Below, one piece after another: positions 1-64,000 of a DNA stretch of 64,000 nucleotides (its first letter is position 1; every line of letters starts with the position of its first letter). The DNA is from Anoxybacillus amylolyticus (GTDB lineage: Bacteria > Bacillota > Bacilli > Bacillales > Anoxybacillaceae). Made by a program: the position numbers and the translations under genes. Below the pieces are notes generated by a model. The model made no database searches. It saw only the letters and a list, made by a program, of their open reading frames with translations, and was not told the origin of the DNA. The DNA is taken from positions 942,001 through 1,006,000 of the forward strand of contig NZ_CP015438.1 of assembly GCF_001634285.1 (NCBI RefSeq). Direction: 5' to 3'.

Positions 1-180
1 CAAATGAACGACATGTCGCCGCACATGAAATCGTCGATGCAGCGCGATATGGAGAAAGGGAATTTAGTAGAAGCGGATCATTTGCAAGGGTATTTGTTAA
101 CACTAGCTAAGCAATACGGGATTGATGCGCCGCTATTAAAAGCAGTGTACCATCATTTAAAATTGTACGAGCAACAATGA
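1..180 (+). CDS. panE: 2-dehydropantoate 2-reductase, C-terminal fragment
   Basis: The frame is open from the first base and stops at TGA 178-180, giving the last 59 residues of a protein that starts outside the window. The pattern SSMQRDMEKG, then EADHLQGYL, then AKQYGIDAPL and a closing VYHHLK is the C-terminal ApbA_C helix bundle of ketopantoate reductase. This cytoplasmic enzyme makes pantoate with NADPH for coenzyme A synthesis. Only this end is visible, so the family call rests on one conserved block; a paralogous ApbA/PanE-type reductase is possible. A terminator overlaps its stop codon. Confidence 0.8.
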   Translation, partial: QMNDMSPHMKSSMQRDMEKGNLVEADHLQGYLLTLAKQYGIDAPLLKAVYHHLKLYEQQ

Positions 181-204
181 GGCTAAGGGCTAGCCTCGTT
201 TTTT
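179..204 (+). terminator. Rho-independent terminator after panE
   Basis: A 7-bp stem GAGGCTA/TAGCCTC (179-185 and 191-197) with a 5-nt loop is followed by six T (199-204). Confidence 0.88.
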
Positions 205-283
205 ATGGGCTTTTTAAAATTTTGTGACGGGAAAACTTTTTCTTTCCTGAACGGTTATTGTATATTAAAATGAAGAATAGCAT

Positions 284-297
284 TGAAAGCGTATACG
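284..297 (+). promoter_or_regulatory. cre-like operator in front of malL
   Basis: TGAAAGCGTATACG matches 9 of the 11 defined positions of TGWAANCGNTNWCA, the catabolite-responsive element bound by CcpA. It lies just downstream of a possible -10 (TATATT, 261-266) and 22 bp before the GTG start, where a bound repressor would block transcription. A LacI-type sugar regulator binding a related motif is equally possible. Confidence 0.5.
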
Positions 298-318
298 AGA
301 AAAGAGGAGGAAACAGCC

Positions 319-1986
319 GTGAAAAAGACATGGTGGAAAGAAGGCGTTGCCTATCAAGTTTATCCGCGAAGCTTTATGGATTCGAATGGAGACGGTATCG
401 GTGATTTGCGTGGGATCATTGCAAAATTAGATTATTTGCGCGACCTTGGAATCGATATCATATGGATTTGTCCGATTTATAAATCGCCAAACGCGGATAA
501 CGGCTACGATATTAGCGACTATCACGCGATTATGGAAGAATTCGGAACGATGGAAGATTTTGATGAGTTGTTAGAAGAAGCCCACGCACGCGGTATGAAA
601 GTGATTTTAGATTTGGTCATTAATCATACAAGCGATGAGCATCCTTGGTTTATTGAGTCGCGTTCGTCGAAAGATAACCCGAAGCGCGATTGGTATATTT
701 GGCGTGACGGAAAAAATGGACGTGAACCGAATAACTGGGAGAGTATTTTTGGCGGATCAGCTTGGGAATACGACCCAGCGACCGATCAATATTATTTGCA
801 TTTGTTTGCTGTTAAGCAGCCCGACTTAAACTGGGAGAACGACGAGGTGCGCCGCGAGCTATATAAGATGATTAATTGGTGGCTTGATAAAGGAATTGAT
901 GGGTTCCGCATCGATGCGATTTCCCATATTAAGAAAAAGCCGGGATTGCCTGATTTACCAAATCCCAAAGGATTAGATTATGTTCCGTCATTTGCTGCCC
1001 ATATGAACCAAGAAGGGATTATGGACTATTTAAAAGAGTTAAAAATGCAAACGTTTGCGCAATACGACATTATGACAGTCGGTGAAGCAAACGGCGTAAC
1101 AGCAGAAGAAGCAGAAGCTTGGGTTGGCGAGAATGATGGAATTTTTAATATGATTTTTCAGTTTGAGCATTTAGGGTTGTGGGAGAAAGGGATCGATGGC
1201 GGGGTGAATGTGCGGCAGTTAAAGCGCACGTTCACCAAATGGCAAAAAGCATTAGAAAACAAAGGATGGAATGCACTATTTCTCGAAAATCATGACCAGC
1301 CTCGTTCCGTTTCGACGTGGGGGAATGATAAAGAATATTGGAAAGAGAGTGCAAAAGCGTTAGGTGCCCTTTACTTTTTTATGCAAGGAACACCGTTTAT
1401 TTATCAAGGGCAAGAAATCGGAATGACGAACGTCCGTTTTGCAACGATTGAAGAATACGACGATGTAGCGATGAAAAATTTTTATCGGTTAGAGCGAGAG
1501 AAAGGCCGTCCACATGAAGAAATTATGGAGGTAATTTGGAAAAAAGGGCGAGATAACTCGAGAACACCGATGCAATGGTCAAGCGCAGCCAATGCTGGAT
1601 TTACGACAGGGACACCTTGGATGGGAGTGAACGAGAACTTTAAAGAAATTAACGTGGAACAACAATTAAATGACCATGACTCTGTTCTCCATTTTTATAA
1701 AAAAATGATTCGGCTTCGGAAAGAAAATGAGGTGTTTATTTACGGAACGTATGACTTGATTTTAGAGAAAGATAAGGCGGTTTATGCTTATACAAGAACG
1801 TTAGGAGCGGACAAAGCGGTCATTATTGTCAATATGACAGCCCAACCGGCGTTTTATCGCTACGACGATCTCAAATTATCATCTGAACAGTTAGTGCTGA
1901 AAAACTATGAGGTAAAACCGCATAAAAATGCCACTCGTTTCAAACTAAAGCCGTATGAGGCAAGGGTGTATTTGTTGAAGAAATAA
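319..1986 (+). CDS. malL: Oligo-1,6-glucosidase / alpha-glucosidase (GH13)
   Basis: A cytoplasmic GH13 enzyme that hydrolyses isomaltose, isomaltooligosaccharides and related short alpha-glucosides to glucose. The 555-residue protein begins at GTG 319, chosen because GAGGAGG (304-310) sits 8 bp upstream; the TTG at 283 has no ribosome-binding site. Visible GH13 motifs are DLVINHTS, GFRIDAIS with nucleophile Asp199, VGEANG with acid/base Glu256, and FLENHDQ with Asp326. This spacing agrees closely with the known Bacillus oligo-1,6-glucosidase (Asp199, Glu255, Asp329). No signal peptide is present, so substrates must be imported, plausibly by the sugar importer at 44.6-48.5 kb. The cre-like site upstream suggests carbon-source control. 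Confidence 0.92.
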   Translation: MKKTWWKEGVAYQVYPRSFMDSNGDGIGDLRGIIAKLDYLRDLGIDIIWICPIYKSPNADNGYDISDYHAIMEEFGTMEDFDELLEEAHARGMKVILDLVINHTSDEHPWFIESRSSKDNPKRDWYIWRDGKNGREPNNWESIFGGSAWEYDPATDQYYLHLFAVKQPDLNWENDEVRRELYKMINWWLDKGIDGFRIDAISHIKKKPGLPDLPNPKGLDYVPSFAAHMNQEGIMDYLKELKMQTFAQYDIMTVGEANGVTAEEAEAWVGENDGIFNMIFQFEHLGLWEKGIDGGVNVRQLKRTFTKWQKALENKGWNALFLENHDQPRSVSTWGNDKEYWKESAKALGALYFFMQGTPFIYQGQEIGMTNVRFATIEEYDDVAMKNFYRLEREKGRPHEEIMEVIWKKGRDNSRTPMQWSSAANAGFTTGTPWMGVNENFKEINVEQQLNDHDSVLHFYKKMIRLRKENEVFIYGTYDLILEKDKAVYAYTRTLGADKAVIIVNMTAQPAFYRYDDLKLSSEQLVLKNYEVKPHKNATRFKLKPYEARVYLLKK

Positions 1987-1989
1987 GCG

Positions 1990-2021
1990 AAAAGGATGTC
2001 CTGATGAGGGACATCCTTTTT
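1990..2021. terminator. Bidirectional terminator between malL and the rRNA methyltransferase gene
   Basis: An 11-bp inverted repeat, AAAGGATGTCC (1991-2001) and GGACATCCTTT (2009-2019), has flanking T on one side and A on the other. It can end both convergent genes. Confidence 0.88.
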
Positions 2022-2026
2022 CCAAT

Positions 2027-3220
2027 TTATTTACGAGAATGCACTTCAAAAATGGCGAATTTTAAATAGTCTCCCTCATCGGCGGCGAGCAGTTTTGGGT
2101 GGTCATAGCCGGCGCCGCTCCAATGGACGAGGCGCAAAATCTTTTTCGCATCAAACGCTGCTTCTTCAATCATTGCCCGGAATAAATCGGCGTGGACGTG
2201 ATATGAGCAGCTCGCTGTGACAAAAAATCCGCCGTCCTTGACGAGCTTTAGCCCATTTAAGTTAATGTCTTTATAGCCGCCGAGCGCTTTCGGAACGGCG
2301 TGCGCTGATTTAGCGAACGCAGGAGGATCGATAATGACAACGTCCCATTTCTTTTCGGCATGAACAGCTTCGCGTAAATAGTCGAACGCGTTGGCGACGA
2401 CAAACTCGACGTTCGTAAACCCGTTCAATGCTGCGTTTCGTTTGGCGGTTTCGATCGCATGTTCCGAAATATCGACCGCTGTTACATGTTTGGCGCCGTA
2501 TAAACACGCGTTTAACATGAATGACCCTGTATGAGTAAAGCAGTCTAATACAGTCGTGTGACGGTCGATAAGCGGTTGAATGGCGGCACGGTTTTGCCGT
2601 TGATCAAAGAAAAATCCTGTTTTTTGCCCGTTTTCGATATCGACAATGTATTTGACTCCATTTTCTTCGATGATCACTTCTGTTTCGCACTCGCCGTACC
2701 AAAATCCTTTTTCTTGCGGCAGTCCTTCCAATTCGCGGACATATACGTCATTGCGCAAATAGATCGCCTTCGGCTTAAATACTTCGAGCAGCCCTTTTAA
2801 AATCCAGTCTTTCCGTTTTTCCATCCCGAGCGAAAGAATTTGTACAACGAGCACATCTTCATATTTATCGACAATTAATCCTGGCAAAAAGTCGGCTTCG
2901 CCGTAAATCGCACGGCAAGAACGGACGCCTGGAATCATGCGCTCGCGGTACGCCCACGATTTTCGAATGCGCTCGATGAAAAACGTTTCATTTAACTCAT
3001 CTTCTTCATGATGTGTCAAGACGCGCACGATCATTTGCGATTTTGGATTAATGTAGCCTTTGGCAAGGAAATGGCGTTGATGGTTATACACATCGACAAA
3101 ATCACCTGGTTCAAATTCTCCTTCAATATAATCGACTTCGCTTTGAAAAATCCAAGGATGACCTTGTTCCAGCCGTTTTTTTCGCTTTCGTTTCAAAAAT
3201 ACGTTTGCCACGTTCTCCAC
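2027..3220 (-). CDS. Class I rRNA large-subunit methyltransferase (RlmI/YwbD family)
   Basis: A 397-residue SAM-dependent methyltransferase of the RlmI group, which makes 5-methylcytosine in 23S rRNA. An N-terminal PUA RNA-binding domain (about 1-75, LKRKRKKRLEQGHPWIFQ) is followed by a Rossmann methyltransferase domain. This has the SAM loop VLDCFTHTGSFMLNA (about 225-240), acidic VDIS, motif IV VIIDPPAFAKS near 290-300 and a catalytic-type Cys in TASCSYH. Its length matches YwbD-type proteins. Two starts are possible: GTG 3220 with AGG 6-8 bases upstream, or GTG 3211 with GGAG 8 bp upstream, which gives 394 residues. The gene is transcribed opposite to its neighbours, alone. The exact target cytosine is inferred from the family. 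Confidence 0.86.
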   Translation of the reverse strand: MENVANVFLKRKRKKRLEQGHPWIFQSEVDYIEGEFEPGDFVDVYNHQRHFLAKGYINPKSQMIVRVLTHHEEDELNETFFIERIRKSWAYRERMIPGVRSCRAIYGEADFLPGLIVDKYEDVLVVQILSLGMEKRKDWILKGLLEVFKPKAIYLRNDVYVRELEGLPQEKGFWYGECETEVIIEENGVKYIVDIENGQKTGFFFDQRQNRAAIQPLIDRHTTVLDCFTHTGSFMLNACLYGAKHVTAVDISEHAIETAKRNAALNGFTNVEFVVANAFDYLREAVHAEKKWDVVIIDPPAFAKSAHAVPKALGGYKDINLNGLKLVKDGGFFVTASCSYHVHADLFRAMIEEAAFDAKKILRLVHWSGAGYDHPKLLAADEGDYLKFAIFEVHSRK

Positions 3221-3334
3221 TCCATTACCTAGTTATTTGCCTTTTTATCATACAGAATTGGCCGACAAGACGCAACGTGAAGAGAAACTGGAATAATCAT
3301 AGCGGGAAACGAATATGATGAAGAAGTAAATACC

Positions 3335-3362
3335 TTGACAATGAGAAGTGGCGTGATATGAT
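3335..3362 (+). promoter_or_regulatory. Sigma-A promoter of the thiamine operon
   Basis: TTGACA (3335-3340), a 16-bp spacer and TATGAT (3357-3362) lie about 35 bp upstream of the TPP aptamer, as expected for a riboswitch-controlled transcript. Confidence 0.7.
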
Positions 3363-3398
3363 AAATGTAAACAACTGAATATTTTTTTTGTTTTGCAT

Positions 3399-3490
3399 CC
3401 ACTAGGGGGGCCTTTAGATAGGCTGAGATCAAAGTGTGCCTTTGAGACCCTTAGAACCTGATCTGGGTGATACCAGCGTAGGGAAGTGGA
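3399..3490 (+). ncRNA. TPP riboswitch (THI box)
   Basis: The conserved THI-box parts appear in order: ACTAGGGGGGCCTTT, GGCTGAGATC, GACCCTTAGAACCTGATCTGGGT and GATACCAGCGTAGGGAAGT (here joined across short segments). Thiamine pyrophosphate binding would favour the downstream terminator and so reduce expression of ykoE and genes behind it. The match to the family is essentially complete. Confidence 0.96.
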
Positions 3491-3517
3491 AAAATACATT
3501 CGCTCACTCACGTTTGT

Positions 3518-3558
3518 AACCACTTTCTTTACGCTTGTAAAGAAGGTGGTTTTTATTT
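3518..3558 (+). terminator. Riboswitch-controlled transcription terminator
   Basis: A 15-bp near-perfect stem AACCACTTTCTTTAC/GTAAAGAAGGTGGTT (3518-3532 and 3537-3551, one G-T pair) with loop GCTT is followed by TTTTATTTTA. It lies 28 bp after the aptamer and 70 bp before the first gene, the usual expression platform of Bacillus TPP switches. Confidence 0.92.
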
Positions 3559-3631
3559 TAGAGGGGGTATTTTATGTAGATACTTACGCTTACGGAAGTC
3601 AAATATAACAAAAAGGAAGGGAGAAAGAACG

Positions 3632-4213
3632 ATGCAAAAAGGATTAAAGTTAGCCGATATTTTAACAACTGTTGTTATTTCGATTGTATTTGGCATTGTG
3701 TATAAGCTTTGGGGACCGTTTTATTATTTCGTGAAACCGTTTGGACTTCATATTGATCAATTCATCTACGGGATGTGGTTTATCGCCGCGACAGTGGCAT
3801 TTCTTGTCATTCGCAAGCCAGGGGTAGCCCTTCTAGCGGAAATTGCTGCTTCTTCCGGCGAGTTTATTATGGGCTCGGAGTGGGGATTAGAAGTATTGCT
3901 TTACGGTGTTGTTCAAGGATTATTTGCAGAAGTGGCGTTTGCAGCATTCCGCTATAAGCGATTCGATTTGTTTGTCGTTTCATTAGCGGCTATCGGTTCC
4001 ACGATCGGATCGTTAATCATGGACTTTTACAAAGGATATATTGAGGCGTTAGCTCCTTGGAACTTAGCGCTATTCCTCATTGCGCGATTTGTCGGTGCGA
4101 TTCTCATTTCCGGCGTATTTGCTTCTTCATTAGTCAAAGCGCTCGAAGCGACCGGGGTAACGCAGCTCGTTCGGTCGGCGACGAAAGAAGATTTTGATCA
4201 GTTGAACCGTTAA
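3632..4213 (+). CDS. ykoE: ECF transporter S component for thiamine precursor (YkoE)
   Basis: A 193-residue integral membrane protein with about five hydrophobic helices. It resembles YkoE, the substrate-binding S component of the ykoEDC transporter assigned to hydroxymethylpyrimidine/thiamine uptake. Typical features are the N-terminal KLADILTTVVISIVFGIVYK and the later IGSLIMDFYKGY. It is the first gene behind the TPP riboswitch and is followed by the ATPase and T components, so it belongs to a dedicated ECF unit. The B. subtilis partner ykoF (thiamine/HMP-binding) is not present here. A ribosome-binding site GGAAGGGAG precedes ATG 3632. The exact vitamin (HMP or thiamine) cannot be told from sequence. 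Confidence 0.88.
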   Translation: MQKGLKLADILTTVVISIVFGIVYKLWGPFYYFVKPFGLHIDQFIYGMWFIAATVAFLVIRKPGVALLAEIAASSGEFIMGSEWGLEVLLYGVVQGLFAEVAFAAFRYKRFDLFVVSLAAIGSTIGSLIMDFYKGYIEALAPWNLALFLIARFVGAILISGVFASSLVKALEATGVTQLVRSATKEDFDQLNR

Positions 4214-4229
4214 AAGGTGGCTTTTTCGT

Positions 4230-5690
4230 ATGTATGTAGCATCAGTTGACGAGTTGCGTCTGAAATTTCCTGGAACGGATACGTTGTTATTTGAAGATGT
4301 ATCTGTTTCTTTTACGAAGGGCGAAAAAGTGTTGTTGCTCGGTCCATCTGGATGCGGAAAATCGACGTTATTGCAAGTACTATCTGGAATCATTCCGCAT
4401 TCGTTAGACGTTCCGATGAAGGTAAAACATATACGTATCCCTGACAATTGGGGATACGTCTTTCAAGATCCCGATTCGCAATTTTGCATGCCGTTCGTCG
4501 ATGAAGAGATTGCGTTTGCGCTAGAAAATATCGGTGTTCCGCGCGAACAAATGAACGAACGAATCGAGCAGTTATTGCAAGCGGTTGAGTTGCCTGTACT
4601 GCCGCATACGAATATTCATACGCTATCAGGCGGGATGAAGCAGCGGCTTGCGCTTGCTTCCGTATTGGCGCTTGATCCGGATGTCTTATTTCTCGATGAG
4701 CCGACAGCGATGCTCGATGAGGAAGGGACAAAATTGATTTGGCAGACTGTGAAGCGAATTGCGCATGATAAGACGGTCATTATCGTCGAACATAAAATTG
4801 AGCACGTCTTAGATTTCGTTGACCGCATCATTTTGTTTAACGATGGGGGAGAAATTGTGGCGGACGGCGAAGCGTCTATTATTTTTCGCACTCATAAGGA
4901 GCTCATTGCCTCACAAGGCATTTGGTATCCTGGGGTATGGGACGATTACTTAAAACAGAAAAAGGAACGAGTAGATAGCGGTGAACGACAAGAAATCATT
5001 CGCTTGCATGAATTTCGTGGCTACCGCAAGAAAGAAGTGAAAATTCATGTTCAAAAGGCGCGAGTGCAAAAAGGAGAATGGATTGCAGTTACCGGCAAAA
5101 ACGGCGCGGGGAAAAGTACGTTTTTGCACGCGCTCATGAAGCTCATTTCAACGGATGGAAAGTATGAGGTGGATGGAGAACGGCTAGAACAGACGAAACA
5201 GCTTGCTCAAAAAATGGCGTTCGTTTTTCAAAATCCAGAGTTTCAGTTTGTGACTAATTCGGTATGGGAAGAGTTGGCGTATTCCCTTCGACTCGCAAAA
5301 AAAGACGAACGAGAAATAACCGAAAAAGTAGAAGAGCTGTTAAGCCGGTTTCATTTAGAAGGACAACGCGCGCAACATCCGTATCAATTATCAATGGGGC
5401 AAAAGCGTCGATTAAGCGTAGCTGCAGCGATCATTGGCGGACAAAAGTTATTGTTGCTAGACGAGCCAACGTTTGGGCAAGATGCCAAAAATACATTTGC
5501 TTTGCTAGAATTGCTCGAATCGTACCGAGAGCAAGGAACAACGATTATTATGGTTACGCATGATGAACATATTGTTAAACATTTTGCGACGCGCAGATGG
5601 GTCATTGAAAATGGAAGGCTTGTCCGTGATGAGCCAGTCATAGAGGAGGAAAGGGGGATGCGCTGTGAGATTGGATATTCGTTATCGTGA
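4230..5690 (+). CDS. ykoD: Tandem ABC ATPase of the ECF thiamine-precursor transporter (YkoD)
   Basis: A 486-residue fusion of two ABC ATPase domains, the energising A components of an ECF transporter at the inner face of the membrane. Domain 1 has Walker A GPSGCGKST (38-46), Q-loop FQDPDSQ, signature LSGGMKQR and Walker B VLFLDEPTAM. Domain 2 has Walker A GKNGAGKST (about 289), FQNPEFQ, signature LSMGQKRR and LLLLDEPTFG. The gene starts 16 bp after ykoE, and its end overlaps the ykoC start by 26 bp, implying translational coupling. Length agrees with B. subtilis YkoD. Confidence 0.93.
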   Translation: MYVASVDELRLKFPGTDTLLFEDVSVSFTKGEKVLLLGPSGCGKSTLLQVLSGIIPHSLDVPMKVKHIRIPDNWGYVFQDPDSQFCMPFVDEEIAFALENIGVPREQMNERIEQLLQAVELPVLPHTNIHTLSGGMKQRLALASVLALDPDVLFLDEPTAMLDEEGTKLIWQTVKRIAHDKTVIIVEHKIEHVLDFVDRIILFNDGGEIVADGEASIIFRTHKELIASQGIWYPGVWDDYLKQKKERVDSGERQEIIRLHEFRGYRKKEVKIHVQKARVQKGEWIAVTGKNGAGKSTFLHALMKLISTDGKYEVDGERLEQTKQLAQKMAFVFQNPEFQFVTNSVWEELAYSLRLAKKDEREITEKVEELLSRFHLEGQRAQHPYQLSMGQKRRLSVAAAIIGGQKLLLLDEPTFGQDAKNTFALLELLESYREQGTTIIMVTHDEHIVKHFATRRWVIENGRLVRDEPVIEEERGMRCEIGYSLS

Positions 5691-6447
5691 AACATGGTTG
5701 CATCGAACGAATCCGAGTTTCAAACTGCTCGTAATGCTCAGCGTTTTTCTCCTTATACTGTTTTTGCATAATCCGAACGTTCTCATTAATTTATCGCTTG
5801 GGTTATTGTTGTTGTTTTTCTTTTATACTGGTTACCCAATAAAATATTTAGTGCTTTTTTTCTTGCCGTTTTTTATTATTTTCGTTTCGACTGCCTCGTC
5901 GATGACGTTGTTTGGACAAGGAACGACGACATGGGTGCGATGGGGGCTTGTGCATATTACAAAAGAGAGCTTTTTCCGCGGCATGCATCTTGGGTTTCGG
6001 GCGTTATCGTTTGCGTTGCTCGGCTTAATTTTTTCGTTAACGACAAGACCAGTATACTTATTTTATTCCCTAATGCAGCAGTTAAAGTTAAAGCCGAAAT
6101 ACGCCTATAGCTTTTTAGCAGGCGTTCGGTTAATTCCAGTGATGCTTGAAGAATTTCAAACGGTACAAAATGCGCTTAAAGTGCGGGGGGCAGACGATGG
6201 GGGAATAGTAAAAAAAATGAAGCGGTATGCGGTGCCGCTTTTATCCCAAAGCATTCGTCGGGCACAGCGCATTGCCATAGCAATGGAAGCAAAACGGTTT
6301 TCGGATGCTAAAAACCGGACGTTTTACTATCATATCCCGGTTAGCCGCTATGACGCTATTTTTTTCGTGTCGATGATTGGACTTATTGGGCTGTCGTATT
6401 ATATGGCAGCGGTTTTTCCGTATTTTCCGGTGACCGATGTTCGCTAG
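5665..6447 (+). CDS. ykoC: ECF transporter T component (YkoC)
   Basis: A 260-residue membrane protein of the CbiQ/EcfT family that couples ATP hydrolysis by YkoD to substrate release by YkoE. Hydrophobic helices fill residues 20-75 and 95-130, with a last helix near 230. The cytoplasmic coupling segment contains the conserved ALKVRGADDGG and IAIAMEAKRF motifs typical of EcfT (ARG-like coupling helices). The start is GTG 5665, with AAGGGGG ahead of it inside the ykoD end. Immediately downstream lies a mobile element rather than the next thiamine gene. Confidence 0.9.
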   Translation: MRLDIRYRETWLHRTNPSFKLLVMLSVFLLILFLHNPNVLINLSLGLLLLFFFYTGYPIKYLVLFFLPFFIIFVSTASSMTLFGQGTTTWVRWGLVHITKESFFRGMHLGFRALSFALLGLIFSLTTRPVYLFYSLMQQLKLKPKYAYSFLAGVRLIPVMLEEFQTVQNALKVRGADDGGIVKKMKRYAVPLLSQSIRRAQRIAIAMEAKRFSDAKNRTFYYHIPVSRYDAIFFVSMIGLIGLSYYMAAVFPYFPVTDVR

Positions 6448-6455
6448 CGAGGGAG

Positions 6456-6850
6456 ACAAAGTCAACTACCCCCACTTAGCTAACGCTTGAAGCGGGGGTT
6501 TGCAACTCCCCAGAAGTGCGAACGGACTTCGTCCTCCTTCCTTAACTTGGGGTTGCATCAGGGGCAGGTTGACGACTACCCAACGACATAGGTCATGCCT
6601 ATATCGCTACCGAGTGGCTCGGCATGTCTGTAGGCAGTACTTGACTTCCACGCGCAACAGACGGATGTACGCTCGATGTTTTACGGTTGCAACGTTTCCT
6701 GCAACCAACTCCCTACATCGAGTAACGGGGATTGGAGTACCTTGATTCAACGGTTTTCTCCACATTCTCATTCTATCATATACAAAAGAAAGGAGGAAGG
6801 ACGATTCCGCCCCGACTTTCGCTCTCGCTTAGAAGTCGGGGTCTCCTTGC
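6456..6850 (-). mobile_element. TnpB-less IS200/IS605-derived element with reRNA-like right end
   Basis: This ~395-bp insert separates ykoC from tenI and encodes no transposase. Read on the minus strand, the left end carries an imperfectly looped hairpin CCCCGACTT/AAGTCGGGG (arms at 833-841 and 810-818 of kb 6). The right end carries AACCCCCGCTT/AAGTGGGGGT followed by AGTTGAC, the form of an IS605-group right end and of the 3' part of a TnpB guide RNA (reRNA/omegaRNA). A -10-like TATGATAGAAT lies near the left end and a GGACGAAGTCC hairpin near the right end, while tnpA and tnpB are missing. The exact tips are uncertain by about 10 bp. It could be mobilised in trans by an IS605 transposase elsewhere. 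Family membership is inferred from end structure, not from a protein. Confidence 0.72.
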
Positions 6851-6858
6851 CAAAGATG

Positions 6859-7455
6859 ATGAAAAAACAGTTTCACGTTATTTCGACAGGAAGGCAGTCA
6901 ACGGAGCAAGTGGTGGCGATTGCTTCAGAGATTCATCTATATGTGGATGCCATTCATCTTCGCGAGAAAACGAAAACGGCAAAAGAGCTTGGAGAAATGA
7001 TTGAATCACTTCTTTTGCATGGTGTTCCAAAAGAAAAAATTGTCGTAAACGATCGCGTCGATGTCGCTGCTGTCTATGGGGTGAAAGTACAGCTTGCATT
7101 TCATAGTTTGTCTGTTCGGCAAGTAAAGGAGTGCTTTTCGTCGCTTTCTGTTGGCTGTTCGGTTCATTCGTTGGACGAGGCAAAAGAAGCAGAACATAGC
7201 GGTGCCGACTTTTGTATATATGGGCATGTGTTTCCGACAGCATCGAAACGAGGAGTGCCGCCAAGAGGGATAGAAGCATTGGCGCAAATAGTAAATGCAG
7301 TACATATTCCTGTTATTGCTATTGGCGGTATACAACCGCATCACGTGCCGAGCGTATGGGAGGCAGGTGCCGCTGGAATTGCTGTCATGTCAGGGGTATT
7401 TTTCGCAGAAGATCCGCTTCGAGAAGTGAAACGCTACGCACAAATGATTTTTTAG
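6859..7455 (+). CDS. tenI: Thiazole tautomerase TenI
   Basis: A 198-residue TIM-barrel protein of the ThiE/TenI superfamily. TenI aromatises the thiazole tautomer produced by ThiG; it lacks thiamine phosphate synthase activity. Characteristic blocks are VISTGRQS at the start, VNDRVDVA, HSLDEAKEAEHSGADFCIYGHVFPTASKRGVPPRG and IAIGGIQPHHVP (quoted in short parts of the family pattern). Tandem ATGs occur at 6856 and 6859. No Shine-Dalgarno sequence lies in front of them, because the mobile element ends within about 15 bp of the start. The frame is also open upstream through the element, but that part has no homology. It precedes thiO by 15 bp. Confidence 0.87.
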   Translation: MKKQFHVISTGRQSTEQVVAIASEIHLYVDAIHLREKTKTAKELGEMIESLLLHGVPKEKIVVNDRVDVAAVYGVKVQLAFHSLSVRQVKECFSSLSVGCSVHSLDEAKEAEHSGADFCIYGHVFPTASKRGVPPRGIEALAQIVNAVHIPVIAIGGIQPHHVPSVWEAGAAGIAVMSGVFFAEDPLREVKRYAQMIF

Positions 7456-7470
7456 AAAGGGAGAGGGGAA

Positions 7471-8652
7471 ATGAGTGGCAAATATGATGTCGCCATTGTT
7501 GGCGGTGGAGTTATTGGGGGATCCATCGCTTTTCAATTGGCGAAGCGAAACGCGCGAGTTATTGTATTAGAAAAAGAGCGAATCGCAAATGAAGCGTCGA
7601 GTGCAGCGGCGGGCATGTTAGGTGCACAGTCGGAATTTTCAAACGATTATCCACTTCTTTCGAACGAAGCGTATCCGTGCCAAAAATGTTCTTCAACTCC
7701 TTGCTTTCTTCCGCTTGCGCTAAAAAGCCGTGAGATGATTGTTTCGCTCGCAGAAGAATTGAAAGAATTGACCGGCATTGATATCGGTCTTGTGCAAAAA
7801 GGCATTTTGAAAATCGCGTTGACAGAAGAAGAACGCGAAGCACTGCAACGAAATAATGAATTTTGGCAGCGAATTGGGCAACCAGCGCAATGGCTATCGA
7901 GCGAGGAAGTAGCGGATTTTGAGCCGAATGTCACAAAAAACTTGCGCGGCGCACTATATTTGCCAAACGACGGGCAAGTAAGCGCACCAGATTTATCACA
8001 CGCGTTTGCGAACGCATCGCTCGTGTATGGAGCAGAATGGCGCGAATTCACAGAAGTATTCGATATCACGAAAGAAGGAACAAGCTATCGTTTGCATACA
8101 AATAACGGAGTCGTTCATGCAGGGGCAGTTGTTGTCGCTGCAGGTACATGGTCAGCACGCCTGTTAGAAAAAACCGGAATCTCGCTATCGATGTATCCAG
8201 TAAAAGGGGAATGTGTGCTCGTCAAGGTCGAAAAACCGCTCATTCAAGCAACGATTTTTGCGAAAAATGGCTGCTATATCGTCCCAAAACGAGGGAATCG
8301 TTTATTAATTGGAGCGACATCTACACCGCATACGTTTGACAAAAAAGTAACGGTCGAAGGAATGATGAGCTTATTAGAGCGGGCGCAACAACTGCTTCCA
8401 GATATTCGCGCGGCAGAGTGGGAGCGGGCGTGGGCTGGCATTCGCCCACAAACAGGGGACGGAGTACCGTATATTGGCGAACATCCACACTATCCGAACA
8501 TATGGATTGCAACCGGCCATTACCGCAACGGTATTTTGCTAAGCCCGATTACTGGAATAATTGTCGCTGATTTAGTAGGAGGAAAGGGAAGTAATGAATT
8601 TGATCTCGCCCCGTTTTCGCTGACGCGGCATCAGGCGACCTATAAGTTGTAA
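7471..8652 (+). CDS. thiO: Glycine oxidase ThiO
   Basis: A 393-residue FAD-dependent oxidase (DAO family) that converts glycine to the imine needed by ThiG for the thiazole ring. The N-terminal FAD Rossmann motif VAIVGGGVIGGSIA (about 7-20) and EKERIANEASSAAAGML are clear; the C-terminal ATGHYRNGILLSP is the conserved substrate/FAD closing motif. The protein is about 20 residues longer than B. subtilis ThiO. Part of this is a segment with three cysteines (PCQKCSSTPCF, about residues 69-79) that may be a lineage-specific loop. A GGGAGAGGGGA site precedes ATG 7471. It is in an operon with tenI upstream and thiS 12 bp downstream. Confidence 0.93.
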   Translation: MSGKYDVAIVGGGVIGGSIAFQLAKRNARVIVLEKERIANEASSAAAGMLGAQSEFSNDYPLLSNEAYPCQKCSSTPCFLPLALKSREMIVSLAEELKELTGIDIGLVQKGILKIALTEEEREALQRNNEFWQRIGQPAQWLSSEEVADFEPNVTKNLRGALYLPNDGQVSAPDLSHAFANASLVYGAEWREFTEVFDITKEGTSYRLHTNNGVVHAGAVVVAAGTWSARLLEKTGISLSMYPVKGECVLVKVEKPLIQATIFAKNGCYIVPKRGNRLLIGATSTPHTFDKKVTVEGMMSLLERAQQLLPDIRAAEWERAWAGIRPQTGDGVPYIGEHPHYPNIWIATGHYRNGILLSPITGIIVADLVGGKGSNEFDLAPFSLTRHQATYKL

Positions 8653-8664
8653 GGGGGGAATGGA

Positions 8665-8868
8665 ATGGAATTAATCATTAACGGAGAGACGGTTCGTGTA
8701 CAAGAGCGCATTCAAACCGTTAGCGATTTACTTGAGCATTTTCGACTGAATGAAAAAATTGTCATCGTGGAAGTGAATGCGTGTATTCTGCAAAAAGAGC
8801 AATATGCCACAGCAACATTAAATAGCGGCGATCGCGTTGAAATCGTTCATTTTGTAGGAGGCGGATGA
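8665..8868 (+). CDS. thiS: Sulfur carrier protein ThiS
   Basis: A 67-residue ubiquitin-like sulfur carrier. ThiF adenylates its C-terminal glycine, which is then converted to a thiocarboxylate that donates sulfur to the thiazole made by ThiG. The small MELIINGE fold start and the C-terminal [10 protein letters not shown] are diagnostic. The stop TGA overlaps ATG 8865 at the beginning of thiG, and the thiG ribosome-binding site AGGAGG (8856-8861) lies inside its last codons. This indicates coupled translation of the two partner proteins. Confidence 0.95.
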
Positions 8869-8870
8869 TG

Positions 8871-9638
8871 ATGTTAAAAATTGGACCTTACGAATTTCAC
8901 TCTCGACTATTATTAGGAACAGGAAAATATCCGAATTTTGCGATTCAAAAAGAAGCGGTCGAAGTATCAGGAGCGGAAATTTTAACGTTTGCGGTGCGAC
9001 GAATGAATATTTTTGCTCCCGATCAACCGAACTTTTTAGAACAGCTTGATTTAAGAAAATATAAACTTCTTCCGAATACAGCAGGGGCGAAAACAGCGGA
9101 AGAGGCGGTGCGCATCGCACGGCTCGCCAAAGCATCGGGGTTATGTGATATGATTAAAGTAGAAGTGATCGGTTGCGATAAAACGTTGCTTCCAGACCCA
9201 GTGGAAACGCTGAAAGCAGCGGAAATGTTGCTGGAGGAAGGATTTATCGTCCTGCCATATACGTCTGATGACGTGGTGCTTGCCAAACGGTTACAAGACT
9301 TAGGATGCCATGCGATTATGCCGGGAGCTTCGCCAATTGGTTCGGGGCAGGGAATTATTAACCCGTTACACTTAAGTTTTATTATCGAGCAAGCGACAGT
9401 ACCGGTCATTGTCGATGCCGGAATCGGCAGCCCGGCCGATGCAGCGTTGGCGATGGAATTAGGAGCAGACGGCGTGTTATTAAATACAGCAGTTGCCAGC
9501 GCTTCTGATCCGGTGAAAATGGCAAAAGCGATGAAGTTAGCTATTGAAGCTGGGCGTCTCGGATATGAGGCAGGAAGAATCCCTAAAAAACGATACGCAA
9601 CTGCAAGCAGCCCAATGGAAGGAATGAGTACTGTTTGA
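8871..9638 (+). CDS. thiG: Thiazole synthase ThiG
   Basis: A 255-residue TIM-barrel enzyme that condenses 1-deoxyxylulose 5-phosphate, dehydroglycine and ThiS-thiocarboxylate into the thiazole phosphate. Conserved blocks include [54 protein letters not shown] (active-site lysine region) and [15 protein letters not shown]. Three consecutive ATGs occur at 8865, 8868 and 8871. The third has the best spacing from AGGAGG (9 bp) and gives MLKIG, the N-terminus usual in Bacillus. It overlaps the TTG start of thiF. Confidence 0.95.
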
Positions 9639-10660
9639 ACGAACGTTATTCACGGCAAGAACTGTTTCGGCCGATTGGTAAAGAAGGACAAGCAAGTATT
9701 TCCGCAAAACATGTGTTAATTGTCGGCGCAGGGGCGCTCGGCACCGGAAATGCAGAGGCGCTTGTTCGTGCGGGAGTGGGGAAACTGACAATCATTGACC
9801 GCGACTATGTCGAATGGAGCAATTTGCAGCGCCAACAGCTCTATAGCGAAGAAGACGCGAAAGCGCGGCTGCCGAAAGCAATAGCAGCTCAACAGCGGCT
9901 TTCGCAAATTAATTCGGAAGTGGAGATTGAAGCAATGGTTGGCGATGCTAACGTAGAAGAATTGGAGCGGTTAGCGACAGAAGTCAGACCAGATGTCATT
10001 GTCGATGCGACAGACAATTTTGAAACCCGCATGACGATTAATGATATTTCGTGTAAATACGGCATTCCTTGGATTTACGGCGCCTGCGTGGGAAGTTACG
10101 GCATTAGTTACGCTTTTATCCCAGGAAAAACGCCGTGCTTACACTGTTTGCTCGAAACAGTGCCAATCGGTGGATTAACGTGTGATACAGCAGGGATTAT
10201 TAGTCCAGCAGTGCAAATGGTAGTCGCTTATCAAGTGACAGAAACGTTAAAACTGCTCATTGGAGATGAAGCGTCATTGCGCGGCAAACTTGTTTCGTTT
10301 GATTTATGGAACAATCAATATGCAGCTATCCGCGTTGATCAAGTGAAAAAAGACGATTGCCCGTCTTGTGGGACGAATCCGACGTATCCATATTTATCGT
10401 ACGAGATGCAAACGAAAACAGCGGTATTGTGCGGACGAAATTCGGTGCAAATACGCCCAGCGGGGAAGCGGGAATACGACTTGGCGAAACTTGCGGAATT
10501 GTTTGCTGCTCAAGGATTCTCTGTAGATAGCAATCCATATCTCATTTCTATTTCGCTTCCTTCGCATCGCCTTGTCGTATTTTGTGATGGACGGGCGCTC
10601 GTTCACGGAACGAAAGATATACAGGAAGCGAAGGCGATTTACTATCGGTATTTAGGATAG
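9635..10660 (+). CDS. thiF: ThiS adenylyltransferase ThiF
   Basis: A 341-residue E1-like enzyme (ThiF/MoeB/HesA family) that activates the ThiS C-terminus with ATP. Visible are the nucleotide loop [21 protein letters not shown] (about 29-49, shortened here), [23 protein letters not shown], and zinc ligands CLHC and CPSC. The start is TTG 9635, which overlaps the thiG stop (TTGA). No ATG or GTG is available without losing the N-terminal helix SRQELF. The C-terminal extension (about 250-341) is the usual Bacillus ThiF tail. It is the last gene of the thiamine operon; tenA and thiD are not next to it. Confidence 0.93.
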
Positions 10661-10760
10661 TGTTTGTCAAAAAATCGTACGATTTAAACGGTAGATTGCG
10701 CCATGTTTTATGTTAAGGTAATGATGGGGGAATTCTTTCTGCAAAATGGGAGGCTAGGAA

Positions 10761-10844
10761 ATGGAAGAACTATCAATTACCTTAAATATTGCATCATTGT
10801 TAACGCTCGTGTTTGTAATTGGCGCAACATTGTTCGATTCGTAA
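10761..10844 (+). CDS. 27-residue membrane miniprotein
   Basis: A tiny gene starting at ATG 10761 with GGGAGGCTAGGAA in front and ending at TAA 10842-10844, directly followed by a strong terminator. The product starts MEELSITLNIASL and continues as one hydrophobic segment (LLTLVFVIGATLF) ending in an Asp-Ser tail, so a single-pass membrane peptide is likely. I do not recognise the family. The correct spacing of ribosome-binding site, stop and terminator makes it more credible than a chance frame. The palindrome at 10672-10685 lies upstream. Confidence 0.55.
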   Translation: MEELSITLNIASLLTLVFVIGATLFDS

Positions 10845-10874
10845 AAACTGCGGCGAGATGTCCGCAGTTTTTTT
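10845..10874 (+). terminator. Terminator after the 27-residue gene
   Basis: AAACTGCGG/CCGCAGTTT stem (10845-10853 and 10862-10870) with an 8-nt loop and a run of seven T. Confidence 0.9.
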
Positions 10875-10956
10875 GCATTTATTGTTTAGGTGATAGGAAT
10901 TTTGTGAAAAATTTGATATGATAATACAAAAGTAGCGGTTTAGGAGTGACGATTCA

Positions 10957-12219
10957 TTGGGAGAATTGCCTCTGATTTTTAGTTTGCTTCTTTTTTTCAT
11001 TGCGTTGTCGGCGTTTTTTTCTTCGGCAGAAGCGGCTTTTTCTGCGGTGAGCAAAATGCGGCTAAAGCATGACGCAGGCGAACAAATAGACGACAACAGG
11101 CGAACGGTTTACATTGCCGAGCATTTAGAAGAAGTTCTGTTAACGGCAGTCGTCGCAAATCATTTTGTCAAAGCGGTAGCGATAGTGTTTTCCGTGAAAA
11201 TAGCTAGCACTTTGTTCGGTGAAACGACTGGCCTATGGATTGGTGCGCTTGTCATAATCGTGCTGTTACTTATGTTTAGCGAGATTATCCCGAAAACAAT
11301 TGCAGAAGAGCATGCAGAATCGGTGGCGCTAAAATATGCTGGTATCATGTATGCACTAATGAAAGCGATGTTTCCGCTGACTTGGCTGTTTGTTGGATTG
11401 AAAGGGAAGTTAGTGAGGCGGTTGACAGATGGGATGATAAGTCCATCGATGACAGAAGAAGAAATTAAAGAAATGATTGACTTAAGTGAAGAAGAAGGTG
11501 TAATTGATAACAAAGAGAAGGAGTTAGTGCACCGGTCGCTTGATTTCGATGACATTTTAGTTGGAGAAATTTTTACTCCGCGCATTGACATGGTCGCTGT
11601 GGAAGTAAATGATTCGGTTGAAAAAATTCGCGACGTTTTTTTACAGGAGCGCTATTCGCGCGTGCCGGTGTATGAAGACGACATTGACCATGTTATTGGC
11701 ATTTTATCGGAGAGTGATTTTTTAAGCCAACTTGTGCAGCAAAAGGAAGTGAATATTCGCGCATTGTTGCGCAAGCCACTGTTTGTCGTTGAATCGATGA
11801 AAATTGCGGATTTGTTGCCGGCTTTGCAAAAGAGCAAAGTACATATGGCAATTGTCGTCGACGAGTTTGGTGGGACGGCAGGATTAATTACACTTGAAGA
11901 CATTATCGAGCAAATTGTTGGGGAAATATGGGATGAACATGATGATGCTATTAAGGTCATTCAACAGATTGATGACTATAGCTATGAGATGAACGCAGAA
12001 TTGCCACTTGATGAGTTTTGTGAGTTTATGAAAATGGATGAGCCAGAAAGTTCCTCTCATACGTTAGGAGGATGGGTGTTTGAGCTGCTAGGGCGCATCC
12101 CTACCGGCGGAGAGACGGTGCAATACGGTTCACTGACGTTAACCGTCCGCCAAGTCGAAAACCGAAGAATTCGCAAAGTGCTCGTATCACTGAATGAGCC
12201 GATTGCGGAAGAAGTGTAG
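10957..12219 (+). CDS. CNNM/CBS-domain ion transporter (CorC/HlyC family)
   Basis: A 420-residue membrane protein with an N-terminal CNNM (DUF21) domain of about four helices (1-170), a CBS domain pair (about 190-320; FTPRIDMVAVEV and SKVHMAIVVDEFGGTAGLITLEDI) and a C-terminal CorC_HlyC domain (about 335-415). Family members such as MpfA take part in Mg2+ or Co2+ efflux and magnesium tolerance. The helix motif FFSSAEAAFSAV is typical. Translation starts at TTG 10957 behind AGGAGTG. Several paralogues exist in Bacillus, so no symbol is given. It stands alone between two terminators. Confidence 0.85.
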   Translation: MGELPLIFSLLLFFIALSAFFSSAEAAFSAVSKMRLKHDAGEQIDDNRRTVYIAEHLEEVLLTAVVANHFVKAVAIVFSVKIASTLFGETTGLWIGALVIIVLLLMFSEIIPKTIAEEHAESVALKYAGIMYALMKAMFPLTWLFVGLKGKLVRRLTDGMISPSMTEEEIKEMIDLSEEEGVIDNKEKELVHRSLDFDDILVGEIFTPRIDMVAVEVNDSVEKIRDVFLQERYSRVPVYEDDIDHVIGILSESDFLSQLVQQKEVNIRALLRKPLFVVESMKIADLLPALQKSKVHMAIVVDEFGGTAGLITLEDIIEQIVGEIWDEHDDAIKVIQQIDDYSYEMNAELPLDEFCEFMKMDEPESSSHTLGGWVFELLGRIPTGGETVQYGSLTLTVRQVENRRIRKVLVSLNEPIAEEV

Positions 12220-12246
12220 AGATGTCCGAGGAGGGCATCTTTTTTC
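12220..12246 (+). terminator. Terminator after the CNNM gene
   Basis: AGATGTCC/GGGCATCT stem (12220-12227 and 12233-12240) followed by TTTTTT. Confidence 0.85.
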
Positions 12247-12317
12247 ATTGACATTTTTCTCCCGTTCTTTTATGATGACATATGTTATAAAATCAATAGG
12301 AATAATGGGGGTTAAGT

Positions 12318-13118
12318 ATGAAAAAATTTGTGAACGTATGCACTTTATTGATGGTAAGCGTCTTTTTGTTGCTAGCAGGCTGCAGCAATCAAGCAAAAGA
12401 AACAACGAAAGAAACCGATTTATTAACGAAAATAAAAAAAGAAGGGGAACTTCGCATTGGGACGGAAGGAACGTATCCGCCATTTACGTTTCATGACAAA
12501 ACGGGCAAATTAACAGGATTTGATGTGGAAATTGCCACGGAAGTAGCGAAACGGCTTGGTGTCAAGCCGGTGTTTATGGAAACGCAATGGGACGCGATGT
12601 TTGCGGGTTTAGATGCGAAGCGATTTGATATGATTGCCAACCAAGTAGGCATCCGGAAAGACCGCCAAGAAAAATATGATTTTTCTATTCCGTATACGAC
12701 ATCAGCCGCGGTGTTAGTGGTGCGGAAAGATAATAGCACGATTTCTAAGTTCGAAGATATAAAAGGGCGAAAAGCAGCGCAATCAATGACGAGCAATTTT
12801 GCGGATTTAGCTCGTTCGTACGGAGCGGAAATTGTAGGTGTGGAAGGCTTTAACCAAGCGATTGAACTGTTAAGTTCAAAACGTGTCGATGTAACGATTA
12901 ACGATAAATTATCCGTTTTAGATTTCTTAAAGCAAAAACCAAATGCACCGATTAAAATAGTCGCAACTCACCATGACGCGTCGAAAAGCGGTCTCATGTT
13001 CCGAAAAGGAAATGAAACGTTAGTGAAGGCTGTGAATGAAGCGCTGCAAGATATGATGAACGACGGAACATATGCGAAAATTTCTGAGAAATGGTTTGGT
13101 CAAGATGTATCTAAATAA
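12318..13118 (+). CDS. tcyA: Amino-acid (probably cystine) ABC transporter binding lipoprotein
   Basis: A 266-residue extracellular solute-binding protein of family 3, anchored by a lipobox LAGC with Cys22. The fold marks [34 protein letters not shown] and [17 protein letters not shown] fit polar amino-acid/cystine binders, closest in pattern to TcyA (YckK). It heads an operon with a permease and an ATPase. A GGGGGTTAAGT site lies before ATG 12318. Specificity for cystine is inferred from resemblance and gene order; other polar amino acids are possible. Confidence 0.82.
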
Positions 13119-13122
13119 TATA

Positions 13123-13806
13123 ATGATTGAAGATGAGCGATTGGAGCGGATTATTTCCATTGCCCAGAGCTCCCTTCTTCCGTTAGTGAAGGGGGCTTTG
13201 TATTATACGATTCCATTGACGGTTATTACCTTTTCGATTGGATTAGTATTGGCGGTTGTTACTGCATTAGCACGTATTTCTGAACTAAAATTATTAGCGG
13301 CACTCGCACGGGTGTACGTATCGGCGATTCGTGGGACACCGCTGCTTGTCCAATTGTTTATTATTTTTTATGGGTTGCCGAACTTGGGCATCACCATCGA
13401 TTCATTTCCCGCAGCCGTTATCGGGTTTTCGCTAAATGTCGGGGCGTATGCTTCCGAAATTGTTCGTGCCGCTATTTTATCAATTCCAAAAGGGCAATGG
13501 GAAGCAGCGTATTCGTTAGGCATGAGTTACCGCCAGACGTTAAAGCGAATTATTTTTCCGCAAGCCGCCCGCGTATCCATTCCACCGTTATCAAATACAT
13601 TTATTAGTTTGGTAAAAGATACGTCGCTTGCTTCGCTTATTCTTGTGGCGGAGATGTTTCGGAAGGCGCAAGAAATTGCTTCTATGAATTACGAGTTTTT
13701 GCTATTGTATACGGAAACGGGAATTATTTATTGGGTGATTTGTTTCCTATTATCCATCGCTCAAGATCGGATCGAAAAACGGCTAAACCGCTATATTGCT
13801 CGATAA
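13123..13806 (+). CDS. tcyB: Amino-acid ABC transporter permease (TcyB-like)
   Basis: A 227-residue inner-membrane permease of the HisMQ type, with about five helices and the EAA loop [27 protein letters not shown] (quoted shortened: [15 protein letters not shown]) that docks on the ATPase. [15 protein letters not shown] is the conserved N-terminal block. The start is uncertain: ATG 13123 lies 5 bp after the tcyA stop and ATG 13105 overlaps tcyA; neither has a strong ribosome-binding site, which suggests coupling to tcyA. It pairs with the ATPase 11 bp downstream. Confidence 0.85.
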
Positions 13807-13817
13807 GGGGATAAAAC

Positions 13818-14552
13818 ATGATCGTTGTGGAAGGATTGTATAAGCAATTTGGGGAAACAGAAGTGTTAAAAGGGATTGATATGACGGTTGAAAAAGGAAA
13901 AGTCGTTGTCATTATCGGGCCTTCAGGATCAGGAAAGACGACGCTTCTGCGTTGTTTGAACGTGTTAGAAGTGCCGACGAAAGGGAAAATAACGATCGGT
14001 GAAAAGACACTAGATTTTGCAAAACCGGTTGCCAAAAAAGAAATTCACGCGTTTCGGCAGCTAACCGGGATGGTATTTCAAAATTATAATTTATTTCCAC
14101 ATATGACGGCGCTAGAAAACGTCATGGAGGGGCTTGTAACCGTCAAAAAAGAGCCGAAAGAACAGGCGCGCCAAAGAGCGATGAAGTTATTAGAAAAAGT
14201 GGGGTTAACCGAACAAGCAGATCGGTATCCGTTTCAATTGTCAGGCGGACAACAGCAGCGAGTCGGCATTGCTCGTGCGCTTGCGATGGAACCAAGCGTC
14301 ATGCTATTTGATGAACCGACATCAGCGCTTGATCCGGAACTTGTGGGAGAAGTATTAAAGGTAATGAAAGATGTAGCAAATGAAGGAATGACGATGGTTG
14401 TCGTAACACATGAAATGCGCTTTGCAAAAGAAGTAGCAGATGAAGTGATTTTTATGGACCGAGGAATTGTCGTAGAACGTGGAACTCCTAGCCAGCTGTT
14501 TGAACATCCGCAGCAGGAACGAACAAGACAGTTTTTACAGCTGATTCAATAA
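13818..14552 (+). CDS. tcyC: Amino-acid ABC transporter ATPase (TcyC-like)
   Basis: A 244-residue ABC ATPase of the polar amino-acid class. Walker [10 protein letters not shown] (about 32-40), Q-loop [11 protein letters not shown], signature [17 protein letters not shown] and Walker [15 protein letters not shown] are intact. It supplies energy to the TcyB-like permease. AAGGGGATAAAAC precedes ATG 13818. It is the last gene of the three-gene operon and is closed by a terminator overlapping its stop codon. Confidence 0.87.
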
Positions 14553-14583
14553 CGCCCTAGGCGATTGCCTAGGGCGTTTTTTT
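14552..14583 (+). terminator. Terminator of the tcyABC-like operon
   Basis: An 11-bp perfect stem ACGCCCTAGGC/GCCTAGGGCGT (14552-14562 and 14567-14577), GATT loop, seven T. On the other strand it can also serve the convergent SASP gene. Confidence 0.92.
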
Positions 14584-14601
14584 GCCATGTATATGCAGTT
14601 G

Positions 14602-14808
14602 TTAGCGTGCGCTATATTGGCCGCCGAGTTGTTGTTGCGCCATTGACACTAGACGTTTTGTAATTTCTCCGCCAACAGAACCGTTTGCGCGAGAAGTAGT
14701 GTCTGCGCCAAGGCTTACGCCAAATTCTTGAGCAATTTCGTATTTCATTTGGTCAATCGCTTGTTGAGCACCAGCAACTAATACTTGATTGTTCGTTGTT
14801 CTTGCCAT
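14602..14808 (-). CDS. Alpha/beta-type small acid-soluble spore protein
   Basis: A 68-residue SASP that coats and protects DNA in the dormant spore and is degraded at germination by the GPR protease. The two family motifs are present: [15 protein letters not shown] with the GPR cleavage site after Glu, and [17 protein letters not shown]. Length and composition match SspA/SspC/SspD proteins; which paralogue is unclear. AAGGAGATGATT lies before ATG 14808. Its leader contains a tRNA-like cloverleaf and, upstream of that, a sigma-G-like promoter, consistent with forespore expression. Confidence 0.95.
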
Positions 14809-14846
14809 TTGGAATCATCTCCTTATTTTTCGTTTTAAAACTTTAA

Positions 14847-14917
14847 TGGCTGGGTTGGCTGGATTTGCACCAGCATGCACGCCTTTTCAGGCATGCTGCC
14901 AAACTTGGCTAAACCCA
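14847..14917 (-). ncRNA. tRNA-sized cloverleaf in the 5' leader of the SASP gene
   Basis: Read on the minus strand, this 71-nt stretch folds like a tRNA. An acceptor-like stem (TGGGTT with AACCCA) closes it. A D-like hairpin GCCA-AGTT-TGGC, a long anticodon-like arm GCATGCC/GGCGTGC with a 6-nt loop, and a T-arm GCTGG-TGCAAAT-CCAGC follow. A discriminator-like G and CCA end it. The anticodon loop is not a normal 7-nt loop and the T-loop has G instead of U at the second place, so a working tRNA is unlikely. It lies wholly between the putative transcription start (about 14930) and the ribosome-binding site of the SASP gene. It may be a decayed tRNA or a structured regulatory or stabilising leader. 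Confidence 0.5.
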
Positions 14918-14936
14918 ATGGCTATTTTTGTAGTAG

Positions 14937-14966
14937 TAGTTTGAAACATTTTTGTTTTCTTATACT
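14937..14966 (-). promoter_or_regulatory. Sigma-G-like promoter of the SASP gene
   Basis: On the minus strand AGTATA (14966-14961), a 17-bp spacer and CAAACTA (14943-14937) resemble the sigma-G consensus TGAATA-N17/18-CATACTA. The predicted start, about 14930, places the cloverleaf at the very 5' end of the transcript. Confidence 0.55.
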
Positions 14967-15053
14967 TTTTCGTTCATAGTAATTTTTGGTATTTTATACT
15001 CTCGGAAGTTTGGGAATAGTAAAAATAAGGCAGTTTTCAACAGGAGGATGACA

Positions 15054-15296
15054 ATGACAATTTGCCCGCTTTGTAACGGTCTTCGAGCATTTCATTTTTT
15101 TTGTCCCCGTTGTCAAACAGAGATGGAAGATCAAGGAAAGGTGACTGATTACTTTGACGATTACAGCCCGTATATGGAAATCGATGTAATGAAACAAGTA
15201 GACGGATATCCGATGACGCGACGAAATCATGAATGCGTGCATTTATTTTCTTGTCCATATTGTCAAAATGAAGAAGTTCGGTTTATAAAAGAGTAG
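15054..15296 (+). CDS. Small protein with two CxxC zinc-binding pairs, unknown function
   Basis: An 80-residue protein beginning at ATG 15054, 6 bp after AGGAGG (15042-15047); an ATG at 15048 in the same frame touches the ribosome-binding site. CPLC (4-7), CPRC (18-21) and CPYC (near 68-71) suggest structural zinc or a rubredoxin-like knuckle. The middle is acidic (DYFDDYSPYMEID). I do not recognise a named family. It is a single gene, transcribed away from the SASP gene with which it shares the intergenic region, and it ends in a palindromic hairpin. Confidence 0.75.
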   Translation: MTICPLCNGLRAFHFFCPRCQTEMEDQGKVTDYFDDYSPYMEIDVMKQVDGYPMTRRNHECVHLFSCPYCQNEEVRFIKE

Positions 15297-15320
15297 CCCA
15301 TGCTAAATGGCATGGGCTAT
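15294..15320. terminator. Inverted repeat between convergent genes
   Basis: TAGCCCATGC/GCATGGGCTA (15294-15303, 15310-15319). The following T tract is weak (ATTTATAT), so termination is plausible but not strong. It includes the stop codon of the zinc-ribbon gene and precedes the end of msmX. Confidence 0.6.
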
Positions 15321-15340
15321 TTATATAAAGTTAGGGGGAC

Positions 15341-16453
15341 TCACTTTTCATTATTAGAGCGAATGCGTTTCTCCGTTTCAATATCAAAGAAATGGGCTTT
15401 ATTCATATCTAACGCAAGATCAAGTTGGTGTCCTGGTTTAATTTCTGTGCGGGCATCGATGCGCGCAACAATTTCTTGACCAGCAATTTGGGAATATATC
15501 ATTGTTTCTGCACCAAGCAATTCAGCAACATCAACATTGGCCGTGATTTTTGTGTTTTGGGACGCTTCGATAAATACTGGCTCATCATGGAAATCTTCTG
15601 GACGAATTCCTAAAATGATTTCTTTGCCGACATACCCTTGTTCGCGAAGCACTTTCATTTTGCCTTCTGGAACGCCAATAGAGACATTGTCAATGATGAA
15701 TTTTCCATCTTCTAGACGTCCTTTTAAGAAGTTCATTGCTGGTGAACCAATGAATCCGCCGACGAAAATATTTTCTGGCTTTTCATACACTTCTTTTGGA
15801 GTACCGACTTGTTGGATGACACCGTCTTTCATGACAACAAGGCGAGTGGCCATTGTCATCGCTTCTGTTTGGTCATGAGTTACGTAAATGGTCGTTGTCC
15901 CTAATCTTTGATGTAATTTCGCAATTTCTGAACGCATTTGAACGCGAAGTTTCGCATCAAGGTTAGAAAGCGGCTCGTCCATTAAAAACACTTTCGCATC
16001 GCGGACGATGGCGCGACCTAATGCTACCCGCTGGCGCTGACCACCAGACAACGCTTTCGGTTTGCGGTCTAAATATTGTTCGAGCCCAAGAATGCGTGCA
16101 GCTTCTCGCACACGGCGGTCGATTTCATCTTTCGGGAATTTCCGAAGTTTTAAACCAAACGCCATATTGTCATAGACGCTCATATGCGGATAGAGTGCAT
16201 AGTTTTGGAATACCATGGCGATATCGCGATCTTTTGGAGCGACATCGTTCATTCGTTTCCCGTCGATGTATAAATCACCTTTAGAAATTTCTTCAAGACC
16301 TGCAATCATTCGCAATGTCGTTGATTTTCCGCAACCAGACGGACCAACGAAAACGATAAATTCTTTATCTTGAATATGTAAGTTAAAATCTTTTACGGCA
16401 GTAACGTTGTTGTCGTAAATTTTGTAAATGTGCTCTAAGCGAAGTTCCGCCAT
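15341..16453 (-). CDS. msmX: Multi-sugar ABC importer ATPase MsmX
   Basis: A 370-residue ABC ATPase of the MalK/UgpC/MsmX class, which in Bacillus energises several sugar importers that lack their own ATPase. Walker A GPSGCGKST, signature LSGGQRQRVALGRA and Walker B VFLMDEPLSNLDAKL are followed by a C-terminal TOBE/MalK regulatory domain (from about 240; GIRPEDFHDEP). The start ATG 16453 (MAELRLEHIY) is preceded by GGAGGGA at a good distance. An upstream in-frame extension has no homology. A full cre-type operator lies 15 bp upstream. The importer at 44.6-48.5 kb has no ATPase gene and is a likely client. Confidence 0.93.
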   Translation of the reverse strand: MAELRLEHIYKIYDNNVTAVKDFNLHIQDKEFIVFVGPSGCGKSTTLRMIAGLEEISKGDLYIDGKRMNDVAPKDRDIAMVFQNYALYPHMSVYDNMAFGLKLRKFPKDEIDRRVREAARILGLEQYLDRKPKALSGGQRQRVALGRAIVRDAKVFLMDEPLSNLDAKLRVQMRSEIAKLHQRLGTTTIYVTHDQTEAMTMATRLVVMKDGVIQQVGTPKEVYEKPENIFVGGFIGSPAMNFLKGRLEDGKFIIDNVSIGVPEGKMKVLREQGYVGKEIILGIRPEDFHDEPVFIEASQNTKITANVDVAELLGAETMIYSQIAGQEIVARIDARTEIKPGHQLDLALDMNKAHFFDIETEKRIRSNNEK

Positions 16454-16467
16454 TACTATTCCCTCCA

Positions 16468-16481
16468 TGAAATCGGTTTCA
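16468..16481 (-). promoter_or_regulatory. cre / LacI-family operator upstream of msmX
   Basis: TGAAATCGGTTTCA matches every defined position of the cre consensus TGWAANCGNTNWCA and is nearly symmetric. It lies between the probable promoter and the ribosome-binding site of msmX. CcpA is one candidate; the LacI-type regulator encoded at 43.45 kb is another, because the same core (TGAAAACGATTTCA) overlaps that gene's own start site. Confidence 0.7.
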
Positions 16482-16552
16482 GTTAACTGCTTCCATCGTA
16501 TAAAAAACCAAAAAAAATGTAAATGGACAGCGTGCACAAAAAATAAAACAAG

Positions 16553-16573
16553 TTTTAGGCAAGCTGCCTAAGA
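16553..16573 (-). terminator. Terminator-like hairpin at the end of the PucR-type regulator gene
   Basis: TTAGGCA/TGCCTAA (16555-16561 and 16565-16571); on the minus strand it is followed by the T-rich AAAACTTGTTTTATTTTTT. It overlaps the stop codon. Confidence 0.6.
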
Positions 16574-17485
16574 ATACTTTTGTTTTAAATAGTCGCTAAG
16601 TAAAATTGCTAAATACGTGGCGGTTGCTCCTTGAAAATGGCGAATATCGATGCCCGTTTTTTCGATAAATTTTTCAATGCGATATTGCAAACTATTGCGA
16701 TGCATATAAAGTTTTTTCGCTGCAAGCGAGGCGTTTAAGTTGCATTCGAGAAATACTTTTACCGTCTCTATCAGATCGTCGTCTACTTTCGTTAAAAAGG
16801 AAAGCGACCGTTGAATGGTTAGTGCGTTTGGATGGTCGCAAATAAGAGCGAGCGGCAATACATCAGCAACGGTATATACTTTTTTCGTGCGAATGTATGT
16901 ATTGGCAAGTTCAAAAAAATATTTTTCCGTTCGGAAACGTTCAAGCAAATGTTCATCGTATGGATGTGTCTGCCCAATGAAAACACGCCATGTCATGTAA
17001 AAATCACTTGCTAACGTATCAATTAAATCAGTAAATGGAAGGGGAGATGTTGCTTCGGTTTGTTTTTTCTCGATAATCACCCCGCTTGTTGATTGTTCCC
17101 AAATAAGCAACACATTTTCTGGAAATAGTCCTTCCACGGCTTCATAAAAATGTTCATGGTCAATGGAAGCTTGGTTCATTTGAAATTGGATAAAACGGTA
17201 GTATGGAGAGTGGTTGGACAGTAAACGAAGCTCGCTATCATCTGCTTGGTTCACAAACCGTTGCCAAGCACTCTCCACTTTTGTGAGCGGACGCGTTGCT
17301 AGAGAAAGCGGCGTAAGGAAAATAGACAATAGCTGCTTTTCTTTTTCCGTAAGCGTACTTTTTAAAATACCGATTTTCTCCCCTTCTTGTGTAGAAAACC
17401 ATTCATAATCATTCACATTATTCACATTGGCAGGATGTTCATGAACTATCGCTTCTTTAAAAAGATGTTTTAATCGTTCCAACAT
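16568..17485 (-). CDS. yxkF: PucR/CdaR-type helix-turn-helix regulator (YxkF-like)
   Basis: A 305-residue protein whose C-terminal 60 residues form the PucR_HTH domain. Motifs are DDLIETVKVFLECNLNASLAAKKLYMHRNSL (given in shortened family form) and YRIEKFIEKTGIDIR. The N-terminal part has no sensor domain I recognise. In B. subtilis yxkF also neighbours msmX, supporting the name. Here it lies directly upstream of msmX on the same strand, but with a terminator-like hairpin between them. It could regulate a sugar or sugar-acid pathway; targets are unknown. Confidence 0.75.
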   Translation of the reverse strand: MLERLKHLFKEAIVHEHPANVNNVNDYEWFSTQEGEKIGILKSTLTEKEKQLLSIFLTPLSLATRPLTKVESAWQRFVNQADDSELRLLSNHSPYYRFIQFQMNQASIDHEHFYEAVEGLFPENVLLIWEQSTSGVIIEKKQTEATSPLPFTDLIDTLASDFYMTWRVFIGQTHPYDEHLLERFRTEKYFFELANTYIRTKKVYTVADVLPLALICDHPNALTIQRSLSFLTKVDDDLIETVKVFLECNLNASLAAKKLYMHRNSLQYRIEKFIEKTGIDIRHFQGATATYLAILLSDYLKQKYS

Positions 17486-17529
17486 AGCGAATAATTCCTT
17501 TCGTAGTAGTTGTGCCTTTATTATAGCAA

Positions 17530-17563
17530 AAACCCGACTTCCTCTCGAGAGAGGAAGTCGGGT
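17530..17563 (-). terminator. Strong terminator between the 58-residue gene and the PucR-type regulator
   Basis: A perfect 14-bp inverted repeat CCCGACTTCCTCTC/GAGAGGAAGTCGGG (17533-17546 and 17549-17562) is followed on the minus strand by TTTTTGC. Confidence 0.92.
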
Positions 17564-17740
17564 CTATGCTTCGTAGGGCGGTTCTTCTTCGACTAAATCG
17601 CGTGCTTCTTCGATGTTTGTTGCGTCGCTTCTCGCATGAACATAGCCGCCTGCCATTCCTTCATTAATCATGCGGTCGATGTCCATAAAGTATTTATCCC
17701 GTCCTTCATGACAGGAGTCTTTGCATCGTTCGTTATCCAT
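17564..17740 (-). CDS. Small acidic protein of unknown function
   Basis: A 58-residue protein from ATG 17740, preceded by AGGAGGGG at 8 bp; the ATG six bases further upstream is too close to that site. The sequence MDNERCKDSCHEGRDKYFMDIDRM, quoted in part, has a Cys-x3-Cys pair near the start and an acidic, proline-ending tail (EEEPPYEA). No family is recognised. It is transcribed alone and ends in a very strong terminator. The ribosome-binding site and terminator make it a real gene. Confidence 0.72.
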   Translation of the reverse strand: MDNERCKDSCHEGRDKYFMDIDRMINEGMAGGYVHARSDATNIEEARDLVEEEPPYEA

Positions 17741-17829
17741 TGTCATCCCCTCCTGTTGTTAGTTTGTCATATGTTGCCCTATTCATTCATATATATGGGA
17801 CAGTGTGGACAAGCAAAAGGGGGGAGAAC

Positions 17830-18204
17830 ATGCTAGGGACGTTAGAGCAAATTATTGCTTCGATTACTATCAGTAAACAGTTGGCAGGCGTATGGCTTGA
17901 GAACATGGACAACGCATGGGAAAAAGAAAAAGTAGCTGCTTATGTGCAACATGAACAAACACAGTATGACATTTGGCAATATAGTTATTTTTTACAGAAA
18001 GGGACGTATTGGAATAAAAGGGTTGAACAAGCTGTTCCGCCGGAAGATATTGTTTCCGTCCTTCTTTTTTATGAAATCAAAAAAGCGCTGCTTTACTATG
18101 AGATAGCAAAAGAATGTGCTCGCTCGCAAAGGTGGGCGGCGGATCAAGCGCTAACGAAGGCGCTTGAACATAGTTTGTTTTTTTCTAATCTCACACGCCG
18201 TTAA
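17830..18204 (+). CDS. Helical protein of unknown function
   Basis: A 124-residue protein starting at ATG 17830 behind GGGGGGAGAAC. It is predicted mainly helical and contains many aromatic residues ([42 protein letters not shown]). No membrane segment, signal peptide or metal motif is visible. It lies 83 bp upstream of yheB on the same strand but without clear coupling. I do not recognise its family. Its correct ribosome-binding site and position between known genes support it as real. Confidence 0.68.
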
Positions 18205-18287
18205 GCATCTCTTTCATTGCTCTTTTGCTAAACAAACGATATAATGAAAAACTAGGCAAACGAGTAATGAAAGGAGCGGGGGAAGAA

Positions 18288-19421
18288 ATGGGAACCGTTT
18301 TATATTTTTCGTTTATGATAGCAATCGGGGCAATCATTGGCGGTGTGACGAATGCGCTAGCGATTAAAATGTTATTTCGTCCGTACCAACCGATATATAT
18401 ATACGGGAAACGCCTTCCATTCACTCCAGGGCTTATCCCAAAACGACGCGAAGAACTTGCACACCAACTTGGGAAAATGGTTGTCGAACATTTACTCACC
18501 CCAGACGGCATTCGCCGGAAATTGATGGAACGTGAATTAAAAGAATATACGGTTCGTCTGGTACAGCAATGGGTGGAACGGTGGTTTACCTGCCAGCGCA
18601 CGGTGGCAGAACAACTGCAGCTACTTAGAATAAATGCTCCGGAAAAAGTAGTGCGTACGAAAGCTGGCGAATGGGCGGACAAGCTGTATAAGCAATGGAT
18701 GGATGACCATCAAGAAAAAAGAATTCACGAACTGCTTCGGCCGGAAATACAGGAAAAAATGGAGAAATGGATTCACGAGATGTCACATTGCATTGCGGAC
18801 CATGCAATTCATTATTTTCAAAGTGACGCAGGAAAGCAGCGTATCGCGAAAATGATCGATGAGTTTTTTATCGGTCGAGGGATGTTGGGGAATATGTTAC
18901 AAATGTTTCTTGGTAACGTCAATTTGGTGGATAAAGTTCAACCAGAAATTGTAAAATTTCTTGCCCATAACGGAACTCGAGAACTACTTGCCCAACTTTT
19001 ATTGGATGAATGGCATGAGTGGACGGACTCATCGGTTGCCTCCGTTGAAGCGTTGATTGGAAAAGAGCGGATTCATCAGTCGCTCTATGATTTTGTAGCA
19101 AAAGCAATCGAATCAAGTGGTATATTTGAGCAAAAAGTGGCCGATGTACTAGCACCATATCGACAACAGGTGATTCATGAGTGGGTTCCAAGCATGGTAG
19201 AGAAAGGAATACAATGGGTGAGCGATCGAGTAGAAACGCTTGTGGAAGGGTTACAAATCGCGGACATTGTGCGGACGGAAGTCGAAACATTTTCCGTAGA
19301 GCGTCTCGAAGAAATGATTTTATCGATTTCGCGGCGCGAATTTAAAATGATTACGTATTTAGGTGCATTGCTTGGTGGAATTATTGGCATTTTCCAAGCG
19401 CTCGTTGGGTTATGGCTATAG
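18288..19421 (+). CDS. yheB: DUF445 membrane protein YheB
   Basis: A 377-residue protein, the same length as B. subtilis YheB. An N-terminal helix ([21 protein letters not shown]) with the conserved [15 protein letters not shown] motif and a C-terminal helix ([23 protein letters not shown], shortened) flank a long soluble part rich in helices. This is the DUF445 layout. Function is unknown in the family. The start ATG 18288 follows AAGGAGCGGGGGAAGAA; the open frame further upstream is not homologous. Next to yheA, as in B. subtilis. Confidence 0.87.
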
Positions 19422-19495
19422 TTTTAGCATATCGTTTGTTTGCCTGCATATCGTAATAACAGCAGCACGTTATTTTTTCACAAGGAGGCTTTTTT

Positions 19496-19846
19496 ATGTC
19501 CCAGTTATATACAATCGCCCAGCAGCTAGAGCAGGCGATTCGTGCGAGTGACGAGTTTCAACAACTAAAACAAGCGTACGAAACGGTGCGTCGCGATGAA
19601 GCCACATACCGTATGTTTACACAATTCCGTGATGTACAAATGCAACTTCATGAAAAACAAATGATGGGAGCGGACATTTCGCCAGAGGAAGTCCAACAAG
19701 CACAAGCGATGATGTCTCTTGCGCAACAAAACGAAAAATTAGTAGCGTTAATGATGCTAGAACAACGAATGAGCACTGTGATTTCGGACATTAATCAAAT
19801 CGCGATGAAGCCGCTAGAAGAGTTATACCGCTCGTTCACCGAATAA
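19496..19846 (+). CDS. yheA: YlbF/YmcA-family protein YheA
   Basis: A 116-residue helical protein of the UPF0342/YlbF-YmcA group. Family members YlbF, YmcA and YaaT form a complex linked to RNase Y, competence and sporulation; YheA itself is not functionally defined. The pattern LEQAIRASDEFQQLKQAYETV, shortened, and MTEFRD-like MFTQFRDVQMQLHEKQMMG are typical. AAGGAGGC precedes ATG 19496. Synteny with yheB supports the name. Confidence 0.88.
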   Translation: MSQLYTIAQQLEQAIRASDEFQQLKQAYETVRRDEATYRMFTQFRDVQMQLHEKQMMGADISPEEVQQAQAMMSLAQQNEKLVALMMLEQRMSTVISDINQIAMKPLEELYRSFTE

Positions 19847-19847
19847 C

Positions 19848-19878
19848 GGAGCACTCATTTGAGTGTTCTTTTTTTTGT
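19848..19878 (+). terminator. Terminator after yheA
   Basis: GAGCACTCA/TGAGTGTTC stem with a short loop, followed by eight T. Confidence 0.85.
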
Positions 19879-19927
19879 TATGTTGTCATAGCTATTAGAG
19901 TGACAACACGACAAAGGGGGACTAACA

Positions 19928-20794
19928 TTGGCGTATAAATTACTTGCGTTAAATATTGACGGTACAATTTTAAAACCAAATGGCCGGCTGCAAAAAGAAA
20001 CGAAAGAAGCAGTCGAGTTTGTGAAACAAAAGGGTGTATACGTGACATTACTAACGAGCCGCGATTTGCTGTCCGCAAGAAAAATCGCCAAGGCGTTGAA
20101 ACTAGATACAGCGATTATTGCATTTCAAGGAGCGATGATTGGAAAATCAGTCGATGAGAAAATATATGAAGCACTCATTCCGGAGGAAAGGACGTTTAAC
20201 ATCGTCCATGTACTCGAAAATTATGCATGCAATATTCGGTTAATGTATGAACGGTATTCGCTCGCGAATCGCAAAAAAGTGAAAAAACAACTCGTGGCGA
20301 AAACAGTGCTTTCTTCGGGAGATCCGTTTTTTTACCCAACGCAGTTTGTTGATTCGCTAAGCGACGTATTGCGTGATGAGCCGCTTGCCGTTCCGAAAAT
20401 CGATGTGTATTTTGCGAGTGAAGAAGAACAGAAAGAAGCGGTAGCGGTTTTACATGAAGCGTTTCCGACGATTGACGTTATTACCCAGCCGAACGGAAAA
20501 ATCGAGATCGTTGCTAAAGGAGTTTCCAAATTAGCTGGCTTAAAGCGTCTTGGACAATCGCTACACGTTTCGTTAAAAGACATGGTAGTGATTGGTGACG
20601 GGCTTGATGACATTCCAGCGATTGAAGCTGCGGGGTTAGGAGTGGCAATGGGAAATGCGTCAAACGAGGTGAAAAAAGCAGCGGACTGGGTAACGCGATC
20701 AAACGAACAGCTTGGGGTAGCGTATATGGTAAAAGAACATTTCCGTAAACAGCAGCGCCCAGAGTTTTTGCACATGTTGAAAATGAAGCAGTAA
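19928..20794 (+). CDS. yhaX: HAD-superfamily (Cof-type) phosphatase YhaX
   Basis: A 288-residue hydrolase of the HAD IIB (Cof) subfamily, probably a sugar- or nucleotide-phosphate phosphatase. Motif I, normally DxDGT, reads NIDGTIL (residues 9-15). The first aspartate is therefore replaced by Asn, an unusual change since this residue is the usual nucleophile. Motif III lysine and motif IV VIGDGLDDIPAIEAAGLGVAMGNA (shortened) are intact. The neighbour hemZ matches the yhaX-hemZ order of B. subtilis. Activity may be lost or altered. GGGGGACTAAC lies ahead of TTG 19928. Confidence 0.82.
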   Translation: MAYKLLALNIDGTILKPNGRLQKETKEAVEFVKQKGVYVTLLTSRDLLSARKIAKALKLDTAIIAFQGAMIGKSVDEKIYEALIPEERTFNIVHVLENYACNIRLMYERYSLANRKKVKKQLVAKTVLSSGDPFFYPTQFVDSLSDVLRDEPLAVPKIDVYFASEEEQKEAVAVLHEAFPTIDVITQPNGKIEIVAKGVSKLAGLKRLGQSLHVSLKDMVVIGDGLDDIPAIEAAGLGVAMGNASNEVKKAADWVTRSNEQLGVAYMVKEHFRKQQRPEFLHMLKMKQ

Positions 20795-20819
20795 ACCGGA
20801 GAAATTGCTCCGGTTTTTT
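20793..20819 (+). terminator. Terminator after yhaX
   Basis: AAACCGGAG/CTCCGGTTT (20793-20801, 20808-20816) plus T run; it overlaps the yhaX stop codon. Confidence 0.88.
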
Positions 20820-20834
20820 GCATGAAGTACATGC

Positions 20835-20864
20835 TTGACGATTATAAACAGCCTTCTGTACACT
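20835..20864 (+). promoter_or_regulatory. Probable sigma-A promoter of hemZ
   Basis: TTGACG (20835-20840), an 18-bp spacer and TACACT (20859-20864), about 34 bp before the TTG start. Confidence 0.55.
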
Positions 20865-20897
20865 TAAATAAGTTTGACAGAAGAAAGGTGGTTTCCG

Positions 20898-22397
20898 TTG
20901 CGTATTCAAGTGTACGGATTATATAATGTAGAACAATTTCAACGTCCACTAGAAGTAATTACTGGACTGTTTTTTGAAGAATATGAACTATTATTTTCTC
21001 CTGTTGCTGCCGCAGATATTATCGTGACTTTTTCCCTACATGGGGAAGAAACAGGGATTGTAACCGGCATGCTGATTGAAACCGAAAGCAGTCGGGAATG
21101 GAAAGGAGAATATCGGATTGACTTGCGGCCGTGCTTAAACGAAAAAGAACGGATGAAACAATGGAAAAATGCAGTTTCCCATGTGTATTTAACTCTTTTT
21201 CAGCAATATACAGGGTTAATTCAACCATGGGGTATTTTAACGGGCGTGCGTCCAGTGAAGCTTTTGCATCAACACTTGCGCGCTGGGCTAACGAGAGAGG
21301 AGGCGCATCGGAAGCTTCGTGAAGACTATTTGGTCGCGGAGGAAAAAATTCAGCTGATGCAAGACATTGTCGACCGGCAGTTAACGGTTGTTCCAGATTT
21401 ATATGATCTTTCCCACGAAGTGAGCCTTTATATCGGTATTCCGTTTTGCCCGACGAAGTGCGCCTATTGCACGTTCCCGGCTTATGCGATTAACGGTCGC
21501 CAAGGGTCGGTGGACTCATTTTTGTCTGGGCTTCATTATGAAATGCAAGCGGTAGGGAAGTTTTTAAAAGAGCGAGACATTAACATTACGACCATTTATT
21601 ACGGTGGCGGCACTCCAACGAGCATTACAGCGGAAGAGATGGACCGGTTGTATGAAAAAATGTATGAATCGTTCCCTAACATGGAACGAATTCGCGAAAT
21701 TACGGTCGAGGCAGGGAGACCAGATACGATCACGCCAGAGAAGTTGAACGTGCTAAAAAAATGGAAGATTGACCGCATTAGCATTAACCCACAGTCGTAC
21801 ATTCAAGAAACGTTACAAGCGATCGGTCGCCACCATACCGTCGAAGAAACGATAGAAAAATTTCATTTAGCTCGGCAAATGGGAATGAACAATATCAATA
21901 TGGACTTAATTATCGGCCTTCCTGGGGAAGGAATGGAAGAATTTAATTATACGTTAGCACAAACAGAAAAATTAATGCCGGAATCGCTCACCGTCCATAC
22001 CCTTTCGTTTAAGCGAGCGTCCGAAATGACGAAAAATAAAGAAAAATATAAAGTAGCTGACCGCGATGAAATTAGCGAAATGATGAAAAGCGCGCAAAAC
22101 TGGACGAAACGAAATGGCTATGTTCCGTATTATTTATATCGCCAAAAAAACATTCTCGGTAATTTAGAAAACGTTGGGTATGCATTGCCAGGAAAAGAAA
22201 GCATTTATAATATCATGATTATGGAAGAACAGCAGTCGATTATCGGGCTTGGCTGCGGCGCTTCGAGCAAATTCGTTCACCCGAAAACACGGGCGATCAC
22301 CCGCTTTGCCAACCCGAAAGAGCCGAAAGTGTATAATGAAAACTTTATGCATTATACGGAAGAAAAACTAAAAATGATGGATCAATTATTTCAATAA
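20898..22397 (+). CDS. hemZ: Radical-SAM coproporphyrinogen dehydrogenase-like protein HemZ
   Basis: A 499-residue radical SAM protein of the HemN/HemZ group. The cluster motif CPTKCAYCTFPAY (about 184-196) binds the 4Fe-4S cluster, and YYGGGTPTS and INPQSYIQETL are HemN-type blocks. In B. subtilis HemZ is proposed as oxygen-independent coproporphyrinogen dehydrogenase, though related proteins (HemW type) can be haem chaperones. TTG 20898 is chosen because AAAGGTGG lies 7 bp upstream and yields MRIQVYGLYN, the family N-terminus. It stands alone between a promoter and a terminator. Confidence 0.88.
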   Translation: MRIQVYGLYNVEQFQRPLEVITGLFFEEYELLFSPVAAADIIVTFSLHGEETGIVTGMLIETESSREWKGEYRIDLRPCLNEKERMKQWKNAVSHVYLTLFQQYTGLIQPWGILTGVRPVKLLHQHLRAGLTREEAHRKLREDYLVAEEKIQLMQDIVDRQLTVVPDLYDLSHEVSLYIGIPFCPTKCAYCTFPAYAINGRQGSVDSFLSGLHYEMQAVGKFLKERDINITTIYYGGGTPTSITAEEMDRLYEKMYESFPNMERIREITVEAGRPDTITPEKLNVLKKWKIDRISINPQSYIQETLQAIGRHHTVEETIEKFHLARQMGMNNINMDLIIGLPGEGMEEFNYTLAQTEKLMPESLTVHTLSFKRASEMTKNKEKYKVADRDEISEMMKSAQNWTKRNGYVPYYLYRQKNILGNLENVGYALPGKESIYNIMIMEEQQSIIGLGCGASSKFVHPKTRAITRFANPKEPKVYNENFMHYTEEKLKMMDQLFQ

Positions 22398-22401
22398 GAA
22401 A

Positions 22402-22437
22402 ACTCCCCGATTGTTCGCGCAATCGGGGAGTGATTTT
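22402..22437. terminator. Bidirectional terminator between hemZ and yhzD
   Basis: A 12-bp perfect stem ACTCCCCGATTG/CAATCGGGGAGT (22402-22413 and 22420-22431) followed by TTTTTT. Confidence 0.92.
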
Positions 22438-22623
22438 TTACCGATGAAACAAAATCAATTTTCCGCTTGATGTTGTACAGCGGTGGGTTTTGTCTAAGCA
22501 ATTGTGCTCGCGCAATTTTTGTTCGCCGATTTTTTTCGCTTCTTCTTCGTTTGCCGCCTGAAACGTTTCGTCTAATAGTTTTTCACCGTTTTTATCAAAA
22601 GCAGTCAATGTGAACATCGGCAT
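22438..22623 (-). CDS. yhzD: YhzD-like small protein
   Basis: A 61-residue protein, the length of B. subtilis YhzD. The sequence starts MPMFTLTAFDKNGEKLLDE and has one central helix rich in Glu and Lys (ANEEEAKKIGEQKL) and two late cysteines. ATG 22623 is preceded by AAAGGGGGAAAC; an in-frame upstream extension is not likely to be translated. Function unknown. The position next to hemZ and yhaX supports the name. Confidence 0.82.
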   Translation of the reverse strand: MPMFTLTAFDKNGEKLLDETFQAANEEEAKKIGEQKLREHNCLDKTHRCTTSSGKLILFHR

Positions 22624-22775
22624 TTTGTTTCCCCCTTTGCTGAATGGTGATTCATTACTCATTATTCTTTTAGTTTTTGTAAAAATCCTTCTAATGAGTG
22701 AAACTTTTCGATAAGATAAAACGTGTAATATGTTGTGGAAAAATTATCTTTTATTTGAAAAATGGGGGAGTGAGA

Positions 22776-23675
22776 ATGAGTTTACACTTGGAACAAGTCA
22801 CGAAGCGATTTGGGCATGTAACGGCTGTCGATCATGTCACGCTTCATATTCCAGAAGGAGAGATGTTTGGACTTTTAGGCGCGAACGGAGCTGGAAAGAC
22901 GACGACGTTTCGAATGATTTTAGGGCTTTTAGAACCCACGGAAGGAACGATTACGTGGAACAATGAACGAATTCGGTATGACCAAAGCCATTTAATCGGC
23001 TATTTGCCGGAAGAGCGCGGCTTGTACCCGAAGCTGAAAGTAAAAGAGCAGCTTATTTATTTGGCACGGTTGCGAGGATTAAAAAAACCGGCCATTATGA
23101 AAGAAATGATGGATTGGCTCGAACGGTTTAAAGTCCCTGATTATGTCGATAAGCGGGTCGAAGAATTATCGAAAGGGAACCAACAAAAAATTCAATTTAT
23201 CGCTGCTGTTTTGCATCGTCCGAAGCTGTTGATTTTAGATGAGCCGTTTAGCGGTCTTGATCCTGTCAATGTCGAGCTATTAAAAGAAGCGGTTATCGAT
23301 TTAAAAAGAAATGGAACGACAATCGTTTTTTCGAGTCATCGCATGGAGCACGTCGAAGAATTGTGTGAGCATTTATGCATTATGCATCGTGGCAAACCAG
23401 TCGTTTCAGGGGCGCTAAAAGAGATTAAACGCTCCTTTGGCAAAAAAAATGTCATCATTCATGCCGATTTTCCGTTAGAGGAATTAAGCCAGTTTCCAGG
23501 CGTTGTGAAAGCGAAACGGACAGCGGAAGGCATTCATTTGCAAATCGAACAGGAAGAAGTTTCGCAACACATTTTCGCTCATATCGCTAACAAAGGATTT
23601 ATTCGCAAGTTTGCGTTAGAAGAGCCATCGTTAAACGACATTTTCATTGAAAAAGTAGGTGCTGCCTATGAATAA
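22776..23675 (+). CDS. yhaQ: ABC transporter ATPase YhaQ
   Basis: A 299-residue ABC ATPase of the NatA/DrrA type. Walker A GANGAGKTT (about 37-45), signature ELSKGNQQKIQFIAAVLH (shortened in family terms) and Walker B LLILDEPFSGLDP are present, with a C-terminal DUF4162-like domain. With YhaP it forms an ABC-2 exporter; by similarity to NatAB the substrate could be Na+ or a drug or lipid, but this is not shown. ATG 22776 follows GGGGGAGTGAGA. The 3' end overlaps yhaP by 8 bp. Confidence 0.88.
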   Translation: MSLHLEQVTKRFGHVTAVDHVTLHIPEGEMFGLLGANGAGKTTTFRMILGLLEPTEGTITWNNERIRYDQSHLIGYLPEERGLYPKLKVKEQLIYLARLRGLKKPAIMKEMMDWLERFKVPDYVDKRVEELSKGNQQKIQFIAAVLHRPKLLILDEPFSGLDPVNVELLKEAVIDLKRNGTTIVFSSHRMEHVEELCEHLCIMHRGKPVVSGALKEIKRSFGKKNVIIHADFPLEELSQFPGVVKAKRTAEGIHLQIEQEEVSQHIFAHIANKGFIRKFALEEPSLNDIFIEKVGAAYE

Positions 23676-24906
23676 GTTTTGGATTGTACTTTGGCATACG
23701 TATATCACCAAATTAAAATCGAAATCGTTCCTCGTAATTACCGTTATTGTCGGATTGCTTACGTTTGGCGTGACGAATTTGAACCATATTATTGATTTTT
23801 TTACGAAAGATGAAAAGAAAGTCGTGGGAATCATCGATGAAACAGGAGCACTATATGAACCGCTGCAAGCGCAATTGGCGAAAAATAGGGATAGTAAGCT
23901 AAAACTGAAGCTGTTTCAAGGAACGAAGCAAGAAGCGAAACAAAAAGTGAAAAATGAAACATGGGATGCATTTTTAACGATAGCGTATGACGACAAGCAA
24001 CTGCCGAAAGCGACATATTATGCTAATATGATTGCCAATAGTGATACAGCAGGAACACTTGAACAGGCACTCCAGCAGCTAAAAACGATGTTGGCTACCG
24101 CAAAAATCGGATTAACGCCAGAACAAGTGACGCAACTATATGAGCCGGTGTCTTTTCAAAAAGTTGCGCTAGAAAAAAACGCGAAAACGGAGGAAGAGTT
24201 GCAGCAAGCACGCGGGTTGGTATATGCAATAGTATTTGCGATGTATATGTTTGTCTTAATGTATGGGTCGATGATCGCTTCTGAAGTTGCGACTGAAAAG
24301 TCATCGCGTGTCATGGAAATTTTAATTTCGAGCGTTTCGCCCGTCCAGCAAATGTTCGGGAAAATTATCGGGGTGGCGCTGCTTAGCCTTACGCAGTTTG
24401 CGTTTTTATTTATCATCGGTTTTAGCTCGCTGAAAAGCAACGGATATGAGTTATTCCGTTTATTAGGAACAGAACACATTCCGGCCAAAACGCTCGTTTA
24501 TGCCGTCATCTTTTTCTTATTAGGCTACTTGTTATACGCTACCCTTTTTGCGACGCTCGGTTCGATGGTCAGCCGCTTAGAAGACGTGCAACTTGTGGTG
24601 ACTCCTGTAACATTGCTTGTGCTCGCTTCTTTTTTCATTGCGATGTTCGGGTTGGATTCCCCACAATCTCCAGTGATTACCGTCACGTCGTTCATTCCGT
24701 TTTTTGCACCGCTTATTATGTTTTTGCGCATCGGCATGTTGGATATTGCCGATTGGGAAGTGGCGATAAGTATCTCACTTTTAATCGGAACGATTATATT
24801 TGTCGCCTTTATCGGTGCGAAAATTTATCGTGGCGGGGTGCTGATGTATGGAAAGGCTGCTTCTTGGAAAGATATGAAAAAAGCGATCGAGTTAACGAAA
24901 AAATAA
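23668..24906 (+). CDS. yhaP: ABC-2 type exporter permease YhaP
   Basis: A 412-residue NatB-like permease. A first membrane helix near residues 15-35 is followed by a long extracellular domain (about 40-170). Five or six helices from residue 185 onward follow, with the conserved EKSSRVMEILISSVSP motif typical of ABC-2 permeases. ATG 23668 lies within the end of yhaQ, so the two are translationally coupled and form a two-gene operon closed by a terminator. Confidence 0.88.
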   Translation: MNKFWIVLWHTYITKLKSKSFLVITVIVGLLTFGVTNLNHIIDFFTKDEKKVVGIIDETGALYEPLQAQLAKNRDSKLKLKLFQGTKQEAKQKVKNETWDAFLTIAYDDKQLPKATYYANMIANSDTAGTLEQALQQLKTMLATAKIGLTPEQVTQLYEPVSFQKVALEKNAKTEEELQQARGLVYAIVFAMYMFVLMYGSMIASEVATEKSSRVMEILISSVSPVQQMFGKIIGVALLSLTQFAFLFIIGFSSLKSNGYELFRLLGTEHIPAKTLVYAVIFFLLGYLLYATLFATLGSMVSRLEDVQLVVTPVTLLVLASFFIAMFGLDSPQSPVITVTSFIPFFAPLIMFLRIGMLDIADWEVAISISLLIGTIIFVAFIGAKIYRGGVLMYGKAASWKDMKKAIELTKK

Positions 24907-24935
24907 GATCTTGCTTTGGCAAGGTCTTGTTTTTT
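24905..24935 (+). terminator. Terminator after yhaQP
   Basis: AAGATCTTGC/GCAAGGTCTT stem (24905-24914, 24919-24928), TTTG loop, then GTTTTTT. Confidence 0.9.
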
Positions 24936-24993
24936 GCCTTGCCATTCGTATGGTATACTAAAAAAATAGAAGACGGAAACGGGGGAGAAACGA

Positions 24994-25938
24994 TTGACGA
25001 AAGGAATTATTCATTACGAAGTCGGCGAACAAATCGACGTTTATTTGCTAGTCAAAGCGGTGACAAAGGGAGTGGCTAGTAACGGAAAACCGTTTTTGAC
25101 GCTCATTTTGCAAGATAAAACGGGAGAGATTGAGGCGAAATTATGGGATGCTTCGGTAGAAGACGAAAATACGTATGTTCCGCAAAGCATCGTGAAAGTG
25201 TTAGGCGATATTAGCAATTACCGTGGGCGAACGCAACTGAAAATTCGTAACATTCGTCCAGCGAACACCAGCGACCATGTGCGCGTGGCAGATTTTTTGG
25301 AAGTTGCCCCGATGAAACAAGAGGAAATGATGGAGAAATTAACTCAATATATTTTCGAAATGAAAAATCCAAACATTCAGCGCATTACGAGATATTTGTT
25401 AAAAAAATATGAAAACAAATTTCTCGAGTATCCGGCAGCAACCAAAAACCACCATGAATTTATTTCAGGGTTGGCATATCACGTGGTGTCGATGTTAGAT
25501 TTAGCGAAAGCCATCGTGAAGCTGTATCCGTCGCTGGATGCAGATTTATTGTATGCGGGGGTTATTTTACATGACCTTGGCAAAGTGATCGAGTTATCCG
25601 GTCCGGTTTCAGCAGCGTATACGCTTGAAGGAAATTTACTTGGCCATATTTCGATTATGGTAAGCGAAATTAGCAAAGCTGCAGAACATTTGGGCATTAG
25701 CGGAGAAGAAGTCATTATTTTGCAGCATCTAGTGTTGAGTCATCACGGAAAAGCGGAATGGGGAAGCCCAAAACCGCCAATGGTAAAAGAAGCAGAAATT
25801 CTTCATTATATTGATAACCTCGATGCGAAAATGAATATGATTGACCGCGCATTAGAAAAAGTAAAGCCGGGTGAGTTTACCGAGCGCATTTTTGCCCTTG
25901 ATAATCGATCGTTTTATAAGCCGACATTTCATCGGTAA
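24994..25938 (+). CDS. yhaM: 3'-5' exoribonuclease YhaM
   Basis: A 314-residue Mn2+/Co2+-dependent exonuclease that trims mRNA 3' ends after terminators. An N-terminal OB-fold nucleic-acid-binding domain (about 10-100, [26 protein letters not shown], shortened) precedes an HD domain (about 150-280) with [12 protein letters not shown] and [11 protein letters not shown], the metal-binding His-Asp pair near residues 190-195. Length equals that of B. subtilis YhaM. Start TTG 24994 lies behind GGGGGAGAAACGA. It is followed by yhaL as in B. subtilis. Confidence 0.95.
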
Positions 25939-26010
25939 AAATAGAGCATAAACAACGAGCTGCACTCATATAGTGAAAATAAGACATGCTGAGGAAAGTG
26001 GGGGAAAATC

Positions 26011-26193
26011 ATGCTGTCTTTGCCATGGTGGGTGTATCTTGTTGTTTCTGGGATCGTATTTAGCGGCTATATGACGGTAAGAACAGCCGCGCAAGAGAGA
26101 AAAATTGATGAATCATTTATTGAAAAAGAAGGCGAAATTTATATGGAGCGCATTCGTGAAGAAAAAATGCGTCGGAGCCAACAATCCTTGTGA
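26011..26193 (+). CDS. yhaL: Sporulation-associated membrane protein YhaL
   Basis: A 60-residue protein with an N-terminal transmembrane helix (WWVYLVVSGIVFSGYMTV) and a charged cytoplasmic tail (EKEGEIYMERIREEKMRRS), the layout of YhaL. Its B. subtilis counterpart is linked to sporulation, with unknown detail. GTGGGGGAAAATC precedes ATG 26011. A terminator overlaps the stop codon. Confidence 0.82.
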   Translation: MLSLPWWVYLVVSGIVFSGYMTVRTAAQERKIDESFIEKEGEIYMERIREEKMRRSQQSL

Positions 26194-26216
26194 CGAGCAC
26201 AAGGATTTAATTTTTT
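26183..26216 (+). terminator. Terminator after yhaL
   Basis: AATCCTTGTG/CACAAGGATT perfect stem (26183-26192, 26198-26207) followed by TAATTTTTTT. Confidence 0.88.
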
Positions 26217-26313
26217 TATGAATTTAATGAGAATTGTCTTTATTTTTTTTATTTTCATGTTAGGATAATAAGTAACTGTTATTTATTAAAGAAATAAAGT
26301 GGGGGACTGGAAC

Positions 26314-27396
26314 ATGAAACGAGCGTATAACTTTAATGCAGGTCCATCTGCACTTCCTCTTTCGGTACTTGAACGAGCGCAAAGAGAGTTGCTTGATTTT
26401 CAAGGGACGGGAATGTCAGTAATGGAGTTAAGTCACCGCAGCAAAGAATACGACGCAGTACACAACAACGCTAAGCAGCTATTAAAAGAATTGATGAACA
26501 TTCCGGATACGTATGATGTGGTGTTTTTACAAGGCGGTGCAAGTTTGCAGTTTTCCATGGTGCCGATGAATTTGTTAGGAAATGAGCAAATCGGAAATTA
26601 TGTGTTAACAGGTTCTTGGTCAGAGAAGGCGTTGAAAGAGGCAAAAAAAGTAGGGAAAACGCACGTAGCAGCATCCACAAAAGAAACGAACTATACGCGC
26701 ATTCCAGCAACAGAAGACATCCAACTTTCAGAACAGGCGGCCTATTTACATATTACGTCCAATAATACGATTTTTGGAACACAATGGCATGAATTTCCGG
26801 ATTTGACGGTCGATTTAGTGGCGGATATGTCGAGCGATATTTTAAGTCGCGAAGTGAATGTCGAGCAATTTGCCCTCATTTATGCTGGCGCACAAAAAAA
26901 TTTAGGACCATCGGGGGTGACAGTCGTTATCCTTCGCAATGACTTGCTCGAACGCATTCCGGACAATTTACCCACAATGCTAGACTATCGTACGTATACT
27001 ACTAGCAATTCTTTATACAATACACCACCGACATTTGCGATTTATATGCTTTCTCTTGTGTTAGAATGGGTGAAAGAACAAGGTGGAGTGAAAGCAGTTG
27101 AACAGAGAAATAAAGAAAAAGCAGCCGTCATTTACGAGGCGATTGACAAAAGTAACGGGTTTTATTTGCCACATGCGGAAAAAGAAAGCCGTTCGTTGAT
27201 GAATGTTACGTTCAATTTACCGAACGATGAAGTTGCGAAAAAGTTTTTAGGCGCGGCAAAAGAACGTGGGTTTGTCGGACTCGCTGGACATCGTTCGGTT
27301 GGTGGATGCCGTGCATCGATTTACAACGCTGTTCCGTACGAAGCGTGTGAAGCGTTAGCACAGTTTATGGATGAATTTCGTAAACGAAATGTATAA
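26314..27396 (+). CDS. serC: Phosphoserine aminotransferase
   Basis: A 360-residue PLP enzyme that transaminates 3-phosphohydroxypyruvate with glutamate, the second step of serine synthesis. Class V aminotransferase marks are YNFNAGPSALP at the start, FLQGGASLQFSMVPMNL, DMSSDILSR and the PLP lysine in AGAQKNLGPSG (near residue 195). The C-terminus GHRSVGGCRASIYNA is typical. ATG 26314 follows GTGGGGGACTGG. serC is also in this area of the B. subtilis map (yhaF). No T-box or other leader element is visible upstream. Confidence 0.96.
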   Translation: MKRAYNFNAGPSALPLSVLERAQRELLDFQGTGMSVMELSHRSKEYDAVHNNAKQLLKELMNIPDTYDVVFLQGGASLQFSMVPMNLLGNEQIGNYVLTGSWSEKALKEAKKVGKTHVAASTKETNYTRIPATEDIQLSEQAAYLHITSNNTIFGTQWHEFPDLTVDLVADMSSDILSREVNVEQFALIYAGAQKNLGPSGVTVVILRNDLLERIPDNLPTMLDYRTYTTSNSLYNTPPTFAIYMLSLVLEWVKEQGGVKAVEQRNKEKAAVIYEAIDKSNGFYLPHAEKESRSLMNVTFNLPNDEVAKKFLGAAKERGFVGLAGHRSVGGCRASIYNAVPYEACEALAQFMDEFRKRNV

Positions 27397-27425
27397 ATGT
27401 TCTTCCCTTTTACACGACAAAGTAG

Positions 27426-27547
27426 TATAATGTGAGAAAATTCTAACAATAACACACACGAGAAGAGGCTAGAGGAGAAGAGAGGAGAAGGAAGGTGGCT
27501 GTTTGTTTACAGGATAAAAAACCCGATCGCCCTTTGGTCGGGTTTTT
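27426..27547 (+). ncRNA. Candidate small RNA with purine-rich repeats and terminator
   Basis: TATAAT (27426-27431) predicts a start near 27438. About 110 nt later a hairpin AACCCGA/TCGGGTT with TTTTT (27520-27547) ends the unit. Between them is a purine tract with several Shine-Dalgarno-like repeats (GAAGAGG, GAGGAGAAG, GAGGAGAAGG). A 19-codon frame from GTG 27495, behind AGGAGAAGGAAG, runs through the terminator. The unit may be a small RNA, a leader peptide or simply the serC 3' UTR. No good -35 is seen. The terminator also has T on the minus strand and can serve the next gene. Confidence 0.4.
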
Positions 27548-27554
27548 GCTATAG

Positions 27555-27743
27555 CTAAATATAGCGCAAACTCCATGCGATAAAAAAGCAAAAAATTGCG
27601 ATAATCACATATAGCGCCATTCGATGTTTGAGCACTTTTTTCGGTGGGTACATTTTCGCTTTTGGAATCGCGAGGAACGTGGAAATCGCTAGACAGAAAA
27701 AAACGAAGCTGAGCAAATAGAAAAAGATTATTAGATACATCAT
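27555..27743 (-). CDS. Two-helix small membrane protein
   Basis: A 62-residue protein with two hydrophobic segments (IIFFYLLSFVFFCLAISTFLA, shortened, and LYVIIAIFCFFIAWSL) joined by a basic loop KAKMYPPKKVLKHR. ATG 27743 and 27740 are alternatives; AGGGGGAAG lies just ahead. No family is recognised. It is convergent with serC and shares its terminator. In B. subtilis trpP follows serC; it is not found here. Confidence 0.65.
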   Translation of the reverse strand: MMYLIIFFYLLSFVFFCLAISTFLAIPKAKMYPPKKVLKHRMALYVIIAIFCFFIAWSLRYI

Positions 27744-27905
27744 TATCTTCCCCCTATGTTCACTATATGCGACGAATGGCTCAGTTATGAATTATTGGAA
27801 ATATATTTTATTTAAAAATTCTAACATTTGCATCTTTATTAATTTTTATTTTACTGGCATAATAGAAGATAAAATAATAATGGTGAGGGAAGAGTGGGTG
27901 GAACG

Positions 27906-28502
27906 ATGAAGAGCAAGGAACAACATTATTCTATAAAAGAGGCAATGCTATTTAGTCAGCGAATAGCTCAGTTAAGCAAAGCGCTTTGGAAGTCGATCGA
28001 AAAAGATTGGCAACAATGGATCAAGCCGTTCGATTTAAACATTAATGAGCACCATATTTTATGGATTGCTTATCATTTTAAAGGCGCGTCCATTTCAGAA
28101 ATTGCTAAATTTGGCGTTATGCATGTTTCAACAGCTTTTAACTTTTCAAAAAAATTAGAAGAACGTGGATTATTGGCGTTTTCGAAAAAGCAGGATGATA
28201 AGCGCAATACTTACATTGAGCTAACAGAAAAAGGGGAAGAAATATTATTAAAGTTAATGGAGTCGTACGACCCAAGACAAAACGCGGTTTTTAACGGTGC
28301 GTTGCCACTGCGTGAATTGTACGGAAAATTTCCGGAAATTTTAGAAATGATGTGTATTATCCGCAATATTTATGGGGACGATTTCATGGAGATTTTTGAG
28401 AAATCGTTTGAGAACATTAAAGCAGACTTTATTGAAAAAGACGGAAAGCTTGTGAAAAAACGAGAGCAGGAAGTAGAAGAATTAGCAAGTCCGTCGTCAT
28501 GA
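27906..28502 (+). CDS. hpr: MarR-type transition-state regulator Hpr (ScoC)
   Basis: A 198-residue winged-helix repressor of extracellular protease genes and of sporulation and competence genes in the transition to stationary phase. The MarR domain (about 40-130) has [47 protein letters not shown], recognisable in parts. Its C-terminal region ([16 protein letters not shown]) is Hpr-specific. ATG 27906 follows GGGTGGAACG. It ends in a 6-bp stop-codon overlap (TCATGA) with the convergent yhaI. Confidence 0.93.
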
Positions 28503-28832
28503 AGGGATCGTCGCCATTAACTTTTTAAATTCTTGCATGAGTGGAACGAATAATTGTTGCTGCAAAAGGGCGTCCACTGTTTTTTCAAGCGGAAGATCGG
28601 GATGGAGCATTCCAGCAAAATGGAGTAGGAGCGGAGTGAAAACCGTAAAGCCTTCCGCTTTTTGTTTTTCATACTCTTTGCTCAAATATTCACAAAGAGA
28701 AATTGTTTCTTCCACTTCTTCTTTCGATAAATTTTTCGCGACGACAAGATGGTAAAACGGTTTTTTTGTTTCGTCAACCATTTCTAGTAACAGTGAACGG
28801 TGGAACGTTAGCTTTGCAATCATGTCTTCCAT
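28497..28832 (-). CDS. yhaI: DUF1878 protein YhaI
   Basis: A 111-residue helical protein matching YhaI (113 residues in B. subtilis). The start is ATG 28832, with AAGGAGG 9 bp upstream; longer open frame upstream is not homologous. Blocks such as [35 protein letters not shown] and [19 protein letters not shown] define the family. Function is unknown. It is always found beside hpr, here convergent with overlapping stops. Confidence 0.87.
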
Positions 28833-28960
28833 ATGCTGCTTCCTCCTTATGTTTATTTTATCTAATGCCGGTTTCTCTTGCAAAAAACATATTGATTTAT
28901 CGGAAAAAACGTTGTAAAGTAAAGGAAGTAATTTTGTAAGGGATAGGTGGGGATTGGCGT

Positions 28961-29140
28961 ATGGCATTGTATTTTATACCCCTTGCCATGGTCATTTTGT
29001 TTTCGATTAATCAGTTGACAAATGCGCTTTGTGTACAGAGAGAGATTCCAGAAGAAAAACAGCCGACCGTGTTTCGGACGATTAATGTATTGATTACCAT
29101 TTTGCTTATCTCTTCTTATTTCGAGGTGCTTTTTACATAA
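28961..29140 (+). CDS. 59-residue membrane protein
   Basis: ATG 28961 to TAA 29138-29140 encodes a protein with two hydrophobic stretches (MALYFIPLAMVILFS and TINVLITILLISSYF) separated by a charged loop with CVQREIPEEKQP. GGTGGGGA lies upstream and a strong terminator follows. Its place between yhaI and prsA corresponds to the small yhaH-type genes of B. subtilis, but the sequence is not recognisably YhaH. Function unknown. Confidence 0.62.
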   Translation: MALYFIPLAMVILFSINQLTNALCVQREIPEEKQPTVFRTINVLITILLISSYFEVLFT

Positions 29141-29142
29141 GG

Positions 29143-29175
29143 AAAGCTGACAGCAAGGACTGCCAGCTTTTTGTT
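29143..29175 (+). terminator. Terminator after the 59-residue gene
   Basis: AAAGCTGaCAG/CTGcCAGCTTT stem with one mismatch and a TTTTTG tail. Confidence 0.82.
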
Positions 29176-29190
29176 CATTTTGTGAGGTGA

Positions 29191-29328
29191 AGTCGCCTTC
29201 GCTTTTCTTGTCTAGCTGCGGCTCCTAGCTGCTCGGGGGTCAAATAACCTTCCCCCTCGAGGTGGAAAGCACCTCTCCGGGGGAAGAACATTTGCCCCGT
29301 CGCAGCTGACCAGTCGCCTTCGCTTTTC
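29191..29328. repeat. Dispersed structured intergenic repeat, bounded by 17-bp direct repeats
   Basis: AGTCGCCTTCGCTTTTC occurs at 29191-29207 and 29312-29328. Between them four nested stems form one long rod: AGCTGCG/CGCAGCT (29214-29220, 29301-29307), GGGGtCAAAT/ATTTGCCCC (29236-29245, 29290-29298), CTTCCCCC/GGGGGAAG (29249-29256, 29279-29286) and GAGGTG/CACCTC (29259-29264, 29270-29275). From memory, related units are common between genes in Geobacillus-like genomes. Role unknown; it may stabilise transcripts or be a small mobile repeat. Confidence 0.75.
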
Positions 29329-29329
29329 G

Positions 29330-29416
29330 TTAGAACAACCAAGCGCTGCCGACGATGATTAATAAAATGAACAAGACGACGATTAACGCAAATCCTCCTG
29401 CATAAGGTGCGCCCAT
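29330..29416 (-). CDS. sscA: SscA/YjcZ-type small sporulation protein
   Basis: A 28-residue peptide from ATG 29416 to TAA at 29330-29332, with GGGAGGTG 8 bases upstream. It begins MGAPYAGGFALIVVLFILL and continues as one hydrophobic helix ending SAWLF. This is the YjcZ/SscA signature (spore coat assembly miniproteins in Bacillus). The structured repeat follows immediately after its stop. It is too short for usual gene callers. Confidence 0.85.
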   Translation of the reverse strand: MGAPYAGGFALIVVLFILLIIVGSAWLF

Positions 29417-29577
29417 GAACAACACCTCCCTTCATAGGCTGTGATACTTCATCATATGTCGCCGTAAAAAACGGGTATGGGCACATGACTAGCGGGAAAA
29501 AATTTTTGCATGATGGGAAAATGTGCTATAGTTATGAATGTAGTTTGCGAAATTTTCATGGTAGGAGTTGTGGGTAA

Positions 29578-30414
29578 ATGAAAAAATGGAAGATTGCGTT
29601 TATGACGGCCGCTTCTGTTCTCGCATTGTCTGCATGCAATAACGGCGGATCAGAAGTGATTGTGGAAACGAAGGCAGGCGATATCACAAAAGACGAGTTC
29701 TATAAAGCAATGAAGGAACGCGTCGGAAAAGAGGTCATTCGTGATCTTGTATATGAAAAAGTGCTTGGGAAAAAATACAAAGTAAGTGAAAAAGAAATCG
29801 AACGGGAAATTCAAAATTTAAAAGACACGTATGGCGCCCAATATGATCTCGCTGTGCAACAAAGCGGAGAGCAAGCGATCCGCAACATGGTGAAACTCGA
29901 TTTATTGCGGCAAAAAGCAGCGATGGAAGATGTAAAAGTAACGGAAGATGAATTAAAGCAATACTATAACCAGTATAAACCGAAAATCCGTGCTAGTCAT
30001 ATTTTAGTAAAAGATGAAAAAACAGCAAAAGAAATTAAAGCGAAACTAGATAAAGGGGAAGATTTTGCCAAACTGGCAAAAGAATACTCCCAAGATACTG
30101 GTTCAGCGCAAAATGGTGGCGATTTAGGCTGGTTTGGTCCTGGAAAAATGGTGAAAGAGTTTGAAGACGCCGCATATGCACTTAATGTTGGACAAGTTAG
30201 CCAACCGGTGAAAACAGAATATGGCTACCATATTATTAAAGTGACGGATAAAAAGAAAAAGCCATCGTACGAACAAATGAAAGAGGAAATTGAATTTGAA
30301 GTGAAAAAGAATAAAATTGATGCCTCTAAAATGGAATCAAAAGTTGAAAAACTAATCAAAGAAGCAAACGTTCAAGTGAAGGACAGCGATTTGAAAAATG
30401 CGTTTCAACAGTAA
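29578..30414 (+). CDS. prsA: Foldase lipoprotein PrsA
   Basis: A 278-residue extracytoplasmic peptidyl-prolyl isomerase needed for folding of secreted proteins and penicillin-binding proteins. The signal peptide ends in the lipobox LSAC (Cys20). An N-terminal chaperone region precedes the parvulin domain (about 137-227; [39 protein letters not shown] in short parts), and a charged C-terminal helix follows. An extended -10 (TGCTATAGT, 29525-29532) lies upstream. Ribosome-binding site TAGGAG precedes ATG 29578. Confidence 0.95.
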
Positions 30415-30416
30415 AA

Positions 30417-30445
30417 GGGAAGCGATCAGCGCTTCCCTCTTTTTA
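30417..30445 (+). terminator. Terminator after prsA
   Basis: GGGAAGCG/CGCTTCCC stem (30417-30424, 30430-30437) followed by TCTTTTT. Confidence 0.88.
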
Positions 30446-30459
30446 TTCGATTCCTTTTT

Positions 30460-30882
30460 TTATTCAATTCCTTTTTGAATCGTTGTTGCGATTGCCTGCA
30501 AATCTTCAAATGTATAGTCGCTTGCGTTTGATTTCCAAACAGCGCCAAAGCCATCGCCTTTGCCATACCGCGGGATAAGGTGCATATGAAAGTGAAAGAC
30601 CGTTTGTCCAGCGAGTTCCCCGTTGTTATTCAATATATTTAATCCAATAGGGGCAAATTGCTTTTTGATGCCATTAGCGATTTTTGGAACAGTACGGAAC
30701 AGTTGGCTAGCAGCGTCCGGCGTCAATTCGAAAAGATCGGTCATATGTACTTTTGGCACAACAAGTGTATGCCCTTTTGTCACTTGACTAATGTCAAGAA
30801 ATGCTACTACGTGTTCGTCTTCATACACTTTTGCGGAAGGGATTTCGCCATTTATAATTTTACAAAAAATACAATCATTCAT
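30460..30882 (-). CDS. hit: HIT-family nucleotide-binding protein Hit
   Basis: A 140-residue histidine-triad protein, probably a nucleoside phosphoramidase/hydrolase of the HINT branch. The N-terminal CIFCKIINGEIPSAKVYEDE carries CxxC zinc ligands, and the active-site triad HFHMHLIP is intact. ATG 30882 is preceded by AAAGGTGG at 8 bp. It is divergent from ecsA, as in B. subtilis. Confidence 0.93.
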   Translation of the reverse strand: MNDCIFCKIINGEIPSAKVYEDEHVVAFLDISQVTKGHTLVVPKVHMTDLFELTPDAASQLFRTVPKIANGIKKQFAPIGLNILNNNGELAGQTVFHFHMHLIPRYGKGDGFGAVWKSNASDYTFEDLQAIATTIQKGIE

Positions 30883-30932
30883 GGAACAGGCCACCTTTCT
30901 TGCCATTTTTGTCTTTATTTTATCATAATAAA

Positions 30933-30971
30933 GGACAGGACGTAAGCCGTTTTGGTTACATCCTGTCCTCG
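30933..30971 (-). terminator. Terminator of the minus-strand unit upstream of hit
   Basis: AGGACAGGA/TCCTGTCCT arms plus inner GTAA/TTAC pairs; on the minus strand it is followed by TTTATTATG. It lies just after the small damaged gene 30994-31205. Confidence 0.7.
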
Positions 30972-30993
30972 TTGAAAAGGGGTGAGAGTTTCA

Positions 30994-31205
30994 TTACGCA
31001 AAATGGCGTTTGATGAACACCTCATTTACAAAAAGGTTTTTTACTTCATGAACATGTTTTGTTCAAGGTGACCATCCCCTTGCTCGGATTGGACATCCTG
31101 CTCTGCTTGATGATCTGCGACAAACACCTCATTTACAAGGAATTTTCCTTTGCTTCCGACGGTGCTATCTTTCGTAAACACCTTGTTTTCATGCGGATGA
31201 CTCAT
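30994..31205 (-). pseudogene. Small gene with internal repeat, probably frameshifted
   Basis: From ATG 31205 a frame of 54 residues (MSHPHENKVFTKDSTVG...) stops at TAA 31041-31043. A one-base shift near 31050 would let it continue to TAA 30994-30996 with VKNLFVNEVFIKRHFA. That tail repeats an earlier motif, KGKFLVNEVFVADH; the DNA AACACCTCATTTACAA also occurs twice (about 31015 and 31123). A terminator follows the longer version, not the short one. No family is recognised; either the short protein is real or this is a decayed repeat protein. Confidence 0.4.
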
Positions 31206-31268
31206 CAACTTCTCATCCCCTCTTCGCTAATTATCATGCCCACAAATGAAGAGCATATACATCTTTTT

Positions 31269-31298
31269 TTGAAAAACAGCAAATTTTTTTGATAAAAT
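31269..31298 (+). promoter_or_regulatory. Sigma-A promoter of the ecs operon
   Basis: TTGAAA (31269-31274), an 18-bp A/T-rich spacer and TAAAAT (31293-31298), 35 bp before the ecsA start. Confidence 0.6.
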
Positions 31299-31332
31299 AA
31301 TGGTAATCCTCATAAAGAAAGGAAAGCAGGCG

Positions 31333-32076
31333 ATGGCACTTTTGGAAGTTCAGCATGTATACGGTGGCTACACAAACCGCAATGTGTTGCAGGATGTTTC
31401 ATTTACGGTAGATCGTGGCGAAATCGTTGGATTGATTGGATTGAATGGAGCAGGAAAAAGCACAACGATTAAGCATATTATCGGGATAATGGAGCCGCGG
31501 GAAGGAAAAATTACGCTCAACGGACAAACGTTTGCAGACGGAAAAGAAGCATATCGTGCGCAGTTAGCGTACATTCCAGAAATACCTGTATTATATGAAG
31601 AACTAACGTTAAAAGAGCATTTGGAGTTAACCGCGATGGCATACGGACTGGAAAAAGATGAGTATGAAAAGCGGCTTCGCCCATTATTAAAAGCGTTTCG
31701 CATGGAAAAAAAGTTATCGTGGTTTCCTGTTCATTTTTCCAAAGGCATGAAACAGAAAGTGATGATTATGTGCGCTTTTTTAGTCAATCCGTTGCTTTAC
31801 GTGATTGATGAGCCGTTTGTAGGGCTTGACCCGCTCGGAATTCATTCATTGCTTCATTGGATGCAAGAAGTTAAACAAAAAGGGGCCGGAATTTTGTTAT
31901 CCACACACATTTTAGCAACAGCGGAAAAATATTGCGATTCGTTCGTCATTCTTCATCATGGCAAAGTGAAAGCGAAAGGGACTGTCGAATCGCTACGGCA
32001 ACAATTTCAGCTTCCGGCTGCTACGCTTGACGAAATTTATATCGAGCTGACAAAGGAAGAAGAATACGATGAATAG
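31333..32076 (+). CDS. ecsA: ABC transporter ATPase EcsA
   Basis: A 247-residue ATPase, the same length as B. subtilis EcsA. Walker A GLNGAGKST, Walker B LLYVIDEPFVGLDP and signature HFSKGMKQKVMIMCAF are visible. In Bacillus the EcsAB exporter is required for regulated intramembrane proteolysis by RasP, secretion and competence; its cargo is thought to be peptides. ATG 31333 has AAAGGAAAG upstream. The 3' end overlaps ecsB by 8 bp. Confidence 0.94.
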   Translation: MALLEVQHVYGGYTNRNVLQDVSFTVDRGEIVGLIGLNGAGKSTTIKHIIGIMEPREGKITLNGQTFADGKEAYRAQLAYIPEIPVLYEELTLKEHLELTAMAYGLEKDEYEKRLRPLLKAFRMEKKLSWFPVHFSKGMKQKVMIMCAFLVNPLLYVIDEPFVGLDPLGIHSLLHWMQEVKQKGAGILLSTHILATAEKYCDSFVILHHGKVKAKGTVESLRQQFQLPAATLDEIYIELTKEEEYDE

Positions 32077-33274
32077 CGAGAAGTTATGGAACGAACGGTT
32101 TAGCCGTTATGTTGTGGAAGTAAGACGCTATTTGCGTTATATGTTGAATGATCATTTGTTGTTTGTTGTGTTGATTGGACTAAGTGCAGGGGCAGTGATA
32201 TATGAAAAATGGGTGCGTGAGCTATCGCCGCAATTTCCGTACGCTATTGTGGAAGCGTTCGTATTGGCGCTTTTTGTAACGCCAAGTTCCGTTCGTACGT
32301 TTTTGCAAGAAGCGGATATCGTATTTTTAACACCTGCCGAAACAAAGCTCCGTCCATATATTCAGCGCTCACTTTTGTTTAGTTTTGCGGTGCAAACGTT
32401 GTTTTTGCTCGTTGGGTTGCTTGTTATTGTGCCCCTTCATCTGCGGTTTGCGTCGATGCCTCTTTCGTTTTTCTCTTTCTTTTTATGGATATGGAAAGGG
32501 TGGAATGTATGGATTCATTGGCGGGAAACACATTGGGTTGAGCGTAAAGAAATATTTAGTAATATAGGGCGTTTTTTACTGAATGGCGTAGTCGTTTATT
32601 TGCTGCTGGTAGACGTTCCAAAGTTTTTGTTCCTTATTTTATTAGTAATCGTGACATGTATCACCATTTATTTTTGGAATGAAACGAAGCGAAAACCGCT
32701 TCCGTGGGAGGCGCTTATTTGGCAAGAAGCACAAGCAATGAGGCGGTTTTATCGGCTGGCTAATCTTTTTACCGATGTGCCGCATATGAAAGAAAAAGCA
32801 AAGCGGCGCCTTTGGCTAGATGTGCTGCTTCGATTTTCTTCTGATTTTCACAAAGAAGAAGCGTTTCGTTATTTATATGTACGCACGTTTAGTAGAGCGG
32901 GGGACTATTTTGGCATTTATGTGCGCTTAACGATGATTGGCTGTGTTCTTATTTATATAGTGCCAACTGAATACGGAAAAGCGCTTGCTGCTTGCTTTTT
33001 CTTGTATGCGACTGGAATACAGCTATTTGTTTTATCCAATCATCATCGTGGGCATGTGCTTGTTAGACTATACCCTTTGCCATCTTCTACGCGAAAAAAA
33101 GCAGTATTACAGCTATTATTTTTGTTATTAGTTGTGCAAAATTTAGTATTTGTGCTTATTTTAACAATTAGAAATTATTGGGTATCTAGTGCGTGGACGT
33201 TAGGATTGGGGCTTTGCTTTATTTATTGGCTTGTGTTTGGCTATTTTTCGAATCGATGGAGGGGAATAAAGTGA
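32069..33274 (+). CDS. ecsB: ABC transporter membrane subunit EcsB
   Basis: A 401-residue membrane protein with four hydrophobic pairs in the N-terminal two-thirds and a C-terminal helix bundle. It matches EcsB in length (408 in B. subtilis) and in blocks such as YLRYMLNDHLLFVV and FLTPAETKLRPYIQRS. It works with EcsA. Start and stop overlap the neighbouring genes (ecsA by 8 bp, hmoB by 4 bp), so all three are probably co-translated. B. subtilis ecsC is absent from this place. Confidence 0.9.
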   Translation: MNSEKLWNERFSRYVVEVRRYLRYMLNDHLLFVVLIGLSAGAVIYEKWVRELSPQFPYAIVEAFVLALFVTPSSVRTFLQEADIVFLTPAETKLRPYIQRSLLFSFAVQTLFLLVGLLVIVPLHLRFASMPLSFFSFFLWIWKGWNVWIHWRETHWVERKEIFSNIGRFLLNGVVVYLLLVDVPKFLFLILLVIVTCITIYFWNETKRKPLPWEALIWQEAQAMRRFYRLANLFTDVPHMKEKAKRRLWLDVLLRFSSDFHKEEAFRYLYVRTFSRAGDYFGIYVRLTMIGCVLIYIVPTEYGKALAACFFLYATGIQLFVLSNHHRGHVLVRLYPLPSSTRKKAVLQLLFLLLVVQNLVFVLILTIRNYWVSSAWTLGLGLCFIYWLVFGYFSNRWRGIK

Positions 33275-33777
33275 AAAACATGTATATTACGACTGGGACA
33301 TTAACGTATTTGCAAACGGTGAAAGAAACGCATGCGAAAGAAAAGATGGTGTTGCTTGATGGCGGGGATACAGCCGTTTTAGTTCATGAAACAGAGGGAG
33401 AAACTGTTTTTCACGAACCGCGGCGATATAAAATAATAGAGGCAGTTGGAGAGTTAGGTGGGGCGTTTGTTGTGTGTAACAATATCCCTGTGACAGAAGA
33501 AGGGAGACCGTTATTTGAGTATCGCTTTAACCAACGGGCACGGTTAATTGAAACAGAGCCAGGGTTTGTGGCAATTCGTGTCTTGCGTCCGTTGTCGAAT
33601 GATACGTATATAATTATGACGTGCTGGGAAGGAAAAGAACACTTTGAAAATTGGCAGCAGTCGAAAGCATTTGAGCGGGCACATGGAAAACGAGAAACGG
33701 CTCCTCAAGAAGAAAAACAACCGCCAATGTTCCCGCGTCCTTCCTATGTAACAAAATATACCGTTTTTCATGAGTAA
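33271..33777 (+). CDS. hmoB: Haem-degrading monooxygenase HmoB (YhgC)
   Basis: A 168-residue protein with a C-terminal ABM-type ferredoxin-like domain (about 65-150) related to IsdG haem oxygenases: FVAIRVLRPLSNDTYIIMTCWEGKEHFENWQQSKAF in short parts. HmoB of B. subtilis (166 residues) cleaves haem and releases iron. GTG 33271 is chosen since GGAGGGG lies 6 bp upstream and it overlaps the ecsB stop. Its link with the ecs operon differs from B. subtilis, where yhgC stands near pbpF and hemE. Confidence 0.85.
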   Translation: MKNMYITTGTLTYLQTVKETHAKEKMVLLDGGDTAVLVHETEGETVFHEPRRYKIIEAVGELGGAFVVCNNIPVTEEGRPLFEYRFNQRARLIETEPGFVAIRVLRPLSNDTYIIMTCWEGKEHFENWQQSKAFERAHGKRETAPQEEKQPPMFPRPSYVTKYTVFHE

Positions 33778-33785
33778 GATTATCA

Positions 33786-33815
33786 AGTGCCGCCACTACA
33801 AGCGGCATTTTGTTA
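33786..33815 (+). terminator. Weak terminator after hmoB
   Basis: TGCCGC/GCGGCA stem (33788-33793, 33802-33807) followed by TTTTGTTATT. Confidence 0.65.
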
Positions 33816-33964
33816 TTCCTTCACCTTCAGCCGCTTCCGTTTTTCGTTGTTTTTCGACTATTTCCGTGGAAATCGACAGGCACATCTTTTTCCCTTTTTC
33901 ATATGATGTAGCACATTCATTAGGCGATAGCCTGTGTGAATAGAACAAGGAAAGGGGAAAAAGC

Positions 33965-35359
33965 ATGGGGGTTGAGTTGACTGCGTTGCATTGGATTTAC
34001 GTCGTCTTCGTTGTGCTTATCATCGGATTTATGGTGGCACGAAAAGACACATCGCTTGTTTGTATGATTGGCATTTTCTTGTTAGCGATTACTGCCACTC
34101 ATTCGTTAAGTGCAGCAATCAGCGGGGTATTTAACAGTTTTATTTACGCTATGACTGAGCTGTTGCCGACTATTTTAATTATTTCAGTGATTGTGGCAAT
34201 GAGTCGAGTCTTAACGATAACTGGCATTAATGACGCGATGATTTCTCCATTTGCTCGCTTGATTCGTACGCCAAATTTAGCGTATTGGATGATTGGGCTA
34301 TTGATGATGGTCATTTCGTGGTTTTTCTGGCCATCGCCAGCGGTTGCACTTATGGGGGCAGTGCTATTGCCAGTTGCTCTTCGTGTTGGGTTGCCGGCGA
34401 TTGGAGTTGCGATGGCGATGAACTTATTCGGTCACGGCATCGCTTTATCAGGTGATTTTGTCATTCAAGGGGCACCTAAATTAACCGCCGATGCAGCAGG
34501 TCTTCCGGTAGCAGAAGTCGTGTCGGCTAGCGTTCCGCTCGTTTTTGTGATGGGAATGGTGACAACAGTGACGGCGTTTATTTTGTTGCGACGTGATATG
34601 AAAGCTGGAAAAGTAACCGTCACAAACGAATTAGCTGTAACAGTAGAAGAGGTAGAGCAAACAAAACTATTGTTGTCGAACGGCGCGAAAAAAGGATTGG
34701 CGATGCTTATCCCGATTTTGTTTATTGCAGATGTTGTAGCGATGTCTTATTTAAAATTGCAAGGTGGGGATGCGACGGCGCTTATTGGCGGGACAGCTAT
34801 TTTCATTTTGATTTTGCTCTCCATTTTTGCTCATCAACGCAGTAGTTTTGAAAAAATAACGAATTATTTAATTGAAGGGTTTCAATTTGGATTTAAAATA
34901 TTTGGTCCGGTTATTCCGATTGCTGCGTTTTTCTATTTAGGAGATGCAGGATTTGTCCACATTATCGGTGAATATTTGCCAAAAGCTTCGCAAGGCATTG
35001 TTAACGACTTAGGTGTTGCGCTCGCTCACGCTGTTCCGCTAAATAAAGAAATAGGGGCAGTGACGTTGACGCTTGTGGGTGCTGTTACAGGATTAGATGG
35101 GTCTGGATTTTCTGGCATTTCATTAGCTGGCTCTATCGCTCATTTATTTGCGGTTGCGCTCGGTACTAGCGCGGCAACGCTTACTGCACTCGGACAAATT
35201 GCTGCGATTTGGGTTGGCGGTGGAACATTAATTCCGTGGGCGCTTATTCCGGCTGCTGCCATTTGCGGCGTCGACCCGTTTGAATTAGCGCGGCGTAACT
35301 TAATTCCAGTCGTCGTCGGGCTTGCCGTGACAACGGTTGTGGCAATGTTCCTGTTATAG
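33965..35359 (+). CDS. yhfA: Multi-pass permease YhfA
   Basis: A 464-residue membrane protein with about twelve hydrophobic helices, matching YhfA of B. subtilis (463 residues). Gly-rich re-entrant-like parts (LFGHGIALSGDFVIQGAPKL and TGLDGSGFSGISLAGS) resemble the IT superfamily of anion transporters. The neighbour yhaA encodes an amidohydrolase, so N-acyl amino acids or small peptides are possible substrates; this is inference. AAGGAAAGGGGAAAAAGC precedes ATG 33965. It has its own upstream region and a terminator behind. Confidence 0.82.
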   Translation: MGVELTALHWIYVVFVVLIIGFMVARKDTSLVCMIGIFLLAITATHSLSAAISGVFNSFIYAMTELLPTILIISVIVAMSRVLTITGINDAMISPFARLIRTPNLAYWMIGLLMMVISWFFWPSPAVALMGAVLLPVALRVGLPAIGVAMAMNLFGHGIALSGDFVIQGAPKLTADAAGLPVAEVVSASVPLVFVMGMVTTVTAFILLRRDMKAGKVTVTNELAVTVEEVEQTKLLLSNGAKKGLAMLIPILFIADVVAMSYLKLQGGDATALIGGTAIFILILLSIFAHQRSSFEKITNYLIEGFQFGFKIFGPVIPIAAFFYLGDAGFVHIIGEYLPKASQGIVNDLGVALAHAVPLNKEIGAVTLTLVGAVTGLDGSGFSGISLAGSIAHLFAVALGTSAATLTALGQIAAIWVGGGTLIPWALIPAAAICGVDPFELARRNLIPVVVGLAVTTVVAMFLL

Positions 35360-35364
35360 AAGAA

Positions 35365-35395
35365 GGGCTGCCTTTAAACGGGGCAGCTTTTTCTC
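35365..35395 (+). terminator. Terminator after yhfA
   Basis: GCTGCC/GGCAGC core stem extended by G-T pairs, then TTTTTCT. Confidence 0.72.
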
Positions 35396-35446
35396 ATTAT
35401 TGCTTTATATCATGATATAATAAGAAAAAGAGAAAGGAGCGAGAGG

Positions 35447-36622
35447 ATGATTGAAAAACTATACGAACGTTTAGAAGCGTATTACGACGAAATGGTGGCC
35501 ATTCGCCGTTATTTACATCAACATCCAGAACTGTCGTTTCAAGAATATAATACCGCGAAATATATCGTGGACTATTATAAGACGTTAGGGGTTTCAGTGC
35601 GGGAACGTGTCGGTGGAAACGGAGTTGTCGCTAAAATTGTTGGAGCCAGCCCAGGCAAAACAGTTGCCTTGCGCGCTGATTTTGATGCGCTTCCAATCCA
35701 AGATGAGAAAGATGTTCCTTATAAATCAACCGTTCCAGGTGTCATGCATGCATGCGGGCACGACGGCCATACGGCGACGTTGCTTGTTCTAGCAAAAGCG
35801 TTTTATGACATAAAAGACGAACTTTCTGGAACGGTGGTGTTTATCCATCAGCATGCAGAAGAATACGCGCCAGGCGGAGCGATAGGGATGATTGAAGACG
35901 GTTGCCTCGATGACGTAGATGTCATTTTTGGTACCCACTTATGGGCAACCGAGCCGACCGGAACGATTCAATATCGAACAGGCCCGATCATGGCAGCGGC
36001 CGATCGGTTTGAAATTAAGATTCAAGGGAAGGGGGGGCATGGAGCGCAGCCGCATAAAACGAAAGATGCTATCGTTGTAGCTGCACAGCTTGTGTTAGCA
36101 CTGCAGCAGATTGTCAGTCGCCGTGTCAATCCGTTGCAACCGGCCGTTTTATCTATTGGTTCGTTTATCGCGGATAATGCATTTAACGTCATTGCGGACA
36201 CGGCAAAACTTGTTGGAACGGTGCGCACGTTTGACGAAGCATTGCGTGATGAAATCGCCCAAGAAATCGAGAAAATCACAACCGGCATTTGCTTAGCGGC
36301 GGATTGTTCATATGAATATACGTATACAAAAGGCTACCCACCGGTTGTCAACCATTCCGAAGAAACGAATTTTATCGTTGACATAGCGAAACAACTTCCA
36401 GAAGTGACTACTATAGAAGAAACAGAGCCGCATATGGGAGGAGAAGATTTCGCTTATTATTTACAAAACGTGAAAGGTTCTTTTTTCTTTACAGGAGCAA
36501 AAGCAGCAAACATCACAAGTCCGTACCCACATCATCATCCGAAATTTGATTTCGATGAAAAAGCGATGCTGATTGCGGCAAAATTGCTCGGTACAGCTGC
36601 CCTTCAATATTTGAAAAAATAA
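35447..36622 (+). CDS. yhaA: M20-family amidohydrolase YhaA
   Basis: A 391-residue zinc-dependent aminoacylase/carboxypeptidase of peptidase family M20D, which removes acyl groups from N-acyl amino acids. Metal and catalytic motifs are HACGHDGHTATLL, HQHAEEYAPGGA, GTHLWATEPTG and PHMGGEDFAYYL. The dimerisation domain occupies about 185-290. AAAGGAGCGAGAGG precedes ATG 35447. yhfA just upstream may import the substrate. Confidence 0.9.
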   Translation: MIEKLYERLEAYYDEMVAIRRYLHQHPELSFQEYNTAKYIVDYYKTLGVSVRERVGGNGVVAKIVGASPGKTVALRADFDALPIQDEKDVPYKSTVPGVMHACGHDGHTATLLVLAKAFYDIKDELSGTVVFIHQHAEEYAPGGAIGMIEDGCLDDVDVIFGTHLWATEPTGTIQYRTGPIMAAADRFEIKIQGKGGHGAQPHKTKDAIVVAAQLVLALQQIVSRRVNPLQPAVLSIGSFIADNAFNVIADTAKLVGTVRTFDEALRDEIAQEIEKITTGICLAADCSYEYTYTKGYPPVVNHSEETNFIVDIAKQLPEVTTIEETEPHMGGEDFAYYLQNVKGSFFFTGAKAANITSPYPHHHPKFDFDEKAMLIAAKLLGTAALQYLKK

Positions 36623-36634
36623 ATCGTCAATTTT

Positions 36635-36663
36635 TTGACAGTTTACCACGTTCGCTATACATT
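36635..36663 (+). promoter_or_regulatory. Sigma-A promoter of hemEHY
   Basis: A consensus TTGACA (36635-36640), a 17-bp spacer and TACATT (36658-36663). The start would be near 36670, giving a leader of about 85 nt. Confidence 0.7.
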
Positions 36664-36698
36664 AAAATAAGAAACTTGTATAGTTGTTATTGTACCCC

Positions 36699-36721
36699 AC
36701 TTGGCTTGTGGCCAAGTTTTC
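36699..36721 (+). promoter_or_regulatory. Hairpin with short T tract in the hemE leader
   Basis: ACTTGGC/GCCAAGT (36699-36705, 36711-36717) followed by TTTTC sits between promoter and hemE. It could be a weak terminator or attenuator controlling haem synthesis, or only an mRNA-stabilising hairpin. Confidence 0.4.
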
Positions 36722-36754
36722 TTAATGTCATTGGCAGAAAGGCGGAGGAAGAAA

Positions 36755-37798
36755 ATGAAACGTTCATTTAATGATACATTTTTACGTGCTTGCCGCGGAG
36801 AAAAAACGGAGTACGTTCCGGTCTGGTATATGCGGCAAGCAGGACGGTCGCAGCCAGAGTATCGCGCGTTAAAAGAAAAATATTCCCTGTTTGAAATCAC
36901 TCATCAGCCGGAGTTATGTGCGTATGTGACGCGCTTACCTGTCGAACAATATAATGTTGATGCAGCGATTCTTTATAAAGATATTATGTCACCGCTTCCA
37001 GCGATCGGTGTCGATGTGGATATTAAAGCAGGAATTGGACCGGTTATTTCCAATCCGATCCGTTCCCTTCAAGATGTTGAAAAACTCGGGGAAATCCACC
37101 CTGAAGCAGACGTTCCGTACGTATTAGAAACGATCCGATTATTGACAACCGAACAGTTAAATGTGCCGCTTATCGGCTTTGCGGGTGCGCCGTTTACATT
37201 GGCAAGTTATATGATTGAAGGCGGTCCGTCGAAAAATTATAACAAAACAAAAGCATTTATGTATGCAGAGCCAAAAGCGTGGTTTGCGCTTATGGACAAG
37301 CTTGCAGATATGACGATTCGCTATATAAAAGCGCAAATTCAAGCAGGGGCGAAGGCAATCCAAATTTTTGATTCATGGGTCGGTGCGGTGAATGTAGAAG
37401 ATTATCGCTATTTTATTAAACCGACAATGGCACGCATTTTCTTCGCGTTGCGCGGAGAAAACGTCCCATTGATTATGTTTGGCGTCGGTGCTAGCCATTT
37501 AGCGAAGGAATGGAACGATTTGCCACTTGATGTTATTGGGCTTGATTGGCGTCTGTCGATTAAAGAAGCGCGAGCAAACGGTGTAACAAAGGCGGTGCAA
37601 GGAAATTTAGACCCAGCGGTATTACTTGCACCATGGGACGTGATTGAAGAGCGCGTAAAGAGAATTTTAGATGAGGGGATGGAAAATCCAGGGTATGTGT
37701 TCAACTTAGGGCACGGTATTTTCCCAGACATCCAACCAGAAACATTAAAGAGGCTGACGGCGTTTATTCATGAGTACACAGCCGAAAAACGGAAATGA
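36755..37798 (+). CDS. hemE: Uroporphyrinogen decarboxylase
   Basis: A 347-residue enzyme that converts uroporphyrinogen III to coproporphyrinogen III. The signature blocks [16 protein letters not shown] and [20 protein letters not shown] are present, as are FDSWVGAV and the C-terminal [13 protein letters not shown] 36755 follows GGCGGAGGAAGAAA; upstream frame is not homologous. It is the first gene of the hemE-hemH-hemY operon, conserved in Bacillus. Confidence 0.97.
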
Positions 37799-37812
37799 GG
37801 TGCGGGAAAAAA

Positions 37813-38757
37813 ATGAGAAAAAAGAAAATAGGGCTATTAGTCATGGCGTATGGAACCCCTTATAAAGAAGAAGACATTGAACGGTATTATACACATATTC
37901 GCCATGGCCGCAAGCCGTCTCCTGAAATGCTACAAGATTTGAAAGGACGATATGAAGCGATTGGCGGCATTTCCCCGCTTGCGAAAATTACAAGAGAGCA
38001 AGCGGAGGCGTTAGAAAAGCGGCTGAACGAAATCCAAGACGAAATGGAATTTCGTATGTACTTAGGGCTCAAGCATATTGAGCCGTTTGTCGAAGAGGCT
38101 GTTGAACAAATGCACGCTGACGGAATGAAGGAAGCAGTTAGCATCGTGCTTGCTCCACACTTTTCGACTTTTAGTATTCAGGCGTATAATGCACGAGCAA
38201 AAGCGGAAGCAGAAAAGCTTGGTGGTCCTGTCATTTATTGTGTGGAAAGCTGGTATAAAGAGCCAAAATTTATTCAATATTGGGTAGAAAAAATAAAAGA
38301 AATTTACGAAACGATGAGCGCCACCGAACGGCAAAAAGCTGTATTAATCGTATCGGCGCATAGTTTGCCGGAAAAAATTATTGCTGCCGGTGACCCGTAT
38401 CCACAGCAACTTGAAGAAACAGCGAAAATAATTGCAGAACAGGCCGGAATCGAGCATTATGCGGTTGGATGGCAAAGTGCGGGAAATACTCCGGAACCTT
38501 GGCTTGGACCGGACGTGCAAGAACTAACGAAGCAACTGTACGAAGAAAAAGGATATACGACCTTTGTTTATGCACCAGTCGGATTTGTCGCCGATCATTT
38601 AGAAGTGCTGTATGACAACGATATCGAATGCAAAAACGTCACCGATGAAATCGGTGCAACTTATTATCGTCCACCCATGCCAAATGCTCAACCACTATTT
38701 ATCGATGCGTTAGCAACCGTTGTGTTAAACCATGTAAAGAAGGCGATGGAACAGTGA
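37813..38757 (+). CDS. hemH: Coproporphyrin ferrochelatase (CpfC/HemH)
   Basis: A 314-residue soluble ferrochelatase of the monoderm type, which inserts iron into coproporphyrin III. Active-site His is in VSAHSLPEK (near residue 182) and the metal-channel Glu in [12 protein letters not shown] (near 263). ATG 37813 is used, with GAGGTGCGGG upstream; hemE and hemH are 14 bp apart. The end overlaps hemY by 4 bp. Confidence 0.96.
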
Positions 38758-40184
38758 GTGACGAAAAGCAAACGGTAATAGTCATTGGAGGCGGAATTAC
38801 AGGGGTTGCTGCCGCTTATTATTTACAAAAAATGATAAACCAGCAACAATTGCCGCTGGAATGCAAATTGATTGAAGCCACCCATCGGCTAGGCGGGAAA
38901 ATTCAAACGGTCGTTCGCGACGGGTTTGTCATTGAACGAGGTCCAGATTCTTTTTTAGCCCGGAAACAAAGCGCATCTCGTCTTATTCATGAAGTAGGGC
39001 TGCAAGACAAACTGGTTCATAACGCTACCGGTAAATCGTATATACTTGCGAATGAAAAATTGTACGCTATTCCAGGTGGAGCAGTGATGGGGATCCCCAC
39101 AAAAATTCGTCCGTTTGCATTGAGCGGCCTATTTTCTCCAATTGGTAAATTGCGGGCAGCGCTTGATTTTATTTTACCGCCAACGAAGACCGTAGGGGAT
39201 TTGTCGTTAGGGCAGTTTTTCCGGCGCCGCCTTGGCGATGAAGTGGTGGAAAATTTAATTGAGCCACTACTGTCGGGCATTTATGCTGGCGATATTGATC
39301 AGCTAAGCTTAATGGCGACGTTTCCACAATTTTTTCACTTGGAACAAAAACATGGAAGCCTTGTACTTGGAGCAAAGCGGACAACGCCAAAAGCAAAAGA
39401 AACCGCCAACAAAAAAGGTATTTTTCAAACATTAACAACCGGTTTACAATCGCTTGTAGAAGAAGTGGAAAAACGACTTGAGCCTGGTAGCGTCAGCAAA
39501 GGCATTCGTGTGGAACTAGTGGAAAAACACGATCGTCGCTACCGGCTGTATTTAAGCAATGGAGAAGTATGGACAGCTGATAGTGTAATCGTTGCTGCAC
39601 CGCACCAAGTAGTGCCGGAGATGTTTCCAAACGTATCATTTTTTGAACCGTTTAAAACAATGCCGTCTACATCGGTTGCTACTGTTGCACTTGCTTTTGC
39701 CGAAGAAGCAATCGAACAAAATATCGATGGAACAGGTTTCGTTGTGTCGCGGCGGAACGACTATACGATTACTGCCTGCACATGGACGCATAAAAAATGG
39801 CCGCATACCACACCGAAGGGAAAGGCGCTATTGCGCTGCTATGTTGGTCGTCCTGGAGATGAAGCGATTGTGGAGCAATCGGATGATGACATTATTCGAG
39901 TTGTGATTGATGATTTGAATAAAATTATGCGAATTAACGGTCGTCCTGAATTTGCTGTTGTTTCTCGCTGGAAAAAAGCAATGCCGCAATACGTGGTCGG
40001 ACATAAAGAACGAATGGAAACAGTGAAAGAAAAAATAAACGAGCAACTCCCAGGCGTCTTTTTGGCAGGTAGCTCGTATGAGGGATTAGGGTTGCCTGAC
40101 TGTATTGATCAAGGAGAAGAAGCGGTCAAAAAAGTGCTTGATTATTTAGGCGTCAACAAACAGTTAGTGGTAGAGGTTAACTAA
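38754..40184 (+). CDS. hemY: Coproporphyrinogen III oxidase (CgoX/HemY)
   Basis: A 476-residue FAD enzyme that oxidises coproporphyrinogen III to coproporphyrin III in the coproporphyrin-dependent haem pathway. The dinucleotide motif [17 protein letters not shown] (8-24), GGKIQT and [12 protein letters not shown] are at the N-terminus; the C-terminal [16 protein letters not shown] is the FAD-closing motif. GTG 38754 overlaps the hemH stop. The gene ends inside a terminator hairpin. Confidence 0.95.
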
Positions 40185-40203
40185 TAACAGTTAACCTCTT
40201 TAC
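40172..40203 (+). terminator. Terminator of hemEHY
   Basis: AGAGGTTAAC/GTTAACCTCT perfect 10-bp stem (40172-40181, 40190-40199) overlapping the hemY stop, with a short TTTAC tail. Confidence 0.78.
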
Positions 40204-40239
40204 TTTCAGAAGCAACCGTGTTAAGATGTATTTACGAAA

Positions 40240-40262
40240 TGACCAAAACGTTCATTTAGTCA
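40240..40262 (-). promoter_or_regulatory. YhgD-type operator upstream of yhgD
   Basis: On the minus strand it reads TGACTAAATGAAC-GTTT-TGGTCA. The same 13-bp and 6-bp blocks occur in direct sense at 40880-40902 before yhgE, with a different 4-bp interior (AAAA). The ends are inverted half-sites (TGACYA). It lies 18 bp before the yhgD start, ideal for autorepression. Confidence 0.7.
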
Positions 40263-40280
40263 ATTTAAAGGATGAGGACG

Positions 40281-40853
40281 ATGGCAGTTAATCGAAAAAA
40301 ACAAATTATTGAAGCGGCAACGAAATCTTTTTCCCTTTTTGGTTATAAAGCAACAACGATGGAACAAGTAGCTAAACTAGCTAATGTTGGCAAAGGGACG
40401 ATTTATACATTTTTCAATAGTAAAGAAGAGTTGCTTGATGAAATTATTATGTCGCTAATTAGCGAAATTAAAGAAGCGGCCGAAGAAGCGATCGATCCTA
40501 GCCGTCCGTTTTTGGAAAACGTCCATCGAGCGTTGTACCGTATTTTAGCATTTCGCAAGCAGCACGAATTAACAATCAAATTGCTTCAAGAAGTGCGAGA
40601 TATCGGAACGCCAACCGTTCAAGAAGTGATGAAAAAGCTCGATCGAGCGGTTCTTTCCTATATTCGTGAAAAAATTGAGGAAGCAATAAAAAAAAGGGAA
40701 ATTCGGTCGTGCGATCCAGAAATTACTGCATTTTTAATGTTAAAAATGTACATTGCACTCGTGTTTGAATGGGAAAAAGACAACAAGCCGCTATCAGAAG
40801 AAAAAATTGCCGAATTGTTTGAACTTTATTTTTTGAAAGGATTATCACAATAG
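40281..40853 (+). CDS. yhgD: TetR-family regulator YhgD
   Basis: A 190-residue repressor with an N-terminal TetR helix-turn-helix (about 10-55; EAATKSFSLFGYKATTMEQVAKLANVGKGTIYTFF, in short parts) and a helical ligand-binding part. It lies directly upstream of yhgE as in B. subtilis. ATG 40281 has AAGGATGAGG upstream; ATG 40272 overlaps that site. Matching operator-like sequences before yhgD and yhgE suggest that it represses both. The ligand is unknown. Confidence 0.87.
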   Translation: MAVNRKKQIIEAATKSFSLFGYKATTMEQVAKLANVGKGTIYTFFNSKEELLDEIIMSLISEIKEAAEEAIDPSRPFLENVHRALYRILAFRKQHELTIKLLQEVRDIGTPTVQEVMKKLDRAVLSYIREKIEEAIKKREIRSCDPEITAFLMLKMYIALVFEWEKDNKPLSEEKIAELFELYFLKGLSQ

Positions 40854-40879
40854 ATGGTCCTTCTTCTTTTTCTTATAAA

Positions 40880-40902
40880 TGACTAAATGAACAAAATGGT
40901 CA
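40880..40902 (+). promoter_or_regulatory. YhgD-type operator upstream of yhgE
   Basis: TGACTAAATGAAC-AAAA-TGGTCA shares 19 of 23 positions with the reverse complement of the site at 40240-40262. It ends 21 bp before the yhgE start codon. Confidence 0.7.
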
Positions 40903-40923
40903 ATAGTATAAAGGAGGGAGAAA

Positions 40924-43308
40924 ATGAAACAAGAGTGGAGAGCGATTATCCAAAACCGAAAGCTGTTGATTCCTCTTATCGCGGTTTTGTTTATTCCGCT
41001 TTTGTATAGTGGCATGTTCCTTTGGGCATTTTGGGATCCGTACGCTCATTTAGATGAACTGCCAGTAGCGGTTGTCAACAATGACAAGGGAGCAATATTT
41101 AACGGAGAAAAGCTAGAGATTGGTAAAGAATTGGTTGACAAATTAAAAGAAAACAAAAAATTTGCTTGGCATTTTGTTACAGAGCAAGAGGCAGAAAAGG
41201 GATTGCGCGATCAGAAATACTATATGGCCGTGAAAATTCCAGAAAATTTTTCGGAGAATGCAACGACCATCCAAGACGAGCATCCAAAGCGAATGACGCT
41301 TATTTATATGCCAAACGAAAGCTTTAACTTTTTATCCGCACAAATCGGAAATACAGCAGTCGAAAAAATAAAAGAAGAGCTTTCCCATACAGTAACTGCT
41401 ACGTATGCGGAAACGATGCTAGAGAATGTAAAGAAAATGGCGGATGGGCTTCACGATGCAAGCGATGGAGCAAAACAAATACATGATGGAGTGACAAAAG
41501 CAAAAGATGGCGCTGCACAATTGCAAACAGGTCTTCATTCTGCGAAAGAAGGGAGTAAACAGCTTTCCAAAGGAACAAAAGACGCAAAAAACGGTGCAGC
41601 AGAAATTTATCGGAATTTGCAGGTGCTAGCGGAAAAGTCCCTTGTCTTTGAAGATGGTTTAAAATCAGCAAGCATTGGCTCAGAACAACTCCAAGCTGGT
41701 CTTGGAAAACTTGATGAAGGATTTTCCCGCCTTCAGGCAGGGCAGGAACAGTTGCTTGAGGGAGCGAAAAAGGCAGAAACAGGATCCACACAACTATCTA
41801 ACGGGTTGCAACAGTCGTTAGGTGGAATGGAGCAAATGAAACAAAAAGTACCGCTATTAACAGAGGGAACGTTGCAAGTGAAAAACGGTGCTGGTAGTCT
41901 TGCAGCTTCACTAGGACAATGGAAACAAGGAGCGGACAGTGCCGAAGCAGGAGCAACTCAAGTGAGTGCTGGCTTGCAACAAGTCATTGCTCAGCTCGAT
42001 ATGATGATTGCTAAAACGGCTGATGAAAACGAAAAAGCAACATTGCAAACATTAAAAAACAATTTATTGCCATTATCTGAAGGAAGTAAGCAAGTTGCTA
42101 GTGGGGTTGCCCAGCTTGCGGATGGGGCGGGCGCATTAAAAACAGGCGCTGAAAAATTAGCAATAGGGGCGTCCAAACTATACAACGGGCAACTTGCATT
42201 CGCTCAAGGAATGAATCAACTTGTTTCTGCGCAAGAGCAACTCGCAGCCGGTGCGAATGCACTTGCTTTAGGACAAGGAACCATTGTACAAGGACTTACG
42301 ACGTTTGGAGAAAAAATGACAGAAGCAAAAGAGGGAATTGCCCAACTAGCAAACGGCAGTGGGAAATTGACGTCAGGATTACATCAGTTATCGGATGGCT
42401 CAGCCAAATTGCAAAATGGAGCGAGCCAATTGGCAGACGGATCAGGGAAGCTCGCTTCTGGCATGACAAAGTTAGAAAACGGTATTTTTACGTTGTCTAA
42501 TGGAGTAACACAACTTTCTGATGGTTCGGATCAGTTAGTAGACGGAATGAAAAAGCTCGATGACGGTTCTAAACAATTGGCCGATAAGCTAGCGGACGGA
42601 GCGAAAAAAGCAAGCGATGTAAAAGCAAACGATGATGTGTACCGGATGTTTAGTGAACCCGTCAAAATGAAAAATGAGCGAATTCATCACGTACCAAACT
42701 ACGGCACCGGATTTACTCCATATTTCTTGTCGCTAGGATTGTTTGTCGGTGCATTGCTTTTATCCATTGTCTTTCCGTTGCGCGAACCAGCAAGTACACC
42801 AAGCTCTGGAGTGCAATGGTTTTTCAGTAAATTCGGCGTCTTAGCGGTTGTTGGCGTTGTTCAAGCGTTATTAGCTGATACAGTGCTGCTTGTAGGACTT
42901 GATTTACATGTGCAAAGTGTGCCGAACTTTATTATCTTCAGCATTATTACAAGTTTAGCGTTTATTGCAGTGATTCAATTCCTTGTCACTACGTTAGGTG
43001 ATCCGGGGCGCTTTGTCGGAATTGTGATTTTGATTTTGCAATTGACGACAAGTGCAGGAACGTTTCCGTTGGAACTGATTCCAAAAACGTTACAGCCGAT
43101 CAATCATTATTTACCAATGACGTATTCGGTGTTTGGGTTTAAGGCAGTGATTTCTAGCGGTGATTTTGCGTTTATGTGGAAAAATGCCGTTATTTTAGCC
43201 GCATTTATCATCATTTTATCGCTAGGAACTGTGTTTTATTTCACTGCTCAGCATAAACGAAAGTTTTATACGATGACGCAACAGATGACTGAAGCTCCTG
43301 AGGCATAA
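40924..43308 (+). CDS. yhgE: YhgE/Pip-family membrane protein
   Basis: A 794-residue protein of the YhgE/Pip (phage infection protein) family, related to ABC-2 type permeases. One membrane helix near residues 15-35 is followed by a long extracellular region. About 400 residues there (about 175-580) consist of repeated short units of the form A..G..QL..G, likely a coiled or beta-like rod. Then come five C-terminal helices (about 600-780). Lactococcal Pip is a phage receptor; the Bacillus role is unknown. Regulation by YhgD is suggested by the operators. AAGGAGGGAGAAA precedes ATG 40924. Confidence 0.88.
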   Translation: MKQEWRAIIQNRKLLIPLIAVLFIPLLYSGMFLWAFWDPYAHLDELPVAVVNNDKGAIFNGEKLEIGKELVDKLKENKKFAWHFVTEQEAEKGLRDQKYYMAVKIPENFSENATTIQDEHPKRMTLIYMPNESFNFLSAQIGNTAVEKIKEELSHTVTATYAETMLENVKKMADGLHDASDGAKQIHDGVTKAKDGAAQLQTGLHSAKEGSKQLSKGTKDAKNGAAEIYRNLQVLAEKSLVFEDGLKSASIGSEQLQAGLGKLDEGFSRLQAGQEQLLEGAKKAETGSTQLSNGLQQSLGGMEQMKQKVPLLTEGTLQVKNGAGSLAASLGQWKQGADSAEAGATQVSAGLQQVIAQLDMMIAKTADENEKATLQTLKNNLLPLSEGSKQVASGVAQLADGAGALKTGAEKLAIGASKLYNGQLAFAQGMNQLVSAQEQLAAGANALALGQGTIVQGLTTFGEKMTEAKEGIAQLANGSGKLTSGLHQLSDGSAKLQNGASQLADGSGKLASGMTKLENGIFTLSNGVTQLSDGSDQLVDGMKKLDDGSKQLADKLADGAKKASDVKANDDVYRMFSEPVKMKNERIHHVPNYGTGFTPYFLSLGLFVGALLLSIVFPLREPASTPSSGVQWFFSKFGVLAVVGVVQALLADTVLLVGLDLHVQSVPNFIIFSIITSLAFIAVIQFLVTTLGDPGRFVGIVILILQLTTSAGTFPLELIPKTLQPINHYLPMTYSVFGFKAVISSGDFAFMWKNAVILAAFIIILSLGTVFYFTAQHKRKFYTMTQQMTEAPEA

Positions 43309-43329
43309 TCGCCTTTAGGAGCTTTTTTT
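43293..43329 (+). terminator. Terminator after yhgE
   Basis: AAGCTCCTgAGGC/GCCTttAGGAGCTT stem overlapping the stop codon, with a seven-T tail. Confidence 0.85.
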
Positions 43330-43353
43330 GTCAAAAAATTTTGCAACAGCTAG

Positions 43354-43403
43354 TTGAATATTAGGATAATGTGAATTATAATTCAAATATGAAAACGATT
43401 TCA
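43354..43403 (+). promoter_or_regulatory. Promoter and operator of the LacI-type regulator gene
   Basis: TTGAAT (43354-43359), a 17-bp spacer and a consensus TATAAT (43377-43382) predict a start near 43389. TGAAAACGATTTCA (43390-43403) follows immediately and matches the cre/LacI-family consensus at all defined positions. A repressor bound here would block initiation, so autoregulation or CcpA control is likely. Confidence 0.75.
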
Positions 43404-43452
43404 GTAACCGGAGGGATGCAGCCGTTTGAGCGAGTAAGGGGGTTAATGGAAG

Positions 43453-44466
43453 ATGTCTACTATTGAAGATGTAGCAAAGTTGGCAGGGCTTTCGCGGACG
43501 ACGGTGTCGAGGGTCATTAACAATCATCCATATGTTTCAGAAGATAAACGAAAATTAGTCATGGAAGCGATGAAACAGCTTGGATATGTTCCCAATTCCT
43601 CGGCAAGGAGTTTGCGAAGCCAAAAAACGGATGTCATTGCGTTGTTTGTTCCAAGGATTATGAACCCATTTTTTAGCCAATTGGTAGAGGCAATGGAAAT
43701 TTCCGCTGCTGAACAAGGCTACCAGCTAATTATTTGCCAGACGAGGTACTCACCGGAAAAAGAGTTAAACTACATGAATTTATTAAAAACAAAACAAGTA
43801 GACGGTGTCATTCTGGCGTCCATCCAAAACGATTGGAAAGTGCTTGAACCATTTTTGCAATATGGACCAATCGTATTATGTAACGAGTTTGATGAACAGG
43901 CAAATGTTCCGTCGGTCATGCTTGATCAAGTACACGGCGGATACATAGCTGCGAAACACTTGCTTGAACAAGGTCACCGCCGCATTGCGTATTGCCGAGG
44001 GAGTACAAGAAGTAATGTTGCTAGTCATCGAGAAATCGGGTTTCGCAAAGCGCTTGCGGAGTATGGAGTGGAGTTTGACGAGCAGTATGCGTTTCGCGAT
44101 GCGCTTCATAGTGAAGACGGAAGACGGGTGTTCCATCAAATGATGGCGCTTCCAACACCGCCGACCGCTATTTTTACGGGAAGCGACGAAGTGGCGGCCG
44201 GAATTATTTCGGAGGCGAACAAGCATGGCTGGCGCATTCCAGAACAATTGGCGGTCGTTGGATTCGATAACCAAGAAATTACCGAGCTAATGGAGCCTTC
44301 GATTACGACTGTTCATCAACCAGTTGCCAAAATGGCGCAGAAAGCACTAGAAGTGATGATTGACAAAATTCATTCACGCAAATATAAGCAGCGCGAAATA
44401 TACGAATTTCCGCTTAAGCTTATTGTCAGAGAGTCCACGGTCGCAAACAAGCTCGCTCAGCTGTAA
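43453..44466 (+). CDS. LacI-family sugar-responsive regulator
   Basis: A 337-residue repressor with an N-terminal LacI helix-turn-helix (STIEDVAKLAGLSRTTVSRVINNHPYVS, residues 2-29 in family alignment, here cited in parts). A periplasmic-binding-protein-like effector domain follows (IALFVPRIMNPFFSQLVEAME; FTGSDEVAAGII; VVGFDNQEITELMEPSITTV, all shortened). It lies directly upstream of a sugar importer operon, so it probably senses that sugar, as MalR-type proteins do. ATG 43453 has AAGGGGGTTAATGGAAG in front. The sugar is not determined. Confidence 0.86.
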   Translation: MSTIEDVAKLAGLSRTTVSRVINNHPYVSEDKRKLVMEAMKQLGYVPNSSARSLRSQKTDVIALFVPRIMNPFFSQLVEAMEISAAEQGYQLIICQTRYSPEKELNYMNLLKTKQVDGVILASIQNDWKVLEPFLQYGPIVLCNEFDEQANVPSVMLDQVHGGYIAAKHLLEQGHRRIAYCRGSTRSNVASHREIGFRKALAEYGVEFDEQYAFRDALHSEDGRRVFHQMMALPTPPTAIFTGSDEVAAGIISEANKHGWRIPEQLAVVGFDNQEITELMEPSITTVHQPVAKMAQKALEVMIDKIHSRKYKQREIYEFPLKLIVRESTVANKLAQL

Positions 44467-44535
44467 AGCCTAAACTGTAATGCTCTGCTCGTCTAGCCGG
44501 CTGGATAAACATCTAAGTTATTGGCAGAAAGGTTA

Positions 44536-44562
44536 TGAAATCGATATCTGAAAACGTTTTAC
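44536..44562 (+). promoter_or_regulatory. Two adjoining cre/LacI-like operators before the importer operon
   Basis: TGAAATCGATATCT (44536-44549, one mismatch to TGWAANCGNTNWCA) abuts TGAAAACGTTTTAC (44549-44562, two mismatches). They end 20 bp before the binding-protein start codon. The pair suggests cooperative binding, or one site for CcpA and one for the LacI-type regulator. Confidence 0.6.
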
Positions 44563-44581
44563 TATTATAGGGGGTATACGT

Positions 44582-45898
44582 ATGAAAAAAGCAATGAAAG
44601 TATCATCTGCGATGCTAGCACTTACGCTTGGATTAACTGCATGCTCTAGCGGACAAGATGCGAGCAACGGAACGAAAGACAAAAAGGACAGCCAAAAAAC
44701 CGACAATAAATCAAGCGAAGTAGTCAAAATTGTGTATGCCCGCGGTCAAGATGCAACAAAAGCAACAGAAAAAATTATTGAAGCGTTTGAAAAAGAGCAT
44801 CCAAACATTAAAGTCGAATTTCGCGAAATGCCTGCAGATACAGGGAAACAACACGACGCCTATGTAACGATGTTAAATGCGCAATCATCTGAAATCGATG
44901 TCATGGACCTAGACGTTGTTTGGCCGGCAGAGTTTGCGCAAGCAGGGTATACGTTGCCGTTAGATCGTTTTATCGAACAAGACGGCGTAGATTTAAGTAA
45001 ATATAACCAAGGGGCGCTAGCGGCAGGCAACTTTAACGGAAAGCAATGGGCGATGCCAAAATTTATTGATGCGGGAATGTTGTTCTACCGGACAGATCTT
45101 GTTCCGAAAGATAAAGTGCCAAGAACGTGGGATGAACTATTAAAAGCCGCAAAAGAATTGAAAGGAAAAGGCGGTACGAAATACGGGTATTTAATGCAAG
45201 CGAAACAATATGAAGGATTAGTATGTAACGCTGTCGAATTTATCGCTTCTTATGGCGGACAAATTGTTGATAAAAACAACAATGTCGTAATTAACAGCCC
45301 ACAAGCGATTAAAGGATTGAAAAAGATGGTCGAAATCGTCAAATCGGATGTTGTTCCAAGCAATATTACAACGTTCACAGAGCCTGAGTCTCATACAGCA
45401 TTTATTGAAGGGCAATCACCGTTCATTCGCAACTGGCCTTACCAATATGCGTTAGCAAATGATAAAGAACAATCCAAAATTGTCGGTAAAGTTGGGGTTG
45501 CGCCACTTCCAGCAGGTGACAAAGGTTCTGCAGCGACATTGGGCGGTTGGATGACAGCGATTAACAAATATTCCAAACATCCGAAAGAAGCTTGGGAGTT
45601 TGTGAAATTTATGACAGGACCAGAAGGACAAAAACTATCAGCAATTTATGGTGGTTTGGCGCCAACGCTTCCAGAACTATTTAAAGATCAAGATATTTTA
45701 AAAGCGAATCCGTTCTTTGCGGAAGAAGGCTTTGTGAATGCACTAAACGCAGCCGTTCCACGTCCGGTTGTGCCGAACTATCCAGAAGTATCGGAGATTA
45801 TTCAAATCAACGTTTCAAAAGCGCTTGCAGGAGAGTTAACAGTTGAGCAAGCGGTTGCGAATATGGAAAAAGAAATTAAAGCAGCGTTGAACAAATAA
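44582..45898 (+). CDS. Sugar ABC importer binding lipoprotein (maltose/trehalose type)
   Basis: A 438-residue family-1 solute-binding protein. The signal peptide ends in lipobox LTAC (Cys21), followed by a Ser/Lys/Asp-rich linker (about 22-47) and the binding fold: VKIVYARGQDATKATEKII, EIDVMDLDVVWPAEFAQAG, WAMPKFIDAGMLFYRTDL. The pattern is closest to maltose/trehalose binders of thermophiles. GGGGGTATACGT precedes ATG 44582. It is the first gene of an importer operon without an ATPase. Substrate assignment is inferred from similarity and from the nearby LacI-type regulator. Confidence 0.82.
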   Translation: MKKAMKVSSAMLALTLGLTACSSGQDASNGTKDKKDSQKTDNKSSEVVKIVYARGQDATKATEKIIEAFEKEHPNIKVEFREMPADTGKQHDAYVTMLNAQSSEIDVMDLDVVWPAEFAQAGYTLPLDRFIEQDGVDLSKYNQGALAAGNFNGKQWAMPKFIDAGMLFYRTDLVPKDKVPRTWDELLKAAKELKGKGGTKYGYLMQAKQYEGLVCNAVEFIASYGGQIVDKNNNVVINSPQAIKGLKKMVEIVKSDVVPSNITTFTEPESHTAFIEGQSPFIRNWPYQYALANDKEQSKIVGKVGVAPLPAGDKGSAATLGGWMTAINKYSKHPKEAWEFVKFMTGPEGQKLSAIYGGLAPTLPELFKDQDILKANPFFAEEGFVNALNAAVPRPVVPNYPEVSEIIQINVSKALAGELTVEQAVANMEKEIKAALNK

Positions 45899-46028
45899 TA
45901 AAGAAAAACATAGGCACAGCGTTTGTTCAATAGGCACCTTATTTTCCTCGGCTTAAAAGCTTCATGTCTGTTTTTGCTCGAGGAATGGTGTTGCAATCGC
46001 TATTTATGAAAAGATTTGTTTCCTAGTG

Positions 46029-46086
46029 AATCGTTGTTCAACGATTTTGTTAGCCTTCAGTTTGCTTTTTCAGCACTGAAGGCTAA
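46029..46086 (+). promoter_or_regulatory. Two hairpins downstream of the binding-protein gene
   Basis: AATCGTT/AACGATT (46029-46046, GTTC loop) and TTAGCCTTCAGT/ACTGAAGGCTAA (46050-46061, 46075-46086, 13-nt loop). Neither has a strong T tract, so they probably stabilise the 3' end of the binding-protein message or attenuate readthrough. This would give more binding protein than permease, as known for other sugar importers. Confidence 0.55.
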
Positions 46087-46155
46087 TATCCTTTATCATG
46101 AGTGTTGATTATCCATTATTTTACTAAAAAACATACAATCATATGGCTGGACACA

Positions 46156-46345
46156 AGCTTTTCTGCCTTTTCCCTCGAACAAGAACGCCGGCGGACAAAT
46201 GTCATTTGTCCGCAAAGCATTCATTGTTCGAGGAGGACATGCATACAGCATGCTCAGTCGGCAAACGGTACGTTTGCCGACAACGGCAGAAAAGCTAGGA
46301 ATAGAGCGATGTCAACTGGTTTTTATTGGTTAATCAACACGCCTG
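46156..46345. repeat. Highly structured dispersed repeat, copy A
   Basis: A closed multi-arm structure spans 46156-46296. An outer stem AGCTTTTCTGCC/GGCAGAAAAGCT (46156-46167, 46285-46296) encloses CCTCGAACAA/TTGTTCGAGG (46173-46182, 46224-46233). Within that lies GCGGACAAAT/ATTTGTCCGC (46191-46213), and a separate arm is GTCGGCAAACG/CGTTTGCCGAC (46257-46281). The part 46222-46345 recurs in inverse orientation at 59173-59299, including the unstructured flank with TTAACCAATAAAAACCAG. It separates the binding-protein and first permease genes of one operon. No open frame of note; probably a MITE-like element. Confidence 0.78.
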
Positions 46346-46370
46346 ATCCTTTATGTTAGGAGGGAACGTT

Positions 46371-47696
46371 GTGAAAAAAGAAGCATCGATGAGGAATGAG
46401 AAGCGAGCGGAACGCATATTAGGTTATTCGCTCGTTGCGCCAGCAATGTTGCTCATTTTAGCAGTAGCGATTTGGCCAGTCATTCAGTCTTTTTACTACA
46501 GTTTATTTGATTATCGATTGAACGATCCGACGAAATCATCCATTCATTTAAACTATAGCCTTGATTTAGAAGGGTATTTGCAAAATTATCCTTTTTTGAA
46601 AGGTGCACTAAAACGGGAGATAGCGGAAGCGGATGAAAAAGTGAAAGAACAATTGTCGAGCGTTGAACAAAAATTACAAAAAATGGACAAAACCATTCGT
46701 GCAGATCAAGAAGTAGCACACCGTTATGACCAAGTGGACGAGGCGCTCAATAATTTTGAATCGCCAAGCGATAACATTAAAATTGTGGAGCTGGACGAAC
46801 AAGCTGCCAATCAATTTACAGATACAGTGCGTGATATTGTCAAAACGCTTGAACAACTGAGAGAAGCAGGGGAATTAAAACATCCGGATAAAGTCGTTGG
46901 ACTTGCGCAAGGATTAAAAGGGGTTATTATTGAACCAAATTTTGTCGGACTCAAACATTATAAAGACAGTTTAAGCGATGCTCGTTTGTGGAAAGCGCTA
47001 TGGAATACGACATTCTTTACTATCGTTTCTGTGGCAGTTGAGCTCGTACTAGGGCTTGGAATTGCGCTTTTAATTAATAAAGCATTTTTTGGCCGCGGGC
47101 TTGTGCGGGCGACAATTTTAATTCCGTGGGCAATTCCAACGGCAGTATCTGCATTAATGTGGAAGTTTTTATATGATGGTCAAAACGGAATTGTTGCCAA
47201 ATATTTTGCCGACATTGGTCTTGTCCATCGAATGGGAGATTTATTAACGACAGAAATGGGCGCCATGTTTTCAGTTATTTTCGCAGACGTGTGGAAAACA
47301 ACACCGTATATGGCGTTATTATTGCTTGCAGGCCTACAGACAATTCCAAGTTCATTATATGAGGCAGCTTCCATTGACGGGGCGACAAAATGGCAACAAT
47401 TTACCAAAATTACGTTGCCGTTACTAAAATCAAGCATTTTAGTAGCGCTATTATTCCGCACGCTTGATGCGTTCCGAGTGTTTGACTTAATTTACGTATT
47501 AACGGGTGGAGGTCCGGCTAACTCGACAGAAACGATTTCGATTTTAGCGTATAAAGTCATGTTCTCGCAAACGAATTTTGGAGGTGGCTCAGCGTTAGCA
47601 GTCATCGTGTTCATTTGCGTTGCGATTATCTCCATTATTTATATTAAATTGTTAGGGGCGGACTTACTTTCGGATGGTGCGAGCGCGAAAAAATAG
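46371..47696 (+). CDS. Sugar ABC importer permease (MalF type) with large extracellular insert
   Basis: A 441-residue permease. After the first membrane helix (about 22-45) comes an insert of roughly 135 residues (about 55-190) that is mostly helical and coiled-coil like (EIAEADEKVKEQLSSVEQKL). Five further helices follow, with the EAA loop YEAASIDGATKWQQFTKITLP (shortened as EAASIDGATKWQQF) that docks on the ATPase. With N-in topology the insert lies outside and may contact the binding protein. GTG 46371 is used since AGGAGGG lies 6 bp upstream. It is separated from the binding-protein gene by 470 bp holding hairpins and a repeat. Confidence 0.85.
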   Translation: MKKEASMRNEKRAERILGYSLVAPAMLLILAVAIWPVIQSFYYSLFDYRLNDPTKSSIHLNYSLDLEGYLQNYPFLKGALKREIAEADEKVKEQLSSVEQKLQKMDKTIRADQEVAHRYDQVDEALNNFESPSDNIKIVELDEQAANQFTDTVRDIVKTLEQLREAGELKHPDKVVGLAQGLKGVIIEPNFVGLKHYKDSLSDARLWKALWNTTFFTIVSVAVELVLGLGIALLINKAFFGRGLVRATILIPWAIPTAVSALMWKFLYDGQNGIVAKYFADIGLVHRMGDLLTTEMGAMFSVIFADVWKTTPYMALLLLAGLQTIPSSLYEAASIDGATKWQQFTKITLPLLKSSILVALLFRTLDAFRVFDLIYVLTGGGPANSTETISILAYKVMFSQTNFGGGSALAVIVFICVAIISIIYIKLLGADLLSDGASAKK

Positions 47697-47711
47697 AGAA
47701 GAGGTGAGATC

Positions 47712-48539
47712 ATGCAGAAAAAGGCAGGCCCGCTATTTTACGTGTTTTTAGCTGTGTTCGTGTTTTTCGTGATGTTTCCATTTTTATGGATTTTGCTGAG
47801 TTCCATTAAACCGTTGAGCGAATTGTTCGGGGATAAGGCGTTTAATTGGTTTACAAGCCATCCGACATTGAAGTCGTATGTGTCTGTATTTGTGAACTAC
47901 CCGTTTTTACGCTATTTATGGAACAGCACGGTTGTCGCGACAATTACGACCGTTTATACAGTGTTTGTGGCAGCATTTGCTGCATATGCGATCGCCCGGC
48001 TTGAGTTTAAAGGAAAAGCGGTGATTCTCGGGATTGTGTTAGCGGTGTCAATGTTCCCGCAAATTGCGACGATTTCACCAATTTATATGTTTGTGAAAAA
48101 ATTCGGCTTAACGAACAGTTATTTAGGGTTGATTATTCCGTATACGACGTTTGCGTTGCCGCTTTCGATTTGGCTATTAGTGACATTTTTCCGCAAAATT
48201 CCGTTTGATTTAGAAGAGGCAGCGAAAATGGACGGTGCTACCCCGATGCAAACGTATTTTAAAGTTATTTTACCGTTAGCAGTGCCTGGGGTATTTACGA
48301 CATCGATTCTCGTCTTTATTGCGGCATGGAACGAATTTTTGTTCTCGTTAACGATTAATACAGCGGAAAAATATAAAACAGTCCCTGTTGGTATTGCGAT
48401 GTTCCAGGGGCAGTATACGATTCCGTGGGGCGAAATTTCCGCGGCAACCGTCATTGTGACGATTCCGCTTGTCATTATGGTGCTATTGTTCCAACGCCGG
48501 ATTGTATCTGGTTTAACGTCTGGTTCGGTGAAAGAATAA
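47712..48539 (+). CDS. Sugar ABC importer permease (MalG type)
   Basis: A 275-residue permease with six hydrophobic helices and the EAA motif EEAAKMDGATPMQTYFKVILP (cited in part: EEAAKMDGATPMQ). It completes the importer with the MalF-type permease 15 bp upstream. AAGAGGTGAGATC precedes ATG 47712. No ATPase gene follows, so MsmX is the probable energy source. The operon ends with a cre-like site and a terminator. Confidence 0.88.
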   Translation: MQKKAGPLFYVFLAVFVFFVMFPFLWILLSSIKPLSELFGDKAFNWFTSHPTLKSYVSVFVNYPFLRYLWNSTVVATITTVYTVFVAAFAAYAIARLEFKGKAVILGIVLAVSMFPQIATISPIYMFVKKFGLTNSYLGLIIPYTTFALPLSIWLLVTFFRKIPFDLEEAAKMDGATPMQTYFKVILPLAVPGVFTTSILVFIAAWNEFLFSLTINTAEKYKTVPVGIAMFQGQYTIPWGEISAATVIVTIPLVIMVLLFQRRIVSGLTSGSVKE

Positions 48540-48547
48540 GGGAAATA

Positions 48548-48561
48548 TGGAATCGATTTCA
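48548..48561. promoter_or_regulatory. cre-like sequence after the importer operon
   Basis: TGGAATCGATTTCA has one mismatch to the cre consensus and lies 9 bp after the last permease gene, before the terminator. Its place is odd for a repressor site; it may be a remnant or an auxiliary site. Confidence 0.4.
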
Positions 48562-48573
48562 ATATCCATACAC

Positions 48574-48611
48574 AAAAAAGGATGCTCACCAAAAAGCGAG
48601 CATCCTTTTTT
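48574..48611. terminator. Bidirectional terminator between the importer operon and yhfH
   Basis: AAAAAAGGATGCTC/GAGCATCCTTTTTT (48574-48587, 48598-48611). Confidence 0.92.
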
Positions 48612-48747
48612 AATGGTGGAACGTTACGCCTAAACAATTGTTGCATTTGTTCCCATAGCATTCATGTTGTTCTTCGATTTCTTTTCCGCAGTCTGTGCAT
48701 TTTTTTCTCGGAAGGTTTTTGAAAAACTCAGAAATTTTCATTAGCAT
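48610..48747 (-). CDS. yhfH: YhfH-like zinc-ribbon miniprotein
   Basis: A 45-residue protein from ATG 48747, with GGAGG (48756-48760) 8 bp upstream; stop TAA at 48610-48612. It contains CTDC (17-20), a lone Cys30 and CNNC (35-38), a small zinc ribbon. YhfH-type proteins of this size lie beside yhfI in Bacillus, and yhfI is indeed next, beyond the insertion sequence. Function unknown. Too short for most gene callers. Confidence 0.8.
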   Translation of the reverse strand: MLMKISEFFKNLPRKKCTDCGKEIEEQHECYGNKCNNCLGVTFHH

Positions 48748-48972
48748 TTGAATCGCCTCCGTTAATTTGTTAGTTATATTGTATTATAACAGAACGAAAC
48801 AAGTCAATAACTGTTTTAAAACAATTTTCTGCAATCGTGCAAAATATTGGGGAATTTTGTATGATAAAAGAAAAACCTGAATCCGTGGCAAAACATCTTT
48901 ACAATGGTCGCAAACCGTTGGTACGATAAGGGAAAACGACGTTTATGACTCTTCATCAAGTAGGTGAATTTC

Positions 48973-50343
48973 ATGAAAGATTTTCCGATTCGGTTTGTAT
49001 GGACAGATGAAGCGATCACCCCAAGTGCTGGGCTTGCCCTCGTTGGCTACTTGCTTCATCAAACGAAACTCGACAAACGGTTAAACGTCCTTCGGCTTCC
49101 GCAGGTGCGCCGAGATGTTCACATCTCTCATGGTGATGTCATTCGCTCGATGATCGGTTTGCTTGCCACAGGAAAAACGGATTTCGATCATATCGAAGCG
49201 TATCGTCATGATGATCTATTTGCGACATCGCTGGGCATCGAACACGTGCCTTCCTCTCCGACTTTACGGCAGCGACTGGATCAGCTCGCCTGTCTTCCGA
49301 TGACAGACACGATTCTTTGGGAGGAATCGATGCGCCTATTGAGGCGACGACAAGCGACCTTGTCCCCTTGTTGGACAAAACAAAAGACGACATGGGTTCC
49401 CCTGGATTTAGATGGCTCCCCGTTTGACAACTCCGACACGAAAAAGGAAGGAGTCAGTCGGACGTATAAAGGATTTGACGGCTTTACGCCATTGTTTGCG
49501 TATGCAGGAAAAGAAGGATATATCGTCCACGCGGAGCTGCGCCCAGGAAAACAACACGTACAAGATGGAATGCCGTCGTTTTTAACCACTGCCATCCATC
49601 GGGCACGTGCGCTCACCTCATCTCGTCTGCTTGTTCGCATGGATGCAGGAAACGATGCAGAAGCGAATGTGCGCGTGTGCCTCGAAGAAGGCGTGGATTT
49701 TGTCATCAAACGGAACTTGCGCCGAGAATCGAAAGCCCTTTGGTTTCCAATCGCTTCGCAAAAAGGCAAGCGCACGGACGACTCCACGGAAGGGGTGCAA
49801 ACATACGAGCTATGCCTTCCGCAAACGATGACGATCGATGGAAACACGCATACGTACTTCCAAGTCACCCAAGTGACCGAACGGACGATGGAACGAAATG
49901 GACAGTTGCTTTTCGTTCCTGATTACGAAGTCGAAAGCTATTGGGTGCGCTTAGAAGGGTATGACCACATGCATATGCAAGATATACTCGCGTTGTACCA
50001 CGACCATGCGACATGCGAGCAGTTTCATAGCGAACTCAAGAGCGATCTCGATTTAGAGCGACTTCCGTCTGGGAAGATGAAAACGAATGCGCTCGTTTTG
50101 GTCATCGGGGCATTGGTTTACAATCTTCTTCGTCTGATCGGGCAAGACATATTAAGCGATCCACGCCATCCGTTACATCACAAAGTGAGACGCCGCCGCA
50201 TCAAGACGATCATTCAGACAGTGATCACGATGGCAGGTCGACTCGTACGCCGATCGCGACAGATATGGATGAAGTTGACGCGAAGGAGTGGCTATAGCGA
50301 GCCGCTTCTGAACGTTTACATGAAATGGAGAGAAGGAAGGTAA
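48973..50343 (+). CDS. IS1380-family transposase
   Basis: A 456-residue DDE transposase without frameshift. The first acidic block is VPLDLDGSPF, the second RLLVRMDAGND, and the last EQFHSELKSDLDLERLPSGK with the catalytic Glu, as in IS4/IS1380-related transposases. A C-terminal basic helix (RRRRIKTIIQ-like) is present. ATG 48973 is preceded by AGGTG; GTG 48964 is an alternative. Assignment to IS1380 rests on the overall pattern and the CCT-type ends; other IS4-superfamily groups cannot be fully excluded. Confidence 0.88.
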   Translation: MKDFPIRFVWTDEAITPSAGLALVGYLLHQTKLDKRLNVLRLPQVRRDVHISHGDVIRSMIGLLATGKTDFDHIEAYRHDDLFATSLGIEHVPSSPTLRQRLDQLACLPMTDTILWEESMRLLRRRQATLSPCWTKQKTTWVPLDLDGSPFDNSDTKKEGVSRTYKGFDGFTPLFAYAGKEGYIVHAELRPGKQHVQDGMPSFLTTAIHRARALTSSRLLVRMDAGNDAEANVRVCLEEGVDFVIKRNLRRESKALWFPIASQKGKRTDDSTEGVQTYELCLPQTMTIDGNTHTYFQVTQVTERTMERNGQLLFVPDYEVESYWVRLEGYDHMHMQDILALYHDHATCEQFHSELKSDLDLERLPSGKMKTNALVLVIGALVYNLLRLIGQDILSDPRHPLHHKVRRRRIKTIIQTVITMAGRLVRRSRQIWMKLTRRSGYSEPLLNVYMKWREGR

Positions 50344-50392
50344 CGAACAATCGTTCGATTCTTTATATCCATCTCGACTCCCTGTCCTTTTT

Positions 50393-50551
50393 TGTTTTTT
50401 CTTTTTGGTTTACATCCCCAAAAAAGAGATTTGTTTCATTTCTGAGAATAAAGATGACGTGGGTAACAAACATAAAAAGGGGTTGATGGATGATATACCC
50501 ACTAAAACATCATCGAAATCAAAGTCGATTTCAATTCATCACGGATTCAGG
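50393..50551 (+). repeat. Tandem 159-bp repeat, copy 1 (IS right end)
   Basis: Starts TGTTTTTTCTTTTTGG and ends at the right inverted repeat CACGGATTCAGG. It is identical base for base to copy 2, which begins at the next position. Confidence 0.97.
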
Positions 50552-50710
50552 TGTTTTTTCTTTTTGGTTTACATCCCCAAAAAAGAGATTTGTTTCATTT
50601 CTGAGAATAAAGATGACGTGGGTAACAAACATAAAAAGGGGTTGATGGATGATATACCCACTAAAACATCATCGAAATCAAAGTCGATTTCAATTCATCA
50701 CGGATTCAGG
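50552..50710 (+). repeat. Tandem 159-bp repeat, copy 2 (IS right end)
   Basis: Exact copy of 50393-50551. The repeat boundary lies exactly at the outer end of the inverted repeat. As 159 is a multiple of 3, an open frame runs across both copies, but it is not a gene. Confidence 0.97.
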
Positions 50711-50738
50711 GAAAAACATATCGTAGAGGTGGATAGCA

Positions 50739-51473
50739 ATGAAGGTGACGGTATTAGGATATTGGGGCGGATTCCCAGCTGTCGATGGGGCAACCTCTGG
50801 TTATTTATTTGAGCACGAAGGATTTCGCTTATTAGTGGATTGTGGCAGCGGTGTGCTTGCGAAATTGCAACGGTATATAGCGATTGAAGAATTAGATGCG
50901 GTGATTGTGTCGCATTATCATCACGATCATGTCGCTGATATTGGACCATTGCAATATGCGCGCCTTATTAAAGCCAACCTCGGCGCTAATTTGCCAGAGC
51001 TGCCGATTTACGGCCACTCCTTAGATCGTGATGGCTTTACAAGGCTTGCCCATAAAGGGGTAACAAACGCAATCGCATACGACCCAGAACAACCGTTACA
51101 GGTCGGGCCGTTTACGATTACGTTTATGAAAACAGTGCATCCAGCGATTTGTTATGCGATGCGGGTGACAGTAGGGGGAAAAACGGTCGTCTATACCGCT
51201 GACTCAAGCTATATTCCGGAATTTGTCCCGTTTTCCCAACAGGCGGATTTGTTAATTTGTGAATGCAATTTTTACGCTGGGCAAAACGCAGCGCAAGCGG
51301 GGCATATGACGAGCGAAGAAGCAGCGACCATTGCCCGTGATGCCAACGTCAGCGAACTTTGGCTTACGCACTTGCCGCACTTTGGCGATCATGCGCAATT
51401 GGTTCGCGAAGCAAGCGCCGTGTTTTCTGGAACGGTGCAACTGGCGAAAACAGGATTAGTGTGGGAAGGGTAA
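50739..51473 (+). CDS. yhfI: Metallo-beta-lactamase-fold hydrolase YhfI
   Basis: A 244-residue MBL-fold metal-dependent hydrolase. The metal motif is SHYHHDHVADI (HxHxDH) near residues 58-68, followed by further ligands at TVHPAI and YTADSSY. It resembles YhfI and is next to lcfB as in B. subtilis. The substrate is unknown. AGAGGTGGATAGCA precedes ATG 50739. The insertion sequence ends only 28 bp upstream, so the native promoter has been displaced and expression may depend on the IS. Confidence 0.86.
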   Translation: MKVTVLGYWGGFPAVDGATSGYLFEHEGFRLLVDCGSGVLAKLQRYIAIEELDAVIVSHYHHDHVADIGPLQYARLIKANLGANLPELPIYGHSLDRDGFTRLAHKGVTNAIAYDPEQPLQVGPFTITFMKTVHPAICYAMRVTVGGKTVVYTADSSYIPEFVPFSQQADLLICECNFYAGQNAAQAGHMTSEEAATIARDANVSELWLTHLPHFGDHAQLVREASAVFSGTVQLAKTGLVWEG

Positions 51474-51489
51474 ATTGTTTATTCCTCCT

Positions 51490-51527
51490 GAGCCATAAGC
51501 ATTCCCCTTGCTTATGGTTCTTTTTTT
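51490..51527 (+). terminator. Terminator after yhfI
   Basis: GAGCCATAAGCA/TGCTTATGGTTC stem (51490-51501, 51509-51520) followed by seven T. Confidence 0.9.
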
Positions 51528-51563
51528 AAATATAATATATTTAGAATTTTTTTAATTATAAAA

Positions 51564-51581
51564 TGAATGATGATTCATTCA
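51564..51581 (+). promoter_or_regulatory. FadR operator upstream of lcfB
   Basis: TGAATGATGATTCATTCA is an 18-bp palindrome (TGAATGA-TGAT-TCATTCA) that fits the Bacillus FadR box (TGAATGAnTAnTCATTCA-like). It overlaps the region just after an AT-rich -10 (TATAAA, 51557-51562) and lies 25 bp before lcfB. B. subtilis lcfB is a known FadR target; long-chain acyl-CoA would relieve repression. Confidence 0.82.
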
Positions 51582-51606
51582 CGAGGTGAATGGGGGAGGG
51601 AGTTTG

Positions 51607-53151
51607 ATGAATTTATCTTCACGGTTGGCAGAGGTGGCACAGCAGTTGCCGCATAAGGAGGCGTATGTATACGAAGGGGAGCGGTGTACATATGGCGAGC
51701 TAAATGCGGCAGTATCGAAGTTTGCTAGCGGGTTGCGCCATCTCGGCATTCAAAAAGGGGATCATATTGCATTATTATTGGGAAACTCACCGTACTTTGT
51801 CATCGGGTTATATGGCGCATTGCGGGCAGGAGCGACAGTTATTCCAATTAATCCAATTTATACGCCTGATGAAATTGGCTACATTTTGAACAATGGGGAC
51901 GTGAAAGCGGTCATTGGCTTAGATTTGCTCGTTCCATTATTTGTGAAAATGGAAGCGCGGCTACCGAAAGTAGAACATGTCATCGTTTGTGAAACACCAC
52001 AAGGAAAAGAACAAGGGGTTTCATTGACGAAAAAAATGAAATCGTTTACAGAAGTGTTGGCAGCAGGGGACATTCATTTTCAAGGGCCGGAATTGGCAGA
52101 GGGCGATGTAGCTGTCATTTTATATACGTCTGGCACGACAGGAAAACCAAAAGGTGCGATGTTGACGCATAGAAATCTTTACAGCAACGCACAAGATACG
52201 GCGAACTATTTAAAAATTAACGGAGAAGACCGCGTCATTGCCGCATTGCCGATGTTCCATGTCTTTTGTTTGACGGTGGCATTAAATGCCCCTCTGATGA
52301 ACGGTGGGACAGTGCTCATCGTTCCGAAATTTAGCCCGGCGAAAATTTTTCAGCTTACACGAGAAGAAAAAGCAACGATTTTTGCTGGCGTGCCGACGAT
52401 GTACAACTTCCTTTATCAATACGAAGAAGGAAAAGCCGAAGATTTGCAGACGCTTCGACTTTGTATCTCTGGCGGGGCGTCCATGCCGGTCGCACTATTG
52501 AAAAACTTTGAACAAAAATTTAAAGTGATCGTTTCGGAAGGATACGGACTGTCGGAAGCATCGCCGGTGACGTGCTTTAATCCGCTCGACCGTCCAAGAA
52601 AACCAGGCTCGATCGGTACAAGCATTATGAACGTTGAGAATAAAGTTGTGAACGAATTTGGCGAAGAAGTTCCAGTTGGCGAAGTTGGGGAACTAATCGT
52701 GCGCGGCCCGAACGTCATGAAAGGGTATTATAACATGCCGGAAGAAACGGCGCACACGATTCGCGACGGCTGGCTATATACAGGCGATTTAGCGAAAATG
52801 GACGAAGAAGGGTATTTTTACATTGTTGACCGGAAAAAAGATATGATTATTGTTGGTGGCTATAACGTGTATCCACGTGAAGTGGAAGAAGTGCTTTACA
52901 GCCATCCAGATGTGGTCGAGGCGGCAGTTATCGGTGTACCAGACCCGAATTTTGGCGAGGCGGTGAAATGTTTTATCGTATCGCGAAATCCGAATTTAAC
53001 AGAAGAGCAACTGATGAGCTATTGCCGCGAGCGTTTAGCAAAATATAAAGTGCCAAGTTCCATTGAATTTTTACAAGAACTTCCGAAAAACACGACCGGA
53101 AAAATTTTGCGCCGAGCGTTAAAAGATCAGTTGACAGCAGCGGAAGCGTGA
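51607..53151 (+). CDS. lcfB: Long-chain fatty-acid-CoA ligase LcfB
   Basis: A 514-residue member of the ANL adenylate-forming family that activates fatty acids for beta-oxidation. The P-loop [11 protein letters not shown] (near 180), core motif [26 protein letters not shown] and the C-terminal catalytic Lys in [11 protein letters not shown] are intact. ATG 51607 follows GGGGGAGGGAG. Length equals LcfB of B. subtilis (513). It is controlled by a FadR operator and closed by a terminator. Confidence 0.93.
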
Positions 53152-53152
53152 A

Positions 53153-53184
53153 AGAAGATGTCCTTTGTAGGGCATCTTCTTTTA
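53153..53184 (+). terminator. Terminator after lcfB
   Basis: AGAAGATGTCC/GGGCATCTTCT stem (53153-53163, 53170-53180) with TTTTAT. Confidence 0.88.
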
Positions 53185-53277
53185 TTAGTGTTTTTCTTGA
53201 GGCTTGGCTCGGAGCGAACGTCATTATAGTCGTCCTAGCTTCCGTCGTCGTTTTAAGTTTATATGCACTCATGTAGA

Positions 53278-53302
53278 AAAACCACCGCGTGCCGGTGGTT
53301 TA
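53278..53302 (-). terminator. Terminator after the sco gene
   Basis: AACCACCG/CGGTGGTT (53280-53287, 53293-53300); on the minus strand TTTTTC follows. It overlaps the stop codon. Confidence 0.85.
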
Positions 53303-53890
53303 TTGTATTTCGTCCATGATGGCGTTATATACTTCCTCTATGTCAAACCCTTTTTTTCCCATGCCGAATTGCTCAATGACCCGGTTGTTTTTATTCAACA
53401 AATATGTATTCGTTGTATGGATAAGCATGCCGTTTCCTGGATCGCGGTATTGGAAAGAAAATGTGTCTGCTATTTTTTTCGTATCTTGTTCGTTTCCACG
53501 CAGCAACACCCAGCCTTTGTCGTTTTGCTTAATTCCAAACGTTTTTGCATAGGCTTGGAGCTTTTCACGTGTATCGCGTTTTGGGTCGATTGTAATCGTG
53601 ATAAACTCGACTTTGTTGCCAAAAACGTGCTGTTTTTCGAGCTTTTGGCGAAGTTTTGTCATTTTGAATGTTGTGTTTGGACAAATATCTGGACAATTTG
53701 TATAAATAAACTCTAGCAGCCGTACTTTCGGTTTTATTTCGCTAAAGCGGTATTCCTCGCCCCATGCGGTTTCCATTGTAATATTACGCGGAAGCTCCAT
53801 TTGCCATTGGCGATATACCGAAAAGTAAAAAATGCCGGCTCCTACACAAAGGACAAATAAGCTGCCTAACGTCCAGTATAGTTTTTTCAA
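53300..53890 (-). CDS. SCO1/SenC copper chaperone for cytochrome c oxidase
   Basis: A 196-residue membrane-anchored thioredoxin-fold protein for assembly of the CuA centre. An N-terminal helix (LYWTLGSLFVLCVGAGIFYF) anchors it outside; the copper site has Cys66 and Cys70 (NCPDICP) and His158 (MLIHTT). TTG 53890 is preferred because the G-rich GGGGGGTG lies 7 bp upstream; GTG 53899 gives three more residues. In B. subtilis the homologue is YpmQ, located elsewhere. Alone in its transcript. Confidence 0.87.
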   Translation of the reverse strand: MKKLYWTLGSLFVLCVGAGIFYFSVYRQWQMELPRNITMETAWGEEYRFSEIKPKVRLLEFIYTNCPDICPNTTFKMTKLRQKLEKQHVFGNKVEFITITIDPKRDTREKLQAYAKTFGIKQNDKGWVLLRGNEQDTKKIADTFSFQYRDPGNGMLIHTTNTYLLNKNNRVIEQFGMGKKGFDIEEVYNAIMDEIQ

Positions 53891-54024
53891 CCAAATCACC
53901 CCCCTTTTTTTCTATCATACACGAAAATAAACGAAAACACGAACGATACTTTTGACATTTGTCTGACGTTCTAATTCCCCGAAAATCGTTTAAACTATAG
54001 GAAAGATTGTCCGGAGGTGATGAT

Positions 54025-55284
54025 GTGAAAAAGATGGTTCGTTGGGCACTAGGGGGGTATATCGTATATTGCATAGGAATCATTGGCTATTTTTTCTTAT
54101 TCGCGCATCCGTCGATTCCTAGCCAATGGAAAGGAACAGCGGCAGATCCGGCCACGTTTTTAACGCCGAATGAGCAACTATTAAGCGAACAGTATTCCCG
54201 ATGGAAAAATGTATTGTTTTTTTTATCCATTCCGTATGATTGGCTCATTTATTTATTTATACTATGGCTAGGAATCGGAAAAACGCTTCAACGATCGGCG
54301 GAGCGAACAACTAAATGGTTTGTGCTACAAGTGGCCTTTTATATGTTTTGGCTCTCGTTGCTTGTAACGATATGGACGTTGCCGATTGATTGGATTAGCT
54401 ATCACATTTCCCGAGCATACGGTGTCAGCACACAACCAATCAGCAGTTGGCTACACGATCAAATGATCAATTTTCTTATCCAAACAGCCGTTTTCTTTTT
54501 AATCGCTCTCGTAATATATTCGTTCATTCGCCGTTTTGATAAGCGATGGTGGTTGTATGCATGGCTTGTGTCCGTGCCGCTGACGGTCTTTTTTATGTTC
54601 ATTCAGCCGGTTGTCATCGATCCACTTTACAACGACTTTTATCCATTAAAAGATAAAGCGTTAGAAGGAAAAATTTTAGCATTGGCAGAAAAAGCGCATA
54701 TCCCCGCAGACCATGTATTTGAGGTGAATATGTCGGAAAAAACGAACGCGCTAAACGCCTATGTCACAGGTATTGGATCACATGCTCGCATCGTATTGTG
54801 GGATACGACGTTAGAACGATTACAAGAGCGAGAAATTTTATTTATTATGGCGCATGAAATGGGACACTATGTGATGAAGCATATTTATTGGGGAGTAGCA
54901 GGAACAATTTTACTTTTATTTGTTGGATTATTTATTACTAATCGTGTTGTCAAATGGCTCATCCGTACATGGGGAAACTCGTTTCATTTACAAAAGATAC
55001 ATGAATTCGCCTCTTTCCCGTTATTTTTGCTCGTTTTTTCTCTTCTTAGCTTTGTGGCCAGTCCTACGGTTAACTTTGTTTCACGGCAAGAAGAGCATGC
55101 CGCAGATCAATACGCGATTCAGCGGACACACGATCCAGAGGCAGCAATTTCCGCTTTTCAAAAGTTAACAAAAGCAGGATTAAGCGAAGTGAACCCTCCT
55201 ACGCTCGTCAAAATATTTCGCTACACCCATCCAACGATTTTCGAACGCATCGTATTTTTAGAGCAAATAAAGCAGAAGGAATAA
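54025..55284 (+). CDS. yhfN: M48-family membrane protease YhfN
   Basis: A 419-residue zinc metalloprotease of the Ste24/HtpX type. About five membrane helices occupy residues 10-195. The zinc motif MAHEMGHYV (His277-Glu-x-x-His) follows NAYVTGIGSHARIVLWDTTL, and a third ligand Glu is in SRQEEHAADQYA near 355. B. subtilis YhfN has 426 residues and the same domain order. GTG 54025 has GGAGGTG upstream. A terminator overlaps the stop codon. Confidence 0.88.
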   Translation: MKKMVRWALGGYIVYCIGIIGYFFLFAHPSIPSQWKGTAADPATFLTPNEQLLSEQYSRWKNVLFFLSIPYDWLIYLFILWLGIGKTLQRSAERTTKWFVLQVAFYMFWLSLLVTIWTLPIDWISYHISRAYGVSTQPISSWLHDQMINFLIQTAVFFLIALVIYSFIRRFDKRWWLYAWLVSVPLTVFFMFIQPVVIDPLYNDFYPLKDKALEGKILALAEKAHIPADHVFEVNMSEKTNALNAYVTGIGSHARIVLWDTTLERLQEREILFIMAHEMGHYVMKHIYWGVAGTILLLFVGLFITNRVVKWLIRTWGNSFHLQKIHEFASFPLFLLVFSLLSFVASPTVNFVSRQEEHAADQYAIQRTHDPEAAISAFQKLTKAGLSEVNPPTLVKIFRYTHPTIFERIVFLEQIKQKE

Positions 55285-55315
55285 ACAGAAAGGGAATGCC
55301 TTTCTGTTTTATTTT
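55284..55315 (+). terminator. Terminator after yhfN
   Basis: AACAGAAAGG/CCTTTCTGTT stem (55284-55293, 55299-55308), then TTATTTTTT. Confidence 0.88.
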
Positions 55316-55494
55316 TTAAAAATTTTAAAAAAACTGTTTTCTTTTTCGAGAGTCTGTTATATAATAACAACAGAATAAATGATATTTGTATTATAACAAA
55401 TTGTCGGGATAGTGGCGGTTATGGAAGACATGAGGGGAGAAGCGAGCATGCGGCTATCTTCCGGCGAAAAGAGATCAAACGGAGGGGAAAGAGA

Positions 55495-56778
55495 ATGACA
55501 AGAGAAGAACGAATCAAAAAACTTGAGGAAAGCTGGCAACTGGAGGAGCGATGGAGAGGAGTTGTCCGCCCGTATTCAGCAGAAGAGGTCATTAAATTAC
55601 GCGGTTCGATCGATATTGAGTATACGCTCGCTCGCCGCGGGGCAGAAAAACTTTGGCATTTATTGAATACGGAAGATTATGTGCATGCACTTGGCGCGTT
55701 GACTGGAAATCAAGCAGTTCAACAAGCAAAAGCGGGATTAAAAGCAATTTATTTAAGCGGTTGGCAAGTCGCTGCTGATGCAAACTTGGCAGGACATATG
55801 TATCCAGACCAAAGCTTATACCCAGCCAACAGCGTACCGCATGTCGTAAAACGGATTAACCAAGCGCTTCAACGTGCCGACCAAATTCAATATTTAGAAG
55901 GTAGCGGTGATCTTGATTATTTCTTGCCGATTGTGGCGGATGCGGAAGCTGGGTTTGGCGGGCAATTGAACGTCTTTGAATTAATGAAAGCGATGATTGA
56001 GGCAGGCGCTGCAGGCGTTCACTTTGAAGACCAGCTTTCTTCCGAGAAAAAATGCGGCCACTTAGGCGGAAAAGTATTGTTGCCGACACAAACGGCGATT
56101 CGTAACTTAATTGCTGCGCGACTTGCAGCAGACGTCATGGGCGTTCCGACGGTCTTAATCGCTCGGACAGACGCCAATGCCGCAGATTTAATCACGAGCG
56201 ATATCGACCCGCGCGACCAAGAGTTTATTACAGGAGAACGCACACCAGAAGGGTTCTTCCGCACGAGAGCGGGTCTTGACCAAGCGATCGCTCGGGGCTT
56301 AGCATATGCACCGTACGCAGACTTAATTTGGTGCGAAACGAGTGAACCAAACTTAGAAGAAGCTCGTCGCTTTGCTGAAGCGATTCATGAGAAATTCCCA
56401 GGCAAACTATTGGCATACAACTGCTCGCCATCGTTTAACTGGAAGAAAAAATTGGACGATGAAACGATCGCAAACTTCCAAAAAGAACTTGGAAAAATGG
56501 GATACAAATTCCAGTTCGTTACATTGGCAGGCTTCCATGCTCTCAACTACAGCATGTTCGAATTGGCACGCGGCTACAAAGATCGTGGCATGGCTGCTTA
56601 CTCAGAGTTGCAGCAAGCTGAATTTGCCGCAGAGAAATACGGCTATACAGCGACAAGACACCAGCGCGAAGTTGGCACAGGTTATTTCGATGAAGTATCG
56701 CAAGTTATTTCTGGTGGTCAATCTTCAACGGTTGCATTAAAAGGTTCAACGGAAGAAGAACAATTTACGACGGCTTAA
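55495..56778 (+). CDS. aceA: Isocitrate lyase
   Basis: A 427-residue TIM-barrel enzyme of the glyoxylate shunt that cleaves isocitrate to glyoxylate and succinate. The catalytic [11 protein letters not shown] (Cys near 187), [25 protein letters not shown] in parts, [11 protein letters not shown] and [12 protein letters not shown] are typical. GGAGGGGAAAGAGA precedes ATG 55495. B. subtilis lacks this enzyme, but thermophilic Bacillaceae have it. Malate synthase is not in the window. It sits next to the fatty-acid gene lcfB, with which it fits metabolically. Confidence 0.96.
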
Positions 56779-56889
56779 GTTTGATAAACGGTGACAGATA
56801 AAGAGAACGTCCTTTGATATAAAATAGGGCGCGATAAACAGAGGGGCTGTGTGAAAGATGGGGGATTTTATATAAGGAGATCGATAGAC

Positions 56890-56922
56890 ACAAAAGGCTC
56901 GCCAACCGCGGGCCTTTTGTTA
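56890..56922 (+). terminator. Terminator downstream of aceA
   Basis: ACAAAAGGC-TCGC/GCGG-GCCTTTTGT (56890-56902, 56908-56920). It lies about 110 bp after the aceA stop; the intervening stretch shows no gene. Confidence 0.82.
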
Positions 56923-56973
56923 TGAGTAATTTTTTTGAAACATTCCATAATAAAGACAAGGAGGTGTGGAGAG

Positions 56974-57171
56974 ATGGAAAAAAGTAAAGAATTGCCGCTA
57001 GATACGGTGTTAAATCCGGAGCTCCGACTTAGTACAGACTTTCATTTCTGGCAAGCGTTTTTCGATGAAACAGTGAATGCAGGTGATTCAATAGCAGAGC
57101 ACACAGCAATCGAGCAGGCAAACGAATATTTAGCCGAAAAAGCAATAGAACAAACGTTTTTTAATGGATGA
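56974..57171 (+). CDS. Small acidic protein of unknown function
   Basis: A 65-residue protein from ATG 56974, with AAGGAGGTG at 7 bp. It begins MEKSKELPLDTVLNPELRL, has an aromatic patch (DFHFWQAFFDE) and an acidic helix (EQANEYLAEKAIEQTFF). No family is recognised. It lies just upstream of comK, separated by a terminator. A real gene is likely given the strong ribosome-binding site and terminator. Confidence 0.7.
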   Translation: MEKSKELPLDTVLNPELRLSTDFHFWQAFFDETVNAGDSIAEHTAIEQANEYLAEKAIEQTFFNG

Positions 57172-57198
57172 GCGATAAAAAATCGCTCTTTGTTTTTT
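57170..57198 (+). terminator. Terminator before comK
   Basis: GAGCGAT/ATCGCTC stem (57170-57176, 57182-57188), A-rich loop, then TTTGTTTTTT; it overlaps the stop codon. Confidence 0.85.
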
Positions 57199-57268
57199 GA
57201 AAATATAGAAAAATATAACTATCAATGATATGATGGAAGCGTAAACCTTTAAAAGGAGTGGATGAGTG

Positions 57269-57856
57269 ATGAAACTGAATGAACGAGTAGTGGTAGATAG
57301 TTTTATCATGACCCGCTATACAATGGCAATTTTACCACATCTTAGTATGGGGAAATGTTATTCAAAAGTCATTGAAGAAGACGGTGAGTACATCGTTAAA
57401 AAGAGACCGCTCGACATCATTGAACGAAGCTGCGATTACTATGGTGCGAGTTTAAAAGGGAGAAAGCAGGGGACAAAAGCAATTCTTGGGATTACTCATA
57501 AAGCACCAATTGCCGTTGAGCCAAAAAATGAAATTTACGTATTTCCAACCACCTCACCAAACGATGCCCATTGCGTTTGGATCTCGCATATGCATGTCAT
57601 AAAATACGAGCATTCTCACCGCGAGAAAACCATTGTTTATTTAAAAAACAACAAAAAGATTTGCCTCGATGTTTCCTGCCACTCTTTTGTCAACCAGCTG
57701 TACCGAACTGCCCAATTGCGAACGACATTGTCAGAACGAATGGAAGCGCGCGAACGAAAAATGCAATATTTGTTTCGAATGGACAAGCCAGAAGATTTAG
57801 AAAAATTCCAGCGAATAAAAAAACAACACGATCATGAGCTGCAAGATGAAGCATAA
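57269..57856 (+). CDS. comK: Competence transcription factor ComK
   Basis: A 195-residue master activator of DNA uptake genes. Family blocks SFIMTRYTMAILP, IERSCDYYGASLKGRKQGTK (shortened), ILGITHKAPIAVEP and PTTSPNDAHCVWISH are well conserved. ATG 57269 follows AAAAGGAGTGG. No clear K-box (AAAA-N5-TTTT pair) is evident upstream, so autoactivation as in B. subtilis cannot be confirmed. addAB, also involved in recombination of taken-up DNA, lies 2 kb downstream. Confidence 0.93.
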   Translation: MKLNERVVVDSFIMTRYTMAILPHLSMGKCYSKVIEEDGEYIVKKRPLDIIERSCDYYGASLKGRKQGTKAILGITHKAPIAVEPKNEIYVFPTTSPNDAHCVWISHMHVIKYEHSHREKTIVYLKNNKKICLDVSCHSFVNQLYRTAQLRTTLSERMEARERKMQYLFRMDKPEDLEKFQRIKKQHDHELQDEA

Positions 57857-57954
57857 TAAATTTTTCATATGGATTTAAGCTGTTTCTATTTATATTCCCT
57901 TTACAACCGTGTAAAATAAAAACAGATAGCAACAATGTTGAATGGGGAGTATGC

Positions 57955-58572
57955 ATGGACGTTGAAACACTAAAGCACTGGTTTACACTACAGCACGTAC
58001 TACAATTGCTCGAACATTATCGCTCTTTTGGGATGTTGCCGGGGGTAATCGTCACATTATTGGAGTCATTTTTTCCGGTTCTTCCGATGTTTGTACTCGT
58101 CATGGCTAACGCGGCGGCGTTTGGCTTATGGAAAGGGATAATGATTTCATGGATTGGGGCTTGCGTAGGATCGATTCTTGTTTTTTTACTCGCTAGAAAA
58201 GTGGGACAAAAACGATTTTTCCGATTTTTAAATCGACACCAAAAAGTGAGGCAGCTTGTCAGTTGGGTAGAACGCCACGGCTTCGGACCATTGTTCTTGT
58301 TATTTTGTTTTCCGTTTACCCCGTCTGCGATCATTAATGTAGTTGCAGGTCTGTCTCGCGTTAGCAAGCAACAATTTATTTTGTCAGTGTTACTCGGAAA
58401 AATGGTGATGATTTTTGTCATTAGCTTCATTGGCTATGATTTAGCAGCGCTAGCAAAACAACCGCTTCGTACAGTAGCGGTCGTTATCATCGTCTTTCTT
58501 TTATGGTACGCAGGGAAGAAAGTGGAAGCCAAATTTTCATTAACAGAAAAAATGAGCAAGGAAGAATCGTAA
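57955..58572 (+). CDS. yhjE: DedA/SNARE-associated-type membrane protein YhjE
   Basis: A 205-residue protein of the DedA/TVP38 family with about five hydrophobic segments. The conserved part is LESFFPVLPMFVLVMANAAAFG, shortened, and FGPLFLLFCFPFTPSAIINVVAGLSRV in parts. Family members help lipid carrier or proton homeostasis at the membrane. Located next to sipV as in B. subtilis (yhjE-sipV), 17 bp apart. GGGGAGTATGC precedes ATG 57955. Confidence 0.85.
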   Translation: MDVETLKHWFTLQHVLQLLEHYRSFGMLPGVIVTLLESFFPVLPMFVLVMANAAAFGLWKGIMISWIGACVGSILVFLLARKVGQKRFFRFLNRHQKVRQLVSWVERHGFGPLFLLFCFPFTPSAIINVVAGLSRVSKQQFILSVLLGKMVMIFVISFIGYDLAALAKQPLRTVAVVIIVFLLWYAGKKVEAKFSLTEKMSKEES

Positions 58573-58589
58573 ATTAGGTGAATAACGAT

Positions 58590-59126
58590 ATGAGAAACCG
58601 CCCAATCTATCGAAAAAAGACAGTCCTCTGGGGAATCGGATTATCGGTTCTGTTGATTTTTCGGTTTTTACTGTTTACGAATTACGTTGTAGAAGGCGAA
58701 TCGATGATGCCGACGCTTCAACAAGGGAATTTGCTCATTATTAATAAATGGGGAAGCATCCATCGGTTTGACGTCATCGTCTTTCACGCCAATGCACGAG
58801 AGGATTATGTGAAACGCGTCATCGGATTGCCTGGGGATCAGATTACTTATAAAAATGATGTGCTTTATGTGAATGGTAAGCCGACCGAAGAGCCATATTT
58901 AAAGCCATATAAGCGCAAGTTAATTGACGGAAAATTGACGGGAGATTTTACGCTTGAAGAAGTGACGAGAACAAAGGTCGTTCCAAGAGGGTATGTGTTC
59001 GTATTAGGTGATAATCGCTTAAACAGTTGGGATAGCCGACATTTTGGATTTGTGAAGATGAGCAGAATCGTTGGAAAAGTCAATGCCCGCTACTGGCCGT
59101 TTCGTGAATTTGCGACTCGATTTTAA
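58590..59126 (+). CDS. sipV: Type I signal peptidase SipV
   Basis: A 178-residue membrane-bound signal peptidase that removes signal peptides of secreted proteins. One N-terminal helix (VLWGIGLSVLLIFRFLL) is followed by the catalytic Ser38 in EGESMMPT and Lys75 in DYVKRVIGLPGD; box E is LGDNRLNSWDSR. ATG 58590 has AGGTG 9 bp upstream; GTG 58578 is less likely. Closed by a terminator. Confidence 0.92.
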   Translation: MRNRPIYRKKTVLWGIGLSVLLIFRFLLFTNYVVEGESMMPTLQQGNLLIINKWGSIHRFDVIVFHANAREDYVKRVIGLPGDQITYKNDVLYVNGKPTEEPYLKPYKRKLIDGKLTGDFTLEEVTRTKVVPRGYVFVLGDNRLNSWDSRHFGFVKMSRIVGKVNARYWPFREFATRF

Positions 59127-59158
59127 AAAGGTATTCAGCACAGAATACCTTTTTCTTT
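59125..59158 (+). terminator. Terminator after sipV
   Basis: AAAAAGGTATTC/GAATACCTTTTT perfect stem (59125-59136, 59143-59154) with T-rich tail; includes part of the stop codon. Confidence 0.9.
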
Positions 59159-59172
59159 TTTATATAAATGCA

Positions 59173-59299
59173 CAGGCGTGTTGATTAACCAATAAAAACC
59201 AGTTGACATCGCTCTATTCCTAGCTTTTCTGCCGTTGTCGGCAAACGGTACGTTTGCCGACTGGGCATGCTGTACGCATACCCTCCTCGAACAACACTG
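59173..59299. repeat. Dispersed structured repeat, copy B (truncated, inverted)
   Basis: Matches 46222-46345 in inverse orientation, with near identity from CAGGCGTGTTGATTAACC through the GTCGGCAAACG/CGTTTGCCGAC arm to CCTCCTCGAACAA. It then diverges, so one half of the outer stem is missing and the full multi-arm fold cannot form. It lies between sipV and addB. Confidence 0.78.
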
Positions 59300-59412
59300 C
59301 TTAGTTGTATTCATATAGTAAAATAAGGGAATTACTACAATTCTCTTTCAAAAAAACGAACATATGTGCTAAAATAAGAGAAAATAATGGAAAAACAAAG
59401 GTGATGATACTT

Positions 59413-62400
59413 ATGTCGCTTCGCTTAATCATCGGAAGAGCGGGAAGTGGAAAAACGACTCAATGTTTCGCTGAAATTCGCCAACAGCTCAGGAAGCAAC
59501 CGGCTGGCTCGCCAATTATTTATCTCGTGCCAGAACAAATGACCTTTCAATCAGAGTATGCGCTTGTAAAAACGCCGGGACTTGGCGGGATGATTCGTGC
59601 CCAAGTATTAAGCTTTACTCGGCTTGCGTGGCGAGTATTGCAAGAAACAGGGGGGATGAGCCGCTACCATTTAAACGAAACGGGCGTACGCATGTTATTA
59701 AGAAAAATCGTTGAAAAAAAGAAAGAAGAGCTTGTGTTGTTTGCACGGGCAGCAGATAAGCATGGCTTTATCGAACAGTTAGAAGAAATGCTGATTGAAT
59801 GTAAACGATATTGTATTACCCCAATTCAGCTTGAGCAAACGGAAAAACAGTTGCGTTATCGTGCGAGCGCTAGCGAAAAAGTGCTAGCCGATAAGCTGAA
59901 AGATTTACGGCTCATTTATGAAGAATTTGAACACCAACTAATGCAACGGTACGTCGATTCGGAAGATTATTTACGGTTATTAGCAGAAAAAATTCAAAAA
60001 TCGCGGTACATACAAGAGGCCGATATCTATGTGGACGGGTTTCATCATTTTACCCCACAAGAATATATGGTGCTCGAACAACTCTTATGTCACGCCAAAC
60101 GAGTAACGGTGGCGCTAACGGTCGATGCCCCGTATAACGAACATCTTCCACATGATTTGCATTTATTTCGCATGACAGGAAAAACGTATCATGACCTTCG
60201 GAATCTCGCGCTTTTAAATAACGTACAGATAGAGGAAGTAGAAATACGAAGCGAAAATGTTCGCCACGGAAGTGAATCGTTGCGCCATTTAGAAAAATAC
60301 TATGACGTTCGACCAGCCGTTGCCTTTCCACATGCTTGCCAATCGATCCAAATTTGCCAAGCTGCTAATCGTCGCGCGGAAGTGGAAGGGATTGCGCGCG
60401 AAATCATTCATCTTGTTCGCGATGAAGGGTATCGGTATCGCGAATTGGCTGTTTTAGTGCGCAACGCCGAAGACTATCACGATTTAGTTCGCACGATTTT
60501 TACTGATTATAATATTCCATATTTTATCGATGAAAAAGAATCAATGATGCACCATCCGTTGATCGAACTAATTCGCGCAAGTTTAGAAGCGATTCATACA
60601 AACTGGCGATACGAAGCCATATTTCGCGCAGTGAAAACGGACCTCTTTTTTCCACTAGAAAGCGATATCCATGCGATGCGTGAGGCGATCGATCAGCTAG
60701 AGAACTACGTCTTAGCGCAAGGGATTTACGGAACAAAATGGCTTGAGCGATGGACGTATCGACGTTACGTCGGGCTTGATGGCATTTCCATTCCACAAAC
60801 GAACGAAGAAAAAGCAATGGAAGAAAAGTTAAACGAATGGCGCGAAATGATTGCCGCTCCGCTTCATGCACTGCAGAAACGGCTAAAAAAAGCGAAAACA
60901 GGGCGTGACATGTGTGAGGCGCTCTATTTATACTTTGAGCAACTTCAAATCCCCAAAAAATTAGAAAAGCTGCGGGAGGAAGCAGAACAAAGCGGGCAAT
61001 TGCTTCAAGCGCGCTATCACGAGCAAGCATGGGGTGCAGTGATTGAGCTACTTGACCAGTACGTAGAAATTCTTGGCGACGACACATCGCCGGTAAAACT
61101 ATTTGCGACTATTATCGATACGGGATTGGAGAGTTTGCAATTTTCACTCGTACCGCCAGCCATTGACCAAGTGCTCATTGCCCATTTTGATCGATCCCGA
61201 CTTACGGACGTGAAATGTGTATTTATCATTGGGGTCAACGAAGGAGTCATTCCTGCGAAGAAAAATGATGACGGTATGTTATCGGAACAAGACCGCGAAT
61301 TGCTGGAACATTTTTCTGTGCATGTTGCTCCATCAAGCCGAAAGCAATTATTAGATGAGCCGTTTTCCCTTTATTTAGCGCTTGCAAGCCCAAGCGAAAG
61401 GTTGTATGTGACCTATCCTTTAGCAGATGAAGACGGGAAATCACTATTGCCGTCGCTTATGATTAAACGAATAAAAGAAATGTTTCCGGCAGTTGTCGAA
61501 AAACAATGGGGGAACGAACCGCTTAGCCTGTCGTTAGAAGAACAGATGTCTTTCATTACAAACTATTTAACGACGCTCCCATCACTAGCAATGCAACTGC
61601 AAGCATGGAAGCGGCAATATCGTATCGAACCAATTTGGTGGGACGTGTATAACTGCTATGCAGAAAACGGCGAGTGGAAAGAACGCGCCAAAAAAATCGT
61701 AAACGCCCTTTTTTATGAAAACAAACCGAAAAAACTAGAAAAGGCGATAGGAGCAAAGCTGTATGGCAAAAAAATAAAAGCGAGCGTATCACGGGTGGAA
61801 CAATTTAACCGCTGTCCGTTTGCTCATTTTGTTTCTTATGGGCTTCGCTTAAAAGAACGGAATATTTTCCGGTTAGAAGCGCCAGATGTTGGTCAGTTAT
61901 TTCATTATGCGTTAAAAATGATTACGGATCGAATTCGAATAGAAAAACTAAATTGGGCAACGTTGTCTACACAAACGTGTAACCAGTTAGCGCATGACGC
62001 GGTCGAACAAATTGCCCCATATATCCAGCAAGAAATTTTGCTTAGTTCCCATCGCTACCATTACGTGAAGCGAAAGCTAGAGCGAATTATGGCGCGAACG
62101 ACGAGTGTGTTGAGTGAACATGCGAAACGAAGCGGTTTTGCACCGTTGGAAGTAGAATTGCAGTTTGGGGACGACGGTCCTCTTCCGCCACTTCGCATTC
62201 CGTTAGCGGACGGCACAGTGCTCGAACTTGTCGGGCGCATCGACCGAATTGACCGAGCGGAAAGTTCACGAGGCGTTTTGTTGCGTGTCATCGACTATAA
62301 GTCAAGCAATAAAAAACTAGACTTTACAGAAGTTTATTATGGACTGACGTTGCAAATGCTCGCATATTTAGATGTCATTCTCGAATATGCGGAGCAACTT

Positions 62401-62901
62401 GTCGGGACAAACGCGCTTCCGGCAGGCGTGCTATATTTCCATATTCATAATCCAATCATTAAAAGTACGAACGGACTATTAAAAGCAGAAGACGCAGAAC
62501 AAAAAATATTTGAAAGCTTTAAAATGAACGGGCTGCTTTTAGACGATTACGAAACGATTCAACTCATGGATACGACGATGGACGCTGGCAAAGGCTCTGC
62601 GATTGTGCCGGTAAAAATCAACAAAGACGGATCTGTGTCGAAAACGTCCGCAGTGGTGTCAGAAGAAGAGTTTGCGCTACTACGCCGCCATGTTCGCACC
62701 ATTTTTCAACAAGTCGGTGCACAAATGGTGGACGGCGTTGTGGATATTGCACCGTATAAACGGAAAGACGAAACAGCTTGCAAATATTGCGAGTTTAAAG
62801 CCGTTTGTCAATTAGACGAGGCGCTTGACCAAGACCGCTACCGCCTATTAAAAAATGCTACATTGGATGCGTTGCACAAAACGGAGGGGGAAAATCAATG
62901 A
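59413..62901 (+). CDS. addB: Helicase-nuclease subunit AddB
   Basis: A 1162-residue subunit of the AddAB enzyme for double-strand break repair and Chi-dependent end processing. It has a helicase-like Walker A GRAGSGKT at the N-terminus. Its C-terminal nuclease domain (GRIDRID..., VIDYKSS with metal-binding Asp) carries the four Cys of the 4Fe-4S cluster: Cys801, Cys1123, Cys1126 and Cys1132. This spacing fits B. subtilis AddB closely. ATG 59413 follows AAAGGTGATGATACTT; open frame upstream is not homologous. It overlaps addA by 4 bp. An extended -10 (TGCTAAAAT) is near 59366-59374. Confidence 0.96.
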   Translation: MSLRLIIGRAGSGKTTQCFAEIRQQLRKQPAGSPIIYLVPEQMTFQSEYALVKTPGLGGMIRAQVLSFTRLAWRVLQETGGMSRYHLNETGVRMLLRKIVEKKKEELVLFARAADKHGFIEQLEEMLIECKRYCITPIQLEQTEKQLRYRASASEKVLADKLKDLRLIYEEFEHQLMQRYVDSEDYLRLLAEKIQKSRYIQEADIYVDGFHHFTPQEYMVLEQLLCHAKRVTVALTVDAPYNEHLPHDLHLFRMTGKTYHDLRNLALLNNVQIEEVEIRSENVRHGSESLRHLEKYYDVRPAVAFPHACQSIQICQAANRRAEVEGIAREIIHLVRDEGYRYRELAVLVRNAEDYHDLVRTIFTDYNIPYFIDEKESMMHHPLIELIRASLEAIHTNWRYEAIFRAVKTDLFFPLESDIHAMREAIDQLENYVLAQGIYGTKWLERWTYRRYVGLDGISIPQTNEEKAMEEKLNEWREMIAAPLHALQKRLKKAKTGRDMCEALYLYFEQLQIPKKLEKLREEAEQSGQLLQARYHEQAWGAVIELLDQYVEILGDDTSPVKLFATIIDTGLESLQFSLVPPAIDQVLIAHFDRSRLTDVKCVFIIGVNEGVIPAKKNDDGMLSEQDRELLEHFSVHVAPSSRKQLLDEPFSLYLALASPSERLYVTYPLADEDGKSLLPSLMIKRIKEMFPAVVEKQWGNEPLSLSLEEQMSFITNYLTTLPSLAMQLQAWKRQYRIEPIWWDVYNCYAENGEWKERAKKIVNALFYENKPKKLEKAIGAKLYGKKIKASVSRVEQFNRCPFAHFVSYGLRLKERNIFRLEAPDVGQLFHYALKMITDRIRIEKLNWATLSTQTCNQLAHDAVEQIAPYIQQEILLSSHRYHYVKRKLERIMARTTSVLSEHAKRSGFAPLEVELQFGDDGPLPPLRIPLADGTVLELVGRIDRIDRAESSRGVLLRVIDYKSSNKKLDFTEVYYGLTLQMLAYLDVILEYAEQLVGTNALPAGVLYFHIHNPIIKSTNGLLKAEDAEQKIFESFKMNGLLLDDYETIQLMDTTMDAGKGSAIVPVKINKDGSVSKTSAVVSEEEFALLRRHVRTIFQQVGAQMVDGVVDIAPYKRKDETACKYCEFKAVCQLDEALDQDRYRLLKNATLDALHKTEGENQ

Positions 62902-64000
62902 AAAAACGAGAAGGAGTGCAATGGACAGACGAGCAATGGCGAGCGATTGTCACCGAAGGGGCGCATACGCTCGTTGCCGCCGCTGCAGGTTCTGGCAAAA
63001 CAGCGGTGCTTGTCGAACGGATTATTCAAAAAATTATTGATGACGAGCATCCAGTAGATATCGACCGGTTGCTTGTTGTCACGTTTACGAACGCAGCAGC
63101 TGCAGAAATGCGTCAGCGAATTGCGGAAAGAATTGAGCGTGCGCTAGCAGAAACACCGCATTCGCTCCATTTGCGGCGCCAGCTTAGCTTGTTGCCAAAG
63201 GCGGCAATTTCTACAATCCATTCGTTTTGCCTAGACGTCATTCGTAAATATTACTACTTAATTCACATTGACCCAGTGTTTCGAATTGCGGATGCAACAG
63301 AAATTGAACTGTTAAAAGAAGAAGTGATGGAAGAGTTATTGGAAGAGCAGTACGCCAAAGAAGAAAACGAGGCGTTTTTAAGCGTCGTTGACCGTTATAC
63401 GAGCGACCGGACAGATGCCGATTTACAAACGATGATTTTGCGTTTGTACGAGTTTTCTCGCTCGCATCCTGACCCAGATGAATGGCTTCGCGAACTTGTG
63501 TTGTTATATGACATTGCAGAGGGGACAACGATCGATGATTTGCCATTTACTCGCTATTTATGGCAGCATATCGATTTTCAATTACAAGCTATAAGGCATT
63601 TGCTAGAGCAAGCGCTCGAGCAAGTGCATGCGCCAAACGGCCCGATGTATTTACGTGAAACGATCGAAACCGACTTAGAGAAACTAAAACAATTAGAAGA
63701 AGCACGCCACCAATCGTGGCAAGCGCTTCATGAAGCAGTTCAGGCGTTTGCGTGGCAGACGGCGAAGCGAAAACCGAAAAACGAAACATATGATGAAGCG
63801 TTGACGGAATTAGCGAAAGAGTTGCGCGATAAGGCGAAAACGAAATGGAAGGAAATGAAAGACGAATTGTTTTCATTCCAGCCAGAAACATGGCTTCGGC
63901 ATTTGCGGGAAATGAAACCAATCGTGGAAGTGCTTGTTGCTCTCGTTCAACAGTTTGCAAAACAGCTACAAAAACGGAAAGAAGAAAAAGGGATTGTCGA
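62898..64000 (+). CDS. addA: Helicase-nuclease subunit AddA, N-terminal part
   Basis: The first 367 residues of AddA, an SF1A (UvrD-like) 3'-5' helicase with a C-terminal nuclease domain that lies outside the window. Motif I is LVAAAAGSGKTAVLVERII near 28-46 in parts; motif Ia VVTFTNAAAAEMRQR follows; ISTIHSFCLDVIR is also typical. ATG 62898 overlaps the addB stop (ATGA), so the two subunits are translationally coupled, with GGAGGGGG upstream. No interruption up to the window end. Confidence 0.96.
   Translation, partial: MKKREGVQWTDEQWRAIVTEGAHTLVAAAAGSGKTAVLVERIIQKIIDDEHPVDIDRLLVVTFTNAAAAEMRQRIAERIERALAETPHSLHLRRQLSLLPKAAISTIHSFCLDVIRKYYYLIHIDPVFRIADATEIELLKEEVMEELLEEQYAKEENEAFLSVVDRYTSDRTDADLQTMILRLYEFSRSHPDPDEWLRELVLLYDIAEGTTIDDLPFTRYLWQHIDFQLQAIRHLLEQALEQVHAPNGPMYLRETIETDLEKLKQLEEARHQSWQALHEAVQAFAWQTAKRKPKNETYDEALTELAKELRDKAKTKWKEMKDELFSFQPETWLRHLREMKPIVEVLVALVQQFAKQLQKRKEEKGIV

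What the first reader, a model, noticed from the sequence alone, without database searches (positions are those of the whole stretch)
14808..14966. tRNA-like cloverleaf with CCA end in the leader of a spore-protein gene
Seen: a 71-nt segment with acceptor-like, D-like, long anticodon-like and T-like arms and a CCA end lies between a sigma-G-like promoter and the SASP ribosome-binding site. Known: tRNA T-loops are normally UUCRANY; here it is UGCAAAU, and the anticodon loop is abnormal. Inference: not a working tRNA but possibly a structured mRNA leader that could be processed by RNase P or Z, stabilise the SASP message, or act in sporulation. A decayed tRNA gene is the simple alternative.
Basis: partly seen in the sequence, partly recalled or inferred. 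Interest (0 to 1): 0.6.

Follow-up and report, generated by a model that had tools for sequence, protein, structure and literature searches.

The report
tRNA-shaped leader of spore-protein mRNA
A piece of RNA shaped like a transfer RNA, complete with its CCA tail but with no usable anticodon, sits at the front of the messenger for a spore DNA-protecting protein and has been kept by evolution across many Bacillus-like bacteria, apparently including the laboratory strain Bacillus subtilis 168; it matched no family in the RNA catalogue we searched.

Summary
Window 14917→14847 (minus) is a tRNA-Gln-derived cloverleaf ending in CCA, between a sigma-G-like promoter and the Shine-Dalgarno of an alpha/beta SASP gene. 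It is not a decayed tRNA: 41 of 41 genomes of the window's family carry it, as do members of at least 23 families of the order, including a 4,215,606-bp genome that I take to be B. subtilis 168 (upstream of sspB). SASP genes follow 182 of 187 fetched instances. With one sequence per family, 97.9% of cells pair and 16 of 20 pairs show two-sided change. In model-found elements CCA ends 110 of 116 and the T-loop lies exactly 16 nt from A76 in 109 of 116, while the anticodon region varies from 6 to 79 nt. No Rfam 15 family reaches its cut-off; nine literature searches found no description. What is kept is what bacterial RNase P reads; internal CCA deters RNase Z. Best mechanism, inferred and untested: RNase P trims the forespore mRNA to a 5' end sealed in the acceptor stem, protecting the message. 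A trans-acting tRNA-like RNA remains possible.

The parts
14961..14965 (-). sigma-G-like -35 (GTATA)
   Evidence: score; sequence; consensus recalled
14937..14943 (-). sigma-G-like -10 (CAAACTA), 19 nt before the element
14847..14917 (-). tRNA-Gln-like element, position 1 at 14917, CCA at 14849-14847
14912..14917 (-). acceptor stem 5' strand UGGGUU, pairs with 14851-14856 (AACCCA)
14898..14909 (-). D-like arm GCC-AAGUUU-GGC
14877..14896 (-). anticodon-position hairpin, 8 bp with GAAA loop; variable between species
14858..14874 (-). T arm GCUGG-UGCAAAU-CCAGC
14847..14850 (-). discriminator G73 and encoded CCA
14815..14824 (-). Shine-Dalgarno AAGGAGAUGA
   Evidence: sequence; spacing in relatives
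14602..14808 (-). alpha/beta-type SASP gene, 68 aa
   Evidence: PF00269, 77.9 bits
15054..15296 (+). divergent neighbour gene, small cysteine-rich protein; often kept beside the element
   Evidence: 88 of 106 loci with enough flank

Best explanation
Shown: the leader of one alpha/beta SASP gene carries a conserved RNA element derived from tRNA-Gln that has kept the acceptor stem, a reduced D arm, the T arm and an encoded CCA but has lost any anticodon. Inferred: it is made in the forespore from a sigma-G promoter as the 5' part of the SASP mRNA. RNase P recognises it as a pre-tRNA and cuts 5' of U1; the internal CCA helps RNase P and keeps RNase Z from cutting it off the message. The SASP mRNA then starts with a 5' monophosphate held in the acceptor/T stack about 16 nt before the Shine-Dalgarno, which shields it from 5' decay while large amounts of SASP are made.
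For: Conservation and covariation: 41 of 41 family genomes; at least 23 families of the order; one sequence per family gives 97.9% paired cells, 16 of 20 pairs with two-sided change, 86 such cells against at most 15 for slid structures. On the SASP-sense strand G-U exceed A-C non-Watson-Crick pairs, 45:6 and 45:13 in two overlapping alignments of model-found elements (A2, A3) and 64:15 in A4, whose DNA pattern constrains part of the acceptor. SASP downstream in 182 of 187 fetched instances: 124 of 124 model-found, 58 of 63 pattern-found. Sigma-G-like promoter in 173 of 181 against 56 of 181 shuffles. RNase P features, in 116 distinct model-found elements without any CCA filter: T-loop to A76 exactly 16 nt in 109, CCA end in 110, U54 116, C56 113, R57 116, A58 116; information 1.71 bits at U1 against 0.30 at -1, and 1.78, 1.76 and 1.93 bits at 74-76 against 0.75 just after, i.e. 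the borders of a mature tRNA (the model sets the frame). The anticodon region runs 6-79 nt in 163 CCA-ended elements. Literature: E. coli RNase P RNA cuts acceptor/T-arm hairpins, RNase P is thought to measure 12 bp from the T-loop and its RNA pairs with RCCA; some mRNAs are substrates (PMC11143913, passages); CCA is an antideterminant for RNase Z (PMC4919913, passages).
Against: No transcript ends, cleavage or half-life were measured. The acceptor sequence itself (UGGGUU/AACCCA) is more conserved than RNase P should need, and C at -3 (81%) and a purine at -2 (94%) are conserved without explanation in 116 model-found elements and differ from 131 real tRNA leaders in the loci held, which favour U at -3 and U at -1; both hint at another reader. 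In the window's genome only 1 of 4 PF00269 genes has it, so SASP synthesis does not need it in general. Six of 116 model-found elements lack CCA, four of them second copies of tandem leaders. In 22 of 40 families of one panel no match of non-tRNA length was listed (list cut). Two genomes keep the element without the SASP gene.
Confidence: 0.5

Rival explanations
1. The element is excised and works in trans as a forespore tRNA-Gln-like small RNA, for example as a decoy for enzymes that handle tRNA-Gln.
For: The acceptor keeps the tRNA-Gln sequence, with U1 in 96% and A72 in 98% of 116 elements. L135 and L136 keep the element, with a compensatory A-U to G-C change between them by eye and a terminator-like hairpin a few nt after CCA, but have no SASP gene. 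Precedent: tRNAOther in B. cereus (PMC3399842, passages).
Against: 182 of 187 instances precede a SASP gene; the start codon lies 19-41 nt after CCA in the 172 parsed, which points to a cis role. No canonical anticodon arm for GluRS to read (2 of 163). A free CCA end would need a 3' cut.
Confidence: 0.15
2. It is a cis-acting structure that a protein or the ribosome binds (for instance to tune SASP translation), without RNase P cleavage.
For: Sequence conservation of the acceptor and of -3/-2 beyond RNase P needs; short distance to the Shine-Dalgarno (10-26 nt, median 16, 172 parsed).
Against: No sign of Shine-Dalgarno sequestration: predicted unpaired probability 0.453 with the element, 0.431 with it removed, 0.396 with it shuffled, n = 153. 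A pure structure need not keep CCA.
Confidence: 0.25
3. A decayed tRNA gene that happens to lie upstream of the SASP gene.
For: tRNA-Gln ancestry: best match of 179 of 182 elements; weak tRNA score.
Against: Covariation over 23 families, kept borders and CCA, 41 of 41 family genomes: purifying selection, not decay.
Confidence: 0.01
4. DNA-level feature (attachment site or protein-binding palindrome) rather than RNA.
For: tRNA genes are common integration sites (PMC3399842, abstract in the listing).
Against: G-U tolerated over A-C on one strand; the divergent neighbour is kept in 88 of 106 loci; hairpin arms of variable length with conserved pairing.
Confidence: 0.03

Closest known systems
Bacterial tRNA-Gln(UUG)
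   Same: Acceptor UGGG...CCCA, UAGCCAAG/GGCA D-arm sequence, T arm, NCCA; best match of 179 of 182 elements among 19 isoacceptors compared
   Different: No anticodon arm of 5 bp/7 nt (2 of 163); position 55 is G in 99 of 116 model-found elements; D-loop GG mostly lost; mRNA leader instead of a tRNA gene; below Rfam's tRNA cut-off in the window
tRNAOther pseudo-tRNA of the B. cereus group (PMC3399842, abstract and passages)
   Same: tRNA-derived, not decoding, part of a longer RNA, Bacillus relatives
   Different: That paper places it beside a pathogenicity island, with predicted sigma-A and sigma-B promoters, and reports no significant change in sporulation or germination on deletion; here the element is the leader of a SASP gene behind a sigma-G-like promoter and is spread over 23 families
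RNase P non-tRNA substrates (4.5S RNA, viral tRNA-like ends, riboswitches, mRNAs; PMC11143913, passages)
   Same: tRNA-like shape with acceptor/T arm and RCCA inside a longer RNA
   Different: Cleavage not shown here; this one is a conserved full cloverleaf tied to one gene family
MALAT1/mascRNA tRNA-like processing (recalled)
   Same: tRNA-like element inside a longer transcript, cut by RNase P
   Different: Eukaryotic, 3' end of a noncoding RNA, CCA not encoded
E. coli thrS operator and other tRNA-mimicking leaders (recalled)
   Same: tRNA mimicry in a bacterial mRNA leader upstream of the Shine-Dalgarno
   Different: Mimics the anticodon arm read by the synthetase; here the anticodon arm is the part that is not conserved

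Membership tests
tRNA gene (RF00005) | Score above gathering cut-off / ARAGORN call | tested here: not met
   17.9 against 29 bits; ARAGORN none in the window; of the 24 element loci L001-L024 only L007 is called, as a tRNA-Leu(CAA)
tRNA gene (RF00005) | Anticodon arm of 5 bp and 7 nt | tested here: not met
   2 of 163 elements by automatic parsing
tRNA gene (RF00005) | T-loop U54 U55 C56 R57 A58 N Y60 | tested here: not met
   all but position 55, which is G in 99 and U in 17 of 116 model-found elements
tRNA gene (RF00005) | 12-position acceptor/T stack and 3' CCA | tested here: met
   16 nt from T-loop to A76 in 109 of 116, CCA in 110 of 116; pair 7-66 is standard in only 115 of 158
RNase P substrate | acceptor/T-arm stack, T-loop, 3' RCCA, 5' leader present | tested here: met
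   a 5' leader is predicted from the promoter positions
RNase P substrate | Cleavage between -1 and +1 | not testable with these tools
   needs enzyme or 5'-end data
RNase Z substrate | No CCA after the discriminator | tested here: not met
   CCA in 110 of 116; antideterminant per PMC4919913 (passages)
T-box or other Rfam leader/riboswitch | Rfam match above gathering score | tested here: not met
   window: only a TPP riboswitch elsewhere; 20 relative loci: none
tRNAOther (B. cereus group) | Homologous sequence in the same context | not tested
   its sequence was not fetched; contexts differ

The most novel reading that the evidence does not exclude
An order-wide class of forespore RNAs in which a captured tRNA-Gln became a regulatory or maturation module: RNase P acts as a developmental mRNA-processing enzyme during sporulation, and in some lineages the tRNA-like RNA has been freed from the SASP gene (L135, L136) and acts in trans on tRNA-Gln/Glu handling in the spore.
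Probability: 0.15. Interest if true: 0.95.

Novelty: new variant of a known kind. Interest (0 to 1): 0.85.

Why it matters
SASPs are the main DNA-protecting proteins of spores and have long been studied (recalled), yet the leader of one of them (sspB in the genome I take to be B. subtilis 168) carries a conserved tRNA mimic that my searches found in no paper of the held library and in no Rfam family. If RNase P processes it, RNase P has a conserved developmental mRNA target. If it works otherwise, a tRNA-shaped regulator in the forespore is new. Either way it can be tested at once in a standard laboratory strain.

Tried and rejected
Working tRNA: rejected. Decayed tRNA: rejected. Known Rfam element: none at gathering scores; a permissive scan of 14780-15020 gave only the tRNA model at 17.9 bits and two other sub-threshold matches. 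Shine-Dalgarno sequestration: folding with the element intact, removed or shuffled shows no clear effect. Upstream mini-ORF (NUG GGU UAA): considered by eye and dropped, since the frame is not kept. Pairing of -1 with position 73: counts show no clear tendency. D-loop/T-loop co-change: among 116 model-found elements GG occurs in the parsed D-loop of 14 of 17 with U55 and 7 of 99 with G55; suggestive of an L-shaped fold, but few lineages and automatic parsing, so not used as proof. Other copies: the other three PF00269 loci of the genome give nothing above 8.5 bits; the genome's next four model matches are 75 nt at 44.8-49.4 bits, of which one, C3:859-933, was checked and is tRNA-Gln(UUG). Outside the order: the class search (398 genomes, list cut) listed only tRNA-sized (74-75 nt) matches up to 49.4 bits, and the phylum search at 1e-8 found 2 of 299, both in the order; these searches score only 12-17 candidates per genome, so absence is not proven. 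The tally of 342 of 397 was not used, since tRNA-Gln genes also match. Bias: the 63 pattern-found instances had to match a string that fixes G55, CCA and the T-loop spacing, so counts of those features are given for model-found loci alone (worked on the mixed or CCA-filtered set). Model-found loci outside the family were chosen from listed matches that outscored the tRNA-Gln genes or were not of tRNA length. Literature: (search listings) gave no description of the element; (tRNA-like with small acid-soluble) returned one unrelated paper; one search was for RNase Z. The library holds open-licence papers only.

Full report
WHAT IS THERE. On the minus strand, 14917→14847 folds as a tRNA-like cloverleaf with an encoded CCA. 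It lies between a sigma-G-like promoter (-35 at 14965-14961, -10 at 14943-14937) and the Shine-Dalgarno (14824-14815) of an alpha/beta SASP gene (14808-14602; PF00269, 77.9 bits). ARAGORN does not call it a tRNA and Rfam's tRNA model scores it 17.9 bits against a cut-off of 29.

CONSERVATION. A DNA search of 41 genomes (own plus 40 relatives) found a match in 25: 24 of the 25 genomes of the window's family, each upstream of a SASP gene, and one true tRNA-Gln gene in G035. The missing family genome, G010, was found with the covariance model (76.1 bits). The other weak matches L026-L028 are tRNA-Gln genes too. Model R1, from 24 elements, hits 41 of 41 family genomes at 72.6-95.8 bits, while the next listed matches stay at or below 42.8 bits. 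In the order search of 397 genomes other families give matches of 60-111 nt up to 70 bits. Tandem copies appear in L104, L105, L111 and L115 and in seven named loci, among them Mesobacillus and Neobacillus. A 41-genome panel covering 40 families shows matches of non-tRNA length in 18 families at least (list cut); f21, f41, f43, f44 and f47 add five, 23 in all. In the genus of G176, 44 of 44 genomes have a match of 48.9 bits or more, above the 45.4 of the next ones (SASP context read for 19 of them).

B. SUBTILIS. G808 (4,215,606 bp, one contig) carries the element at C1:1050261-1050332 (minus), 26 nt before a protein [67 protein letters not shown]. Its upstream has GCATG-18-CATAATA. Named hits include Bacillus velezensis, siamensis and pumilus, Geobacillus, Parageobacillus, Anoxybacillus, Heyndrickxia coagulans, Mesobacillus, Neobacillus and Cytobacillus (the record labelled B. 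subtilis DE0224 encodes a different SASP, and may be mislabelled).

COVARIATION. 24 family elements: 99.4% of cells pair, 5 of 20 pairs with two-sided change. 93 elements: 98.9%, 15 of 20 pairs, 222 cells against 13-27 when the structure is slid. One sequence per family (23): 97.9%, 16 of 20 pairs, 86 cells against at most 15 when slid, 0 of 500 shuffles as high on any measure. A2 and A5 were aligned to the model, which leans towards the structure; A1 is a free MAFFT alignment. G-U exceed A-C pairs in A2, A3 (overlapping sets) and A4.

CONTEXT. Of 187 distinct instances fetched 182 have a SASP HMM hit downstream: 124 of 124 model-found and 58 of 63 pattern-found. The five others are a contig end whose last bases start a SASP-like frame (L134), two tRNA-like matches in L172, and L135 and L136. 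Model-found loci outside the family were picked as outscoring tRNA-Gln or not of tRNA length, so the figure is for such matches. CCA to Shine-Dalgarno is 10-26 nt, median 16 (172 parsed). The divergent neighbour gene is present in 88 of 106 loci with enough flank, 38 of the 88 in the window's family, consistent with vertical inheritance; it is missing beside the pumilus, safensis, velezensis and siamensis elements. The window's genome has four PF00269 genes and only this one has the element.

ANATOMY UNDER SELECTION. In 116 distinct model-found elements, with no CCA filter, 110 end in CCA and 109 have the T-loop exactly 16 nt from A76; U54 116, C56 113, R57 116, A58 116; position 55 is G in 99 and U in 17. 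Information is 1.71 bits at U1 and 0.30 at -1, and 1.78-1.76-1.93 at CCA and 0.75 after it. The anticodon region varies from 6 to 79 nt, with a hairpin in 151 of 163 and a 5-bp/7-nt arm in 2 of 163 CCA-ended elements. The ancestor is tRNA-Gln: best match of 179 of 182 among the 19 isoacceptors compared (part of these came from the pattern that fixes some T-arm and acceptor letters).

MECHANISM. The kept parts are those that RNase P reads: E. [quoted passage not shown] An internal CCA is an antideterminant for RNase Z (PMC4919913, passages), so it would keep the element on the message. I infer that RNase P makes the 5' end of the SASP mRNA and that the acceptor stem protects it; no step of this has been shown. 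sspE and sspB were the highest at one sporulation time point in B. subtilis DB104 (PMC10745405, passages). One study did not find sspA and sspB among abundant dormant-spore mRNAs while an earlier one had (PMC7407066, passages), so long storage of the message is not supported. Predicted Shine-Dalgarno accessibility is hardly changed by the element.

WHAT DOES NOT FIT. The acceptor sequence and C(-3)R(-2) are conserved beyond what RNase P should need. L135 and L136 keep the element, the divergent neighbour (50 and 49% identity) and a terminator-like hairpin but have no SASP gene. Second copies in tandem leaders lack CCA (L104, L105, L111, L115, L171) or end in CCCCA two nt early, where the last CCA is probably acceptor strand (L156, L177, L197). 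Twenty-two of 40 families in the panel gave no listed match of non-tRNA length. These leave room for a protein reader, a trans role, or loss in many lineages.

NOVELTY. No Rfam 15 family matches the element at gathering score in the window or in 20 relative loci. Nine literature searches gave no description. The nearest precedent, tRNAOther, differs in context. The 104-candidate survey PMC2864571 has no occurrence of tRNA-like or spore in its main text.

Noticed in passing
window 3394-3501 (+): TPP riboswitch, 89.3 bits, the only Rfam gathering-level match in the window.
   Followed up: no
L135:3872-3937 (-), L136:5220-5285 (+): The element without a SASP gene: same divergent neighbour upstream, D arm not evident by eye, CCA followed within a few nt by a terminator-like hairpin, one compensatory pair change between the two genomes by eye.
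   Followed up: partly
L104, L105, L111, L115; named loci L131, L156, L163, L164, L171, L177, L197: Two tRNA-like elements in tandem in one SASP leader; the second copies read have U55 and no clear CCA.
   Followed up: partly
5' flank of the elements, positions -3 and -2 (window 14920, 14919): C at -3 (81%) and purine at -2 (94%) are conserved although -1 is not; real tRNA leaders in the loci held differ. Unexplained.
   Followed up: partly
L172:1750-1824 (+): A tRNA-Gln-like gene with T-loop UGCGAAU, i.e. the same U55G change, near another tRNA-like match.
   Followed up: no
window 15054-15296 (+): Small cysteine-rich protein gene, divergent from the SASP gene and kept beside it in 88 of 106 loci; function not examined.
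   Followed up: no
L194: Record titled Bacillus subtilis DE0224 encodes a SASP unlike the one I recall for B. subtilis; perhaps a mislabelled genome.
   Followed up: no
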